Assembly (NCBI GenBank): GCA_028821455.1
Contig: JAPPGE010000031.1
Span: 1 to 64,000, forward strand
DNA length: 64,000 nt
Source: a bacterium
GTDB taxonomy: Bacteria; Pseudomonadota; Alphaproteobacteria; SP197
Reading direction: 5' to 3'
Numbering within the stretch: the first letter of the stretch is position 1; each line of letters begins with the position of its first letter. Of the stretch, positions 1 through 64,000 are shown piece by piece. A program made the position numbers and the translations under genes. The notes beneath the pieces were generated by a model. The model was not told the origin of the DNA. It saw only the letters and a program-made list of their open reading frames with translations, and searched no databases.

Positions 1-509
1 CCTGCTCAATCTCATCCGTGCCGCTGCATGAAAAATCCAAAAGCGATTGCCCTGCACGTCTCCGAACGCTATGGCGATCAGTTCGAAATCCATGACACTA
101 TCGGCGGTGGTGCCAACGGCCGGGCTGAACGATCAGAGTCGGTCTGCCCGATGCCGGTGCGGGCGGTATGTCCGTCCCAGTTGAGGGAGTTGTTACACGT
201 CTTCGGCAGGACACGCCCGGACTTCGGTGCCGGACCTTGCCGGGACTCGCCCTTGACCGATGAACACGACCGCCACCGTGATTTCGCATGCCCGTTCCCG
301 GCATCGGCAGGTTGTTTGCCCAGCGTCTCATCAGACCAAGCCGCAACCGGGTCATACAAGGAATCTCGTGTGTCCTCTCCGGCGATGTCCGCGCCCACAT
401 GGCATTCGAAACCAGTGCGAGCATTCAGGGTAACATCGGACTGGAGGCCCGTCACCGCTGTTGGTGGTCCTGCCCTGCGGCGTTTGAGCTTGGATTTCGC
501 TCCCCGGTG

Positions 510-524
510 GTGTATTCGATACAC
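510..524. promoter_or_regulatory. Perfect palindrome GTGTAT-TCG-ATACAC abutting the vapB start codon; candidate VapBC autoregulatory operator
   Basis: 6-bp arms with 3-nt spacer read directly at 510-524; vapB ATG begins at 525. Confidence 0.55.
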
Positions 525-728
525 ATGACACGCACCAACATTGACATCGACGAAGAGGCATGCGCGGAGGTCATGCGTCGCTATCGACTCTCAACGAAGC
601 GGGAAGCGGTCAATCTCGCGTTGCGCATGGTGGCGACGGAGCCTCTCGGGCTTGACGAGGCCCGAGGACTTCGAGGGTCGGGCTGGGATGGCGATCTCGA
701 CGACATGCGTTCCGGACGTGCGTGGTGA
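525..728 (+). CDS. vapB: Type II antitoxin, VapB family
   Basis: MTRTNIDIDEEACAEVMRRYRLSTKREAVNLALR..., typical VapB ribbon-helix-helix-like N-terminus; overlaps the downstream PIN toxin. Confidence 0.8.
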   Translation: MTRTNIDIDEEACAEVMRRYRLSTKREAVNLALRMVATEPLGLDEARGLRGSGWDGDLDDMRSGRAW

Positions 729-1117
729 TTCTGGTCGACACCTCGGCGTGGGTCGAATTCCTTCGCGATACGGGATCCGCCGTCTGCGAGCGTGTCGATG
801 AACTGATGGAGAGCGACATTGCTGTCTGCGATCCGATTCGAATGGAGGTGCTGGCCGGCGCCCGGGACGAACGCCACCTGAGCAGCCTGCGCGGACTGCT
901 CGCACGGACAATCCATCTTCCAACCAATCCCGCCGACTACGATGAGGCGGCCGCGCTGTATCGTGCCTGCCGTCGCGAGGGAGAGACCGTTCGCAGACTG
1001 ATCGACTGCCTTGTCGGCTCGGTTGCCATTCGCGCGGGTGTAGCGGTGCTCCACAGCGATCGCGATTTCGACGTGCTGGCGCGGCACACCGGGCTGCGCA
1101 TCGCCTCTGTCGCCTGA
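722..1117 (+). CDS. vapC: Type II toxin, PIN-domain ribonuclease VapC
   Basis: MVILVDTSAWVEFLRD..., conserved acidic residues (VDTSAW, RMEVLAG, LIDCLVG, HSDRDFD); GTG start. Confidence 0.85.
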   Translation: MVILVDTSAWVEFLRDTGSAVCERVDELMESDIAVCDPIRMEVLAGARDERHLSSLRGLLARTIHLPTNPADYDEAAALYRACRREGETVRRLIDCLVGSVAIRAGVAVLHSDRDFDVLARHTGLRIASVA

Positions 1118-1200
1118 TCCGTCCCCCGCCACGCCCGAAGTGTTGGCGCGTGCCAGGGCCTTACCGGTGTATCCGGCGTGTACGATCCTTGTCGCGGAAG

Positions 1201-2859
1201 TCAGGAGCCGGTCAGGCGGCAGTAGCAGGAGGCCCTGATGTCGACATCGGCGCGTGCCATGGCGCGATCGAGACGCCTCCTGACGTGGCGGATCTCGATG
1301 GTTTCTCCGCGGCGTGACAGGCACTCGTGGAGGCCATGCAGGCTCCACACGTTGTCGGGATGCTGGCACGCGCGGCGCAGGTTGTCATCGAGACCGAGAT
1401 CGGCGCGATAGATCGCCTCGGCCTCGTCCATCTGGCCCTGTTCGAGCAGCAACGCGCCCAGGGCATGACGGGTGGGCTGCATCCATGCCCACGGTTCATC
1501 GTATTCGAGGGTGTCGTCGAGAACGACGGATCGCCTCAGGTGGGCAAAGGCCGCATCGACGTTGCCCTTGCGGTACTCGAGTTCACCGCAGAGCATCTCG
1601 CCAGCTACCTGGAGAATGCTCAGGCACGTGTTGTGAAACAGCTTGCGGGTCTCCGGCACGCGGTCCCGCGCCTCGAGAAACCGCTGCCGCTCGATCTCCG
1701 CCTCATCGACCCGGCCCGTGGCCGAACAGGCCACGCCGCGAGCATAGTGCATGGTCGCGGTGGTGACGCAGTAGAGATCCTGATCGTCAGGCAGGGGATC
1801 GCCCAGAATGTCCTGCCAGCGCCCGAAACGGATGAGCACGTGCTGCCTCACCGGAACGTATCCCTCCAGCCAGTCGGCAAGGGGCGGGTCGCCCGAGGCG
1901 AGAAGCTCTCTGGGCAGGGTCGAGACCATCTCTTCGGCCGCCTCGATCGCCGGACGGAACTGGCCCAGGAACATCGCTCCATAGGCCTTGAAATGATAGT
2001 CGTGGGCGCGGTAGCCGGAATAGAAGTTGAAGACGCCGCGGCGCTCGACAAAGGCGCGATTGGACATGATCGCCCGATGGTTGCGCTCGACCACGTTCTG
2101 GTAGTCGCCGCACAGCACGTCGATATGGGTCGGCATGTGGTTGAGGTGGCCTGCATCCGGCATGAGGCCATAGAGGGCGTCCGCGGTCTTGAGGGCCCTT
2201 TCCGGATGCGGCGACATCTCCATGACGTGGATGTGCATGTGGAGGATCCCTGGATGACTCCAGGCGCCGTCAATCGCCGACAACGCCGTCTCGAGCACGT
2301 CTATCGCTTCCAGGGTGTCGGATCCTGCCACCGGTTCACCGGTCTCAAGATCCCAGAGCTGCCAGGGAGTGCGGTTCATCAGGGCATCGGCGAAGAGGGC
2401 ACAGACATCCGGATGGTCCGGGTGCCGGCCATGGACACCTCGCATGGCCGCGGCATAGGCGTCGTCCCAGGACGGCCAGTCATCTTCCGGATCATCGGGA
2501 AACCGCGCCACGAGCGCTTCTGCAAGTCCTTGCTCGACATCGCCGGCACCGGCCGCACACTCCAGGGCCTTGCGGCTCTCCTCGCGGGCCACGGCCATGC
2601 ACTCCTCGCGTTCGGCGTCGCCGAAATCCACCCACAACTTGTTGTAGTTCGGGCCACTGGCAAAGGCGACACCCCAGTGCGCCATGGCGCAATCGGGGTC
2701 GTGTTCAAGCGCCTGGCGAAAGCAATGGGCCGCCTCTTCGTGGTTGAAGCCGTAGCACCAGGCAAGGCCGCGGTCGAACCAGGTCTGGGCCTGCCGCGAC
2801 GTCGTGGTGACCGGCATGTGGAACACGCCGAGGTCGAAATAGTCATCCACGGCCTTCAC
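1201..2859 (-). CDS. Tetratricopeptide repeat protein resembling the TTC38 family
   Basis: 552 aa, WFDRGLAWCYGFNHEEAAHCFRQALEHDPDCAMAHWG and repeated TPR-like helices. Confidence 0.75.
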   Translation of the reverse strand: MKAVDDYFDLGVFHMPVTTTSRQAQTWFDRGLAWCYGFNHEEAAHCFRQALEHDPDCAMAHWGVAFASGPNYNKLWVDFGDAEREECMAVAREESRKALECAAGAGDVEQGLAEALVARFPDDPEDDWPSWDDAYAAAMRGVHGRHPDHPDVCALFADALMNRTPWQLWDLETGEPVAGSDTLEAIDVLETALSAIDGAWSHPGILHMHIHVMEMSPHPERALKTADALYGLMPDAGHLNHMPTHIDVLCGDYQNVVERNHRAIMSNRAFVERRGVFNFYSGYRAHDYHFKAYGAMFLGQFRPAIEAAEEMVSTLPRELLASGDPPLADWLEGYVPVRQHVLIRFGRWQDILGDPLPDDQDLYCVTTATMHYARGVACSATGRVDEAEIERQRFLEARDRVPETRKLFHNTCLSILQVAGEMLCGELEYRKGNVDAAFAHLRRSVVLDDTLEYDEPWAWMQPTRHALGALLLEQGQMDEAEAIYRADLGLDDNLRRACQHPDNVWSLHGLHECLSRRGETIEIRHVRRRLDRAMARADVDIRASCYCRLTGS

Positions 2860-3638
2860 GCCCCCTGGTGCATCCGCGAATCAAGGTAGGCTCGGGCCAG
2901 TTCGACAAGACGTTCCCTGCCAAAACTCGGTTCATGACCCGCGTGAACCACCGTCACGGGCAGTGTCATCAGTCGCTCCATGGTCTGGCAGTAGGTGGAC
3001 ACATCGGATTCAGGCAACTGATCGAGGAGCGGTCCGTCATAGATCGCATCGCCCGAAAAAAGCGTTCCCGTCTGCTCTTCCCACAAGCCGACACTGCCCG
3101 GGGAGTGGCCTGGAAGGTGCAACACCTCGAAATGCCGGTTGCCAATGGAGACCACGTCTCCCTCATCGACGATGCGGGTTGCCCGGGCCGGTTCGACCCG
3201 ATAGGCCCTGGCATCGTAGCCGGCATGGGGAAGCGCATCGATGAGGCACTCCGGCAGCGCGTAGCCGGCATTCTCCAGACACTCCACGACCTCCGGCTCC
3301 ATGTCTTCCCTGAAGAGGGAGAAGCGGTTGTCGGCATCTTCCATGATGGCGGCCTCCTGGCGCGACACCACGCGTTGGGAGAACTCGTGGAGGCCACCGA
3401 CGTGGTCGAAGTGCGTGTGCGTGGCAAAGGCGATGACCGCGTGGCCGAAGAGATCCGCAATCGCCGGCTTGAGTTCGGCAATACCCATGCCCGTATCGAC
3501 AAGGAGATCCGCTTCGGATCCCCGGACGTGCCAGATGTTGCAACGCCCCAGGGGATCGACATGGGGCTCGAAGACCAGCGTGATGTCGTCATCTATCCGT
3601 CGGCGCTCGAACCAGGTGTCGGCAATTCGGAAGGTCAT
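2856..3638 (-). CDS. MBL-fold metallo-hydrolase
   Basis: THTHFDHVGG metal-binding motif, LPGHSPGSVG, FSGDAIYD. Confidence 0.88.
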   Translation of the reverse strand: MTFRIADTWFERRRIDDDITLVFEPHVDPLGRCNIWHVRGSEADLLVDTGMGIAELKPAIADLFGHAVIAFATHTHFDHVGGLHEFSQRVVSRQEAAIMEDADNRFSLFREDMEPEVVECLENAGYALPECLIDALPHAGYDARAYRVEPARATRIVDEGDVVSIGNRHFEVLHLPGHSPGSVGLWEEQTGTLFSGDAIYDGPLLDQLPESDVSTYCQTMERLMTLPVTVVHAGHEPSFGRERLVELARAYLDSRMHQGA

Positions 3639-4327
3639 GGCTGATTCCCGAGCGGTTCCGGTTCGTCATGATGCCATGCAGCGCCCTGTCGGCAAGCGAT
3701 GATCCGGACGCGTATCGGTGTCGGCCGGCCACCGGCCGCATTGTTGTTGACTTGCGGACAGTTGGAGATGACGGCGAGAACGTCCCGCTCCGCCCTGAGA
3801 TCGACCCGGTCGCCCGGTGCGGACGGACTGTCGACGAACGTGCGTTCCGCCAGCAGGAATTCCTCGCGGACAGGAACGTGGCAGAAGAAGTTGACGTTGG
3901 AAACGATGTCCCGCCAGCCCAGGCCATGCGGCGCCAGCGCCTTGAGAAAATTCTCGCGGCATCCGGGCATGCCGGTGACGCCGTAGAGCATCGCGTTGGA
4001 GGGTTCGCTGCAGCAGCCGGCGATGGTGTCATGAAAACCGCAGGTGTCTGCAATGATGGTGAAGAGCGGCCGCGCACGATCGGAATAGAGCACGTGACCC
4101 CGGGTCAGCCGCAGCGTTCCGCTCTTCTTCACGGTGTTGGGTGCGTGATAGCGCTCCGCGGTATCGGCGGCGTTGTAGCACAGGAAATCGACACCCTGGC
4201 GTCCCTCGAGATCGATGATGCGCAGCACCTCGCCGCGACGGACAATGCCGGACCACGGCGCTCCAGGCGCCACCAGATCATCTCGCAAGAGGCTTTCCGT
4301 GCCGACGGCGTCCCTGTCTTCAGACAA
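3635..4327 (-). CDS. Urea carboxylase-associated family protein (DUF1989)
   Basis: GRQGVDFLCYNAADTAERY...ADTCGFHDTIAGCCSEPSN...NVNFFCHVPV, as in DUF1989 proteins. Confidence 0.8.
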   Translation of the reverse strand: MSEDRDAVGTESLLRDDLVAPGAPWSGIVRRGEVLRIIDLEGRQGVDFLCYNAADTAERYHAPNTVKKSGTLRLTRGHVLYSDRARPLFTIIADTCGFHDTIAGCCSEPSNAMLYGVTGMPGCRENFLKALAPHGLGWRDIVSNVNFFCHVPVREEFLLAERTFVDSPSAPGDRVDLRAERDVLAVISNCPQVNNNAAGGRPTPIRVRIIACRQGAAWHHDEPEPLGNQP

Positions 4328-5078
4328 CGGTCATGCCCCCGTCGACGGGCAGAATGGCGCCGGTGATGTAGGAGCCGTCATCCGAAACGAGAAACGCCAC
4401 GGCGCCGGCAATCTCCTCTGGATGTCCCACGCGGTTGAGGGGCACAAAGCGCTCCAGCCAGGTGCGGCGCTCCTCCGGATCGTCGAGCCAACCTTCCAGC
4501 ATCGGCGTGTCCACCGGCCCGGGCAGGATGGCATTCACCCGGATGGCGGGCGCGAGTTCGGCGGCAAACTGCATGGTGAGACCCAATTGCCCCGACTTGG
4601 CAGCGCTGTAGGCACTGCAGACCGAAACCTTGTCTCCCATGACAGCGTTGACCGACGCGACATTGACGATGGTGCCACCGCTCTTCGCCATTGCTCGTGC
4701 GGCGGCGCGCGACGTTCTCATGACGGCGCCAAGATTGATGGCAAGCGCATCTTCCCAGTCGCCATCGTCGAGACTGTCGACGGGCGTCGCCGGAAAGGTT
4801 CCGGCGGCGTTGACGAGAATGTCGAGTCGGCCTCCCCATGCGGCCGCCGCGGCGACCGCGTCGTCACCGCCCGTTCTCGTGGAAAGATCGACAGGGCAGC
4901 CTTCCGCGCTTCCGCCCCCTGCCCTGATACGGTCAACGACAGCCGTGAGCCGCTCCTGACGGCGCCCGACAATGAAGACCCGGGCGCCCTCTCCGGCCAG
5001 ACGCAGTGCCGTCGCTTCGCCAATCCCCGACCCGCCCCCCGTCACAAGGGCGACCTTGTCATCGATGCCGCGCGCCAT
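4320..5078 (-). CDS. SDR family oxidoreductase
   Basis: TGGGSGIGEA, NAAG, YSAAKSG; start placed at MARGIDDKVALVTGG. Confidence 0.87.
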   Translation of the reverse strand: MARGIDDKVALVTGGGSGIGEATALRLAGEGARVFIVGRRQERLTAVVDRIRAGGGSAEGCPVDLSTRTGGDDAVAAAAAWGGRLDILVNAAGTFPATPVDSLDDGDWEDALAINLGAVMRTSRAAARAMAKSGGTIVNVASVNAVMGDKVSVCSAYSAAKSGQLGLTMQFAAELAPAIRVNAILPGPVDTPMLEGWLDDPEERRTWLERFVPLNRVGHPEEIAGAVAFLVSDDGSYITGAILPVDGGMTVV

Positions 5079-5209
5079 GGGTGCATTCTCCAGATTCCGG
5101 AAGGACCATGGTGCGCCCTCAAAGCGGTGCCTGCAACGCTCGATGGTTGCCGTGCCGCCACGGCCTCGCCTATCGTCGGTGCCCGTGGCGGCATGGAGCA
5201 TGAAGGACC

Positions 5210-5971
5210 ATGGGACGGTTCAAGGGAACATCGGCGCTGGTGACCGGTGCCGCCTCCGGGATCGGTTTGCTGACCGTTCACCGCCTCCTCGAGGAAGGCG
5301 CCCGGATCGCGATGAGCGACATCGACGAGGCGGGGCTGGCCGCGGCCGCCAGCCCCCTGGGGTCATCCGTCGTCGCCATCCACCATGACGTGACATCTGA
5401 GGACTCGTGGACGGCGGCGATCGCCGAAGCCGGGAATGCCAACGGGCCGATTGCGGTTCTCGTCAACAGCGCCGGAACGGGCCGCTCCACCAATGTCGAG
5501 GAGACGACACTCGAGGACTGGCGCCGGGTCATGGCCGTCAACGCCGACGGGACGTTCCTGGGATGCAAGCATGCGGTCATCGCCATGAAACAGTCCGGAG
5601 GCGGATCGATCGTCAATCTCTCTTCCGTTTCCGGCCTCGTCGGCGGCCACAACCTTGCTGCCTACAACGCGAGCAAGGGTGCCGTGCGCCTGCTCACCAA
5701 GTCCGTTGCCCTCCACTGCGCCCGCAGGCGCTACGATATCCGCTGCAACTCGGTGCATCCGGCGTTCATCGAGACGCCGATGGTGGAGGCGCTCATCCAG
5801 CGCAGCCGCGACCCGGAAACCACCCGCAGGAAACTCGAAGCGCAGATCCCTCTCGGCCGCCTGGGCCAGGCGCACGAAGTGGCCGACATGATTCTCTATC
5901 TCGCCAGCACCGAGAGCCGGTTCGTGACCGGTGCCGAATTCGTCATCGACGGCGGCCTGACCGCCGCCTGA
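5210..5971 (+). CDS. SDR family oxidoreductase
   Basis: TGAASGIG, NSAGTG, YNASKGA, IDGGLTAA C-terminus. Confidence 0.88.
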   Translation: MGRFKGTSALVTGAASGIGLLTVHRLLEEGARIAMSDIDEAGLAAAASPLGSSVVAIHHDVTSEDSWTAAIAEAGNANGPIAVLVNSAGTGRSTNVEETTLEDWRRVMAVNADGTFLGCKHAVIAMKQSGGGSIVNLSSVSGLVGGHNLAAYNASKGAVRLLTKSVALHCARRRYDIRCNSVHPAFIETPMVEALIQRSRDPETTRRKLEAQIPLGRLGQAHEVADMILYLASTESRFVTGAEFVIDGGLTAA

Positions 5972-5974
5972 GGT

Positions 5975-6727
5975 TCACGTCCGCCAGGCGTTCCCTCGTT
6001 CCCGCTCGAGTTGCACGAGGAGGGACGACCACTCCATGCCCGAGCGCGCATGGCCCGAATTCGAGAGTATGCGGCGTCCCTGCTCGATGGTCTTCTCCCG
6101 GACACTCTCGTCCGGATAGCGAAGCGGCGTGCCACCCGCCAGCCCATCAACCTGGTATCTGCAGGCGGCTTCCATGCGGTGCATCCACACAAACGCCGCC
6201 GCAACACTGTCTCCGCAGGTAAGCAGCCCGTGGTTGCGCAGGACGAGAATCATGTTGTCGTCGAGATCGCGGACAAGACGCTGCTGTTCATCGGCGTCGA
6301 GAACGACGCCCTCGAAGTCGTGATAGCCGATCCAGCCCATCAGGATGAGGGCTTTCTGGCTGAGCGGCAGCAGCCCGGCCTCCTGCATGGCTACGGCATT
6401 GCCGGCCCGCGTGTGGGTGTGGAGAACGCAGTGAACGTCGGGTCTGGCATCGTGGACGGCACGGTGAATGAGAAATCCGGCGGGATTGATGTCGCCTTCG
6501 CCGCTGCTGTCGACTTTCACCAGTGAACTCGCCGTGATCTGATCGAACAGCACGCCGTAGGGGTTGAAGAGCACGTCATCGGTTCCCGGAATGCGCGCGG
6601 AGATATGGGTGCTTGACAGATCCGACCAGCCGTAGAGATCGACCAGCTGGTAGCACGCTGCAAGATCGCAGCGAACCTGCCACTCCTCCTCGGACATGGG
6701 ACCGGGAACCTCTCGTGGCTGTGTCAT
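5975..6727 (-). CDS. Class II aldolase/adducin family protein
   Basis: DLSSTHISARIPG, HTHTRAGNAVA, LRNHGLLTCG. Confidence 0.85.
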   Translation of the reverse strand: MTQPREVPGPMSEEEWQVRCDLAACYQLVDLYGWSDLSSTHISARIPGTDDVLFNPYGVLFDQITASSLVKVDSSGEGDINPAGFLIHRAVHDARPDVHCVLHTHTRAGNAVAMQEAGLLPLSQKALILMGWIGYHDFEGVVLDADEQQRLVRDLDDNMILVLRNHGLLTCGDSVAAAFVWMHRMEAACRYQVDGLAGGTPLRYPDESVREKTIEQGRRILSNSGHARSGMEWSSLLVQLERERGNAWRT

Positions 6728-6893
6728 GGCATTTCAATCCGAGCAGACTATGCGCCAAGTCTACCAGTGGCCCGGCATTCTTGTCAGGAGCGTTGCGGAA
6801 GGTGACCACGTGACATGCTGGAACAATTCCCGCTTGTCGCCAAAATGCGGTTGTGACACATTCCGTGGTGTCGATTCGCCAGGGGGTGCCACC

Positions 6894-8090
6894 ATGACTG
6901 GGGTTTCCTCGACGCCGCGTTACCGTATCGCCCATATCGACAACGCCGGGGACCACCTGGTCATTCACTGGCAGGACAGGCACCGAAGCAGGTTTGATGC
7001 GCTCTGGTTGAGATACGCCTGCGAGTGCGCCTCGTGCGGCACGTACCACAGCGCCATACGCACTCTGCGGCTCGTCGATATCCCCGAGGATATCCGCATC
7101 GCCAGCACCCGGGTGCGTGGTCATGGAACTCTGGAAGTCTTCTGGTCAGGCGACGGTCATGCCAGCAGCTTTGCCGGCGAATGGCTGCGCAACCGCTGCA
7201 ACAGCATGGCCGAACGTGATCGGCGGCGATTCCGTCCGGTGCTGTGGGACAACAGTCTCGAGGGCCACGCTCCGGAGGCGAACTACGCCGCGTGCATGAA
7301 GGATGGCGCCGCGCACCTTGCAATGCTGGAGGCGCTCAGGGACTACGGCTTCGTCCTGGTGCGAGGTGTGCCACGTGACCCGGACCAAACCGAGGTCATC
7401 GCCTCTCTGGCGGGACCCTTGCGGACCACGAACTATGGCAGGATCTACGAGTTCACCTACAAGCGGGACGCTCTCGTTTTGGGTGACCTCAACGTCAGGC
7501 TCGATCCCCACACGGATGAGCCCTACCGCCAGAATCCACCGTCCGTGACCTGTTTTCACTTTGTCCAGGCATCGGCACAGGGCGGGGCCTCGACCCTGAC
7601 TGACGGCTTCCGTGTCGGCATGCGCCTCAAGGAGGTAGACGACGAAGCCTTCCGCCTGCTGTCGACCCGGCCCATCACCTTCTATCGGCGCCTGGTCAAT
7701 CCGGACCGCGACTTTCGCATGCGAGCGCCCGCCTTCAGTCTCGACGAAGATGGAGAGATTGCCGGAATCCGCCTTCTCGACCGGGCGATCGGTCCTGGCG
7801 ACCTCCCCGAGGGCGAGGTCCGCTCCTTCTACCGCGCCATGCGCCTGCTGCAGGAGATGCTCTTCGATCCGGCATACCGGATCACGCTGCCCTGTGCCTC
7901 CGGCGAAGCGCTGTTCTTCAACAATCAGCGGGTGCTCCACGGGAGGACGGAGTTTGCTGCCGACAGCGACCGCTACATGAGGTCCTGCAACATCGAGACC
8001 GACGAATTCAATTCGACCCTGCGCCTGCTGGCCAGTTCCCTGGGAAGCGATGCGTCCAACATGAACCTCCCCCACGGCGCCCTTTCCTGA
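6894..8090 (+). CDS. Gamma-butyrobetaine hydroxylase-like Fe(II)/2-oxoglutarate dioxygenase (DUF971 N-terminal domain + TauD domain)
   Basis: N-terminal ECASC in LRYACECASCGTYH (CxCxxC zinc site), then LDPHTDEPYR (HxD) and NNQRVLHGR. Confidence 0.78.
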   Translation: MTGVSSTPRYRIAHIDNAGDHLVIHWQDRHRSRFDALWLRYACECASCGTYHSAIRTLRLVDIPEDIRIASTRVRGHGTLEVFWSGDGHASSFAGEWLRNRCNSMAERDRRRFRPVLWDNSLEGHAPEANYAACMKDGAAHLAMLEALRDYGFVLVRGVPRDPDQTEVIASLAGPLRTTNYGRIYEFTYKRDALVLGDLNVRLDPHTDEPYRQNPPSVTCFHFVQASAQGGASTLTDGFRVGMRLKEVDDEAFRLLSTRPITFYRRLVNPDRDFRMRAPAFSLDEDGEIAGIRLLDRAIGPGDLPEGEVRSFYRAMRLLQEMLFDPAYRITLPCASGEALFFNNQRVLHGRTEFAADSDRYMRSCNIETDEFNSTLRLLASSLGSDASNMNLPHGALS

Positions 8091-8134
8091 CCTTTCGGGC
8101 CGGGAATCGAGGACGAATCACAGGCAGTTTCGGA

Positions 8135-9769
8135 ATGAAGTACGGTCTCAACACGTTGCGCGGCGACATCTTCGGTGGCGTGACGTCAATGGTGGTGGCG
8201 CTTCCGGTCTCCCTCGGATTTGGCATCGCTTCGGGCATGGGTGCGGCAGCCGGACTCTACGGAGCGATCGCGGTCGGATTCTTCGCCTCGGTGTTCGGCG
8301 GTACGCGTTCGCAGATCTCCGGCCCCACCGCGCCGATGACCGTCGCCATGGCGGTGGTCCTGACCAGTTACGCAGACAGCCTGGGCGAAGCCCTGACGGT
8401 CGTCGTCATGGCGGGCCTCCTGCAGGTGCTTCTCGGCATCTCCAGGATTGGCCGCTTCGTGGCCTACACTCCGCATGTCGTCGTCTCCGGGTTCATGTCC
8501 GGCATCGGCTTCATCATCATGCTGATGCAGTCGCTGCCGCTTCTCGGCGCATCCGGCGAGACGAGCGGTCCGATGGACGCGGCGCGAATGCTCCCGGCGG
8601 CGGCAGGAAACGTCCACGTCAGCGCTCTCGCTGTTGGCGCGGTCACGCTGGCTGTGGGGTTTCTCTGGCCGCGGCGGATGTCCCGCTTCGCGCCGGGACC
8701 GCTGGTGGCGCTCGCTGCCGGAACACTCCTGAGCATCCTGTGGTTCGATGATGCGCCCGTGATCGGCGCGATTCCGATCGGCCTTCCGACCCTGCAGTTC
8801 GCCCTGCCGTCGGCCGAGTTCCTCCTGCATGCCTTGAAACCGGCGATCATCCTTGCCCTGCTGGGTTCGGTCGACAGCCTGTTGACCTCCCTGGTGGCGG
8901 ATTCGATGACCGGCAACCGCCACAACCCGGACCGGGAACTGATCGGCCAGGGAATCGGCAACGTGGCGGCGGGTCTGATCGGCGCCTTGCCCGGAGCCGG
9001 GGCAACCATGGGCACCGTCATCAACATCCGGTCGGGCGGTTCAACGCCGGTGTCAGGAGCACTGCGCGCCCTGCTTCTGCTGGCCCTCGTGCTCGGCCTG
9101 GGGCGGTTCGTCGAGCCAATCCCCCTCGCCGCACTGGCCGGGGTCCTGATCAAGGTCGGCTGGGACATCGTCGACTGGCCGATGCTCTCCCGGCTTCACC
9201 GTCTTAGGCGTGAGCACCTGCTCGTGATGCTGATCACGCTTGGCCTGACGGTGTTCGTCGACCTGATCACCGCGGTCGCCATAGGGTTGATCGCCGGCGG
9301 GATGGTGCATGCGCGACGGCTGGAAAGACTGGAACTGGACAGCGTGATTTCCGTGCCGCTGCTCGACGAATCGTTCTTTGCCGGGGAAGAGATGCCGACA
9401 GGCACCGACCCGTACAGCGCCCGGGTCGGGATGGTGGCGCTGGGAGGCACGTTGAGCGTCGCGTCGTCGCACAAGCTGGTGAGCGTGGTCGGCCTCGACA
9501 TCAGGGAGCACGAAGTCGTCATCTTCGATTTCTCGGAGACAGCCTATGTCGATGACAGCGCCGCCATGGTGATCAGACAACTTCTCGAGGTCGCCGAGAC
9601 GAGCAGGACCGGTTGCATCGTCATGGGCCTTGGAAACGAGGCTGCCGCCACCCTCAACAGCCTCGACGTGCTGGGCGGAATGCCCGCCGGAAGGATCGTC
9701 GGGACGCTGGACGAGGCGCGCCGGATCGCGCGTCAGGATCTTGAGGAGAAGGCCGGCGCCCCGTCCTGA
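8135..9769 (+). CDS. SulP family inorganic anion transporter with C-terminal STAS domain
   Basis: FGGTRSQISGPTAPMTV, multiple TM segments, STAS-like VVIFDFSETAYVDDSAAM. Confidence 0.87.
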   Translation: MKYGLNTLRGDIFGGVTSMVVALPVSLGFGIASGMGAAAGLYGAIAVGFFASVFGGTRSQISGPTAPMTVAMAVVLTSYADSLGEALTVVVMAGLLQVLLGISRIGRFVAYTPHVVVSGFMSGIGFIIMLMQSLPLLGASGETSGPMDAARMLPAAAGNVHVSALAVGAVTLAVGFLWPRRMSRFAPGPLVALAAGTLLSILWFDDAPVIGAIPIGLPTLQFALPSAEFLLHALKPAIILALLGSVDSLLTSLVADSMTGNRHNPDRELIGQGIGNVAAGLIGALPGAGATMGTVINIRSGGSTPVSGALRALLLLALVLGLGRFVEPIPLAALAGVLIKVGWDIVDWPMLSRLHRLRREHLLVMLITLGLTVFVDLITAVAIGLIAGGMVHARRLERLELDSVISVPLLDESFFAGEEMPTGTDPYSARVGMVALGGTLSVASSHKLVSVVGLDIREHEVVIFDFSETAYVDDSAAMVIRQLLEVAETSRTGCIVMGLGNEAAATLNSLDVLGGMPAGRIVGTLDEARRIARQDLEEKAGAPS

Positions 9770-9876
9770 TGACGGTTTCGAAAAACCTCCACGTGCCTCC
9801 ACCACCGGTCCGAAGGCGGCACCGGACAATGGTCCCGAACGGGCTGCCGTCACCCTGGGGCCTGGTGAAAGCTGCC

Positions 9877-11871
9877 TTACCGCCGCCAGCGCACGTCGAG
9901 CGTGGCGAGAAGATCGAGAACGCACGCTGGCGGCACGGCTTCTCCGCCTTCTAGGCGCTTGCGGATTTCCTCGATGAGTTGCTGGTGGACGAATTGCCGC
10001 AGCTGTAGCGGCAGGCCCTGGGTAGCCTCCGAGATGGCATCCTCGAGATCATCAGTCCACAGCGCCGACCAGGTCTCCCGCGCCTCGCCGAATCCATAGA
10101 GGGGCGGGTCCTGCCAGCCCCGTTGCGCGCGGATGGCCTGGCGCCGGTCGGACGTTGCCGCAGCATTGATGACGCCGTCATCACCCAGCACGACCCCGTA
10201 GTGACATTCGGCACTGGTTCGATGCACGACGCCGTTCATCACATCAACGGCGACGTTGGCCTCCGGCCTCTCGAGGGGATCACCGAATCCGCCCCCGCCC
10301 TGGGTTCCGATCCTCAGGACATCACCGGGCCCCAGTTCGAGGACATCGATCTTGCCGAGATCCCGTTCCAGGGGTGTTCCCGGATTGAGCCTGGTGTAGC
10401 CGGTGGCGCCCATGTGTCCGCCCAGTCTGCCGGGCGGGCCGAAGACGTAGCGCTCCATGCACCGCGATGTGATCGAGGTGTAGTGCGAGGAGGTCTCGAT
10501 CTCGATCTCGATGCCGGTGCCTCCCCTGTAGCGGCCCGGACCTCCCGAATCTTCCCTCAATCCGTAATGGCGGATGAGGATTTCCGGCATCTCGTTCTCG
10601 AAGATCTCCGTCGGAATGTTCTTGAGGAAATTCAGAATCACCATGGTGCCATCGACACCATCCGCCACCGGTCGGCCTCCAGACCCACCGACGATGGGCT
10701 GGATCACCGACACCTTGGTGCCGCCGGTCTCCAGGTCGGGGACCGAAACCAGAAGTATGGACCCCTGGCCCGAATCCGTCGCCGGCAGCTCCATCGGCAC
10801 CGCCTGGGCCAGGGCCCCCACGGTGACGTCGCACACCTTGTGGCTGGTGGAATAGCGTGCTCCACAGGCGGCGCCGGGCTCGGGATTGAGAATGGTGCCC
10901 TTCGGGATCGTCACCCTCAGAGGCCGCACCAGGCCGGCGTTGTAGGCGATGGCCGGCGCCTGGGTGCACATCCAGTTCACCAGGCCCGTGATCAGCATCC
11001 AGTGCCCGTCCTGGTTGTAGGTCGGGATGTTGAGGGCTGCCCTCACCTGGGGTGCTGTTCCCGTGAAATCAAGCAGCATGTCGTCGCCGGCGACCGTCAG
11101 CGTGACATGGATGCGTACCAGGCCGAGGCCCACCATGTCGGCCTCGATGTAATCGGTGTAGCGATAACTGCCGTCGGGAACATGGGCGATCACCCGTCGC
11201 GCCTGGGCTTCGGCATAGTTGAGGGCCTCGTCGATCGTGATGTCGATCACCTCGCGGCCGTAGTGGCCGGCGAGCTGCCGCACCCTCCTCTCGGCTGTTG
11301 CCAGTCCGGCAAGACAGGCCTTCATGTCGCCCCAGTTGCCCTCCGGCGTCCGGCAGTTGGCAAGAATCATGTCAAGGAGCGGCTGGTTGATGACACCGCC
11401 GCGATAGAGTTTCTGCGGCGGGATCCGCAGGCCTTCCTGGATGATCTCGTGGCTCGACGGCGCGATCGATCCCGGTACCCGGCCACCGATGTCCGAGACA
11501 TGGATGAATGTCCACGCCCAGCACAGCAAGGCGCCATCGACATGGATCGGCGCCCACAGGTAGACATCGGAAAGATGGGTCGCCATGCCCCGGGTGGCAT
11601 CCGGATCATTGGAGATGAAGATGTCGCCCTCCCCGACATCGTCACCGATCCGCTCCAGGGCCCCGGCCATGGGCATGCCGATCATCATCAGCACGCCATA
11701 GCGGCGCGGCGCGGCGAAGACCTCGCCGGAACGCGATACGAGAACCGAACCGTAGTCCTGTGTTTCCTTGACGAAGACAGTGTGCGCCGTGCGCGAAATC
11801 ACGCCTGCCATCTCGTCGACGATGGCCTGAAAGCGGTTGAGAAGGATTTCGAGGCGAACGGGATCGTCCAT
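9877..11871 (-). CDS. hyuB: Hydantoinase B/oxoprolinase family protein
   Basis: Stop near 9877; ISNDPDATRGMATHLSDV, GGGGFGDPLERP. Confidence 0.88.
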   Translation of the reverse strand: MDDPVRLEILLNRFQAIVDEMAGVISRTAHTVFVKETQDYGSVLVSRSGEVFAAPRRYGVLMMIGMPMAGALERIGDDVGEGDIFISNDPDATRGMATHLSDVYLWAPIHVDGALLCWAWTFIHVSDIGGRVPGSIAPSSHEIIQEGLRIPPQKLYRGGVINQPLLDMILANCRTPEGNWGDMKACLAGLATAERRVRQLAGHYGREVIDITIDEALNYAEAQARRVIAHVPDGSYRYTDYIEADMVGLGLVRIHVTLTVAGDDMLLDFTGTAPQVRAALNIPTYNQDGHWMLITGLVNWMCTQAPAIAYNAGLVRPLRVTIPKGTILNPEPGAACGARYSTSHKVCDVTVGALAQAVPMELPATDSGQGSILLVSVPDLETGGTKVSVIQPIVGGSGGRPVADGVDGTMVILNFLKNIPTEIFENEMPEILIRHYGLREDSGGPGRYRGGTGIEIEIETSSHYTSITSRCMERYVFGPPGRLGGHMGATGYTRLNPGTPLERDLGKIDVLELGPGDVLRIGTQGGGGFGDPLERPEANVAVDVMNGVVHRTSAECHYGVVLGDDGVINAAATSDRRQAIRAQRGWQDPPLYGFGEARETWSALWTDDLEDAISEATQGLPLQLRQFVHQQLIEEIRKRLEGGEAVPPACVLDLLATLDVRWRR

Positions 11872-13937
11872 CAGGCGCGTTCCCCGATGAGGTTCCCGAA
11901 ATCGTCAATCGCCGCCACGAATCCCGGTGGCACCCACGTGGTGGTGTCGTACTGCTCGATCACAAGAGGACCGGGATAGGTTTCCCCCTGCCGCAGATCC
12001 TCGCGCCGCCACACGTGAGCCTCGACCACGTCGCCCGCTTCGTGAACTCGCCGCACGCCGCGGGCCCGCCCGCCGTCTCCGGCGGGGCGGGAAAAGACCG
12101 GAGGAGAAGGCGTGACACCGACAATCTGCAGGCGTGCCTCCAGCATCCTCACAGGCGCGTGCGGGTCGTGATAGCCGTAGACCTTCTGGTAGCGCTCGAG
12201 AAACCATCGATTCAGGTCTTCGGTGGACAGGGACGCAACGTCCGGGAACGGCACGTTGATCTCGTAGGACTGGCCGATATGGCAGAGATCCGCCGAGCGC
12301 AGGACATGGACGTCCGCCACCCCGGCATCCTGTTCCTCCATCCAGGCGCGTGCCCTTGTCTCGAGACCGGCGTAGGTGTCGCCAAGATCCTGGTCCGAGA
12401 GGGTGTCAAGGTCACGCCACACACTCTGGACGAAGTCCGCACGGAAATCCGCGACCAGGCATCCAAGGGCGCACAGCGTTCCGGGGGCGGGTGGCACGAT
12501 GATGCGGCGCATGTCCAATTCGCGCGCCAGCATGAAGGCCTGCGTCGGGCCGGCAGCGCCATAGGCCAGCATGGAGAATCCCGTCGTGTCGATCCCCCGC
12601 CGTGCCGTCAAGGGCAGCAACTGCGCGTAAATGTTGGCTGTCGTTACCTGGAGAATTGCATCGGCCGTCTCGCTTCGCGTGCGGCCGATGACAGCCGCGA
12701 GCCGGTCGATCGCGGCATCGGCCAGCGCGGGTTCGAGAACCATCGTGCCATCGAGAAGGCTATCCTCGGCTATAATCCCGGCCACGAGGTAGGCATCGGT
12801 GACGGTTGGCTGCGTGCCGCCCCGGCCATAGCACGCCGGGCCAGGCCGGGCACCGGCGCTCCGGGGACCGACCTTGAGCACGCCTTCGCTGTCCGTCCAA
12901 GCGATCGAACCGCCGCCAGCACCAACTGCCGACACGTCCACAGCCGGCATGATGACCGGGATGTCCCCGATCGTGTTGTCGGTCGCCTGGCCGATGGCCC
13001 CCTGAATGATCGACACGTCGACACTGGTGCCGCCCATGTCGAGGGTGACGACATGGTCGTCTCCGATGGAACTGGCGACATGACGGGCGCCGATGACTCC
13101 GGAGGCCGGACCGGAAAGCAGGGTCTCGACCGGCCGTCGTGCCGCCGTGGCGGCGGTCATGACGCCACCGTTCGACTTCGTCGAAAAGACACGGCATGGC
13201 ATGGCAAGATCCCGTGTCCGCTTCTCGAGGGTGGTGAAGTAGGCCTCCATGCGACCGCCTACGTAAGCATTGATGACACTGACGAGAGCGCGCTCATACT
13301 CCCGCTGCTGGGGCCACACATCGGTTGAGGCCGTGACATAGACCTGAGGAAAACTCTCCGTGATCCACTGTCTTGCCATTTGTTCGTGATGTGGATTGCG
13401 ATATGCGTGAAGGAAGCACACGGCAATGGTCTCCACGCCTTCTTCCAGCAAGGCCCGGACCTGCTCCTCAACATCCTCGCGCCGCAACGGCGTGATGACC
13501 TCTCCATCGGACTTGAGCCTTTCGTCGACCGGACGGACCAGCCGGCGTGGCACCAGTGGAACGGGTCGTGGCACAAAGAAATCATTCGCCTTCGAAAGAC
13601 GCAGGCGGCGCAGTTCGAGTGTATCGGTGAAGCCCCGGCTCATCAGCACTCCGGTGCAGGCACCCTTGCGTTCAAGAAGCGTGTTGACGGCGAGCGTCGT
13701 GCCGTGGGCAAAGTAGCGGATGGCGGAAGGGTCAATGCCATGCCGCCGGGTGATGTCCTCAAGTCCTCTTGCCACCGCCAGCGACGGGTCGTCGGGAGTC
13801 GACGGCGTCTTCAGCGCCACTACCTCGCCCGACCGGGTGTTCATGAGCTGGAAGTCGGTGAAGGTTCCACCGATATCGACGCCAAGACGCCAGTCGTCTT
13901 CACACGGTGTGCGGGTCGTGTCCATATTGTGCGGCAT
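11871..13937 (-). CDS. hyuA: Hydantoinase/oxoprolinase A family protein
   Basis: LGVDIGGTFTDFQL, HGTTLAVNTLLERKGA, DMGGTSVDVS, YGAAGPTQAF. Confidence 0.9.
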   Translation of the reverse strand: MPHNMDTTRTPCEDDWRLGVDIGGTFTDFQLMNTRSGEVVALKTPSTPDDPSLAVARGLEDITRRHGIDPSAIRYFAHGTTLAVNTLLERKGACTGVLMSRGFTDTLELRRLRLSKANDFFVPRPVPLVPRRLVRPVDERLKSDGEVITPLRREDVEEQVRALLEEGVETIAVCFLHAYRNPHHEQMARQWITESFPQVYVTASTDVWPQQREYERALVSVINAYVGGRMEAYFTTLEKRTRDLAMPCRVFSTKSNGGVMTAATAARRPVETLLSGPASGVIGARHVASSIGDDHVVTLDMGGTSVDVSIIQGAIGQATDNTIGDIPVIMPAVDVSAVGAGGGSIAWTDSEGVLKVGPRSAGARPGPACYGRGGTQPTVTDAYLVAGIIAEDSLLDGTMVLEPALADAAIDRLAAVIGRTRSETADAILQVTTANIYAQLLPLTARRGIDTTGFSMLAYGAAGPTQAFMLARELDMRRIIVPPAPGTLCALGCLVADFRADFVQSVWRDLDTLSDQDLGDTYAGLETRARAWMEEQDAGVADVHVLRSADLCHIGQSYEINVPFPDVASLSTEDLNRWFLERYQKVYGYHDPHAPVRMLEARLQIVGVTPSPPVFSRPAGDGGRARGVRRVHEAGDVVEAHVWRREDLRQGETYPGPLVIEQYDTTTWVPPGFVAAIDDFGNLIGERA

Positions 13938-14005
13938 GCAGGAGAACCGGTTTCGTCACTGGAGGCCGGACAACACCGACCGTCTCGGATCTGTCGTGTG
14001 CCTCG

Positions 14006-15013
14006 TCAGCTCCCGGGGGCCGGGGCATCCTTGTCCCGGCGTCCGAGCAGCTGGTAGAGGTCGTGTTCACGGCGGACAAGATCGTGCTCGTTGTTGTCCT
14101 GCCAGACAGCCTCGACCGCCGGCCGGTTCTTCTGCCGTTCGGCCTTCAGGGCACGGATGAAGCTGCCGTCCTTGATGTTGGCGATCATCCGGCGCATGCC
14201 TTCGAGCGTCTTTTCCTCGTCGAAATACTGTTTGGACCATACGAGATGGCCGAACTGCGCCGTGGCGCTGGTCCGTTTCATGCGCTCGAAGGCGCCGAGG
14301 TCGCGCCCGTACTCGGCGAACTTGACGCTTTCTCCGGACGCATAGAGATCGAGCATGACCGCCTCGGGAGAACAGCCCGCCTCGACGAGGGCCATATACA
14401 TGGCGCGCAATGCGTAGAGCCCGGGCTGGTGCTCCTCGAAGAGATCGATGAGGACCTCCTCGCCGAAACTCGACTCCAGCGCCCCCATTCTTGTCGTGCC
14501 GATCGCCCAGGAGATCGCGAGGCACATGTCGAGAGCCCTGCCACTGCCGTCCTGAGCCACGGCAATGAGGCTCGGAAAGCCCCGCCCCTCGAGGAACGTC
14601 GCCCGCACGCCCTCTCCGAGCATGCGTGGCGCCACCATGACGACATCGGTCTCACGTTCCGGGACGATCTCGCCGTAGTGGATGTTGAAACCATGGGCAA
14701 AACACATGACGTCACCGGGCTTGAGGCTTTTTTTCACCCAGTTTTCATAGACATCGGGCTGACTGTCATCGGACGTCAGCATCATCAGGATATCGGCCCG
14801 TCCGGCCGCCTCCTCGATGGTCAGGAGATCCCATCCGTCAGCCCGCGCGCTTTCGGCATATTCATCCTCGATGTTGCCGACGATCACGTCGACGCCGCGG
14901 TCCTTCATGTTGAGCGCCTGGCTGCGTCCCTGGTTGCCGTAGCCGATCACGGCAACCGTCCTGCCGTCGAGCAGGGCCGGATCGGCATCGTCATCGAAAT
15001 AGAACCTGCCCAT
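14006..15013 (-). CDS. Ketol-acid reductoisomerase-like protein (divergent)
   Basis: GRTVAVIGYGNQGRSQALNMKDRGVDVIVG, FAHGFNIHYGEIVP, MVAPRMLGEGVR; several positions differ from housekeeping IlvC motifs. Confidence 0.78.
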   Translation of the reverse strand: MGRFYFDDDADPALLDGRTVAVIGYGNQGRSQALNMKDRGVDVIVGNIEDEYAESARADGWDLLTIEEAAGRADILMMLTSDDSQPDVYENWVKKSLKPGDVMCFAHGFNIHYGEIVPERETDVVMVAPRMLGEGVRATFLEGRGFPSLIAVAQDGSGRALDMCLAISWAIGTTRMGALESSFGEEVLIDLFEEHQPGLYALRAMYMALVEAGCSPEAVMLDLYASGESVKFAEYGRDLGAFERMKRTSATAQFGHLVWSKQYFDEEKTLEGMRRMIANIKDGSFIRALKAERQKNRPAVEAVWQDNNEHDLVRREHDLYQLLGRRDKDAPAPGS

Positions 15014-15058
15014 GGTATCTCCTGGCGGTAGTCTTGCGGGGCGGAGTGTACTGCAAGA

Positions 15059-15859
15059 ATGACGACATCGGGAACACGGCATGACATCGGGGATTATCGC
15101 GACTCGGGATTTGCGGCGCCGCTCATCGCCATGCCAGCTGACGATGCCGCCCTTACCCTCGCCAGGCTCGAAGCGGTCGACGTCGACCTGCCGCATCCCT
15201 GGTACTACAAGTCCTACCTGCTCTTCACGTGGATGGACCGGCTGGTCCGCCGGCCGGCGATCCTCGATGCGGTGGAGCAGTTGACGGGTCCTGACATCAT
15301 GGTGATGAGCGCAGACATCTGGACCAAGCCTGCGCGGGACGGGCGCCACATCTCCTTTCACCAGGATGCCGGCTACTGGAACCTCGATCCACTGGACATC
15401 GTCACGGCCTGGGTCGCTCTGACGCCGGCAACCTCGGCCAACGGCTGCATGCAATTCCTTCCGGGGACCCACCGGCTCGGCCGCGTGGTGCACGACGAAC
15501 GCATGGGTGCGGACAACATGCTGTCCCATGGTCAGACCGCGAGTATCGATACTGCGACGTGGCCGGTTTACGACAATGAACTCGAGCCGGGCGCAATGTC
15601 GCTCCACCACGCCCTGCTGGTTCATGGTTCCGGCCCGAACACGACGGATAGTCCGCGCACCGGGATCTGCATCCGCTATCTTCCGGGACGCATCAGGTGG
15701 ACCAGTGGTCCGCCGGTGTCAGCCATGCCGGTGAGAGGCCGCCACGAGGGCAATGTCGTTCTCGAGAAACCGCCGACGAGCGATCTCTCCCCTGAGGCGG
15801 TCCGCCAGCATACCCGGCTCCTCGCCCCCCACGCCGCGCAACGCTACGTCACGTTCTGA
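15059..15859 (+). CDS. Phytanoyl-CoA dioxygenase family protein
   Basis: HISFHQDAGYW (HxD), NGCMQFLPGTHRLG, HGSGPNTTDSPRTGICIRY. Confidence 0.85.
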   Translation: MTTSGTRHDIGDYRDSGFAAPLIAMPADDAALTLARLEAVDVDLPHPWYYKSYLLFTWMDRLVRRPAILDAVEQLTGPDIMVMSADIWTKPARDGRHISFHQDAGYWNLDPLDIVTAWVALTPATSANGCMQFLPGTHRLGRVVHDERMGADNMLSHGQTASIDTATWPVYDNELEPGAMSLHHALLVHGSGPNTTDSPRTGICIRYLPGRIRWTSGPPVSAMPVRGRHEGNVVLEKPPTSDLSPEAVRQHTRLLAPHAAQRYVTF

Positions 15860-15960
15860 TGACAGCCATCAGTGCGGGCGACACGAGACTCCGCAAGGCG
15901 GTCGGGTCGACATTCAAACGCATCCGACACAAGGCGCGAGACACACTGGACTCTCGCGTC

Positions 15961-15984
15961 CCCGGGCTTGCGACGTTGCCCGGG
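15961..15984. repeat. Inverted repeat CCCGGGC-(10 nt)-GCCCGGG
   Basis: Perfect 7-bp arms read directly, in the PhyH-methyltransferase intergenic region. Confidence 0.6.
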
Positions 15985-16016
15985 CGCATGCCACTTCCAT
16001 GTCCGATTCGTCGGTC

Positions 16017-16053
16017 AGCTCGCCACCTGGCGTGACGCACCAAGTGGCGAGCT
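16017..16053. repeat. Inverted repeat AGCTCGCCAC ... GTGGCGAGCT
   Basis: Perfect 10-bp arms read directly, 49 bp upstream of the methyltransferase ORF start. Confidence 0.6.
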
Positions 16054-16101
16054 TGTCGGCTGACCACGCAAACGGCCACGATACCCAAGAGGGAATGCTT
16101 C

Positions 16102-16749
16102 ATGCCCTCTGATTGCCCGTCGATCGATCTCGCGAACGACCGCTTCGTGAGCGGCGCCTACTCTCTTCGCAACGCCCGGGAGGCCGAGGCGTTCTACCGT
16201 GTGTGGGCTGATGACTACGAGGACCACATGGTCGGCGAGCTCGGCTATTGTTCGCCACGCCTCGTGGCCGAGCGCCTGATCCGGCACCTTGGGGACACTG
16301 CGGCAGAAGTGCTTGATGTCGGTTGCGGGACCGGATTGACGAGTGAGCTTCTTTCCGAGCGGGGTTTCCGTAGCATCGACGGAATCGACCTGACGGTGTC
16401 AATGCTGGAAAAGGCCCGGACTCGCGGCATCTACCGCAAGCTGATCCAGGCCGACCTCAACAAGCCCATCGACCTGCCCGAGCGAAGTTACGATGCGATG
16501 GTCTCCTCGGGCACCTTCACGTGCGGTCACGTCGGCCCCGAGCCCCTTGACGAGCTGGTGCGCCTCCTTCGTCCCGGCGGGCTCTTGTCCTTCTCCATCC
16601 ACATGGACATCTGGGAACCAGCCGGGTTCAGGGCGACCCTGGACCGTCTCGTCGAACATGGCCAGCTCGCCTGCGTGGAGCGGGAACTGGACAGGTTCTT
16701 CGAGTCACTGGAGCCGGCCGGCTGGTTCTTCGTCTATCGCAGGCTATAG
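16102..16749 (+). CDS. Class I SAM-dependent methyltransferase
   Basis: EVLDVGCGTGLTSELLSERGF (SAM motif I), SGTFTCGHVGPEPLDELVRLLRPGG. Confidence 0.82.
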   Translation: MPSDCPSIDLANDRFVSGAYSLRNAREAEAFYRVWADDYEDHMVGELGYCSPRLVAERLIRHLGDTAAEVLDVGCGTGLTSELLSERGFRSIDGIDLTVSMLEKARTRGIYRKLIQADLNKPIDLPERSYDAMVSSGTFTCGHVGPEPLDELVRLLRPGGLLSFSIHMDIWEPAGFRATLDRLVEHGQLACVERELDRFFESLEPAGWFFVYRRL

Positions 16750-17045
16750 GAGCCGGACTCTGCAGGCAGATACGGAGGGTGCCGGCCTTCCTGCGCAAGG
16801 ATGGCTGCGATGACATCGGTTCCATCAATGTCAGTGCCTGCGGGCCCGAACCCCGCCCGGTCGAGGCCGGGGACGTCGAGGCGGGCGAACTCTCGCTTGC
16901 CGGCAATGTTGCCCGCTTCGGCATGTATCTGACCGGACACGTGGCCGCCTTCACCACGCCTGCCGACGCTGCCCGCACGGTCTCCTCCATCTTCGCGCGC
17001 ATGAAAATGTCGAAGTGCAACCTGCAAACAGTCACGGTTGCGCCG

Positions 17046-17885
17046 TCAGACTCCGATGGTGGCGCGTCGCATGATGCGGCGGAAGCCCTTCTCGCCGCGC
17101 ATGGCGGCAAGGTCGTCCTCAAGGGCAATGTGCATGGTGCAGCGGTTGTCCCAGATGACGACCGTATCGGGTTGCCAACGGAAGCGGCAGGTGAGGATGT
17201 CCCGGGTTGCGTGGCGCTCGAGGTGGTCCAGGATCATCCGGCCTTCCTCGTCTGTCATGCCTTCGATGCGATGGCAGTAGCTGGGACTGATGAGGAGTGA
17301 CTCCCGCCCGGTTTCGGGGTGCACGCGGACAAACGGGTGAGCCGTGATCTGTCGCTCCGATCCCTGCCTGTGCTGCATCTTCATGCCCTTGAAGGTGTCT
17401 GTGTGGCGTTGCGGCGTACCCGAATCGTGAATCGCACGGAGTTGGCGCAGAACGGTCTTCATGCCCTCCGACAGCATCTCCCAGGCAAGGTACATGTTGG
17501 CAAACAGCGTGTCTCCACCGACCGGGGGAACCTCAAGAGCATAGAGAACAGCTCCGGCCGGTGGTTGTTCGCGAAAAGTCATGTCGGTATGCCAGAGATG
17601 ACCGAAATTGATGACCTCGTCGGGCTCCTTGACGATTTCGATGAGTTCAGGAAAGCCGTCGATGCCATGCACGAAAGGGTATTCCTCGAGACGACCGAAG
17701 CGACGTGAAAAGGCGACCTGCTGCTCGGGCGTCAGTTTCTGGTCTCTAAAGAACAGGACGAGATGCTCCAGATAGGCGTCGCGCAATGCGGTCCATGTCG
17801 AGTCATCCAGTGCCCGAGACAGGTCGATCCCCGTCACCTCAGCGCCGATGGCCGCGGAGTAGGGATGTACCGCGAAGTCGGACAT
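17046..17885 (-). CDS. TauD/TfdA family Fe(II)/2OG dioxygenase
   Basis: GHLWHTDMTFRE (HxD), TVVIWDNRCTMHIA. Confidence 0.88.
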   Translation of the reverse strand: MSDFAVHPYSAAIGAEVTGIDLSRALDDSTWTALRDAYLEHLVLFFRDQKLTPEQQVAFSRRFGRLEEYPFVHGIDGFPELIEIVKEPDEVINFGHLWHTDMTFREQPPAGAVLYALEVPPVGGDTLFANMYLAWEMLSEGMKTVLRQLRAIHDSGTPQRHTDTFKGMKMQHRQGSERQITAHPFVRVHPETGRESLLISPSYCHRIEGMTDEEGRMILDHLERHATRDILTCRFRWQPDTVVIWDNRCTMHIALEDDLAAMRGEKGFRRIMRRATIGV

Positions 17886-18007
17886 GGTAAGCGCCTCCGA
17901 ATACCGGGCTCATAGTAATGCTCTGACAAGGAGCGTCACCAACGCGATCCTCTTCGAGCGATCTTCCTCGGGAGGCGTTCCGCCAGCGCATGTGTCTCTT
18001 CGCACTG

Positions 18008-19918
18008 CTACGTCATGTTCCCTTGACAGCCCGGCGGACAGGCGATGACAAGAGCCTCCGCGAGATCGGCCAGGTCATCGGGCCAGTAGATCATCGGGCG
18101 CGGTCTTGCCGCACCGAGTGCGCTGTCGGGACGGCAGGCCAGTACCGGCAGGACCCAGCGCCGGGGAAAGGCTCCCAGTCCATCGGCCGCTCCCGTCAGG
18201 GCGCCGGCGATGGCAGCGTTGGTGTCGGTATCCCCTCCCCTCCCTACTGTCGTCACCAGGGTCTCCTCGATCGTGTCGCCCCGTGCGAGGTGGCAGAAGG
18301 CATTCCGGAAGGCAATGAGAACCCACCCCATGTCGTGGCCGTCAAAGGCCTCCGGCCAGATGCCGGCGACAGCGTCATCGAGGCAGTCCGAAATCTCCTG
18401 CGTGGCGCAATGGGCCCGGGCCACGGCGATCATGGCGTTGCGGTCGCCGGACCGCAGTCCCTCGGCGATGGCGGCGGCAAGAACGCCACAGGCGTCGACA
18501 CAGACCGGATGTGGATGGGTCAGCCTTGAATCATCACGGGCCGTCCGGTCCGCGAGACCCGGGTCGCGGGCCCATATGCCGACAGGCGCAATGCGCATGA
18601 GAGATCCGTTGGCCTGGCTCTCCACGCTGGCCGAGGACCGGGCGGCCGCAGCCTTCAGTCCATAGGCAGCGCGAGAGGCGGGGCCGAGTGCCTGGGCAGT
18701 AGTGTTCCCGCAATCGAAGGGACCGGACTGCAGCCACGCGCCGTAGGCGGCAGCGGCCGCCTCCTCGTCATGGCGCCCGGTGCTGACGAGCGTCCTGGCA
18801 AGAGCAATGGCAAGTTCACTGTCATCCGTCGCCTGACCGGCGAGGATGTCCCACTGCCCACCATCCTCGAGGTCACGTACGCCCCCGGGGTAGAGCCGGC
18901 GTATCGTACTCCCTGCCATGAATTCCACCAGTGCGCCCAGGTTGTCGCCGACCACCTGGCCGAAGAGACAACCCCTGGACCGGTCGAGCACGGAGTCACT
19001 CACGGTTGCGGGCCACGCAAGCTCAACCTTCCTCCGTGACGGCTCCTTGCAGCGCCGCGGCGGCCACGAACGGGTGGCCAGTTCACGGGCGGCGGCGGGC
19101 GCCCCGGCGAAACACCACCGGACGTGGCTGACGCCATCCCGGGAGTAGACGGCCTCCCTGCCGGTTTCATCGAGAAGCACGCCGCCGGCACCCCGCAGCA
19201 GCGCGTGGCCGGCAGCATAATCGATGCCCCGTGGCCCACCCAGGGAGAGGGTCGCAACGCCGTCTCCGACCGCCACCCGGGCCAGTCTGTAGGCGATTCC
19301 CGGCAACGCGACGAACCGTGCCGGCGCCACGGCGCGGCCCCATGCAACCGGCTTGACCGCTGCGGTGTGAGCAACGAAGACACGCGCCTTGCCGTCGAGT
19401 TCATCCGCGGCGAGATCGACCGACACTTCGTCACCATTGCGGAGCAGGTTGGCGTGGCCCTCTGCCCAGGCGATGAGATCGCGGCCGCGATCAGGGCTCA
19501 TGGGTGCGCAGACGACGCCGAGCACCGGCACTCCGTCGTCGAGCAAGGCGACCGACACCGAAGAGCCGCGATATCCCTGAAGCCATGCCCACGTGCCGTC
19601 GTGTGGATCCACCAGCCAGCAACGGGATGATCCGTCACCGGGACGGGCCGGTGTTTCCTCCCCCACGAAGCGCGCGGGCAGGAAGGCCGTGAGCCGCATG
19701 GCGAGATGGTTCTCGATCTCGACGTCGACGTCGGCCTTGTCACCGGCGCCACGCGGGCCCCCCGGACGACGCGATTCCCTGACCAGCATGTCTGCAGCTT
19801 CCGAGACCGCGTCGATCACCGGCGCCAGAAGAGACGATACCTGCACCCTTGTTCTCCGGAGTCTTCCTCTCAGGCGAGCATAGCCCATCCGGAGCAACCT
19901 TCTCGGATTGTCTGGCAT
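18008..19918 (-). CDS. Fusion protein: N-terminal inositol monophosphatase-family domain + C-terminal ADP-ribosylglycohydrolase domain
   Basis: GEETPARP, WLVDPHDGTWAW, GIDYAAGHALLRGAGG (IMPase); GCLFGQVVGDNLGALVEF, ATDDSELAIALA, GRGGDTDTNAAIAGALTGA (DraG/ARH); one uninterrupted ORF. Confidence 0.87.
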   Translation of the reverse strand: MPDNPRRLLRMGYARLRGRLRRTRVQVSSLLAPVIDAVSEAADMLVRESRRPGGPRGAGDKADVDVEIENHLAMRLTAFLPARFVGEETPARPGDGSSRCWLVDPHDGTWAWLQGYRGSSVSVALLDDGVPVLGVVCAPMSPDRGRDLIAWAEGHANLLRNGDEVSVDLAADELDGKARVFVAHTAAVKPVAWGRAVAPARFVALPGIAYRLARVAVGDGVATLSLGGPRGIDYAAGHALLRGAGGVLLDETGREAVYSRDGVSHVRWCFAGAPAAARELATRSWPPRRCKEPSRRKVELAWPATVSDSVLDRSRGCLFGQVVGDNLGALVEFMAGSTIRRLYPGGVRDLEDGGQWDILAGQATDDSELAIALARTLVSTGRHDEEAAAAAYGAWLQSGPFDCGNTTAQALGPASRAAYGLKAAAARSSASVESQANGSLMRIAPVGIWARDPGLADRTARDDSRLTHPHPVCVDACGVLAAAIAEGLRSGDRNAMIAVARAHCATQEISDCLDDAVAGIWPEAFDGHDMGWVLIAFRNAFCHLARGDTIEETLVTTVGRGGDTDTNAAIAGALTGAADGLGAFPRRWVLPVLACRPDSALGAARPRPMIYWPDDLADLAEALVIACPPGCQGNMT

Positions 19919-19947
19919 CGATAAGCCGGAGGCGCTATGTCGGGATC

Positions 19948-20751
19948 ATGAACCGGTTTGAAAACAGGGTGGCCCTCGTGACAGGCGCCGCCAACGGCAT
20001 CGGCAGGGCGACGATGGAACGACTGGCGGGCGAAGGCGCCACCGTTGTCGCCGTCGACCATCAGGCCGGCGATCTCGCGGAGGCGGTCGATCCCTTGAAG
20101 GATGCCGGCAGGGACGTGACGGCGGTCGTGGCAGATGTCATGGAGGAATCCGCGATCGAGGCGGCCTTTGCGACTCTCGATGACATGACCGGAGGCAGGC
20201 TCGATGTCTCGATCCACGTCGCCGGAAACTCCATGTTCGGGACCATCGAGGATCTGGCCAGCAGCGACTGGGAACGACTGTGGCGCCTCAACGTACTGTC
20301 GACCGTCATCTGCTGCCGCCTGGCGGTGCGCCGTATGAAGACGACGGGCGGTGGCGCTATCGTCAACATGTCGTCAATCTCCGGCCTTGCCGGTGACCCC
20401 GGGTGGGGCGCCTACAACGCTGCCAAGGCGGCCATCTGGAACCTTACCCAGTGTCTCGCCTGGGAGGTCGGGCGCTACAACATCCGCGCCAATGCGATCT
20501 GTCCCGGTCCCATCGGCACCAGGCGCATGCTGGGAAGCCTCGAGACAGCGCCCGAACAGGCTGCCGCCTATGCCCGGTCGACCCCTCTCGGCCGCATCGG
20601 CACGCCCGAGGAATGTGCCGGCGCCATCTGCTTTCTGGCCAGCGACGATGCCAGCTTCGTCAACTCCACCATGCTCGTCTGCGACGGCGGCCTGACAGGT
20701 GTCACAGGCCAGCCGCGGTTCGACATGGACTCGTACAGCTTCGACGGCTGA
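19948..20751 (+). CDS. SDR family oxidoreductase
   Basis: MNRFENRVALVTGAANGIGRAT, YNAAKAA, CDGGLTG. Confidence 0.87.
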   Translation: MNRFENRVALVTGAANGIGRATMERLAGEGATVVAVDHQAGDLAEAVDPLKDAGRDVTAVVADVMEESAIEAAFATLDDMTGGRLDVSIHVAGNSMFGTIEDLASSDWERLWRLNVLSTVICCRLAVRRMKTTGGGAIVNMSSISGLAGDPGWGAYNAAKAAIWNLTQCLAWEVGRYNIRANAICPGPIGTRRMLGSLETAPEQAAAYARSTPLGRIGTPEECAGAICFLASDDASFVNSTMLVCDGGLTGVTGQPRFDMDSYSFDG

Positions 20752-20754
20752 ACC

Positions 20755-21990
20755 ATGCGCCGCCGCCTTTTTCGTGACTGGCAGGGGGTGCTGAAGGACG
20801 GCTGGCGCAGTCCCCAGATCCTGTTGCTGATCTTCGCCGCATCCATCCCCATCGCCTTCGAGCCCTGGTCGGCGCTCATCAACAACTTCGCCGTCGACGT
20901 GGTGAACTTTACCGGGCTGGAACGCGGCATTCTCGAATCCGTGCGCGAAGTACCCGGGTTCCTTGCCTTCACGGTCGTCTACACGCTGCTGATCTGGCGC
21001 CAGCAGACCTTTGCCATTCTTGCACTCAGCGTCCTGGGCCTGGGAGTCGCTCTCACCGGTCTCTTGCCCACGGTCTGGGGGCTCTATTTCACGACCATGG
21101 TGATGTCGATCGGCTTCCACTATCTGGCGACCATGGAGCAGTCGCTCTCCATGCAATGGACATCGAAGGAAGAGCTGCCGCTGGTGCTGGGACGCATGGC
21201 CGCAGTGGCCGCCGCCGGATCCCTCGTCGCATACGCCTTCGTCTATGTCGCTTTCGAGTTCCTGGATTCGCCCTACTGGCTCGTCTACCTGATTTCCGGA
21301 TCGGCCACTCTGGGACTGGGTCTCTTCTGCTGGACGTTCTTCCCGCGTTTCGGGGAATCCGGCTACCAGACGATGAGGATCGTCCTGCGCCGGCGCTACT
21401 GGCTCTACTACGCGCTGGAGTTCATGTCCGGGGGGCGCCGCCAGATCTTCGTCGGCTTCGCCGCGTTTCTCATGGTCGCCGAGTTCGGCTATCGCCCGGA
21501 GGCCGTCGTCGCCCTGTTTGCGGCCAACCACGTCATCGCCATCTGGCTGGCTCCGCGGGTCGGACGCCTGATCATGCAATGGGGCGAAAGACCGGCGCTG
21601 ATCCTGGAGTACGTCGGACTGATCGGCATCTTTGTCGCCTATGCGTTTGTCGAGGTCGCCTGGATGGCCGCCGCACTCTACATCCTCGATCATCTCTTCT
21701 TCGCCCTTGCCATCGCCATCAAGAGCTACTTCCGCAAGATCGCCGAAACCGGCGACATTGCCTCGACCGCCGGCGTCTCCTTCACGATCAACCATATCGC
21801 AGCGGTGACCATGCCGTGGATGCTGGGCATCATCTGGGTTGCCGATACCGACGGACGCATGACCGTGTTTCTCGTCGGCGCCGGCATGGCCGCCATCTCG
21901 CTCGCCCTTTCCTGCATGATTCCTGTCCGGCCGATGCCCGGCCGGGAAACCATGTTCCAGCGAACCCGGGTCATCCAGCCGGCCGAATAG
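20755..21990 (+). CDS. MFS-like membrane transporter
   Basis: About 12 hydrophobic segments in 411 aa; 3 nt after the preceding SDR stop. Confidence 0.7.
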   Translation: MRRRLFRDWQGVLKDGWRSPQILLLIFAASIPIAFEPWSALINNFAVDVVNFTGLERGILESVREVPGFLAFTVVYTLLIWRQQTFAILALSVLGLGVALTGLLPTVWGLYFTTMVMSIGFHYLATMEQSLSMQWTSKEELPLVLGRMAAVAAAGSLVAYAFVYVAFEFLDSPYWLVYLISGSATLGLGLFCWTFFPRFGESGYQTMRIVLRRRYWLYYALEFMSGGRRQIFVGFAAFLMVAEFGYRPEAVVALFAANHVIAIWLAPRVGRLIMQWGERPALILEYVGLIGIFVAYAFVEVAWMAAALYILDHLFFALAIAIKSYFRKIAETGDIASTAGVSFTINHIAAVTMPWMLGIIWVADTDGRMTVFLVGAGMAAISLALSCMIPVRPMPGRETMFQRTRVIQPAE

Positions 21991-22062
21991 AGCGCCGATT
22001 GGCCTGCGGTCTTCGATGTGTCGTAAGCTCTCGTTCGAAGAACAGCATGGGGACGAACTGCA

Positions 22063-22440
22063 ATGGGCAGCGATGGACGGCCGAAACTCGCGGTGGGGCA
22101 TGTGAGTATCGAGGTGGATGACGTCGATGGTGCCTATGCCTTCTTCGTGCGCCACGGCATGCGCGACATCTTCCGTGGCGACAACTTCGGAGTTCTCGAG
22201 TTGCGCGGCGGAACTCACCTGGTCGTGAGCCAAGCCCGCCAGGCGGTGGAACCCGGCACCGGAGCGCCCTTCGATCTCATGGTCGACGACATCGACGCGG
22301 CGCACGATGACTTCACAGCCGCCGGTGTCGCCGCCACGGACATAGAACGCGGGCGCATACACGACACCTTCCACATCGACGGACCCGGCGGCTACCGGTT
22401 TGCGGTCACCTCATCCCATGCCGGTGACCGGGTGGTCTGA
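22063..22440 (+). CDS. VOC (glyoxalase-like) family protein
   Basis: LAVGHVSIEVDDVDGAYAFFVRHGM, LMVDDIDAAHDDFTAAGV, DGPGGYRFAV. Confidence 0.75.
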   Translation: MGSDGRPKLAVGHVSIEVDDVDGAYAFFVRHGMRDIFRGDNFGVLELRGGTHLVVSQARQAVEPGTGAPFDLMVDDIDAAHDDFTAAGVAATDIERGRIHDTFHIDGPGGYRFAVTSSHAGDRVV

Positions 22441-22572
22441 TACTGGGACTTCCCGCCAGGGGAGCATGTGGATGGATCAGCTTGAACGGCATCGGGAGCA
22501 TGATCATAGTCGCCGCCGAAGGCGGAAGAGTCCTGCGCTCACGCCGACTTTCCGAAGTTGAGGTCGTGGACC

Positions 22573-23175
22573 ATGGCACACGCAGCACCGGCAGTCCGGT
22601 CACCTGCCGAACCGGCGACAGTGGACAAGCACTACATCACCGCCGAATCCCTGCTTGAGGATTCCTTCCGCCTGGGCATGCAGATCCTCGACAGCGGCTT
22701 CCGTCCAACCTTCATTGTCGGCGTATGGCGTGGAGGATCGCCCGTAGGCATTGCCGTGCAGGAATTGCTCGATTTCTTCGGTGTGGAGACCGACCACATC
22801 GCCATCCGCACGTCCTTTTACCGGTCCATAGCGCAGAAGCACGAGAAGGTTCGGGTGCACGGCATGCAGTACATCATTGACAATGTGAATGCCGATCAGG
22901 GTCTGCTCATCGTCGATGACGTCTTCGACACCGGCCTCAGCATCGATGCGGTCATCTCCCATCTTCGCCGCAAGGCCCGCCGCAACACTCCTGACGACAC
23001 GCGCATCGCCACGGTCTACTACAAGCCGGACAGCAACCGCACCGGCCGAGTGCCGGACTACTACATCCACAAGACCGAGAGCTGGCTGGTCTTCCCCCAT
23101 GAACTCCACGGTCTGAGCCGCGACGAGATCCTCCATCACAAGCTTGGCATCGCCGCCTTCGCCGACAGGATCTGA
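22573..23175 (+). CDS. Phosphoribosyltransferase family protein
   Basis: PRPP motif LLIVDDVFDTGLS; GVWRGGSPVGIAV. Confidence 0.82.
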   Translation: MAHAAPAVRSPAEPATVDKHYITAESLLEDSFRLGMQILDSGFRPTFIVGVWRGGSPVGIAVQELLDFFGVETDHIAIRTSFYRSIAQKHEKVRVHGMQYIIDNVNADQGLLIVDDVFDTGLSIDAVISHLRRKARRNTPDDTRIATVYYKPDSNRTGRVPDYYIHKTESWLVFPHELHGLSRDEILHHKLGIAAFADRI

Positions 23176-23325
23176 CCGCTGAGGCGGCGCCAGTCCGTGC
23201 CTTCGCCGGGGGGTTGCGGATACTAGGCCGCTCAGATCGGCAATCCCGTGAAATGTCGACTGCGATACTCAGTAAAGTTTGGCCCCCACCACTCATCGAC
23301 ACTGACGCCGATTTCTGCGTCGCTC

Positions 23326-25581
23326 CTAATCTCCGTAAATGTAGGACGGCAGCCACAGCGCGAGCTGCGGGAAGATGAAGATCAGCGTGAGGCCGATCAG
23401 CTGAATGACCATGAACTGCATCATGCCGTAGTAGATGTCCTTGAGATCCCACTCGGGCACCACGCCCTTGAGGAAATAGGCGGAAAGGGCGACTGGCGGA
23501 CTGAGCCAGGCCGTCTGCAGGTTGACGGCGACCAGGATGCCGAACCAGGTCAGGCTGATGCCGATCTTGTCCAGCGCCGGGATCAGGATCGGAATGATGA
23601 TGAGAACGATCGGCACCCACTCGAGCGGCCATCCCAGGAGAAAGATCAGCGCCATGATGATGATGAGTATCAGCGTCGCGGAAAGATCCCACGTGAGCAG
23701 CAACTCGGTGAGCATGGTCGGAGTGCCAAGCCTGGAGAAGACGGCGCCAAAGAAGTTGGACGCCGCGACCAGGAACATGATGAGGACCGTGATCTCGAGT
23801 GTCTTGACCAGCGCATTGAACAGTGACTTGCTCGAAATCTTTCCGTAGGCGGCCGACAGCACGAGGGCGCCGAATGCGCCGCATCCTGCCCCCTCGGCAG
23901 GAGTCGCCCAGCCGAAGAGTATCGAGCCAAGCGCAAATGCCACCAGGGCCGACGGCGGTACGAGTCCCATGAAAAACTCGTACCAGAGGTCCGAGAAATA
24001 GAATCCTGCGGGTTTGGTGTGGCGGATCGCGACCGCACCCAGGTACATGAAGCCCATCCAGCCAAGCGGAATGACCGCCCAGGACAGTGGGAAGAGACCC
24101 GACAGTTCTCCGGCAAGCGCCAGGACCACCAGGATGAAGAATATGCCGATGGACCCCAGCACCGTGACCGCTTCGAGCCAGTAGTACGGCGATGTCTTGG
24201 GCTGCGCTGCCGGTGGAAGTGTGGGTCCCAGCGTCGGGTCCAGCCAGCAGCGGAACAGCGCATAGGCTGCATAGAGGCCGGCAAGCAGGATGCCGGGGAC
24301 AATCGCCGCCGCGAACAGGTCAGTGACGGGAACTTCCAAAACGGGCCCCATCACCACAAGCATGATCGACGGCGGGATGAGAATGCCCAGTGTGCCGCCG
24401 GCCGTGATCGTCCCGGCTGCGAGTCGCACGTTGTAGCCGGACCTGTTCATGGTCTTGGCCGCCATAATGCCGAGAATGGTCACCGAGGCTCCGACGATGC
24501 CGGTCGCTGCGGCAAAGATCGTCGACACGAACATGACCGCCAGGTAGAGGGCGCCGCGTGTCCGCGACAACATGAGCTGCACGGCGGCGAACAGCCTCTC
24601 CATGAGGCCCGCCTGTTCCATCAGAATGCCCATGAACACGAAGAGCGGGACCGCAGCCAGGGTCTGCTCGAGCATGACGTTGTTGAACTGGAACGTCTGC
24701 AGATAGAAGACCAGCTTGCCGCCGAATCCCCAGGCACCGAACGTGAAACCGAGGAAGACGAGGGTGAACGAGATCGGAAACCCGACGAAGATCGCGAACA
24801 GCATGACACCGATCATGATCACCCCGATCCATTCGGGGGCGATGCCGGAAAGTCCGGTGCCGGAAATCACACTCGACCAGAACTCCCCGACCGGCACGGT
24901 CTGCGGTGCGAAGGTCCCCAGGAAGAGCACGGCCAGCAGAACAACATAGACAGGCATGCCAATCAGAAATCGGCGTTGTCGCGCCGGGCCCATGTTGTGG
25001 AGAGACTTGAGAAACTCGGAGATCCCCTGAAGGATCAGGAAGAAGGCGCCTAGCGGCATGGCTGTCCGCGCCGGTGCCAGCGGAGCCATCATCGTCGTGT
25101 CCATGGACCGCTCGCCGCTGATCCAGGCACCGGCCGTGTAGTCCGCCGACACCCAGAAGAAAAACAGCATGGCCGGAAAATAGAATGCGAGGTAGAGCAG
25201 GGCATCGACAGTCGCCTGGGTCCGGACCGGCCAGTGGCGATAGAGAAAGTCGGCGCGAATGTGAACGCCGCGCATCAGGGCATATCCAGCGCCCAGCATG
25301 AACAGTGCGCCGGCGAACATCCGGCTCACTTCGTAGGCCCACAGGGTCGGTGCAATGAACAACTTGCGCGCGACGACCTCATAGACCATGGCAAAGATGA
25401 CGGGCAGCAGCAGCAGGCAGGTGATGCGGCCAACCCAGAGATTCATGACATCGATGTGACGCACGACCGTGCGCATCCACGGCGTCATGTCCTCAGGCGT
25501 CTGTCCGGGTGTTCCGGAACGCCGCTCGGCGATCAGTTCATCCGTAATGTCCAGGCTGTCGGAATGATTCTTGTCAACCAT
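23326..25581 (-). CDS. TRAP transporter with small (DctQ) and large (DctM) permease fused
   Basis: N-terminal about 4-TM DctQ-like region followed by PLFVFMGILMEQAGL, GTLGILIPPSIMLVVMG, LGWPLEWVPIVLIIIPIL typical of DctM. Confidence 0.85.
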   Translation of the reverse strand: MVDKNHSDSLDITDELIAERRSGTPGQTPEDMTPWMRTVVRHIDVMNLWVGRITCLLLLPVIFAMVYEVVARKLFIAPTLWAYEVSRMFAGALFMLGAGYALMRGVHIRADFLYRHWPVRTQATVDALLYLAFYFPAMLFFFWVSADYTAGAWISGERSMDTTMMAPLAPARTAMPLGAFFLILQGISEFLKSLHNMGPARQRRFLIGMPVYVVLLAVLFLGTFAPQTVPVGEFWSSVISGTGLSGIAPEWIGVIMIGVMLFAIFVGFPISFTLVFLGFTFGAWGFGGKLVFYLQTFQFNNVMLEQTLAAVPLFVFMGILMEQAGLMERLFAAVQLMLSRTRGALYLAVMFVSTIFAAATGIVGASVTILGIMAAKTMNRSGYNVRLAAGTITAGGTLGILIPPSIMLVVMGPVLEVPVTDLFAAAIVPGILLAGLYAAYALFRCWLDPTLGPTLPPAAQPKTSPYYWLEAVTVLGSIGIFFILVVLALAGELSGLFPLSWAVIPLGWMGFMYLGAVAIRHTKPAGFYFSDLWYEFFMGLVPPSALVAFALGSILFGWATPAEGAGCGAFGALVLSAAYGKISSKSLFNALVKTLEITVLIMFLVAASNFFGAVFSRLGTPTMLTELLLTWDLSATLILIIIMALIFLLGWPLEWVPIVLIIIPILIPALDKIGISLTWFGILVAVNLQTAWLSPPVALSAYFLKGVVPEWDLKDIYYGMMQFMVIQLIGLTLIFIFPQLALWLPSYIYGD

Positions 25582-25647
25582 CGCGCCACTCCCTCCCGAC
25601 CGCGTGGACTGCGCCCGCTGCCTATTGTGGCATAAGGATGGACGCGA

Positions 25648-25678
25648 CATCCGGTCGCGGTGACACCGCGACCGGATG
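25648..25678. repeat. Perfect inverted repeat CATCCGGTCGCGGTG-A-CACCGCGACCGGATG
   Basis: 15-bp arms around a 1-nt centre, read directly; between dctP-like stop and dctQM start. Confidence 0.8.
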
Positions 25679-25693
25679 CTCCTCAGACAGATT

Positions 25694-26803
25694 CTACTTC
25701 AAACTGTCTGCAAATGCCTTGCCAAGGCTTGCATTCGACGCCTGGGCTCCTGCCCAGAATGGAACAGCAATTGCAGCAAAGTCCTTCTGGCTCTGCCAAA
25801 CCTCGGCAAAGAACGCGTTCTCCTCGGCGTTCTTTTCAAGACTCGCCCTGGCAGCGTTCATGTACTCGGGGAAATAGTCGGCAGGGGTGTCGTGAAGAAT
25901 CACGCCATGGTTTTCGACCAGGTCCTTCAGCGCCTTGCCGTTCTCGTAGATCCGATACGACATTGCCTTTGAAAGTGACGCGTTTGCCGCTACTTCCAGC
26001 GCTTTCTTCTGATGATCTGTCAATGAGTCATAAACATCGCCATTGATGTAGATATCCGCATTGACAACCACCTGGTGCAGACCCTGCAGGTAGTAGTGCT
26101 TGAGGACTTTCTGGAATCCGAACACGGAATCAGGCTTCGGGCAGCACCATTCCGCGGCATCGATGGTGCCGGCCTCGAGTGCGGGAAGGATGTCGCCACC
26201 CCCCATGGCCACGGACGCCACGCCGATGTCCTTGTACGTCTGGCCGGGAATTCCCGGGGGCGTACGGAACCGGTACTTGCGGAAATCATCCATCGAATTG
26301 ATCGGTTCCTTGAACCAACCGAGAGCCTCGGGCCCCACGGGCTGCAACATGAAACCCTTGACGTTGACTCCCATCTCGTCCCAGAGACGATCATAGAGTT
26401 CCCTGCCGCCGCCGAACTGGAACCAGCTCAGGAAGGCGATGTTGTCGATTCCGACCCCTGCCCCGGCCACCGGTGAGCCGAACAGCATGGCGGCCGGATG
26501 CTTGCCGGACCAGTAGTGGGTCCACGCGAAACCGCCCTCGATCAGGCCCGCATCCACGGCGTCCAGTGTCTCCTTGACGCCCACGACAGCACCTGCCGGG
26601 AGGACCTCGATGATCACTTCGCCGTTGGTCAGGGCGGCAACATCCGCGCCGAAGTCCTTCAGCATGACGACTTCGTCGGCCGTGGCCGGAATCACCGACT
26701 GAACGCGGATCGTTGTCTGTGCGACCGCAGTGGTTGCGCACAGGACTGCGGCAAGCGAAACGGCCGCAGCCGCTGCTCCTGCCTTTCCTTTCATGTCGAA
26801 CAT
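25694..26803 (-). CDS. TRAP transporter substrate-binding protein (DctP/TtxP-like)
   Basis: Signal-peptide-like N-terminus, GWFKEPINSMDDFRKYRFRTPPGIPGQTYKDIGV, DAAEWCCP. Confidence 0.87.
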   Translation of the reverse strand: MFDMKGKAGAAAAAVSLAAVLCATTAVAQTTIRVQSVIPATADEVVMLKDFGADVAALTNGEVIIEVLPAGAVVGVKETLDAVDAGLIEGGFAWTHYWSGKHPAAMLFGSPVAGAGVGIDNIAFLSWFQFGGGRELYDRLWDEMGVNVKGFMLQPVGPEALGWFKEPINSMDDFRKYRFRTPPGIPGQTYKDIGVASVAMGGGDILPALEAGTIDAAEWCCPKPDSVFGFQKVLKHYYLQGLHQVVVNADIYINGDVYDSLTDHQKKALEVAANASLSKAMSYRIYENGKALKDLVENHGVILHDTPADYFPEYMNAARASLEKNAEENAFFAEVWQSQKDFAAIAVPFWAGAQASNASLGKAFADSLK

Positions 26804-27008
26804 TCAACTGCTCCCCTATGGTTGGTGCCTTCTTCTTGCGTGTTGCGCCGGCTGCGAAGGCGAAGGAGCCGGTGCATACAGTCGCCCGGAGTCGTTTCCA
26901 GCAAATTCGCCAGGAACGTCTCCGGCCGGTGTTCTGTGAGCGCGGTCGCGCGGTCCCGCCCGCATCGTGACGAGTCGAAGGCAAGCGGTGCGGAGCTGAC
27001 GTGGCCGT

Positions 27009-28625
27009 TCATTGACGTGCATCCTCGAGAATCATGGCGGAGGCCTTCTCGCCGATCATGACAGCAGGTGCATTCGTGTTGCCTGAAACCAGGGTTGGCA
27101 TGATCGATGCATCGGCCACCCGAAGCCCTTCGACGCCGTGCACAGCGAGGCGCGGGTTGACCACAGCCATGGGGTCGCGGCCCATCTTGCAGGTGCCCGA
27201 CGGATGATAGATCGTCGTCGACGTGTTGCGCGCCCACTCGAGTGTGGCTTCATCGTCGTCGAGCGGGACATCGTCGCCCGGGGCATGTTCTCCGGTAATC
27301 CGGGACTTCAGCGGCTCGCAGCGGCTGATCCGTCTGGCAATCCGGATGCCCTCGACGATGGTCCGGCAGTCGTTGTCGGTCGCGAGGTAGTTGGGATGAA
27401 TCTCCGGATGATCATGTATGCTTGACGTGCTGAGGCGAATCTCTCCCCGGCTCTCGGGACGCAGTTGGGTAACCGACGACGTGAAGGCGGAGAACCGGTG
27501 CGTTCCTTCGGTCAGGCTGTCAGCGCTGAATGGCTGGATATGAAACTGGATATCGGGTGTGGCCAGGCCGGAGCATGTCTTGAGAAAACCGGTTCCAAGA
27601 CTGGCGGCCATCGACATCGGACCGTCCCGCTTCAGCAGATATCTCAGGGCGATCCTGGCCTGCCTGAAGATGTTGTCGGTCTCGACGTTGACCGTCGACA
27701 GATCGGTGCGAAACACGGGGCGCGCCTGCAGGTGATCCTGGAGGTTTCTGCCGACACCGGCCAGCTCGCGCCTGACGCCAATTCCGTGGCGTTGGAGTTC
27801 TTCGCCCACGCCGACACCCGAGAGCATCAGGATCTGGGGAGAGCCGATCGCACCGGCGCACAGGACCACTTCGCGACGCGCAGTGATGTCGAGTCTTCTG
27901 TCTCCCGACACCACCTTCAGGCCAGACACGCGGCCATCAACGAACACCAAGCGCTCCACAAGCGTCTTGACGAAGACTTCGAGGTTGCGCCGCTTCCTGG
28001 CGGGACGCAGATAGGCAACAGCAGTGCTGCACCGGCGTCCCCTCACGACCGTCTGCTGGACGTAGCCGACGCCTTCCTGATCACCATCATTGTAGTCGGG
28101 GTTGCGGCGATAGCCTGCCGCGACCGCGGCCTCCATCCACAAGTCGACAATCTCGCGCCTCACTCCCGAAGGAGAGACCACGAGCGGGCCCTTTCTGCCA
28201 CGGGAATCACCGGTCCCGAGCCACGGGCCCTGCCAGCTTTCGGCGCGCCGGAAGAACGGCAGGACATCGTCCCAGGACCAGCCCTCGTTTCCAAGCTGGC
28301 GCCAATGGTCGTAGTCCTCGGCCTGACCGCGAACGTAAAGAAGACCGTTGATCGAACTCGATCCTCCGAGCACCTTTCCGCGTGGCCAGGGAATCGATCG
28401 GCCGTTGAGGCCATGATCGGGAGCCGTGCGATAACGCCAGTCGGTCCGGGGGTTGTCCATGGTCTTGAAGTAGCCCACCGGGATATGGATCCACGGATTG
28501 CTGTCCCGTCCGCCTGCCTCGATGAGAGCAACACGGTAACGGCCATCCGCAGTGAGGCGGTTGGCAAGGACGCAACCGGCGGAACCGGCTCCAACGATGA
28601 CGAAATCGAACTCCATGCTCTCCAA
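27009..28625 (-). CDS. GMC family oxidoreductase (choline dehydrogenase-like)
   Basis: DFVIVGAGSAGCVLANRL, PRGKVLGGSSSINGLLYVRG, HPSGTCKMG. Confidence 0.92.
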   Translation of the reverse strand: MESMEFDFVIVGAGSAGCVLANRLTADGRYRVALIEAGGRDSNPWIHIPVGYFKTMDNPRTDWRYRTAPDHGLNGRSIPWPRGKVLGGSSSINGLLYVRGQAEDYDHWRQLGNEGWSWDDVLPFFRRAESWQGPWLGTGDSRGRKGPLVVSPSGVRREIVDLWMEAAVAAGYRRNPDYNDGDQEGVGYVQQTVVRGRRCSTAVAYLRPARKRRNLEVFVKTLVERLVFVDGRVSGLKVVSGDRRLDITARREVVLCAGAIGSPQILMLSGVGVGEELQRHGIGVRRELAGVGRNLQDHLQARPVFRTDLSTVNVETDNIFRQARIALRYLLKRDGPMSMAASLGTGFLKTCSGLATPDIQFHIQPFSADSLTEGTHRFSAFTSSVTQLRPESRGEIRLSTSSIHDHPEIHPNYLATDNDCRTIVEGIRIARRISRCEPLKSRITGEHAPGDDVPLDDDEATLEWARNTSTTIYHPSGTCKMGRDPMAVVNPRLAVHGVEGLRVADASIMPTLVSGNTNAPAVMIGEKASAMILEDARQ

Positions 28626-28669
28626 GCTTGATTATTGAGACCAATCGTATCAATTTCATGGGCATTAGC

Positions 28670-28682
28670 ACAATGATATTGT
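28670..28682. promoter_or_regulatory. Palindrome ACAAT-GAT-ATTGT in the AT-rich GMC/IclR divergent intergenic region
   Basis: 5-bp arms read directly; located between divergent starts at 28625(-) and 28720(+). Confidence 0.4.
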
Positions 28683-28719
28683 TCGACAGCACAAGCCGCG
28701 GTCGCGGAGAGGCGGATCC

Positions 28720-29493
28720 TTGACAAACGCCGATGCACACGGGCAACGCATTCCGACCAATCTCCGAATGCTGAGGATCATCGAGATCATCGGACGGAGC
28801 GACGAAGCGCTGACACCGGCCGAAATCAACCGTGAGATCGACCTGCCTAAGGCGACCGTCCACAGGTTGTGCAAGACGCTGGAAGACGAAGGCTACGTGG
28901 TTCGTGATCGCAGCAGCGGGAAACTCAGGCCAGGACAGCGTCTGCGTTCTCTCAGTTCAGGCATTCTCCACGCATCGAGCGCCCACATCGCGCGTCACCA
29001 GGTACTCCGGGGAATCGCCGCGGAGGTCCGCGAGACGGTCAACTTCGTCGTCGCCGAAGAGCAGGGCATGCGGTATCTCGACCGCGTCGAGGCTGACTGG
29101 CCGCTGCGCATTCAGCTGCCGGTCGGCTCCAACGTACCCTTCCATTGCACCGCCAGCGGCAAGATGTTCATGGCCAGCCTGCCGGAACCGGAGTGCAGGG
29201 CCTTCGTCGACGCTCTCACACTCACCCGACTGACGGCCAACACCCATGTCGAGTCGGCATCGCTTCTAGAGGACATACGGGAGATTCGCCGGAACAACTA
29301 TGCTCTTGACCGTGAAGAGTTCATCGAAGGCATGAATGCCGTCGCCGTGCCGGTCTTCAGCCCCGACAACGTCTGGACGGCGGCAATCGCCATTCACGGC
29401 CCGGTGCAGCGACTGTCCCTCGAGGCCGCGGTCGCGAGGGTCAACGTACTTCACGAGGGCACCAGACGCCTTCAGAGGGCACTCTTCCCGTAA
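28720..29493 (+). CDS. IclR family transcriptional regulator
   Basis: LRMLRIIEIIGRSDEALTPAEINREIDLPKATVHRLCKTLEDEGYV; IclR effector domain with NVPFHCTASGKMFMA. Confidence 0.9.
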   Translation: MTNADAHGQRIPTNLRMLRIIEIIGRSDEALTPAEINREIDLPKATVHRLCKTLEDEGYVVRDRSSGKLRPGQRLRSLSSGILHASSAHIARHQVLRGIAAEVRETVNFVVAEEQGMRYLDRVEADWPLRIQLPVGSNVPFHCTASGKMFMASLPEPECRAFVDALTLTRLTANTHVESASLLEDIREIRRNNYALDREEFIEGMNAVAVPVFSPDNVWTAAIAIHGPVQRLSLEAAVARVNVLHEGTRRLQRALFP

Positions 29494-29625
29494 TGCGTGA
29501 TGCCCTCCTCCCGGTCGCGGACTAAAGGGCGCACGGAAAGTCGATCGCAACGAAGACCGGCTACCCGCGCGGCTCTCCGCCCACGGTGGAGCGAGGCCGA
29601 GGCAGAAAAGATCCGTGACGCCGGC

Positions 29626-30447
29626 CTATCGCATGTGTTCGCGAAACCACGCGATCATCCTCATCCGCGAATCGGCTGCGGCCGCAGGATGCCCCCCAAC
29701 GGTATAGCCGACGTAGTGCTGCACTGGCATCGGCAGATCGAAACTGTGATGGGCGTCCTCGTAGATCTTGACGTCGTACGGCGCGCCCTTGACCACCGCC
29801 TTGTGCCAGATACAGCCCTGTGATGGTGTCCAGTCGTCCTCTTCTCCGGAGAGAACGAGCAGAGGCGTGTCGAGCCACTTCGGAACATGCGGACACCAGG
29901 GATAGTACGCAACGATCGCCGCGAACCAGGGCTGCCCCGAAGCCTCGACCATCGCGTCATCCTTGACGACCGAGGACAGGGGGTGGGCGGCAAGCTTCAC
30001 CGCAACGCTTCCGCCCTCGCTCTGACCCATCAGGAACACGTTCTCCGGATCGATGTCGGGCAAAGCCTGCAGGTGCCGCAAGGTATGAACCGCGTCGTGC
30101 TGACGAAACAGTGTTGATTCGGCCGCCTTGCGCGATGACGTGCAGGTCGAATCGATCCCACGCGTCGTGAAGCTGTCCAGGATCAACGCGACGAAGCCCG
30201 CATCGACAAGGTGGTCAGCATGTTGTGCCATGCCTCGTCCCACAGACTCGCCAAGACCACTGCAGCCGTGCATCAGGATCACCGCGGGAAAGGGTCCCTC
30301 ACCCGACGGTGACCTCATGGTGAACCGGACCTTCGCGTCATGAGCGGTGTAGTACTGACCAGCGTCCGACTCGATGACCCCCATGGACCGGCAACCCGCC
30401 AGCGCCAGCACGCCGAAGATCACAATGGCAACCAGGTTCCTGCCCAT
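29626..30447 (-). CDS. Dienelactone hydrolase family protein, predicted lipoprotein
   Basis: Lipobox-like VLALAGC; VILMHGCSGLGE, MGQSEGGSVAV nucleophile elbow, DAHHSFD. Confidence 0.8.
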   Translation of the reverse strand: MGRNLVAIVIFGVLALAGCRSMGVIESDAGQYYTAHDAKVRFTMRSPSGEGPFPAVILMHGCSGLGESVGRGMAQHADHLVDAGFVALILDSFTTRGIDSTCTSSRKAAESTLFRQHDAVHTLRHLQALPDIDPENVFLMGQSEGGSVAVKLAAHPLSSVVKDDAMVEASGQPWFAAIVAYYPWCPHVPKWLDTPLLVLSGEEDDWTPSQGCIWHKAVVKGAPYDVKIYEDAHHSFDLPMPVQHYVGYTVGGHPAAAADSRMRMIAWFREHMR

Positions 30448-30743
30448 GATAGGCCCCCACTGCCGATCAGGCTTCGATGTTCGCCCATGTACGACATTCA
30501 GCGCAACAAGTGCGCAGAGTCCGAGAGCAGGACGCCAGGGAGCGCCCGAAGTTCCTGTCGCATTCAGGGGTAACGCTCTGAATGTCATGAAGCTCGAAAA
30601 TACTGCGTGTGTCGCTACGGGCGTCCCGCTTCCTCGGTGTCAAACCCTTGCAGCTCACCACGCTGCCCGCGACGCTTCACAGGAAGCTGTTCGCCGGTGG
30701 CTCGGCGTCCGTCCGCTCCGTCAACGGACGTTCTGCAGCCTCG

Positions 30744-31490
30744 CTAGGCCATGACCGAACCGCCGTTCGGGCCGATCGTCTGGCCGGTCATGAATGTGGC
30801 GCCTGGCCCGCTCAGGAACACGATCGCTGCGGCGACCTCCTCGACCGAACCGATCCGGGCGAGAGGGATGGCGGTTTCGCTGGCACGGACTTCGGTCGAC
30901 ATGAACTCCGGTCCGAGCATCGGCGTATCGATCGGACCCGGCGCCACGCAGTTGACCAGGATATGCGGCGCGAACTCCCTGGCCCAGGAGCGGGTCAGGC
31001 TCAGAACGGCCCCCTTGGAAGCGCAGTAACTCCCGTATCCGGCACGCCCCAGATAGCCCAGATCGGACGCGACGTTCACGACCCGGCCGCCCTTGCCGTA
31101 CGACATCATCTGCCGCATCGCTTCCCGCCCGACCAGAAATGTTCCCCTCAGGTTGACCGCGACAACGCGATCGAAGTCTTCCACGGTCTCTTCCAGCGTC
31201 GGACACTCGTTCGCCGTGCCGGCACAGTTCACCGCGATATCCGGTGCGCCGAAGGCATCGAGACACGCCCCGATCGCCCTCACCACGTCGCCCTCGACGC
31301 TGACGTCGCCCCGGTATCCCACCATGTCGCCACCACGAGCACGCACGGCATCACAGGTCCCTTCAGACGGCTTGAGATCGCAGCCGAAGACGCGGGCGCC
31401 GGCGGCGGCCAGGGCGTGGGCGGCGGCGGCGCCGATGCCGCTTGAGACTCCGGTGACGAACGCCACCTTTCCGTCAAGACCGGCACTCAT
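30744..31490 (-). CDS. SDR family oxidoreductase
   Basis: MSAGLDGKVAFVTGVSSGIGAAAA, YCASKGAV, NGGSVMA. Confidence 0.85.
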   Translation of the reverse strand: MSAGLDGKVAFVTGVSSGIGAAAAHALAAAGARVFGCDLKPSEGTCDAVRARGGDMVGYRGDVSVEGDVVRAIGACLDAFGAPDIAVNCAGTANECPTLEETVEDFDRVVAVNLRGTFLVGREAMRQMMSYGKGGRVVNVASDLGYLGRAGYGSYCASKGAVLSLTRSWAREFAPHILVNCVAPGPIDTPMLGPEFMSTEVRASETAIPLARIGSVEEVAAAIVFLSGPGATFMTGQTIGPNGGSVMA

Positions 31491-32293
31491 CCGATGAAAT
31501 CCCCGCGATCCACGCTGATGGCCTGTCCCGTGATGTTCCTGGCCGCATCGGAAGCCAGAAAGAGGTAGGTCATGGCCATGTCTTCGGGCTCCATCAGCCC
31601 TTCGACTGCCTGTGCATCGACGATCTCCTGCAGGAGTTCGCTTTCCTCCCTTCCCTTGCGTCTTGCCATGACCGACAGAGAGCGCATCGCCGCCGCGGTG
31701 CGAACCCAGCCGGGACACACGGCGTTCACGCTGATTCCACGTGGTCCGAGCTCCTTGGCGAGACTGCGCATGAATCCGATGTTCGCGTGCTTGGACGAAC
31801 TGTAGGCGCTGAATTCGGCAACCGCCGTCTTTCCCCACATGGATGAGGTGATGATGATTCGCCCTCCAGGCCCCATCTTGGGAAGCGCCGTTCGGGTGAC
31901 GTGGTACGTCCCCAGAACATTGATCTGGACGATCCTCTCGAAGGCCGAGACCGTCTCCGCGGAGCCGTCGGTCATCGGCGTCACAAGCTCCAGACCCGCA
32001 TTGTTGACGAGGACGTCGATGCATTCGAACGGTGCCAGTGCAGCGCGGACCTCGTCCTGGTTTGCGATGTCGCACACGATCGCGCCGACCTCCCGGCCAT
32101 GACGGCCAGCGAGCATCCTCGCCGTTTCCTCGACTTCGTCGTCGATGGCCAGGATGGTGACGTCGGCTCCGGCGGCAACGAACCCTTCCGCCACGCCCAA
32201 CCCGATGCCCCGGCTTGCGCCCGTGACGAGAACGCGGCGGTCGGTGAAATCGAAGCTCGCCGTGCCGGGCTCGCCAGGCCGTGGCATCGTCAT
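31487..32293 (-). CDS. SDR family oxidoreductase
   Basis: VLVTGASRGIGLGVAE, NNAGLE, YSSSKHA; start ATG at 32293. Confidence 0.85.
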   Translation of the reverse strand: MTMPRPGEPGTASFDFTDRRVLVTGASRGIGLGVAEGFVAAGADVTILAIDDEVEETARMLAGRHGREVGAIVCDIANQDEVRAALAPFECIDVLVNNAGLELVTPMTDGSAETVSAFERIVQINVLGTYHVTRTALPKMGPGGRIIITSSMWGKTAVAEFSAYSSSKHANIGFMRSLAKELGPRGISVNAVCPGWVRTAAAMRSLSVMARRKGREESELLQEIVDAQAVEGLMEPEDMAMTYLFLASDAARNITGQAISVDRGDFIG

Positions 32294-33081
32294 GCAATCG
32301 CCCTGGCCTGGTCCCGCATCAGATCGCGGACATGATTCCTCAGATGAAAGAAGGCATCTGTTTCCTTCGTGTCCGCCGTTCTTTCGGGACCGATCGCCCC
32401 ATTGACGTCGATCTCCTCGATGACCCGGGCCGGACGCGCGGAAAACATGAACACGCGATCCGCAAGGAAGACCGCCTCTTCGACATCGTGTGTGACGAAG
32501 ATCACCGCCTTTCGTTCCGCCCGGCATATCTCCAGGAGCTGCTCTTGAAGGAAGTCCCGCGTCTGCGCGTCAAGGGCGCCGAAAGGCTCGTCCATCAGCA
32601 GAATGTCCGGGGCCGCCGCGAGCGTCCGCGCGATGGCGACCCGTTGCCGCATGCCGCCGGAGATCCGGTTGACGTAGAAGTCGGCGAAGTCCTCGAGCCC
32701 GACGAGCCGCAGGTAGTGATTCGCGATCTGATTGCGTTCCGGCTCACCAATGTCGTCGCGATACTTGGTCCCGAACTTGATGTTCTGGAGAACCGTGAGC
32801 CACGGAAACGACGTGTAGGCCTGGAAGACCATTCCCTTTCGCCGGTCCGGTCCCGTGACCCTCTCGCCGCCCAGGAGCACGTCGCCCGTCGTCGCGGTCT
32901 CCAGGCCTCCGACGATGCGCATCAAGGTGGTCTTCCCGCACCCGGATGGACCGAGATAGACGACGAACTCTCCCTCCCGGATCTCCATCGACACGCCGTC
33001 GATCACGGGGATTGGCGCAGCACCCTTGCCTTCGGTCTCGAATTCCTTGAAGACGTCTTGAATCTGGACGAAGGCTCCCAT
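32290..33081 (-). CDS. ABC transporter ATP-binding protein, NitT/TauT type
   Basis: LGPSGCGKTTLMRIV (Walker A), ISGGMRQRVAIARTL, DILLMDEPFGALDA. Confidence 0.92.
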   Translation of the reverse strand: MGAFVQIQDVFKEFETEGKGAAPIPVIDGVSMEIREGEFVVYLGPSGCGKTTLMRIVGGLETATTGDVLLGGERVTGPDRRKGMVFQAYTSFPWLTVLQNIKFGTKYRDDIGEPERNQIANHYLRLVGLEDFADFYVNRISGGMRQRVAIARTLAAAPDILLMDEPFGALDAQTRDFLQEQLLEICRAERKAVIFVTHDVEEAVFLADRVFMFSARPARVIEEIDVNGAIGPERTADTKETDAFFHLRNHVRDLMRDQARAIA

Positions 33082-33089
33082 GTCCGGCC

Positions 33090-33917
33090 TCACAGATACC
33101 TGAACAGCCGCCGATGGGCGATGCGGACGGCCTGGTCGGTGAGCAATCCGATGATGCCGACCACCAGAATTCCGGCCATGACTTCCGGTGTCTTCAGGAA
33201 GCGCCTCATCGACCAGATGTAGTGACCGATCCCGCTGTTGGCGGCAACGATCTCGGCAACGATGATCCACGTCCAGCACCAGCCGAGCGTGATCCTGAGA
33301 TTGTCCACCATGGTGGGCAGCATCGACGGAAGGACGATGCTGCGCGTAATCTGGCGTGGTTTGGCACCCAGCGTGTAACCCGTTTCGACGAACTCCCGCG
33401 GAATGCGCTTCGCGTCGTCGGCGATCAGCAGGACCAGCTGGAAGAACGTCCCCATCCAGAGCACGGCCACCTTGGATGCTTCACCGATGCCAAACCAGAT
33501 GATGAGAAGGGGCACGAGAGCGGGGACCGGCAGGTATCGAATGAAGTCGACGATCGGCTCGACCAGAGCGCCAACGATTCTGTAGCTGCTCATCCAGATC
33601 CCGATCGGCACGGCGGCAACCACCGAGAGAAGAAACGCGCCCCAGACGCGGGCGACGGAGATCCAGACGTCGTTCAGGAAACTCTCCGTCACCAGAAGCT
33701 GCGCCATGGTTCCGATGACGACGCCCGGATACGGAAGAAACCGCTCCGTCACGAGCCCCGTGAACACGATGAGGTACCAGACTGCGATGAAGAGAACGAA
33801 CGCGGCGATTCCCAGCGTCAGGTTGACGCGGCCGCCCGTTGCGCCGCGATAGGCGACGAGCGCCCCCAGCGCCTGCCCAGGAGCACTCACCCGCCCCCGG
33901 CCTGCTGTGTCCGGCAT
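33090..33917 (-). CDS. ABC transporter permease, NitT/TauT type
   Basis: VDFIRYLPVPALVPLLIIWFGIGEASKVAV (EAA-like loop). Confidence 0.9.
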   Translation of the reverse strand: MPDTAGRGRVSAPGQALGALVAYRGATGGRVNLTLGIAAFVLFIAVWYLIVFTGLVTERFLPYPGVVIGTMAQLLVTESFLNDVWISVARVWGAFLLSVVAAVPIGIWMSSYRIVGALVEPIVDFIRYLPVPALVPLLIIWFGIGEASKVAVLWMGTFFQLVLLIADDAKRIPREFVETGYTLGAKPRQITRSIVLPSMLPTMVDNLRITLGWCWTWIIVAEIVAANSGIGHYIWSMRRFLKTPEVMAGILVVGIIGLLTDQAVRIAHRRLFRYL

Positions 33918-34122
33918 GTCCTTACTTCCCCATCGATCCGCCGCCCTCGGGCGCTTCATACCACGCCGCCGTGGCGAATCGCACCGCCGCCGCGCGACGT
34001 CAGCCCGTGGCGTTGAGGTTCCTGAGGGCGAAACATGCCATCTCGACGGGTCGACGGCGCGTCCGGGCCGGGACGAACGGTTGAAGGGAGCGCACGGGCC
34101 CGGACGCAAACGCCGTCGGCGA

Positions 34123-35184
34123 TCAGCGAGTCTTGCCTTCGAACAGATCCTTCGTGATGGACGCGTCGACCAGCAACTCGTACGGGATGGCCTCGTCCAT
34201 GAGATCCAGATCGAGATTGATCGCCGTCAGGTCTTCGGTGATCTGCTTGAGCCTCGGTTCCGAACCGTCCGTTCCAAAGTACTCGACGGCATCCTCGTAG
34301 CTCGTGTAGTACACGCCCGCAAGGTCAACAGCCATCTGTTCCGGCGTCACGTCGTAACCGGGCGCGGCCAGTTCCAGGAACTTGTCGGGATCCGAGTTGA
34401 AGAGGTCGACGGCCCGGTAGATGCCGCGCATGAAGGCTGCGTACTTCTCCTTGTTGGCCTCATAATCGTCGCGGTTGACTATGACCACATCGGTGATGAG
34501 GCCGTTGAAGTCCCTGGAGGACAGCAGGATCTTCGATCCTTCGCGCGATGTGTTCGCCACGATCTCGCTCAACATCGGCTCCCAGGACGCGACGGCCGCG
34601 ACTTCGGGGTCCTCGAAGACGGCCGGACTGTCGTCAGTTGCGATCAGCCGCAGGTTGACGTCGTCAAGGCTGTACCCGGCCTGCTTCAGGGCGTGCGCCG
34701 TCATCACGGTTCCGGGATGGTTGATCTCGCCCGCGAAGGTCTTGCCCACGAGGTCCTCGACCGAGTCGATCCCGGGGGCGCCGACGACGCCGTCGGCTCC
34801 GACAGAGATGTCGATCAATCCAATGACGACAAGATTCGAATCGGCGCTCAGGGGGCGAGAGATATGTTCGCCCATCGTCCGCATTGTGCAGTTGATGTCG
34901 CCCGACTCGAGACCGGGAAGGACATTGGCGCGATCGTTGTCGAAGACGGCCTCGAACTCGATGCCCTCCTCGGCGAAGTATCCCATTTCATTGGCGACCG
35001 GCGCCGGCGCGAAGCCGAACCAGAACGGATAGGCGCAACGCACCACGTTGTCCGCTGTCGAAGGCTGGACCGATCCGATCAGACCGGCCAGAACGATCGA
35101 AGAAAACGTCAAACCGACTGCAGTGACCCGGGTGAGGGAACGAACCGGGCTCTGTAGGAAGGGCTTGGCTGTCTTGTTGCTCAT
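34123..35184 (-). CDS. ABC transporter substrate-binding protein (NMT1/SsuA-like)
   Basis: Signal-like N-terminus; FWFGFAPAPVANEMGYFAEEGIEFEAVFDND. Confidence 0.87.
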   Translation of the reverse strand: MSNKTAKPFLQSPVRSLTRVTAVGLTFSSIVLAGLIGSVQPSTADNVVRCAYPFWFGFAPAPVANEMGYFAEEGIEFEAVFDNDRANVLPGLESGDINCTMRTMGEHISRPLSADSNLVVIGLIDISVGADGVVGAPGIDSVEDLVGKTFAGEINHPGTVMTAHALKQAGYSLDDVNLRLIATDDSPAVFEDPEVAAVASWEPMLSEIVANTSREGSKILLSSRDFNGLITDVVIVNRDDYEANKEKYAAFMRGIYRAVDLFNSDPDKFLELAAPGYDVTPEQMAVDLAGVYYTSYEDAVEYFGTDGSEPRLKQITEDLTAINLDLDLMDEAIPYELLVDASITKDLFEGKTR

Positions 35185-35379
35185 GTTGGCTCTCCTGAAT
35201 TGACACATGTCCCATGGCGCATCGGGACCGCACCGGCAGACGAACTGCAAGGGCGAACCTGGCGTTCGGTCTGATGCCGTATCAGGTTGGCCGCCCGAGG
35301 TCTCTCAACCTCTCTCCATGTGCCTTGGCCCCATGACGTGAAGACGGTGTCGCATGGGGCAACCTGCAAGAATACGAGA

Positions 35380-35423
35380 GTGGCGTACTTCATATCGAAG
35401 CCTATCGATATGAAGTACGCCAC
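35380..35423. promoter_or_regulatory. Perfect 19-bp inverted repeat GTGGCGTACTTCATATCGA-agccta-TCGATATGAAGTACGCCAC
   Basis: Read directly; lies between the LysR stop (35476) and the ABC substrate-binding protein start (35184). Confidence 0.8.
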
Positions 35424-35475
35424 GCACCCGCACACGTGTCCGGGACCAGGCAACGCCGCTTGACAGCAGCGGCCT

Positions 35476-36450
35476 TCAATCTGCGGCTCGGACGCCGGCA
35501 CGCGGCCGGACCGAACGCCGACCCTTCGGCTTGATGCCCAGATTGCTGATGCCATAGAGCGAGAACACCTCGCGAAGGAACGTGCGCACCAGCTTGGTGT
35601 GCTGAGCGCCGGTCTTGACGACGATCTCGAAGTTGGAATCGTATGAGAACTTGTCCTCGACAAGGGCCTGAAGCTTGTTGTGTATGCAACTGTTCCTGAC
35701 CCATTCAGCCGGCAGATGGCCAATCATCTCTCCGGAGAGAACCAGCAGCGCCAGCGCCTCCATGGAATCGGCATTGGCGACGACTCGCTTGGGTCGGAAT
35801 GCTCCCGTCTGAAGCGTTCCCCCGTAGTAGGTCCGCCTGACGAACGGAAGCCGCTCGATTTCCTCCGGCTTCTGCTCCGAGTCGGGAACCCCGAAGAGCG
35901 GATGTCTCTCTGCGCAGTAGAGCGTCTGGCGTTCCGAGAAGAGCTTGACATAGGTCAGCCCGGGCGCGTGATTCGGAAACGTATGGACGCCGGCATGATA
36001 TCTCCCGTCGAGCACGCCGTGCTCGATGTCCAGCGGGTTTGCGGTCTTCAGTTCGAGTTCAACGTCCGGAGCGTCCGCGATGAAGTGCAGAATCGCGTCG
36101 TCAAGCCTGAAGTCGCGATTGCTCAGCAGCGCGTCGGCGAAGGCAACCCGCAGTGTGCCCGCCAGTCCACCTCGCCGATCATTCACTCTTGTCCTGAAGT
36201 TGCTCATCGAACGGAACAACTCCTGGGCTGCTTCGTAGACGGCGCGACCATCGTCGGTCAGGGAAAAGCCCGTCCGCCCTCGATTGCACAGACGCATTCC
36301 GAGACGGGTTTCCAGATCGGTCATCTGGGTGCTGATCGTCGATTGCGCAACGTTCAGGCTGATTTGGGCTGCCGAGAAGCCGCCCGCCTCGACCACAGCC
36401 ATGAAGACACGGAGAAGGTGGAGGTCGGGATTCGACACGTTGTGCAGCAT
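35476..36450 (-). CDS. LysR family transcriptional regulator
   Basis: DLHLLRVFMAVVEAGGFSAAQISLNVAQSTISTQMTDLETRLGMRLCNR. Confidence 0.9.
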   Translation of the reverse strand: MLHNVSNPDLHLLRVFMAVVEAGGFSAAQISLNVAQSTISTQMTDLETRLGMRLCNRGRTGFSLTDDGRAVYEAAQELFRSMSNFRTRVNDRRGGLAGTLRVAFADALLSNRDFRLDDAILHFIADAPDVELELKTANPLDIEHGVLDGRYHAGVHTFPNHAPGLTYVKLFSERQTLYCAERHPLFGVPDSEQKPEEIERLPFVRRTYYGGTLQTGAFRPKRVVANADSMEALALLVLSGEMIGHLPAEWVRNSCIHNKLQALVEDKFSYDSNFEIVVKTGAQHTKLVRTFLREVFSLYGISNLGIKPKGRRSVRPRAGVRAAD

Positions 36451-36569
36451 GACCGCCACGCTACATCGACACTTATCGAAGAGTCTATGCGTAGTATTGA
36501 ATGGCTTAGCGATCGGCATGTGGTGTCGAATCCACCGTGTCTGGCGGGTCTGTTGTCTCTTCGAACGGC

Positions 36570-37568
36570 ATGACTCTGACCGCCCGGACAGAGGGAGTAC
36601 GATCCGTGAATGAGCGACAGGCAACAGGATTCGACCCGATGGTCGCGCCGCGCTACGGCGAAATCGCGACGTTCATGCGCACGCCATACGCCGCCAGCGC
36701 CGAAGGTGTCGACATTGCATTGATCGGCGTGCCTTATGACGGCGGAACGACGAACAGGGCCGGCGCCCGGCACGGTCCGCGCGAAATCCGGAACATGTCG
36801 AGCCTCATGCGCTCCATCCATCACGTGTCGCGCTGCAATCCCTATGAACTGTGCAGGGTGGCGGACCTCGGTGACGTTCGTTTCACCCGGATCTTCGAGG
36901 ATGAAGCAGTCGTCGAGGAGATCGCCGCATTCTACCGCGAAGTGCATCGGCACCGCGCGTTTCCGCTGACGGCCGGGGGCGATCATTCGATCACGTATCC
37001 CATCTTCAAGGCGATTGCGGCCGGCGAGAGTCTGGGCATGGTCCATATCGATGCCCACACCGACACCTGGGACGAGTTCCAGGGGTCCAAGTTCACCCAT
37101 GGCGCCCCCTTCCGGCGAGCCGTCGAAGACGGTCTCCTGGATCCGAAGAGAACGATTCAGATCGGTATCCGAGGTGCACAGAATACGTCTGAAGGCTGGG
37201 ACTTTTCCCTGGATCAGGGAATGCGCGTGGTGTTCATGGAAGAATTCGACGACATGGGCGTCGACGCGACCATCGAGGAGGCGCGCCGCGTGGTCGGCGG
37301 CGGCCCGACGTACATCTCTTTCGACGTGGACGGCCTCGACCCGGTCTATGCGCCCGGCACGGGAACCCCGGAGATCGGCGGTATCACGACGATCGATGCG
37401 CAAAAGCTGCTCAGGGGCTTGCGCGGCCTGGACCTTCGCGGCGGCGATGTCGTGGAGGTGGCGCCGCCGTTCGACCAGACGGGAAACACCGCCCTGGTCG
37501 GAGCCACCATCATGTACGAGATTCTCTGCCTGCTCGCAGAAGCGCGCGTCGCACACCAAGGTTCATAG
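36570..37568 (+). CDS. Agmatinase/arginase (ureohydrolase) family protein
   Basis: GGDHSITYP, HIDAHTDTWD, SFDVDGLDPVYAPGTGTPEIGG; start codon uncertain. Confidence 0.9.
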   Translation: MTLTARTEGVRSVNERQATGFDPMVAPRYGEIATFMRTPYAASAEGVDIALIGVPYDGGTTNRAGARHGPREIRNMSSLMRSIHHVSRCNPYELCRVADLGDVRFTRIFEDEAVVEEIAAFYREVHRHRAFPLTAGGDHSITYPIFKAIAAGESLGMVHIDAHTDTWDEFQGSKFTHGAPFRRAVEDGLLDPKRTIQIGIRGAQNTSEGWDFSLDQGMRVVFMEEFDDMGVDATIEEARRVVGGGPTYISFDVDGLDPVYAPGTGTPEIGGITTIDAQKLLRGLRGLDLRGGDVVEVAPPFDQTGNTALVGATIMYEILCLLAEARVAHQGS

Positions 37569-37648
37569 GCCCACTGCCTGTGCCCCCTGCCCGGTCGACA
37601 CGAGTCTGCCGCTGACGGGAGATCCACCGCTGCGCAACAGGGAGGCCG

Positions 37649-38437
37649 TCAGGCGTTGGCGAGGGCGACGGCTCTTCTGGCCATGACCGTGACGAGATGG
37701 GCACGGTAGTCGGGGGTCGCGTGGATGTCGCTGTTGAGGCCGTCATCGGGAATCTGGATATCGGCAAGGACATCGGGGGAGAAGTTGCGCTCGAGCGCCT
37801 CTTCCATGGCAGCCACTCGAAAGACTCGAGCCCCGGCCCCTGTGACGGCAACACGCATGCCCGAGGCGGTCCAGGCAACGAAGACTCCGACAATGGCATA
37901 GCGCGACGCCGGGTTCGGGAACTTCATGTAGGCCGCGCGGCGGGGAGCGGGAAAGGCGACCGAGGTGACGAGTTCACCCTCCTGGAGTGCCGTCTCGAAA
38001 AGGTCGACGAAGAAATCATCTGCGGCAATCTGCCTGCGGTCGGTGATGACCGTGGCGCCCAGACCCACCAGGGCCGCCGGATAGTCCGCGGCCGGATCCG
38101 CATTGGCGATCGAACCCCCGAGCGTGCCCCGGTTGCGCACCTGGAAATCGCCGATCTGGCCCGCCAGGCCGGCAAGCGCCGGGATGGGGTGCGTCATGCG
38201 CGCCACGTCGTTGTGACGCACGCCGGCTCCGATAATGAGCGTGTCCGTACCGGTGGAGGTGTTTTTCAGCGCGTCGATGGTCCCCAGATCGATGAGATCA
38301 CTCGGCTGGGCGAGGCGCATCTTGAGCGTCGGCAGCAACGTGTGGCCGCCGGCGAGGTAGCCTGGATCCTCGCAACTCCCGTGGAGGCGCACGGCCTCAT
38401 CGATCGACCCGGCGTGGTGGTAGCGGAAGGCGTACAC
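37649..38437 (-). CDS. coxM: FAD-binding subunit of xanthine dehydrogenase/CO dehydrogenase family (CoxM-like)
   Basis: YLAGGHTLLPTLKMRLAQPSDLIDLG, IGAGVRHNDVA, RNRGTLGGSIANADPAADYPA. Confidence 0.88.
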   Translation of the reverse strand: MYAFRYHHAGSIDEAVRLHGSCEDPGYLAGGHTLLPTLKMRLAQPSDLIDLGTIDALKNTSTGTDTLIIGAGVRHNDVARMTHPIPALAGLAGQIGDFQVRNRGTLGGSIANADPAADYPAALVGLGATVITDRRQIAADDFFVDLFETALQEGELVTSVAFPAPRRAAYMKFPNPASRYAIVGVFVAWTASGMRVAVTGAGARVFRVAAMEEALERNFSPDVLADIQIPDDGLNSDIHATPDYRAHLVTVMARRAVALANA

Positions 38438-38443
38438 GGGTCC

Positions 38444-38923
<480 letters not shown>

Positions 38924-38936
38924 CTGTAACGCCCCC

Positions 38937-39518
38937 TCACTGCAGGAAGGCCGCGACGATACCAAGGGAACCCACCGCAGCGACCACCAGTGCGATGAAC
39001 ACTCGTTCGAGGAAGACCTCCGGCATCCTGCGACCGGCTGGCAGAGACCGCTCGGCGGCCGCAGGCGGCAGTGTTTCCGGTACAGCCACGAGGCCATCGA
39101 GACGACTGAAGAAGGTGTTGGCGATCTTGGTGGCGCTGGCCTCCACAAGGCGCGCTCCCACCTGGGCGAGCTTGCCTCCGACCTTCCCCTCGGCCTCATA
39201 ACGGAGAAGCGTTCCCTGCCCATCCTCGAGAAGGGTGATCCGCGCGTCGCCACTGGCAAAACCTGCCGCACCGCCCTTGCCTTCGGCGCTGAGCACGCAT
39301 CCTCCAGGGGGATCGAGGTCCTTCAGTTCGACCCTGCCGGTAAAGACCGCTGAAACGGGACCGATCTTCGCCTTCACCCGGGCGGTGAAGGCGGTCGACG
39401 ATTCCTGTTCCACCGTCTCGCAGCCCGGTATCGCCTGGCGCAGGACGGCAGGATCGTTGAGAGCCTGCCACACCACGTCGCGCTGTGCATTGATGCGGTA
39501 TTCGCCGGATAGATTCAT
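38937..39518 (-). CDS. coxG: CoxG-like SRPBCC protein (carbon monoxide dehydrogenase subunit G family)
   Basis: [23 protein letters not shown]...[17 protein letters not shown] and C-terminal hydrophobic anchor. Confidence 0.88.
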
Positions 39519-39530
39519 CGTCCAGATCCT

Positions 39531-41228
39531 TCACAAGCCGTGCACGAGATGCAGCACGAGCACGAGGGCAAACACGAACAACACCACCAGTGACGCGGTA
39601 CCGGTGACCGGATCACGCGCAAGAATGCCCGACGGCCCGCCCCAGCGCCGGCCGACATCCGTTGCACCGGCAACCAGTGCCAGCGACGCCGCGCGCAACG
39701 GCACGGCAGCCTCGCCAGCCAGCCAGAGAGCCTGACGTGCCAGCCTCGGCAGCAGCCAACGATAGCACCAGTCGACGTCGATATTGACCCCCGGCAGTTC
39801 CGGCGGGTAGAGCCGGTAGAGCTTGAGCAGCGTGAACGCAAGGGCCGAGAAGAAGAGCAGTTGGCACTGGGCGATGACGTGCGACCAGGAGTAGGGCTCA
39901 TAATGTACTGCATAGGGCAGCATCGAGTAGAGAGGGCCTGGCCACACGCCGATCAGGATGCAGGCTGCGGCAGCGACCGCCATCGCCACCAGCATTGACG
40001 GCGGCGCTTCCTTCGGACGCAGCCCTGAGTCGTGGGCGAAGAATGCGAAGAAGGGAATCTTGATGCCAGCGTGGTGAAAGACCCCGGCCGACGCGAACAG
40101 GAGCGCAAGCCATACCCAGTCATGGCCCTCCTCGATGACCGCCGTCATGATCATCGCTTTCGACACGAATCCCGAGAACAGGGGAAAGGCCGAGATGGAC
40201 GCCGCACCGACGATGCACAGGCCCGTTGTCGCCGGCATGGTGCGATGGAGCCCACCAAGTTCCGAGCCCCCCATGCGGCCCGTGCGGTAGAGCACGGCCC
40301 CCATGCTCATGAAGAGCAGGCTCTTGTAGAGAACGTGACTGAAGGCGTGACTGACAGCGCCGTTGATGGCCATTTCGGTGCCGACGCCAATGCCGACCAC
40401 CATGAACCCCAACTGGTTGATCAGGCTGTAGGACAGGACACGCCTGAGATCATTCTCGATCACGGCATAGAAGATGGGGAACATGGTCATGACGGCGCCG
40501 ATCCAGATCAGCTCCTCGGTTCCCGGAAAAAGCCGGGCGAGAACATAGATGCCGACCTTCGTCGTGAACGCGCTCATCAGGACGGTGCCGGTTTCGGTCG
40601 CTTCCGGATAGGCATCGATGATCCAACCGTGCAGCAGCGGAAACCCGCACTTGATGCCAAGAGCCAGGAAGATGAGCCAGGCCGCCGTCCCGTCGAGTTC
40701 CATGACCGAAAGGCCGGTGCCCGCACCATCGACGTGGAGCACCGTGACACCGGCCAGCAGCAGCAGACCCGATGTCACCTGGACAGCGAGGTAACGCAGG
40801 GTCGTCCGGACTGAACCCGGTGCCCGCCGCGCCAGGATCAGCGCCGCAGACGTCAGCGCCAGTCCTTCCCAGAACAGGAAGAGTGTCACGAGATCGCCGG
40901 CGAAGACGGCGCCCTGGGCACAGCCGGCATAGGCAAGTGCCGCCACCTGCTGCAGGCGATCGTTGGTGTGAAGACTGTAGATCGCCGCAATGAGAGCCGC
41001 GAGGTGAAACAGCCAGCCAAAGAGATGCGAAAGCCGGTCGCCATGGTGGAGGACAAGAACGATGTCCATCACGGCTGCATCAGGAATGACAGCGGGATCC
41101 AGAAACCACAGGTTGACGGCACCGACAACCGGGGTGGCGACGAGGATGATGGGCCGCAGCCGGCTCGGTGACAGCGCAACGATGGCGGCGCCGGCAAGAA
41201 ACACCAGGAAGGGCGCCACGCTAGTCAT
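39531..41228 (-). CDS. Proton-conducting antiporter subunit (MrpD/NuoL-like)
   Basis: 565 aa polytopic; KCGFPLLHGWIIDAYPEATETGTVLMSAFTTKVGIYVLAR, LRRVLSYSLINQLGFM. Confidence 0.85.
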   Translation of the reverse strand: MTSVAPFLVFLAGAAIVALSPSRLRPIILVATPVVGAVNLWFLDPAVIPDAAVMDIVLVLHHGDRLSHLFGWLFHLAALIAAIYSLHTNDRLQQVAALAYAGCAQGAVFAGDLVTLFLFWEGLALTSAALILARRAPGSVRTTLRYLAVQVTSGLLLLAGVTVLHVDGAGTGLSVMELDGTAAWLIFLALGIKCGFPLLHGWIIDAYPEATETGTVLMSAFTTKVGIYVLARLFPGTEELIWIGAVMTMFPIFYAVIENDLRRVLSYSLINQLGFMVVGIGVGTEMAINGAVSHAFSHVLYKSLLFMSMGAVLYRTGRMGGSELGGLHRTMPATTGLCIVGAASISAFPLFSGFVSKAMIMTAVIEEGHDWVWLALLFASAGVFHHAGIKIPFFAFFAHDSGLRPKEAPPSMLVAMAVAAAACILIGVWPGPLYSMLPYAVHYEPYSWSHVIAQCQLLFFSALAFTLLKLYRLYPPELPGVNIDVDWCYRWLLPRLARQALWLAGEAAVPLRAASLALVAGATDVGRRWGGPSGILARDPVTGTASLVVLFVFALVLVLHLVHGL

Positions 41229-41469
41229 CGTAGTGGTCTTCCCGGCGCATCACGAGCTTGCGCAGTTCCCGCGCCAGCAGCACCAGGATGACGCAGGCGA
41301 CAAGACCGTAGAGGGCATGGAAACCGAACAGTGCCTCGAAGGGATGCTTGATGTGCCGGTGCACGACGAAGTCGGCTGCCACAAGCAGAAAGCATGCGCC
41401 GTAGAGTGCCCGGATGATCCCGCGAACGTTCCTGGGGTTGTCCAGAAAACGGCGTTTCCCGTCGCTCAT
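41221..41469 (-). CDS. Small two-TM protein embedded in the antiporter cluster
   Basis: MSDGKRRFLDNPRNVRGIIRALYGACFLLVAADFVVHRHIKHPFEALFGFHALYGLVACVILVLLARELRK; overlaps next ORF start. Confidence 0.7.
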   Translation of the reverse strand: MSDGKRRFLDNPRNVRGIIRALYGACFLLVAADFVVHRHIKHPFEALFGFHALYGLVACVILVLLARELRKLVMRREDHYDD

Positions 41470-41470
41470 G

Positions 41471-42934
41471 TCAGCGACCCTCCGCCATGAAGAAGACCCT
41501 GTCCAGCCACATGGTGATGGCATCGGGGAAGAAGAAGAGTGCCAGGCAACCCAGCGACGTGATGGCCATGGCCGCCAGGCATGTGACGGGCGCCTCGTGC
41601 CAGGTGGCGACTTCTCCCTGTCGTGCCGGTTTCAGGAAGGCGCGCAGGGGAATCGCGAGCAGATAACCGATGTTGAGCAGGGTGCTGATGGCAAGCACGG
41701 CGAGGAACAGCACCTGGCCGGCAGCCAGGGCGCTTTCGAACAACAGCCACTTGCTCCACAGCCCGCCCAGCGGCGGCAGGCCGATGATGCTGAGGCTGGC
41801 GATGGTGAAGGCCGTCATGGTGAGCGGCATCGAGCGTCCCAGGCCGTCGAGTTCCGAGACCCGGGTCTTCATGGTCGCGATGAGAATGGCCCCGGCGCAG
41901 AAGAAGAGGGTGATCTTGCCGAAGGCGTGGGTGACCATGTGCAGGCCACCGGCCACAAAGCCGGCTTCGCCGGCCAGCAGGGCGGCCAGGACAATGTAGG
42001 AGAGCTGGCTTACCGTCGAATAGGCAAGCCTTGCCTTGAGATTGTCCCGTGTCATGGCCACCAGGGATGCGGCGACGATGGTGAAGGCGGCAATCCACTG
42101 CAGGATCTCCAGGACGTGGAGACCCTGCAGCATGTCGAAACCGAACGTGAACCAGGAGATCTTGAGAATGGTGAAGACGCCCGCCTTGACGACGGCGACG
42201 GCGTGCAGCAACGCGCTTACCGGCGTCGGGGCGGCCATCGCCGCCGGCAGCCAGCGGTGAAACGGCATCAGGGCCGCCTTGCCGATGCCGAAGACATAGA
42301 GCGCCAGCAGAATCCCGGCTGTCAGGTCCGACACCCTGCCCTCGAGAATTCCTCCCGGAACGAAGTCAAGCGTCCCCGCCACCTGCCAGGTCACGATGAT
42401 CGCCACGAGGAACAGGCCGATGGATGTTCCCATGAGGATGCCGAGATAGGTGCGCCCTGCCCTTCTCGCCAGGGCCGTGCCGGCGTGACTGACCAGCGGA
42501 AATGTCGAAAGCGTCAAGGCCTCGTAGAACACGAAGAGGGTGAAGAGATTGCCGGCGAGGGCAACGCCGGTCGCCGATGCGATGGCGATGGCGAAGAAGG
42601 CGAAGAACCGGGTCTGGTGCGATTCGTGGTGACCGCGCATGTAGCCGATCGAATAGATCGTCGTGACGACCCACAGACCGCTTGCCATGAGCGCGAAGGC
42701 GACGCCCAGCGGCTCGATGGCGAACTTCAGCGCGAGGCCTGCAACAGGTTCTGCGATGACCAGTTCGGGTATCGTGTCGCTGTTTCCTGCGATGAAAGCC
42801 AGGATGATGAACAGGATCGTGCCCCCGGCGAGACTTACCGCCTCCCTGACGTTGGGCCAGCGGTGCGTCGCCAGGACCCCCGCGGCGGTGACGAGCGGCA
42901 CGACAAGGGCATAGAGCAGTACCTGACCGGTCAC
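41471..42934 (-). CDS. Proton-conducting antiporter subunit (MrpD/NuoM-like); GTG start
   Basis: ALMPFHRWLPAAMAAPTPVSALLHAVAVVKAGVFTILK, LKARLAYSTVSQLSYI. Confidence 0.87.
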   Translation of the reverse strand: MTGQVLLYALVVPLVTAAGVLATHRWPNVREAVSLAGGTILFIILAFIAGNSDTIPELVIAEPVAGLALKFAIEPLGVAFALMASGLWVVTTIYSIGYMRGHHESHQTRFFAFFAIAIASATGVALAGNLFTLFVFYEALTLSTFPLVSHAGTALARRAGRTYLGILMGTSIGLFLVAIIVTWQVAGTLDFVPGGILEGRVSDLTAGILLALYVFGIGKAALMPFHRWLPAAMAAPTPVSALLHAVAVVKAGVFTILKISWFTFGFDMLQGLHVLEILQWIAAFTIVAASLVAMTRDNLKARLAYSTVSQLSYIVLAALLAGEAGFVAGGLHMVTHAFGKITLFFCAGAILIATMKTRVSELDGLGRSMPLTMTAFTIASLSIIGLPPLGGLWSKWLLFESALAAGQVLFLAVLAISTLLNIGYLLAIPLRAFLKPARQGEVATWHEAPVTCLAAMAITSLGCLALFFFPDAITMWLDRVFFMAEGR

Positions 42935-44406
42935 GGCGCTCCTCCAAGGAGCCGTGCCGCGGTGTTGGCCACGCCGACCGTGAGGTCGGTGGTCACGCCA
43001 AGAACGATACAGAGCGCGCACAGGACGACGGCCGGTATCACCAGCATGGCCGGCGCCTCGTCTCTTGCTCCCGGCGGCGGGTCCGTGAAGTAGGCAACAT
43101 CGACCACACGCCAGATGTAGATCACCGCAATCAGCGAGGCGCCCACAATGACGAGGGCGAGCGGCCACAGCCCGGCGTCAAGGGCGCTGCTCACAAGATA
43201 CCACTTGGAGATGAAACCCACGGTCGCCGGAACGCCGATCATCGAGAGCCCGGCGACGACAAAGCAGCCCATGGTCAGCGGCATGCGCCGTCCGAGGCCC
43301 CGGAAACTCTCCATGTCCGCCTTGCCCAGTCTCATGATGACGCAGGCCATGACCAGAAAGAGCGCCCCCTTCATGAGTCCGTGGTTGAAGACATGGACAA
43401 TGGCGGCAATGAGGCCATCATGATTGGCAAAACCGATGGCGGCGGCGATGTAGCCCACCTGGGCAACGCTGGAATAGGCAAGCATGCGCCTGAGATCGTG
43501 CTGCCACACTGCGACGATGGATCCGGCGACAGCGCCTGCCAGCCCCAGGGGTACGAGCACCCACCCGATCTTCATCTCCCCGAAGGCGTAGTCCGCTCCG
43601 AAGACGCTGTAGACAAGGCGCAACAGCATGTAGGCGCCGATCTTGGTTGCCGTGGCGCCGAAGAAGGCGGACACCAGAGACGGCGCATAGGTATAGGCGT
43701 TGGGCATCCAGGAGTGGGCAGGGAAGATGGCCGCCTTGATGGCCGTTCCGATGAGAACGAAGGCTAGAGCAGCCTGGACTGGCGCCGTGTGGCTGACACC
43801 CGGAAGACGGGCGGCCATGTCCGCCATGTTGAGGGTGCCGGTCATCATGTAGGCAAGCCCGATACCGACGAGAATGAACGTGGCGCCGATGGTTCCCTGG
43901 ACGAGATAGTGGAAGGCCGCCCGCGTCGCCCGCCGGTCGATACCCATGGCCACGAGCGCATAGCTCGCCAGAGACGAGATCTCGAGGAAGACGTAGAGAT
44001 TGAAGATGTCGCCGGTAATGGCGATGCCGAGCATCCCGGCAAGGGCGAGCAGTGCCATCGTGTGGAACAGATGGCGCGCCCTGTGCACCACCTCGACATT
44101 AATGCCGATCCGGGTTGCCGGCATGATGATGGCGGCCATGCCTGACACCAGGACCAGGACCAGGGCGTTGAGAGGATCGATCACATAGGCGATGCCGAGA
44201 ATCTCGGGCCAGCCGCCCATGGTGTAGTGGATGGGACCCGCATCGAGAACATGTTCCAGAAGCGCGACGGAGATGGCGAAGGTGATCCATGCCACCACGA
44301 CAGCAAACATCCAGGCCAGACGGGGCCTGCCCATGAGCGCACACAAGGGCGCACCGATGAGCGGCACCGCCACCTGGAGTGCGGGAAGCTGCTGGAGCAA
44401 ACTCAT
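42931..44406 (-). CDS. mnhD: Monovalent cation/H+ antiporter subunit D (MrpD/MnhD-like)
   Basis: AIFPAHSWMPNAYTYAPSLVSAFFGATATKIGAYMLLR, LRRMLAYSSVAQVGYI. Confidence 0.88.
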   Translation of the reverse strand: MSLLQQLPALQVAVPLIGAPLCALMGRPRLAWMFAVVVAWITFAISVALLEHVLDAGPIHYTMGGWPEILGIAYVIDPLNALVLVLVSGMAAIIMPATRIGINVEVVHRARHLFHTMALLALAGMLGIAITGDIFNLYVFLEISSLASYALVAMGIDRRATRAAFHYLVQGTIGATFILVGIGLAYMMTGTLNMADMAARLPGVSHTAPVQAALAFVLIGTAIKAAIFPAHSWMPNAYTYAPSLVSAFFGATATKIGAYMLLRLVYSVFGADYAFGEMKIGWVLVPLGLAGAVAGSIVAVWQHDLRRMLAYSSVAQVGYIAAAIGFANHDGLIAAIVHVFNHGLMKGALFLVMACVIMRLGKADMESFRGLGRRMPLTMGCFVVAGLSMIGVPATVGFISKWYLVSSALDAGLWPLALVIVGASLIAVIYIWRVVDVAYFTDPPPGARDEAPAMLVIPAVVLCALCIVLGVTTDLTVGVANTAARLLGGAP

Positions 44407-44410
44407 GCGG

Positions 44411-44773
44411 TCAGTCCAGGTCTGCCTTGGCCATCTCGTCTTCTTCGATGGAACTGTAGGATTCGCGGATGCGCACGATCAGTGCGAGCGCCAGCGACGT
44501 GGTCGCCACTGCAACCACGATGGCTGTCAGGATGAGAACATGGGGCAGCGGGTTGGTGTAGAGCACCGCGTCCTCATGGACGATAGGCGCCGTGCCGTCC
44601 CGGACATTGGAGAGAGAGATGTAGAACAGGAAGACACCGCCCTGGAAGATGTTGAGACCGGCCACCTTCTTGATGAGGTTGCCGCGGGTCATGACGATGT
44701 AGAGTCCGATCATCAGCAGCGCGACCGAACCCCACTGCAGGGCATGTCCGATGACGAAATCGACCGGGTTCAT
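44411..44773 (-). CDS. mnhC: Cation/H+ antiporter subunit C (MnhC/NuoK-like)
   Basis: LLMIGLYIVMTRGNLIKKVAGLNIFQGGVFLFYISL; ALILTAIVVAVATTSLALAL-type segment. Confidence 0.88.
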   Translation of the reverse strand: MNPVDFVIGHALQWGSVALLMIGLYIVMTRGNLIKKVAGLNIFQGGVFLFYISLSNVRDGTAPIVHEDAVLYTNPLPHVLILTAIVVAVATTSLALALIVRIRESYSSIEEDEMAKADLD

Positions 44774-45195
44774 CGCCGTGCCCTGCGTTCGGCAAAGACG
44801 AGAAAGACGGCGGTCAACACACCGGCGACCGTGATTCCGACGCCAAGCTCGATGATGATGATACCGGCATGCTGTCCATGCACAGGATCGGCACTGTCGA
44901 GAACACTGTAGTTGAGGTACTCGCCACCCAGCGCCATCGTCGCAAAACCGGTGCCGGCATAGAGAATCAACCCGCAACACACCATAGCCATGACGGCGGA
45001 CATGGGCACCGCCTCGACGGCTCTCCTGATTCCAAAGACGATGGTGTAGACGATGATGCCCGTGGCGAAGATGACGCCGGCCTGAAAGCCGCCCCCCGGG
45101 CCGTAGTCTCCGTGCATCTGCACGTAGAGTGCAAACAGGAGGATGAACGGCACCATGATCTTGACGACCACGCGAACGAGAATGAACTCGTTCAT
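44770..45195 (-). CDS. mnhB: Cation/H+ antiporter subunit B (MnhB-like)
   Basis: FILLFALYVQMHGDYGPGGGFQAGVIFATGIIVY. Confidence 0.92.
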   Translation of the reverse strand: MNEFILVRVVVKIMVPFILLFALYVQMHGDYGPGGGFQAGVIFATGIIVYTIVFGIRRAVEAVPMSAVMAMVCCGLILYAGTGFATMALGGEYLNYSVLDSADPVHGQHAGIIIIELGVGITVAGVLTAVFLVFAERRARR

Positions 45196-45737
45196 GCCTC
45201 ACCCTTGCGCCAGTGCCGCAGCAGGGCGATGACGCCAATCCCGGCGGTGAAGATCACCGCGACCTCCCCCAGCGTGTCGAAGCCCCGGTAACTGGCGAGG
45301 ATCGCCGTCACCATGTTGGGAACTCCGGTACTCGCCGGACTCTCGGCGATGTAGCGGGCGGCGACATGAAGGTTGGCCGGGGATGCCGGATCCCCGAGGA
45401 GCGGCATGTCGAGGGTGGCATAGAGAAGGCCTGCACCCGATGCGAGGCTCACCAGGAGCGCCAGGATCCGTTCTGCGGACCGTCGCCGCCACGGCTCTTC
45501 CCGGCGCGTCGTCAGCGAGATCGCCGCCAGCATGAGGGCAAGGGAAATGCCGGCACCCACCACGGCTTCCGTAAAGGCAACGTCGACGGCATCGAGCAGC
45601 GTGTAGACCGTTGCCAGAATGAAACTCATGGCGCCTGCCAGAATGGCGACCGCGAGCAGGCTGGTCAGCCTGGTGATGGCGAGGGCCAGGACGATCAACA
45701 GGACGACAAGCCCGAAAATGGAATATTCTTCCGTCAC
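45192..45737 (-). CDS. DUF4040/MbhD-MbhE-like protein, corresponding to the MrpA C-terminal region; GTG start
   Basis: LTSLLAVAILAGAMSFILATVYTLLDAVDVAFTEAVVGAGISLALMLAAI; C-terminal YRGFDTLGEVAVIFTAGIGVIALL. Confidence 0.82.
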   Translation of the reverse strand: MTEEYSIFGLVVLLIVLALAITRLTSLLAVAILAGAMSFILATVYTLLDAVDVAFTEAVVGAGISLALMLAAISLTTRREEPWRRRSAERILALLVSLASGAGLLYATLDMPLLGDPASPANLHVAARYIAESPASTGVPNMVTAILASYRGFDTLGEVAVIFTAGIGVIALLRHWRKGEA

Positions 45738-46066
45738 GAATTCGTGCTCTGGCTGTCGTCCGCATCTCCGGAATCGGGGGAGAGACCTCCGAGCAGCGCC
45801 GCGTGCCCCACGGCGTGGCTTGCGGCTGGTGTCGTCAGGAACAGCACGAAACCGATCAGCAGCAGTTTCAGTGTGTTGAGCCCCGGTTCGGTCTGCAGGA
45901 TGAGCCCCAGCAGGATCAGGCCCACACCGCCGGTATCGGCCAGACTGCCGGCATGCAGTCTCGTGAAGAGATTCGGCAGGCGCACCATGCCGAGCGCGCT
46001 CGTCACCATCAACAGACCGCCGGTCACCAGGGCGATCCAGCTCACAGCGTCGATCAGAATGTTCAA
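45734..46066 (-). CDS. mnhG: Cation/H+ antiporter subunit G (MnhG)
   Basis: LVTSALGMVRLPNLFTRLHAGSLADTGGVGLILLG. Confidence 0.9.
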   Translation of the reverse strand: MNILIDAVSWIALVTGGLLMVTSALGMVRLPNLFTRLHAGSLADTGGVGLILLGLILQTEPGLNTLKLLLIGFVLFLTTPAASHAVGHAALLGGLSPDSGDADDSQSTNS

Positions 46067-46326
46067 GGTTCATCTCCAAGGTGGCCGAACCTGAAGTACT
46101 TCAACGCCGCAAGGGTGCCGACAAAGTTGAGCAGGGCATAGGCAATGGAGAGGTCGAGGAAATCCGGCCGGTCCGTCAGGTAGCCCGTCACCGCGATCAG
46201 CAGCACCGTCATCGTACCGTGAACGTTGACCCCGAGAATGCGGTCGTAGGGCGTGGGACCCCTGACGACCCGCACCAGGGTGATGGCCATGGACGCCACC
46301 AGCAAGGCTGTCACCGTCACAAACAT
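46063..46326 (-). CDS. mnhF: Cation/H+ antiporter subunit F (MnhF)
   Basis: RVVRGPTPYDRILGVNVHGTMTVLLIAV. Confidence 0.9.
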   Translation of the reverse strand: MFVTVTALLVASMAITLVRVVRGPTPYDRILGVNVHGTMTVLLIAVTGYLTDRPDFLDLSIAYALLNFVGTLAALKYFRFGHLGDEP

Positions 46327-46793
46327 CAGCGACGGCCCTCGACGGCGCTGACCCGGCGGTCCATCTCGCCCTGATGCAGATCTTCAAGGCTCTTCCTGGA
46401 AAGAGCGTGCACGTGGATGCGGTCCTCGAGAACCGACAGGGAGACGGTACCCGGGGTGAGGGTGATCGAATTGGCGAACACGACGAGACCCACCGGTGTC
46501 TTCTGGCTGGCCGGCACCCAGGCCGACCCGGAATCAATTTTCATCGACGGAGCAAGGATGGTGCGTGCCACGGCAAGGTTGGCGAGCGCAATCTGGCAGA
46601 CAAGCCAGGGCAGGTAGAGGACGACTCGGCCAAGAAGCTGGATCGGAAACCCTTCCTCGTCGATCATTCCCATGCGATGGGCGATGATCACGACAAGAAG
46701 CACGCTGACCACACCCGATGCGAGAAGAAACGGGTCGGTGGAGCCACTGAGGACGAACCATACGCACAAGAGCACGACCGCGAGGCTGATCAT
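46326..46793 (-). CDS. mnhE: Cation/H+ antiporter subunit E (MnhE)
   Basis: YLPWLVCQIALANLAVARTILAPSM, NSITLTPGTVSLSV. Confidence 0.9.
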   Translation of the reverse strand: MISLAVVLLCVWFVLSGSTDPFLLASGVVSVLLVVIIAHRMGMIDEEGFPIQLLGRVVLYLPWLVCQIALANLAVARTILAPSMKIDSGSAWVPASQKTPVGLVVFANSITLTPGTVSLSVLEDRIHVHALSRKSLEDLHQGEMDRRVSAVEGRR

Positions 46794-47319
46794 GCGACCC
46801 ACAGCATCCTCTCCGTTTTCGTGGCCCGCCCGAGTATGCCCAAGAGCGAACCGGGGACAAGGCTTGTGTTCCCGGCTGCTCCGCGTTCTGGTGGTGGCGA
46901 TCGCCTTTCCGGCGGCCGCGGAGGATCCGGTCACGTTTGCCAGGGACGTCCTGGAGGTCGTCACCGCGGACAACCGGTCCTGGACATTCCACGTGGACCT
47001 CGCCGTCACGCCTCAACAGCGTTCCCGCGGGCTCATGTTTCGCAAGACCATGGCCGATGACGAGGGCATGCTGTTTCTCTACACCAGGGAGGCATCGCGC
47101 AGCTTCTGGATGAAGAACACCTATCTTCCCCTTGACATCATCTTTCTCGACCGCCACGGGGTGATCGTCTCCATCGCCGCCGATGCCCGGCCGCTCGACG
47201 AGACGACCATCCCTTCCGGCCTGCCTGCGGCCGGAGTCCTCGAGGTTCTCGCCGGCACGGCACGGCGGCTGGGTCTCGAACCGGGCGACCGTGTGATTCA
47301 CCGCGCTTTCGATCCCTGA
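46792..47319 (+). CDS. DUF192 family protein, probably exported; start uncertain
   Basis: TPQQRSRGLMFRKTMADDEGMLFLYTREASRSFWMKNTYLPLDIIFLD. Confidence 0.85.
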   Translation: MRPTASSPFSWPARVCPRANRGQGLCSRLLRVLVVAIAFPAAAEDPVTFARDVLEVVTADNRSWTFHVDLAVTPQQRSRGLMFRKTMADDEGMLFLYTREASRSFWMKNTYLPLDIIFLDRHGVIVSIAADARPLDETTIPSGLPAAGVLEVLAGTARRLGLEPGDRVIHRAFDP

Positions 47320-47376
47320 GCGAGAGACCCGATGGCGCCACCTGATGACTTTGCAACACGGGAGAACTCCTGAACC

Positions 47377-48072
47377 ATGATGCTCACGCCCGCGGAAATC
47401 GACCGGTTGACCCTCTTCTCGGCAGCGGAGCTCGCACGCAAGCGAAGGGCCCGGGGCCTCAGGCTCAATCAGCCCGAAGCGGTGGCGCTCATTGCCGACG
47501 AAATCATGGAGGCGGCCCGAGACGGACACACCCTCGCCGAAGTCCGCAGTGCCGCCGCGGCACTCCTGACGACCGATGACGTGCTCCCCGGCGTGGCGGA
47601 GATGATCGATCTCGTCAACGTCGATGCCCAGTTTGACGACGGCCTGAAGACGGTAACCGTCTGGCAGCCGGTACGTCCCGGAAGCAAGGCGGCGGATACC
47701 GCCTGCCGTCCCGGCGAGGTGCTTGTCGGCGACGGCGACATCACCCTCAACGACGGCAGCGCGAAGACCGAGGTCACCGTCCTCAACAGGGGCGACCGGC
47801 CGGTCCACGTGGCCAGCCACTATCACTTCTTCGAGGCCAACCGCGATCTCGAGTTCGATCGCAGATCGGCCTTCGGCAAGCGTCTCGATCTTCCCGCCGG
47901 AGCGAGCGCCCGGTTCGATCCGGGTGAACACCGCACGGTAGTACTGACCGTCATTGCCGGAAACGGAGACATCCAGGGGTTCAATCGCCTTACCGAAGGC
48001 AACATCGACGATCCGGCCGTACGGGAACGGGCTCTTGCCCGGGCCCGCGAGCGCGGATTTCGGGGGGCCTGA
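47377..48072 (+). CDS. ureAB: Urease gamma-beta fusion subunit (UreAB)
   Basis: MMLTPAEIDRLTLFSAAELARKRRARGLRLNQPEAVALIADE (gamma) joined to HVASHYHFFEANRDLEFDR and NRGDRPVHV (beta). Confidence 0.93.
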   Translation: MMLTPAEIDRLTLFSAAELARKRRARGLRLNQPEAVALIADEIMEAARDGHTLAEVRSAAAALLTTDDVLPGVAEMIDLVNVDAQFDDGLKTVTVWQPVRPGSKAADTACRPGEVLVGDGDITLNDGSAKTEVTVLNRGDRPVHVASHYHFFEANRDLEFDRRSAFGKRLDLPAGASARFDPGEHRTVVLTVIAGNGDIQGFNRLTEGNIDDPAVRERALARARERGFRGA

Positions 48073-48074
48073 CC

Positions 48075-49784
48075 ATGGCTACGATGACCCGGGAACGCTA
48101 TGCGGCCCTCTTCGGACCGACCACGGGAGACCGCATCCGTCTTGGCGACACCAGTCTTCTTGCCCGCATCGAACACGACCACGCCACCCATGGCGAGGAA
48201 GGGATCACGGGCCTCGGCAAGACCCTGCGTGGCGACGCCGGCATTCACGGCGGCCTCAGACTCGACGAGGGAGCTCTCGAGACCGTCTTTTGCAATGTCG
48301 TGGTCATGTGCCCTGTCGGCGGCATCTACAAGGCGGACGTCGGCGTGCGCGACGGCCGCATCCATGCCATCGGCAAGGCCGGCAATCCCGCCTTCATGGC
48401 CGGCGTCTCGCCAGACATGGTGATCGGTCCGGGAACCAAGCACATCAACGGACAGGGACTGATCGCCACGCCGGGAGGGATCGACGTCCACGCCCACTAC
48501 CTGCAGCCGGCCGAGGTGTGGCACGCGCTTTCGGCCGGTCTGACCACCATGATCGGCGGTGGATTTGCGGGATGCTGGACCACCGACAGTGGCGGTGGCT
48601 GGGCGAACTCCATCATGCTGCAGGCGACCCGGCGCTATCCGATGAACTTCGGACTCTTCAGCCGCGGCGGCGCCAGCCGGCCTGCCGCCATCGAGGAACA
48701 GCTGGCCTCCGGGGTCATCGGCGTGAAGATCCACGAGGACCTCGGGGCCACGCCGGCTCTCATCGACACCTGTCTCGGCGTTGCCGACCGCCTGGACTTC
48801 CAGGTCCAGCTGCACACCGACTCGATGAACGAATCGGGGTTTTACGAGACAACGATGGAGGCCATCGCGGGCCGTACCATTCACATGTACCACACCGAGG
48901 GCGCCGGTGGCGGACACGCGCCCGACATCATCCGCTGCAACGGAGAACGCCATTGCCTGCCGTCCTCCACCACGCCCACCAATCCCTTCACCCTCAATGC
49001 CCTGGGCGAGCACATGGACATGATGATGCTGTGCCACACCCTGAGAGGGGATGTGCCGGAGGATGTCGCCTTCGCCGAGAGCCGGCTGCGCCCCCAGTCC
49101 ATGGCCGCCGAGGACGTGCTGCATGATCTCGGCGCCATCTCCATGGCCGGTTCTGACGCCGAGGGGATGGGTCGGGTCATGGATGTGATCGCCGGCATGT
49201 GGCGCCTCGCCTCGGCGATGAAGGATCGCCGGGGGCCGCTTGCCGATGAACCCTTCGACAATGCGGACAATGCCCGGATCCTGCGTTATCTCGCCAAGGT
49301 GACCATCAATCCTGCCATCACCTTCGGCATCGCCGGGGATATCGGCAGCATCGAGGTCGGCAAGATTGCCGATATCGTCCTGTGGCGTCCGGAGTTCTTC
49401 GGGGTCAAGGCACAGCAGGTCTTCAAGGCCGGCGCCGAGGTGTGGAGTCCGTCGGGCACGGCCGCAGCATCGCTGTCGATAAGCGAACCCCTCATGTATC
49501 GCGAGTCCTGGCCCGCCTGCGGCGGCGGTCCCGACCGGGTGTCGTTCCTCTTCGTCCATCCCCTTGCCATCGACAGCGGTCTCGATCGAAGGCTCGGCCT
49601 CGGCCGGACATTGCTGCCGGCAACGGGAACGCGGCATCTTTCCAAGAAGGACATGGTCCGCAATGATGCCCTGCCGCAAATCAGGGTCGATCCGGGAACC
49701 TTCGAAGTCCATGCCGACGGCGTTCTCCTCGACGTCCCTCCCATCCATCACGTGGCTCTCTCCAGGCGCTATTTCCTCTTGTGA
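48075..49784 (+). CDS. ureC: Urease alpha subunit, divergent (UreC)
   Basis: GGIDVHAHYL, GVIGVKIHEDLGATP, LHTDSMNESGF, HMYHTEGAGGGHAPDII, CHTL, FAESRLR, IEVGKIADIVLW. Confidence 0.9.
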   Translation: MATMTRERYAALFGPTTGDRIRLGDTSLLARIEHDHATHGEEGITGLGKTLRGDAGIHGGLRLDEGALETVFCNVVVMCPVGGIYKADVGVRDGRIHAIGKAGNPAFMAGVSPDMVIGPGTKHINGQGLIATPGGIDVHAHYLQPAEVWHALSAGLTTMIGGGFAGCWTTDSGGGWANSIMLQATRRYPMNFGLFSRGGASRPAAIEEQLASGVIGVKIHEDLGATPALIDTCLGVADRLDFQVQLHTDSMNESGFYETTMEAIAGRTIHMYHTEGAGGGHAPDIIRCNGERHCLPSSTTPTNPFTLNALGEHMDMMMLCHTLRGDVPEDVAFAESRLRPQSMAAEDVLHDLGAISMAGSDAEGMGRVMDVIAGMWRLASAMKDRRGPLADEPFDNADNARILRYLAKVTINPAITFGIAGDIGSIEVGKIADIVLWRPEFFGVKAQQVFKAGAEVWSPSGTAAASLSISEPLMYRESWPACGGGPDRVSFLFVHPLAIDSGLDRRLGLGRTLLPATGTRHLSKKDMVRNDALPQIRVDPGTFEVHADGVLLDVPPIHHVALSRRYFLL

Positions 49785-49910
49785 CGGTTTCGGCGCCAGC
49801 CTGATTCCGGCGCCGGCCTGGGCGTCACCGGAAATCGGTATTTTCGGACTGGATTCACGCGCTCCGATGGGGCATAGGCGGCAGCCTCATCTGCGCGGGG
49901 ACTGTCGCCC

Positions 49911-51167
49911 TTGATTGCAGCAATCTTCGGTGTCTGGGCAGTCATCGTCAGCATCTCCCTGCTGATGTCCGGCAACGCGCTCCAGGGCTCGCTTCTCGGC
50001 CTGAGAGCGCCGTCTGCCGGCTTTCCGGACCTGGTGACCGGCATCATCATGTCGAGCTACTACTTCGGGTTCGTCTTCGGAGCTCTCGCGGTGCCCCGTC
50101 TCGTCGAGCGCGTGGGCCACATCCGCGTGTTCACGGCGCTCGCCTCGCTCGCCTCGATTTCGGCCCTGGGCCACGCGGTTGTTGTCGATGCCCCCGTGTG
50201 GGCGGTGCTGCGCATTCTCACCGGCTTCTGCAACATCGGCCTCTTCATCATCGCCGAAAGCTGGCTGAACGACCGCTCGACAAACGAGACACGCGGTCAG
50301 TTGCTTGGCGTCTACATGATCGCCATGTCCGGCTCGATGGCAGTCGGCCCCTTGCTCCTCAACGTTGCGGATCCGGCCGGCCCTGTCCTCTTCATGACCG
50401 CATCAATCCTCGTCTCCCTGGCCGTGTTGCCGGTGTCGCTCACCACCTATCCCGCACCACGCTTCGAGAACCCGGCCAGACTGGGTGTCGTCGAACTGGT
50501 GAAAACATCGCCACTGGGAGTCGCCGGGTGCTTCACCAATGGCGCCACCTCGGGGGCTCTTGTCTGGCTGGCGTCACTCTACGCCACGGGCCTTGGCATG
50601 GACGTCGGCAATGTTTCCCTCTTCATGGCGGCCACCATCGTCGGCGGCATCGTCCTGATCTGGCCGATCGGCCGACTGAGCGACCGCTTCGATCGCCGGA
50701 AGATCCTGACGATCGTGGCTTTCACGGGCGGTGCCGCCGCCAGCCTTGCTGCTCTCTTCGCCGGTCCCGAACCCCTGATCCAGATCATCGCCGTGGCGGT
50801 TGTCGGGTGTTTCCTGTCGCCGCTCTATTCGCTCTCGATCGCGCACACGAACGATCATCTCAGGCCGGAACAGATGGTGGCCGCCTCCAGCGGACTGCTG
50901 CTCGCCGCCGGGGTCGGCGGCATCCTCGGGCCGACCGTCGCCGGCGCGATGATGCAGATCGCCGGGCCGGCAGGCTACTTCTGGTTCCCGGCGTCAGCGA
51001 TGTTGCTGCTTGGCGGCTTCGCCCTCTACCGCATGACGCGTCGCGCACCGGTGCCGATGGAGGAACAGCGCGATTTCGTGACGGTGGTGAGAACCTCCCA
51101 GGTGCTGACCGAATCGGCCCTGCGCGACCACATGGACCGCGATCTGGGACGCACGGCCAAGTGGTAG
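49911..51167 (+). CDS. MFS transporter (YcaD-like)
   Basis: About 12 TM, SYYFGFVFGALAVPRLVERVGHIRVF, GRLSDRFDRRKIL; TTG start. Confidence 0.83.
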   Translation: MIAAIFGVWAVIVSISLLMSGNALQGSLLGLRAPSAGFPDLVTGIIMSSYYFGFVFGALAVPRLVERVGHIRVFTALASLASISALGHAVVVDAPVWAVLRILTGFCNIGLFIIAESWLNDRSTNETRGQLLGVYMIAMSGSMAVGPLLLNVADPAGPVLFMTASILVSLAVLPVSLTTYPAPRFENPARLGVVELVKTSPLGVAGCFTNGATSGALVWLASLYATGLGMDVGNVSLFMAATIVGGIVLIWPIGRLSDRFDRRKILTIVAFTGGAAASLAALFAGPEPLIQIIAVAVVGCFLSPLYSLSIAHTNDHLRPEQMVAASSGLLLAAGVGGILGPTVAGAMMQIAGPAGYFWFPASAMLLLGGFALYRMTRRAPVPMEEQRDFVTVVRTSQVLTESALRDHMDRDLGRTAKW

Positions 51168-51293
51168 GCCGATACACCGGTCGCGGGCATTGCCTCTCGT
51201 CGCCCGTTGCCCTCATTCTTGGCCGGCACCCGCCCGCCAGGGATCATCCGTTCCCGATGCCACCCGAACCCTTCACATCGCAGGCCGCCTGAC

Positions 51294-53408
51294 ATGTCCC
51301 GCGCGGCCCGTCACGCCAACCTCCGGCGCGCCCTCTATCCGAGGAGCATTTGCTACATCGGCGGCTCCTTCCTCGAACCGGCCATTGCCGCGACACGCAA
51401 CCTGGGGTTTGCCGGGAGTATCCGCGTCATCAATCCACGACGGCAGGAGATCGCCGGCGAACGCTGCCTGGAATCCATCGACGAACTCGACGCGCCACCC
51501 GACGTCGTCTTCCTGGCGGTCAACCGGGAGATGACCAATGAGTTGATCGTCGAGCTCGATGACATGGGGGCCGGGGGTGCCGTCTGCTATGCGGCAGGCT
51601 ATGCGGAAATCGGTGGAGAGGGCCTCGTCCTTGAACAGGAACTTCGGCGGCGGGCGGGCAATCTCGCGGTCATCGGACCCAACTGCTACGGCTTCAACAA
51701 CTTCGTCAGCGGCGCTCTGGTGATGGCGACGCCGACCCTGGGGGAAAGAACCGTCAGGGGGTGCGCGTTCATCGGACAGAGTGGCAACATCTGCATCAAC
51801 GTCGCCAACGGCCGGCGCGGCACGCCGCTCTCCCACGTCATTTCCTGCGGCAACCAGGCCGTTCTCGACTTTGCCGACTACATCGAGGTTCTCGTCGACG
51901 ATCCTGCCGTCACCTCGTTCGCTCTCTTCATGGAAACCCTGCCCGACGCCGCGGCCTTCAGCCGGGCCGCGGTGCGCGCCCTCGAGGCCGGCAAGCCCAT
52001 CATCGTGCTCAAGTCCGGCGTCTCCAGGAGGGGCGCTTCCATGGCCTTGAGTCACACCGCGTCCCTTGCCGGCGATGACAGGTTCTACCAGGCGCTCTTC
52101 GACCGGCTCAACATCATCCGGGTGGAGACTCCGGAAGATCTGCTTGAAACCGCAAAGGTGGTGTCGGTGACGGGAATTCCCGAAGGTCTCCGGCTTGCCG
52201 TGATGACATGTTCGGGGGGCGATTCGGGATGCGTGGCCGATATCGTGGAACCCCTGGGCATCGAGTTGCCGGAGCTCGACCAGCGCCAGCATGACGACAT
52301 CGCCCGTCACATGCAGGCCTTCACGACGATTGCCAATCCGCTCGACTACAACACCTCCAACTGGGGCCGGCAGGATGTCCTCGAAGCCATCTTTCCCGTG
52401 ATGCTGCGCCAGGGGGTCGACGCCGGACTGCTGGTGGTCGACGCGATCGCCGATGTGGAACAACTGCCTGACACCCGCTCGCAGGACGACGGGGCCGCGG
52501 CGGCCATGCGCGCGTTCCACACGTCGGTGCTCCGACACGGCATTCCTGGCGTCATCACCTCGTCAGTCCCCGACAACACCTCCATCAGGCTCCGCAAGCA
52601 GTTTCACGAGGCCGGCATCGCCATGACCCACGGCATCAGGGCAGGCACGCTCTCCCTGGCGCGGGCGTGCCTCTACGGCACCAGGCGGCGCGCGGTCCTG
52701 TCCAGCCCGGCACCGGTCGATCGTGTCCTTGCAGGGCCGGTCCCCCTTGCCGGCGACGTGCGGACCCTTGACGAGCGGGAAGGCAAGAAGGTTCTCGCCG
52801 ACGCCGGACTGACAATCCCGTCCGGTGAGTGCGTCCGTCCCGCAGCCGCCGCCTCCGCCGCCGAGCGCATCGGCTATCCAGCGGTCGTGAAGGCACTGTC
52901 AGCCAGGATCGCCCACAAGACCGAGGCCGGCGGGGTCACCCTCAACCTCGGCGATCACCACGAGGTCGCCCGGGCGGCGGAGACCATCGCCCGCAAGACC
53001 GGCGTCAGGGAGGTCCTGGTTGAAGCCATGGTCACCGGCCACGTGGCCGAGATGATCATCGGCGTGACGCGCGACAACACTTTCGGGCAGGTGCTGATCA
53101 TTGGCGCCGGCGGCACCTTCGTCGAGCTAGTCGAGGACTCCGTCGTCCTGCTTCTCCCCCTCGAACGCGATGACGTGTATCGGGCCATCGGATCGCTGAA
53201 GGTGTCGCGCCTTCTGGGCGGCTACAGGGGAGCACCGCCTGGTGATGTGGAGGCCCTCGTTGATGCCGTCGTGGCCGTGGCCGCTCTTGCCGCAACACAC
53301 CGTGAGAGCCTCGTGGAACTCGACATCAACCCGCTTCTCGTCATGCCCCGGGATGGCGGCGTCGTGGTTGCCGATTGCATGATGAGAATGACCGGAACGG
53401 AGACCTGA
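51294..53408 (+). CDS. NDP-forming acetate--CoA ligase/acyl-CoA synthetase family protein
   Basis: LYPRSICYIGGS, GPNCYGFNNF, SHTASLAGDD, ATP-grasp C-terminal EAMVTGHVAEMIIGVTRDNTFGQVLIIGAGGTFVELV. Confidence 0.88.
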   Translation: MSRAARHANLRRALYPRSICYIGGSFLEPAIAATRNLGFAGSIRVINPRRQEIAGERCLESIDELDAPPDVVFLAVNREMTNELIVELDDMGAGGAVCYAAGYAEIGGEGLVLEQELRRRAGNLAVIGPNCYGFNNFVSGALVMATPTLGERTVRGCAFIGQSGNICINVANGRRGTPLSHVISCGNQAVLDFADYIEVLVDDPAVTSFALFMETLPDAAAFSRAAVRALEAGKPIIVLKSGVSRRGASMALSHTASLAGDDRFYQALFDRLNIIRVETPEDLLETAKVVSVTGIPEGLRLAVMTCSGGDSGCVADIVEPLGIELPELDQRQHDDIARHMQAFTTIANPLDYNTSNWGRQDVLEAIFPVMLRQGVDAGLLVVDAIADVEQLPDTRSQDDGAAAAMRAFHTSVLRHGIPGVITSSVPDNTSIRLRKQFHEAGIAMTHGIRAGTLSLARACLYGTRRRAVLSSPAPVDRVLAGPVPLAGDVRTLDEREGKKVLADAGLTIPSGECVRPAAAASAAERIGYPAVVKALSARIAHKTEAGGVTLNLGDHHEVARAAETIARKTGVREVLVEAMVTGHVAEMIIGVTRDNTFGQVLIIGAGGTFVELVEDSVVLLLPLERDDVYRAIGSLKVSRLLGGYRGAPPGDVEALVDAVVAVAALAATHRESLVELDINPLLVMPRDGGVVVADCMMRMTGTET

Positions 53409-53411
53409 ATC

Positions 53412-54209
53412 ATGAGTGACGTGGTCCATTGCGAACGCCGGGGCAAGGTCCTCGAGATCACCATCGACAATCCGCCGGCCAATGCCATCGGCCGCAAGGT
53501 GACGGCGGGTCTTTCCCGGGCCTTCGCGACATTGCGCGACGACCCCCATCTCCTGGTGGGTATCGTCACCGGCGCCGGCGACAAGTTCTTTTCTCCAGGT
53601 TGGGATCTCAAGGAGGCGGCCCGCGACTTCGATGCCGGCGGCGCGCTCGAGGATGACAAGGTCGACGGCGGATTCGCCGGGATCACGGAGATGTGGAACC
53701 TCTACAAACCGGTCATTGCCGCGATCAACGGGTATGCCGTGGGCGGCGGCTGGGAAATCGCCCTGGCCAGCGACATCCAGTACGCGGTGCCCCACGCCAC
53801 CTTCTTCATCCCGGACGTGCACATGGGCTTCATCGCCGACGCTGGCGCCATCCAGATCCTGCCCCGGCGCCTGCCCCATTCGGTCGCCATGGACATCCTG
53901 CTCAGCGGCCGCCGCATGGACGCCGAGGAGGCCCTCAAGTGGGGTCTTGTCAACGAGATCGTGGAGGCGGACGACCTGATGACCAGGGCCCGTGAAACCG
54001 CGGATCACCTCGCCGAGGGTGGGCCGCTGGCGCTGCAGGCCACCAAGGAGGCGGTACGCCACACCATGCACATGTCAGTTCCCGACTGTTTCCGGACACT
54101 GCGTGGGGGCGGCCTGCCGATCTACTCGCGCATGCTCGCCAGCGACGACGCCAAGGAAGGCCCGCGCGCCTTTGCGGAAAAGCGCAAGCCCCGGTTCACT
54201 GGACGATAG
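53412..54209 (+). CDS. Enoyl-CoA hydratase/isomerase family protein
   Basis: ITIDNPPANAIG, VIAAINGYAVGGGWEIALASDIQYAV, ALQATKEAV. Confidence 0.92.
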   Translation: MSDVVHCERRGKVLEITIDNPPANAIGRKVTAGLSRAFATLRDDPHLLVGIVTGAGDKFFSPGWDLKEAARDFDAGGALEDDKVDGGFAGITEMWNLYKPVIAAINGYAVGGGWEIALASDIQYAVPHATFFIPDVHMGFIADAGAIQILPRRLPHSVAMDILLSGRRMDAEEALKWGLVNEIVEADDLMTRARETADHLAEGGPLALQATKEAVRHTMHMSVPDCFRTLRGGGLPIYSRMLASDDAKEGPRAFAEKRKPRFTGR

Positions 54210-54223
54210 GCCGGAGACCCTGA

Positions 54224-54994
54224 TCAGCCGCCTCGCACGAAGGTCTCGCGGCCGCCGCTGACATTGAGAATGGCGCCCGTGACGTAGGCTGCCTCGTCGG
54301 AACACATCCACAGGACCGCCGTGGCGATGTCGCCGACGTCACCGATGCGGCCCAACGGAACGGCACGCTTGCCGAGTTCGATCACCTCGTCCTGTCCCAT
54401 GCCATCGTCCCAGATCTCCGTCTTGATGAGGCCGGGACGCACGCAGCAAACGCGAATGCCTTCCCCCGCCACTTCCTTGGCGAGACCCAGGGTGAGGGAA
54501 TCGAGTCCGCCCTTGGTCGAAGCATAGACGACGTCACCCGGCAATCCGCCGTAGACACCGGAGATCGATGACACGTTGACGATGACGCCACCGGTGCCGC
54601 CCCTTGCCGTCGACATGCGGCGGATCGCCTGGCGACTGGTCAGCGCCGGCCCCAGGAGATTCGTGTCGATGATCCTCCTGACCGTGTCGACCTCGTGATC
54701 AGCCAACGGCGTCTCGACTGAGATTCCGGCGTTGTTGACCAGGACCGCCGGCGCACCGAGCAGGCGGTCGGTCTCCTCGAAGAGAGACTCGATGTCATCG
54801 GGCCGGGACACGTCGGCACGGATGGCTGCGGCGCGCCGGCCTTCAGCCCGGACCGACTCCGCCACCTCTTCGGCGCGGTCCCTGGATGCGGAGTAGTTGA
54901 CCGCAACATCATAGCCCCGCCTGCCGGCCAGGCGGGCAATCTCCGCACCGATTCCGCGGCTGCCTCCGGTGACGATCATGACCCCTTGCGACAT
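54224..54994 (-). CDS. SDR family oxidoreductase (FabG-like)
   Basis: MIVTGGSRGIGAEIA, NNAGIS, YASTKGG. Confidence 0.88.
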   Translation of the reverse strand: MSQGVMIVTGGSRGIGAEIARLAGRRGYDVAVNYSASRDRAEEVAESVRAEGRRAAAIRADVSRPDDIESLFEETDRLLGAPAVLVNNAGISVETPLADHEVDTVRRIIDTNLLGPALTSRQAIRRMSTARGGTGGVIVNVSSISGVYGGLPGDVVYASTKGGLDSLTLGLAKEVAGEGIRVCCVRPGLIKTEIWDDGMGQDEVIELGKRAVPLGRIGDVGDIATAVLWMCSDEAAYVTGAILNVSGGRETFVRGG

Positions 54995-55007
54995 CGATGA
55001 TCTCCGC

Positions 55008-55919
55008 TCAGACCGGTTCGCGGCGCAGCGACTGCGCCATGCAGTGAACACCGCCACCGCCACGGGTGTAGCAGTCCACGTCGGGGTCATAGACAGTGAA
55101 GCCAAGGGCCTTCAGACGGGCCACCAGGTCCCTGGCATGGGCTGGCGCAATGACCCGGTCATTGCCCAGGGAGACGACGTTGCAGGCCAGCGCCATGGTG
55201 TCGGGATAGTTCACCGGCACGATCTCGATCCCCTTCGCCTTCAGCCAGTCGACGGTGGCCGGTTCGGTCGTGTCCAGACAGACCGCGCAGAGCTTCTCGG
55301 CCAGCATGCAGACCATGAGATCGATATGCACGTAGTGTTCGGCGATCGGTGTCACGCGGACTTCCCAGCCCTCCCTCTCGAACCACTGACTCACCTGGTG
55401 CGCCGACTGTTCCTGGGTGCGTTCGCCGCACCAGCCAATGAGGACGCAACCCGGCTCGATGATGTCGAAGTCGCCTCCTTCGAAGGACCCCGCCGTCACC
55501 ATGTCGAAAATCGGAATGCCATTGTCGACGTAGAAGCGGATGACCGGTCCGTATTCGCCGCGCCGCCACCACTGCGCCATCTGGGTGACCACGGCGCCAT
55601 AAGGTGTCATGAAGGAGGAATCCCTTGCGAAGACCTGGTAGGGAAGGTCACGGTCGGCTTCCAGCCAGTGCACCTTCACACCCGCTTCCTCATAGGCATC
55701 GACCATCTCGCGGTGCTGTTTCATGGCCAGCTGTGCGTCGAACCGGTCCCCTCGCTTGAGAGTGGCCCTGGAGATGGAACTCGTGGGGAGCCAGTGGAAG
55801 TGGTCGGCCGGCCCGAGCAGGACGTCGGTCAGGACACCGTATTCGGAATTGCATCCCCACTCGGTGAGTTGAGGAGTATTTCCTTCCGGCTCGCGGCAGC
55901 GAAGAGGATTGGAGGCCAT
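55008..55919 (-). CDS. Arginine deiminase/amidinotransferase-fold family protein
   Basis: FARDSSF, GSFEGGDFDII, HYVHIDLMVCML, C-terminal catalytic-type GGGGVHCMAQSLRR. Confidence 0.8.
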   Translation of the reverse strand: MASNPLRCREPEGNTPQLTEWGCNSEYGVLTDVLLGPADHFHWLPTSSISRATLKRGDRFDAQLAMKQHREMVDAYEEAGVKVHWLEADRDLPYQVFARDSSFMTPYGAVVTQMAQWWRRGEYGPVIRFYVDNGIPIFDMVTAGSFEGGDFDIIEPGCVLIGWCGERTQEQSAHQVSQWFEREGWEVRVTPIAEHYVHIDLMVCMLAEKLCAVCLDTTEPATVDWLKAKGIEIVPVNYPDTMALACNVVSLGNDRVIAPAHARDLVARLKALGFTVYDPDVDCYTRGGGGVHCMAQSLRREPV

Positions 55920-55991
55920 GGCGGTTTCCCGTTCCCGTACGAAGTGCGGGAGGCTACCATCCGCGTTTCATGTGCTTCAAGGAGATCGACC

Positions 55992-57614
55992 ATGGCAGGC
56001 GGCAACCTTTCCCGGGGCCAGGCACTGATGCAGCTGGTCCGGGCTTACGGGATCGAGACGGTCTTCGGCATGCCCGGGGTCCATACCCTGGAGTACTATC
56101 GCGGCATCGTCGATTCCGGCATGCGTCACGTGCTGTTCCGTCATGAACAGGGCGGTGGCTTCATGGCCGATGGCCATGCGAGGATTTCCGGCAAGCCGGC
56201 GCTTTGTTGCGTCATCACCGGCCCCGGAGTGACCAACATCGCCACCGCCGTGGGCAACGCCTATGCCGACAGCCAGCCGATGCTGGTGATTGCCAGCACC
56301 AATGGATCCGGAGACCTTGGCGCCGGCCGTGGACGCCTCCATGAAATCACCGATCAGCTGGCGACAATCCGGCCGCTGACGGCCGATGCCCAGACCATTC
56401 TCGACGGCCGCCAGATCCCTGGCGCCGTGCATCGCGCCTTCTCCACCTTCGCCTCCAGCCGTCCCCGGCCCTGCTACATCGAACTCCCCATCGACAAGAT
56501 CGCCGAAACGGCAGAGTTCGCCGTCAGGACCTCGCCCATCACCGGTCCCCTGGCACCCGATCCGGCGGCAGTCGACAAGGCTGCCGCCATCGCCTCGGGC
56601 GCCCGGCAACCGGTCATCATCGCCGGCGGCGGAACGATCGACCATGGCGAGCCCCTGCGTGCTCTCGCCGAACGGCTTGGCGCCGCCGTGTTCCTCACCA
56701 TCGCCGGCAAGGGCGCATTGGCCGACTCCCATCCTCTCAACTGCGGTGCCTGCCTCTCCTTTCCGCTGGCGCATGCACTCATCGAAGACGCCGATGTCGT
56801 CATTGCCGTCGGCACCGAGCTCGCCGAGACCGACATCTGGAAGGAGCCTGACTTTCTCGAAATGAAGGGCCGGCTCATCCGAATCGATGTCGATGCCGGC
56901 AATCTCGCCCGGGACTATACGCCCGACGCCGCGCTCCTGGGCGACGCCGGGCTGACCATGACCATGCTGGCCGAAGCTCTGCCCGCGGCTCGAGGACAAC
57001 CGGGCTTTACCGGTTCCGGAACCATCCCGGATCTCCGCCGGAAGGTGATGGAACAGCTCCTCGCAAACCCGGGTGCGGCGCGGTTCGCAGCCGTGCTCGA
57101 CGCCATGCGCGCTGCCATTCCCGATGATGGCTGGCTGATTACCGATGCCACCCAGATCGCCTACTTTGCCAACGAGTACTGGCCCACCTCCAGGCCGCGT
57201 ACCTACACCCATCCCAACGGCTACTGCACGCTTGGGTCGGCCATGCCCTCGGCCATCGGCGCCAGGCTCGGTTCCCCCGAACGCCGCGGCGTGGCATTGA
57301 CCGGCGATGCCGGGTTCCTGTTCACGGCAAGCGAACTCGCCACCGCAGTCAACGAGAAGGTCGGCCTGCCGATCGTGCTGTGGAACAACGACGGTCTCGG
57401 TCAGATTCGCGATGACATGATCGAGCGCGATATCGGACCGGTCGGTGTCACACCCGGGCGCAACCCCGACTTCGTGGCCCTGGCAGGCGCCTTTGGAGCA
57501 CGTTCAGAACGGCCCACTTCTCTCTCGGCGCTCACCGGGGTCATCACGGAGGCCTTCGACGCCGACGGACCCACTCTCATCGAAGTGCGCGAGGACGCCG
57601 GTTTCCTCAACTGA
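55992..57614 (+). CDS. ThDP-dependent enzyme, acetolactate synthase large subunit-like, possibly AruI-like 5-guanidino-2-oxopentanoate decarboxylase
   Basis: YGIETVFGMPGVHTLEYYRG...FRHEQGGGFMADGHARISGKPALCCVITGPGVTNIATAVGNAYADSQPMLVI; GDAGFLFTASELATAVNEKVGLPIVLWNN ThDP motif. Confidence 0.82.
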   Translation: MAGGNLSRGQALMQLVRAYGIETVFGMPGVHTLEYYRGIVDSGMRHVLFRHEQGGGFMADGHARISGKPALCCVITGPGVTNIATAVGNAYADSQPMLVIASTNGSGDLGAGRGRLHEITDQLATIRPLTADAQTILDGRQIPGAVHRAFSTFASSRPRPCYIELPIDKIAETAEFAVRTSPITGPLAPDPAAVDKAAAIASGARQPVIIAGGGTIDHGEPLRALAERLGAAVFLTIAGKGALADSHPLNCGACLSFPLAHALIEDADVVIAVGTELAETDIWKEPDFLEMKGRLIRIDVDAGNLARDYTPDAALLGDAGLTMTMLAEALPAARGQPGFTGSGTIPDLRRKVMEQLLANPGAARFAAVLDAMRAAIPDDGWLITDATQIAYFANEYWPTSRPRTYTHPNGYCTLGSAMPSAIGARLGSPERRGVALTGDAGFLFTASELATAVNEKVGLPIVLWNNDGLGQIRDDMIERDIGPVGVTPGRNPDFVALAGAFGARSERPTSLSALTGVITEAFDADGPTLIEVREDAGFLN

Positions 57615-57621
57615 CCGATGG

Positions 57622-58380
57622 TCAGGTGGCGTAATCGCTCTTGGCGTTGTCGAGGGTACGACGAATGGCCTGCCAGGCGAGGTCATCGACGAGGAACGCG
57701 GGATCGGCACCCGCAGCCGCGGTACGCTCCACGACGTCGGCGTCGGGAAGGATGACTTCCTGACCCGATGACAGGACATCGACCTGGACCTTGCAGGCCA
57801 CCTCCAGGTTGTAGAGATGGGTGAAGGCAAAGCCCGGCGTCGGTCCGCACGTGAGAAGTCCGTGGTTTTCCAGGATTATGGCATTGTTGTCGCCGAGATC
57901 GGCAACCAGGCGATCGCACTCCTCCTGACCCGACGTCTGGAGATCCCACGGGTGAGTTGACAGGCAGCCATGGAAGAACATGGCCTGCTGGCTGAGCGGC
58001 AGGAGACCGCACTTCATGCACGCCACCGCCATGCCCGCGCGGGAGTGTGTATGCAGGACCCAGTTGGTATCCTTGCGCGCCTTGAGGATCGCATGGTGGA
58101 TGGCATGCCCGGCCTCGTTCACCGGCCAGTCGCCACGCACCAGATTGCCGTCGAAGTCGACGACGATCAGGCTGGACGCCGTGATCTCCTCGAAGAGAAG
58201 TCCGTAGGGGTTGATGAGGTAGTGACCGGGTTCGTCCGGGAGGCGCGCCGAGATGTGGGTGTAGATGAGATCGGTCCAGCCGTAGCGGACGAACGCCCGG
58301 TAGAGTGCGGCGAGATCGCAGCGAATCTCCCACTCCCGGGTCCCGGTTCTCTCAGGATGAATTCTGGACACGACGGCCAT
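57622..58380 (-). CDS. Class II aldolase/adducin family protein
   Basis: DLIYTHISARLPD, LHTHSRAGMAVA, LENHGLLTCG. Confidence 0.87.
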   Translation of the reverse strand: MAVVSRIHPERTGTREWEIRCDLAALYRAFVRYGWTDLIYTHISARLPDEPGHYLINPYGLLFEEITASSLIVVDFDGNLVRGDWPVNEAGHAIHHAILKARKDTNWVLHTHSRAGMAVACMKCGLLPLSQQAMFFHGCLSTHPWDLQTSGQEECDRLVADLGDNNAIILENHGLLTCGPTPGFAFTHLYNLEVACKVQVDVLSSGQEVILPDADVVERTAAAGADPAFLVDDLAWQAIRRTLDNAKSDYAT

Positions 58381-58698
58381 GGCAGGCTCTCCCTGAAGTC
58401 AGCGGACTGCAACCGCCCGGCATGAGGTCCGGAAGGCGGTCATCACTTTCCACCAAGTCGCCTCCTTCTGCAAGGTGCGCCAGGTGGGGAGAGTGAGCTC
58501 GTCTCACCCTTCGAAGGAACCGACTCTCAGTCGCCCTGGCGGCGCTCCGTGAGGCTTCCACGGGCGTGACGCGTCAGATCAAATCCATCGGCAGTCTCCA
58601 ATCCGGCGCACCGGAATCCGACCGGTTGAACGGCTCGTGATGTTGACAGCCAATCGATTGCATGGCCCCTTGTATCGATGTCGACATGGGAGTTTCCG

Positions 58699-58857
58699 AT
58701 GCGGCTTCTGCGTGTCGGTGAACCGGACCCGGGGCATCCCGCCGCCCTCGGTTCTGACGGCGTTTCGCGCGATCTGCCGGGTTCGGCCGACGACATCCAC
58801 GTCGCAGTCCCTGCACCTGATCGTGCACTTCTGGAGTCTGTGCTTTCAACGATGGCC
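58699..58857 (+). pseudogene. Fragment resembling the N-terminus of a fumarylacetoacetate hydrolase-family protein
   Basis: MRLLRVGEPDPGHPAALGSDGVSRDLPGSADDIHVAVPAPDRALLESV; no FAH catalytic core follows in any frame. Confidence 0.45.
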
Positions 58858-59120
58858 CGGAGCGGATCTTCTGGATCGGGCGGCAGGGCCAGCTGGCACC
58901 GGTCAGCCTGTGGTTGGCTGCGGCCGATGGGACGGTGGCGTACCACGGTCGGTTCAAACCTCTCGAACCCGACAACATCATCGGGACGCGGAAACCGGAC
59001 GACGGCGGCAAGGAGAGCAAGCCGGAACCGGTCTGCTTCCGGACGGGCGGTCGTTTGCATGGCGCCGGCTTCGGCGAGCCGAGCCACGTGCTGGTCACGG
59101 CCTGACGGACGCGACATGAC

Positions 59121-61091
59121 ATGACCGGCAGCGAAAGCACGTTCCCGAACCTGTTGTCGCCCATCACCATCAACGGTCTGACGGTGCGAAACCGGATCGT
59201 CTCGTCCGGCCACGGCACGCGCCTGGCGGACAGGCACCAGGTGTCCGACCGGCTGCTCGCGTATCATGCGGCGCGGGCAAGGGGCGGCGCCGGCCTGATC
59301 ATTACCGAAGCGGCAATGGTCGACCTCGAGTCGGTGGCATCACCGACCCACCTCGTCGTTGCGACGGACGACATCATCCCGTCGTTCCAGCGCCTGTCCG
59401 ACACGCTGCATGGCCACGGCTGCGCCCTGATCGGCCAGGTGTTCCACCTCGGGCTGGAAATGACCAACGGCGCCGACGGTCGCCGGGCCGTCGCCTACGG
59501 CCCGTCGGCCAGCCCGTCCGAGCGCTATCATACCGCGGGTCGGGAAATGCCCACCCGCCACGTTCGGGAGACCGTCGCCAGGTTCGCCGATGCCGCCGGG
59601 CGCATGAAGCGCGGGGGCATGGACGGTATCGAGGTTGCCGCCAGTCACGGCTATCTGGTCGCGCAGTTTCTGAGCCCGTCCCTCAATCGACGGACGGACG
59701 AATACGGCGGCAGCTTCACCAACCGCATGCGGTTCCTGCGCGAGATCATCGGCGCGATCCGCGAGCGGATCGGTCCCGAACTCGTCCTCGGCATGCGCAT
59801 TTCGGGTGACGAAATGGTCGCCGAGGGTCTCGATGCCGACGAGGTCCTCGAGATCTGCAGGACGGTTGGCGCTGATGGCGGGCTGGACTACTTCAACGTC
59901 ACGGCGGGTTCGTCGCGCCAGGCCGGCGCCGCCGTTCAGATCATTCCTCCCATGAGCACCGAGATCGCCCAGACGGCTCCGTTCTCGGCGGCAATCAAGG
60001 CTGTCGTCGATCAGCCGACGATCGCGGTCGGTCGCATCAACCACGCGGGCGTGGCGGAAGAGGTCATCGCTTCGGGCCAGGCGGACATGTGCGGCATGAC
60101 CCGGGCCATGATCACGGACCCGGAGCTCGCCAACAAGCTGATGGCCGGCAGGGCCGAAGACGTGCGCCAGTGCATCGGATGCAATCAGGCCTGCATCGAC
60201 CGCATGCACCGCGGTTACGGGGTTTCGTGCATTCAGCACCCGGAGACGGGACGGGAAACCCTGTTCGGCAAGGCCAATCCGGCCACCGTCAGGAAGAGGG
60301 TGATGGTCGCAGGCGGCGGCCCCGGAGGCATGAAGGCGGCAGCCGTCGCCGCCGAACGCGGGCATGACGTCACGCTCTACGAGAAATCAAACCGACTCGG
60401 CGGGCAGGCCCTGCTGGCGCAGCTTCTGCCGCGCCGGGCCGAGTTCGGAGGCATCGTCACCAACCTTCAGCGCGAAATGGAGCTCGCGGGTGTCCGTGTC
60501 GAACTGGGGATCGATGTCGACCGCAGCACGGTCGAACGCGAAGCACCGGACAGCGTGATCGTCGCCACAGGCGCGACCGTTCGCCGGCCCGAGATGGAGG
60601 GTGCCGACGAGGCGCATGTCCTGGACGCCTGGCAGGTTCTTGAGGGCGGTCGGAACATCGGCTCGAACGTGGTGATTGCCGACTGGCGTTGTGACTGGAT
60701 CGGCCTCGGATTGGCCGAAGAACTCGCCCGCGACGGGTGCCGCGTGTGCCTGGCGTCGACCGGGCACGTGGCTGGCGAGACCATCCCCCGCTACATGCGC
60801 GATCTGTGGCTTGGCGACATGCACAAGCTGGGTGTCGAGCTTGTTCCCCTGGCGCGCCTCTTCGGTGTCAATGGCGACACGGTCTATTTCCAGCACGTCG
60901 CCAGCGGCGATCCCATTATCATGGAGGGGATCGACACAGTGGTGCTCTCCCAGGGCCATGATCCTCTGTGCGCACTGGAACAGGCGCTCGACGGGTGGCC
61001 CGGCGAGGTCTTTCCCGTCGGCGACTGCCTGGCGCCGAGGACGGCGGAAGAAGCCGTTCTCGAGGGCCTCGAGGTGGCCTGGAACCTCTGA
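59121..61091 (+). CDS. NADH:flavin oxidoreductase of the 2,4-dienoyl-CoA reductase/trimethylamine dehydrogenase type (FMN + 4Fe-4S + FAD)
   Basis: Old-yellow-enzyme barrel with SPSLNRRTDEYGGSFTNRMRF, CIGCNQAC...C cluster motif, VMVAGGGPGGMKAAAVAAERGHDV. Confidence 0.9.
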   Translation: MTGSESTFPNLLSPITINGLTVRNRIVSSGHGTRLADRHQVSDRLLAYHAARARGGAGLIITEAAMVDLESVASPTHLVVATDDIIPSFQRLSDTLHGHGCALIGQVFHLGLEMTNGADGRRAVAYGPSASPSERYHTAGREMPTRHVRETVARFADAAGRMKRGGMDGIEVAASHGYLVAQFLSPSLNRRTDEYGGSFTNRMRFLREIIGAIRERIGPELVLGMRISGDEMVAEGLDADEVLEICRTVGADGGLDYFNVTAGSSRQAGAAVQIIPPMSTEIAQTAPFSAAIKAVVDQPTIAVGRINHAGVAEEVIASGQADMCGMTRAMITDPELANKLMAGRAEDVRQCIGCNQACIDRMHRGYGVSCIQHPETGRETLFGKANPATVRKRVMVAGGGPGGMKAAAVAAERGHDVTLYEKSNRLGGQALLAQLLPRRAEFGGIVTNLQREMELAGVRVELGIDVDRSTVEREAPDSVIVATGATVRRPEMEGADEAHVLDAWQVLEGGRNIGSNVVIADWRCDWIGLGLAEELARDGCRVCLASTGHVAGETIPRYMRDLWLGDMHKLGVELVPLARLFGVNGDTVYFQHVASGDPIIMEGIDTVVLSQGHDPLCALEQALDGWPGEVFPVGDCLAPRTAEEAVLEGLEVAWNL

Positions 61092-61125
61092 ATCCGAAAC
61101 TGCGAGGAACGAGACGAATCGCGCA

Positions 61126-61458
61126 CTATCTGTTGCGAAACCGGCCGCCCGAACGACAGCCCCTGGAGGGTCTCGCCTTCAACTTCGACATGGCGAGGGC
61201 GGAACTGTCGGTGGAAGACCATTCGAAAAGGTCCTGGACCACGCCGGGAGAGTTCAAGGCGCGTGCCTCTTCCGTCACTTGGGTCGGCATGCTGGCGCTC
61301 ACGCCTGACATCTCTGCCAATTCGTCGCCGGTCAGGCCGCGTTCATTGCGCCAGAAGCGAACCTCCTCGCCGACGATCGCCTTCGGATCGAACGGGCTTG
61401 CGCCATCGTCGAGACGGTCCACGGCCGTTGCGATGAGTTCATCCTCGGGTGACAGCAT
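61126..61458 (-). CDS. Possible XRE-like helix-turn-helix protein or remnant
   Basis: VGEEVRFWRNERGLTGDELAEMSGVSASMPTQV resembles an HTH_XRE core; lies between two + strand genes. Confidence 0.35.
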   Translation of the reverse strand: MLSPEDELIATAVDRLDDGASPFDPKAIVGEEVRFWRNERGLTGDELAEMSGVSASMPTQVTEEARALNSPGVVQDLFEWSSTDSSALAMSKLKARPSRGCRSGGRFRNR

Positions 61459-61665
61459 GCGCCGTGCCACGCGTTGCACATCGCCATGGCCTGTTCCTGT
61501 CGAGCCACGCGACACCGCTTGGCAGTCGTTCGGTTCAACGCGGCATTGTCCGGGATGCAGGCCGGCCGTGACCTGTCGTCGTGCGACAAATGATTGACTG
61601 TCACGACATCCTTTTTCACCGTGTGTCAACACGACTTTGGCGGAGTCGATGGCGGGAAGGCCAAC

Positions 61666-62796
61666 ATGAGCATTGTCGCTGAGCGGAATGTAGCCAGAAG
61701 GGCCCAGCGTCCGACGCAGGACGCACGGGGCCTACCAAACCACTTCTTCACCGATCAGGGCCACTTCGAGACCGAACGACGGCTGTTGTTTCAGCGGACA
61801 TGGGTCTTCGCCGGGGTGACGGCGTCGGTCGCGGAACCGGGTTCTGTCTTCAAGACCGAGGTTGCCGGCGTGCCGGTCATTTTCGTGCATGGAGACGACG
61901 GCGAGATTCGTGCGTTCCAGAATGTCTGTCCACACCGGGGCGCCCGTCTTGTCGAGGAATCGCATTGCGGCGCCAGGCGCCTGACATGCCCCTACCACGC
62001 ATGGTCGTACCGCCTCGACGGTCGACTTGCCGGTCGCCCCTACTACGACGGTCCGACCAGCGGCGTCGAGAAGCATGGCGATGTCCGCCTCTTTCCTGTT
62101 CGCCTGGCAATCTGGCACGGCGCCATGCTGGTGAATGTCGACGGCAAGGCACCATCCCTCGACGATCATCTCGAAGCGCTGAACCGGGAGGCGCGGCACT
62201 ACGACCTGTCGGCCATGTGTTACGGCGGGATGATCTCGTCCGAATTCCGGGCCAACTGGAAGCTCACCGCCGAGAACTGGCTTGACGCCTACCATGTCTT
62301 CGTCGTGCACCCGACCCTGAACACGATGATGGAACCGGAGCAACGCCAATCGGCGCTTGGCACCGGAACGCTGGTTTTCGGCGAGTACGTCTCCACCGAC
62401 GCAGGAAAGGACAAGCGTGGCGGCCTGCCCGAGATTCCCGGCATGCCGGACGAGCTGTGCAACAATTCGTTCTACGGCCTGCAGTTTCCGAACTGGTCGA
62501 TCAGCATCCACCCGACGTATCTGGCCCTGTGGCACTGGGTGCCGGTCGCCGTCGATCGCACCCGTTGCGATGTGCACGTCTACTTTGTTGGCGATGCCGC
62601 GACTGACGAGGTTCACAGGAAAGACCGCGACGCGTTGCTGACGTACTACGCTGACCTCAATCAGGAGGACGAAAACGTCTGCCGCCTCATGCAGGAAGGC
62701 CGCACGGCTCCGGCCTACGACGGTGGACGGTTCTCGCCCTATTGGGACGGTGGCACGGCCTGGCTGGCCAAGCTGGTCAGGGACGCCATGCGCTGA
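61666..62796 (+). CDS. Aromatic ring-hydroxylating/Rieske non-heme iron oxygenase alpha subunit
   Basis: CPHRGARLVEESHCGARRLTCPYHAW Rieske motif; AENWLDAYHVFVVHP mononuclear iron site. Confidence 0.92.
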   Translation: MSIVAERNVARRAQRPTQDARGLPNHFFTDQGHFETERRLLFQRTWVFAGVTASVAEPGSVFKTEVAGVPVIFVHGDDGEIRAFQNVCPHRGARLVEESHCGARRLTCPYHAWSYRLDGRLAGRPYYDGPTSGVEKHGDVRLFPVRLAIWHGAMLVNVDGKAPSLDDHLEALNREARHYDLSAMCYGGMISSEFRANWKLTAENWLDAYHVFVVHPTLNTMMEPEQRQSALGTGTLVFGEYVSTDAGKDKRGGLPEIPGMPDELCNNSFYGLQFPNWSISIHPTYLALWHWVPVAVDRTRCDVHVYFVGDAATDEVHRKDRDALLTYYADLNQEDENVCRLMQEGRTAPAYDGGRFSPYWDGGTAWLAKLVRDAMR

Positions 62797-63022
62797 ACGA
62801 CATGGCGCGCCAGTTGTCAACCGAAACGGCGAGGGCCTGCTTAACCACTTGCGGCGGGTTCGCGTTCGCCCGCGAGTGCGGCATCGAACACAATGGGCGC
62901 GAAATCCGGCTGTCGCGCATTGCGTCCGTCTCTCCCAATCTCATGCTCGGCTTTATCGGCCAGCACGTGCCGAGCGTGCCGAAATCCGGTTGAGCAGACC
63001 AGTGGACGGAGCCGGACCCGAC

Positions 63023-64000
63023 ATGCGCGTGCAGACGGAGCTTGCGGAGTGGATTGCGGGCCGTGCTCATGACCCGGTTTCCGACCCCGCTCGCCGGGCG
63101 GCGTGCCATGCGTTCCTCGACTGGCTCGGCGTTACGATGGCGGGCGCGCGGGAGCCAGTGGTCGAGATTCTGGTTTGTGACGCACTGGTCAACGGCGAAG
63201 CGGGACCCGCTGGTCTCGTCGGGCGCACCGAACGACTCTCTCCGGCATTCGCCGCGCTGGCGAACGGCACGGCGTCCCACGCGCTGGATTACGACGACGT
63301 GAACATGCGCATGCGTGGCCACCCGAGCGTTACTGTCGTTCCGGCGCTGTTGTCCATTGCCGCTATGCAGGGAGGACCGGGCCGGTCCCTTCTGGATGCG
63401 CTGGTCGTCGGCACCGAAGTCGCCTGCACCGTCGGAGAGATGATGGGGCCGGAACACTACGAGCGCGGCTTTCACGCCACGGCGAGCGTCGGAACCATCG
63501 CCGCGGCGGCCGGGTGCGCCGCCCTTCTCGAACTGGACAAGGCGCAGACCCGCCATGCCCTGGGTCTGGCCGCGACGCAGGCAGCAGGCCTGCAGGCGAG
63601 TTTCGGGACCATGGCGAAGCCGCTTCATGCCGGAAAGGCGGCGATGAACGGCTTGCTGTCGGCACGTTGGGCGGCGGCCGGGCTGACTGCGGGAGAAAGC
63701 ACGATAGGCGGACGACAGGGTTTCGGACCTACGCAGTCGGCAACGTTCCGGCCGCGCCCGATCCGTCCCGATCCGGCCGTACCGTTCGGCATCGAGCGCA
63801 ACGGCTACAAGGTCCACGCCGCCTGCTACTACACGCACTCGGCCATCGAGGCTGTCCGCGGGCTCGTCCGGGACAACGACGTATCGACCGGATCGATCGA
63901 CCGGATCACGGTCCGCCTCGGGGCCGCCCAGCTGGCCGTCTGCGACATTGCGGAACCGGCGACGGGCCTCGAAGTCAAGTTCTCGGTATGCCACGTGGTG
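63023..64000 (+). CDS. MmgE/PrpD family protein, truncated by window end
   Basis: Open frame from ATG 63023 to the edge: FLDWLGVTMAG, LANGTASHALDYDDV, HPSVTVVPALLSIA, GLAATQAAGLQASFGTMAKPLHAGKAAMNGLLSA; not in the ORF track because it is open at the end. Confidence 0.88.
   Translation, partial: MRVQTELAEWIAGRAHDPVSDPARRAACHAFLDWLGVTMAGAREPVVEILVCDALVNGEAGPAGLVGRTERLSPAFAALANGTASHALDYDDVNMRMRGHPSVTVVPALLSIAAMQGGPGRSLLDALVVGTEVACTVGEMMGPEHYERGFHATASVGTIAAAAGCAALLELDKAQTRHALGLAATQAAGLQASFGTMAKPLHAGKAAMNGLLSARWAAAGLTAGESTIGGRQGFGPTQSATFRPRPIRPDPAVPFGIERNGYKVHAACYYTHSAIEAVRGLVRDNDVSTGSIDRITVRLGAAQLAVCDIAEPATGLEVKFSVCHVV

Follow-up and report, generated by a model that had tools for sequence, protein, structure and literature searches.

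Why an inositol monophosphatase (IMPase)-type phosphatase and a DraG-type ADP-ribosylglycohydrolase (ARH) should be carried on one polypeptide, and what such a protein may do, is the question raised by an ORF on the minus strand at positions 18008-19918 of the window, i.e. the whole 64,000-nucleotide stretch of DNA analysed here. The ORF encodes a single protein of 636 aa, in which Pfam recognises Inositol_P (PF00459, residues 63-263, E 1.3e-22) and ADP_ribosyl_GH (PF03747, residues 316-587, E 8.7e-57, whole model, 1-287 of 287). Together with the fold matches described below, these hits bear out the reading of a single-ORF fusion put forward by a first-pass annotation of the locus. A GTG at 19846, with an RBS-like GGAG (19854-19857, minus strand) 7 nt upstream, is kept in all four gene-carrying species of the genus, and residues 1-31 evolve almost neutrally in the genus comparison (dN/dS 0.45-0.98). 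On these two grounds, GTG 19846 is the likely translation start, giving a coding sequence at 18008-19846 (minus strand) of 612 aa, a length similar to that of several relatives (591-613 aa), and ORF residues 1-24, which extend the longest frame to 19918, are probably untranslated.

The first-pass annotation had weighed the possibility that this frame was a merger of two genes that relatives encode separately. Instead, the same single ORF is present in the MAGs of three sister species (83-87%), and ten further loci encode the fusion (44-53%): four plasmids, of Azospirillum ramasamyi, A. brasilense, Pseudomonas luteola and Rhodobacter sp. CZR27 (46-53%), five genomes of the Pseudomonas-containing family (49-50%), and one IMG/VR provirus contig (44%). 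One of these five genomes has a TGA inside the tblastn span, yet its called ORF of 604 aa spans both domains. Both halves are also under purifying selection in the genus, with dN/dS values of 0.12-0.20 (IMPase) and 0.17-0.32 (ARH). The joining of two genes through an assembly or sequencing error is ruled out by this selection and by the 13 further single-frame loci, which come from isolates, plasmids and MAGs, and we give it practically no probability.

All features of the two domains lie on the minus strand, and both catalytic signatures are intact, as had been proposed. The IMPase-type domain (residues 25-290, 19049-19846) has the fold of its superfamily and the motifs GEE, DPxDGT and xDxAAG, here the GEE metal motif (residues 86-88, 19655-19663), the metal/phosphate motif DPHDGT (residues 104-109, 19592-19609) and IDYAAG (residues 232-237, 19208-19225), which holds the third metal ligand, D233. 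GEE, D104, D107, G108, T109 and D233 are invariant in the 16 rows of the alignment. An inter-domain linker (residues 291-311, 18986-19048), nearly neutral in its evolution and of low model confidence, leads to the DraG-type domain (residues 312-636, 18011-18985), which has the fold, a full-length PF03747 match, the dinuclear metal residues and the TH motif of the DraG/ARH family. Its signature (GD..E, TDD.E, TH, GGDTDT) comprises GDNLGALVEF (residues 324-333, 18920-18949; G324, D325 and the ligand E332), the dinuclear-metal motif TDDSE (residues 364-368, 18815-18829; T364, D365, D366 and E368), T467 and H468 (18515-18520), and the metal motif GGDTDTN (residues 561-567, 18218-18238), all invariant in ten rows.

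An AlphaFold (AF2) model built on the 16-row alignment reached a mean pLDDT of 79 and a pTM of 0.57. In this model the IMPase half matches SuhB (2qfl, TM 0.77 normalised by target) and the ARH half matches DraG (2woc, TM 0.82 normalised by target) and also 6drh, an ART toxin/immunity pair. Both folds are shown; the linker and domain arrangement of the model are not reliable (pTM 0.57, low-confidence linker). Neither half falls into a named equivalog. The N-terminal half shares fold and metal motifs with SuhB, CysQ and HisN, but it forms a separate clade and reaches none of the NCBIfam equivalog cut-offs for CysQ, HisN or SuhB: its best model is CysQ, with 58.8 bits where 228.8 would be required, followed by HisN (48.6 against 275.15) and the IMPase model PRK10757 (24.3 against 332). 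The CysQ model also picks up all 16 members, again far short of its cut-off. The C-terminal half has the fold and all metal motifs of DraG (Rhodospirillum rubrum 2woc; DraG-GlnZ complex 3o5t), but differs from it in scoring below the DRAG equivalog cut-off (TIGR02662, 129.8 against 337.05 bits), in its N-terminal phosphatase, and in an extra conserved C-terminal stretch (RPRP..YWP). It likewise has the ARH fold of the Tri1 immunity protein (6drh), whereas its score with the Tri1 model is 77 bits (E 1.1e-21) against a cut-off of 490 and no Tre1-type toxin is seen.

In phylogenetic trees, the IMPase halves of the fusions and lone Pseudomonas-type IMPases, so labelled from named plasmid relatives within the same clade, form one group (100/98) far from the paralogous IMPases in the window's own family as well as from housekeeping CysQ, SuhB and HisN. 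The ARH halves similarly group with a few lone ARHs (100/100), far from generic DraG relatives. The lone IMPases nest within the fusions, and a constraint keeping the fusions together was disfavoured (p-AU 0.03). The simplest history, whose direction rests on a distant IMPase outgroup, would have the fusion as the ancestral state, with one fusion event and then a single loss of the ARH half in a lineage common in Pseudomonas-type elements. The lone IMPases keep intact catalytic residues; no ARH remnant was found near those examined, nor an IMPase remnant near two lone ARHs. Since both halves also occur alone, their coupling is not obligatory, and the tight sequential chemistry on one substrate that had been suggested for the pair is not supported, each half persisting by itself.

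The genome collections searched are samples. Within them, the fusion occurs in four of the ten genomes of the window's genus and was absent from other genera of the family and from the remaining Alphaproteobacteria among 385 sampled genomes. Strong matches (E <= 1e-30) are present in 57 of the 299 genomes of the Pseudomonas-containing family, five of them to full fusions and the remainder to the IMPase subfamily alone, often in two or three copies. KfrA-type, integrase and transposition genes lie near the lone IMPases, and about ten viral contigs (L135-L138, L140-L145, L148) carry lone members of the fusion's ARH clade (40-49%), which were recovered in scans with alignments, a scan with a single protein having given no match. 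The family is therefore mostly mobile cargo, and outside the window's genus the fusion lies on plasmids, islands and a provirus contig. The contigs with lone ARHs are sometimes long (L142 is on 338 kb), and at L141 the gene adjoins McrBC-type genes. On another viral contig, a lone IMPase of the fusion's family (L133:1547-2344) adjoins an inovirus Zot gene.

At four Pseudomonadaceae-type loci a Sel1-repeat gene overlaps the start of the fusion by 4 bp and a WYL-WCX regulator lies within 0.9-2.8 kb; at three of the four, a 185-212-aa gene overlaps the end of the fusion and a 500-aa gene lies upstream. Scored with a profile built from the WYL proteins of these Sel1-type loci, WYL genes are present at 7 of 13 fusion loci, compared with one of the 18 loci that have a lone IMPase (Fisher p 0.004, the loci not being independent). 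The association is suggestive only, because three of the seven positive loci (L114-L116) are near-copies and the WYL gene of L028 and L029 is 6-7 kb away. In two Rhodobacter-type loci a NUDIX gene lies directly downstream of the fusion, encoding a NUDIX domain followed by a C-terminal domain of about 270 aa without recognised family and lacking a fused DNA-binding domain (no HTH); it is intact in L139 (2850-4163) and apparently split into two ORFs in L029 (10761-12081, Rhodobacter sp. CZR27). Three alphaproteobacterial loci (L139:251-952, L029:8273-8887, L026:8195-8770) share a resolvase-like gene (NAIGFYWTLPVPW) divergent from the fusion, which could be a recombinase or regulator of the element. 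TM0106-type nuclease-helicases, REases, a type I RM system and a GajB-like helicase are encoded near several relatives.

A family of 300-500-aa proteins sharing a conserved stretch (IIYDSRVAAALGW) adjoins the fusion at L114:11638-13155, L115:6081-7631, L116:7737-9287 and L027:6298-7218, with no confident match in Pfam, NCBIfam, PADLOC or PDB, and a 125-aa protein (YKYYWWVFHKDSPC) without family match lies directly upstream at L027:8564-8938 and L112:8474-8851. Neither the fusion nor the Sel1 gene nor the operon partners without family are covered by a PADLOC model. On the Azospirillum brasilense plasmid (L028:4405-7132), a second ARH domain (in ORF 3208-5286) is followed by two calcineurin-like phosphoesterase genes; this set, 2-4.5 kb from the fusion, corresponds to the published pairing of ARG with a calcineurin-type phosphatase.

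The closest known counterparts are the predicted anti-viral 'ARG-phosphatase' loci, in which an ARG shares a polypeptide with a phosphatase or lies next to one (Iyer et al., 2022; PMC9503650, section 3.8). As described in the text of that paper, they are accompanied by WYL or Nudix regulators (over 42% of systems), REases and helicases with no coupled ADP-ribosyltransferase, and are read, as a prediction and not from experiment, as counter-measures to viral ADP-ribosylation. Measured against this description, the fusion has a DraG-type ARG and a phosphatase in one polypeptide, and its relatives have WYL or NUDIX partners, REase or helicase neighbours and no ART among their annotated neighbours, several other neighbours matching no family. 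It departs from the same description in its phosphatase, an IMPase where rhodanese-phosphatase, calcineurin-like, HD and HAD types are given, in the Sel1-repeat partner of its relatives as against chaperones, and in the window copy, which stands without WYL, NUDIX or other partners. The text of the paper contains neither 'inositol' nor an IMPase partner, and a literature search, with most subscription journals outside its reach, found no paper naming both families together.

Our best reading, held tentatively, is that the fusion is a bifunctional metal-dependent hydrolase, a variant of the predicted ARG-phosphatase systems, which would reverse foreign ADP-ribosylation. The enzyme activities, substrates, coupling of the halves and defence role that we infer are as follows. 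By homology, the C-terminal domain would use two metal ions to cleave an ADP-ribosyl or similar ribosyl bond, and the N-terminal domain would take the monophosphate off a small sugar- or nucleotide-phosphate. ADP-ribose bears no free monophosphate, and a simple succession of the two activities would therefore need a NUDIX-type cleavage in between: a NUDIX enzyme would divide the released ADP-ribose into AMP and ribose-5-phosphate, and the IMPase would perhaps act on what results, for example ribose phosphate. The NUDIX gene downstream of the fusion in L139 and L029 fits such a step and does not prove it. From the gene context in relatives, an accessory part for the IMPase in clearing ADP-ribose adducts is plausible; most relatives carry the fusion in the accessory genome, as cargo in settings of the conflict type where WYL or NUDIX genes are its partners.

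The window's own genus presents another picture, in which catabolic neighbours make a metabolic role possible. Upstream of the fusion and divergent from it lies a region of SDR, MFS, glyoxalase-like, phosphoribosyltransferase and TRAP genes, about 90% conserved in four species. Downstream, the three sister species have genes for a solute-binding protein, an RraA-like protein and, on contigs that extend far enough, a TPP enzyme. The ARH half might accordingly hydrolyse a small N- or O-ribosyl metabolite that the IMPase half dephosphorylates, a catabolic or housekeeping-type function in nutrient use, which we consider somewhat unlikely overall: the metabolic context is confined to four close species, and the distant fusions sit on plasmids, islands and a provirus contig without those genes. 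In the window itself, a TauD dioxygenase gene (17046-18007) replaces the sisters' downstream genes, and this side of the fusion is a rearranged junction. Searches near the fusion in the genus gave neither a WYL nor a NUDIX relative. As the SDR-MFS-PRT block occurs as a block in no genomes other than the four that carry the fusion, the genus offers no clean empty site.

An antitoxin or immunity function is a further alternative, in which the ARH half would guard against an ADP-ribosylating enzyme, as in Tri1-Tre1 or DraG-DraT, with the IMPase as an accessory. The structural match to 6drh and the E value of the Tri1 model, though its score is below cut-off, speak for it, but no annotated ADP-ribosyltransferase adjoins the fusion at any locus examined and DraT (PF07357) was found in 0 of 11 genomes. 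The latter search is uninformative, because the control genomes were equally silent, and a divergent ART is possible among the several neighbours that match no family; we regard this immunity function as decidedly unlikely. Processing of a nucleotide signal or NADP product, with CysQ-like removal of a 2'- or 3'-phosphate from phosphorylated ADP-ribose or an NADP-type molecule, either preceding or following cleavage of the ribosyl bond, seems still less probable: CysQ is the best NCBIfam model for the IMPase half, but at the distance from its cut-off given above, and lone IMPases persist without an ARH. The proposal of the first-pass annotation, ADP-ribose-1''-phosphate as substrate, lost ground because it needs a KptA/Tpt1-type source (PF01885), which a search of 11 genomes detected in a single one and in neither the window genome nor the three fusion-bearing sisters; with the halves living apart as well, that route is not supported. 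An unlikely further possibility is a mobile enzyme working in two steps for repair or resistance, whose IMPase and ARH would jointly erase and recycle foreign (or phosphorylated) ADP-ribose marks, Pseudomonas elements having kept the phosphatase alone as separate cargo.

Should the tentative reading as a defence against foreign ADP-ribosylation be true, a metal-dependent IMPase would join the phosphatases proposed as partners of ADP-ribosylglycohydrolases, and the fusions would provide compact single-protein examples on which to try the prediction that bacteria undo viral ADP-ribosylation. For the Pseudomonas-type 'inositol monophosphatase family' cargo gene, whose family is matched in 57 of 299 genomes, the phylogeny points to descent from the fusion family, and inositol housekeeping is an unlikely role for this common lone IMPase.
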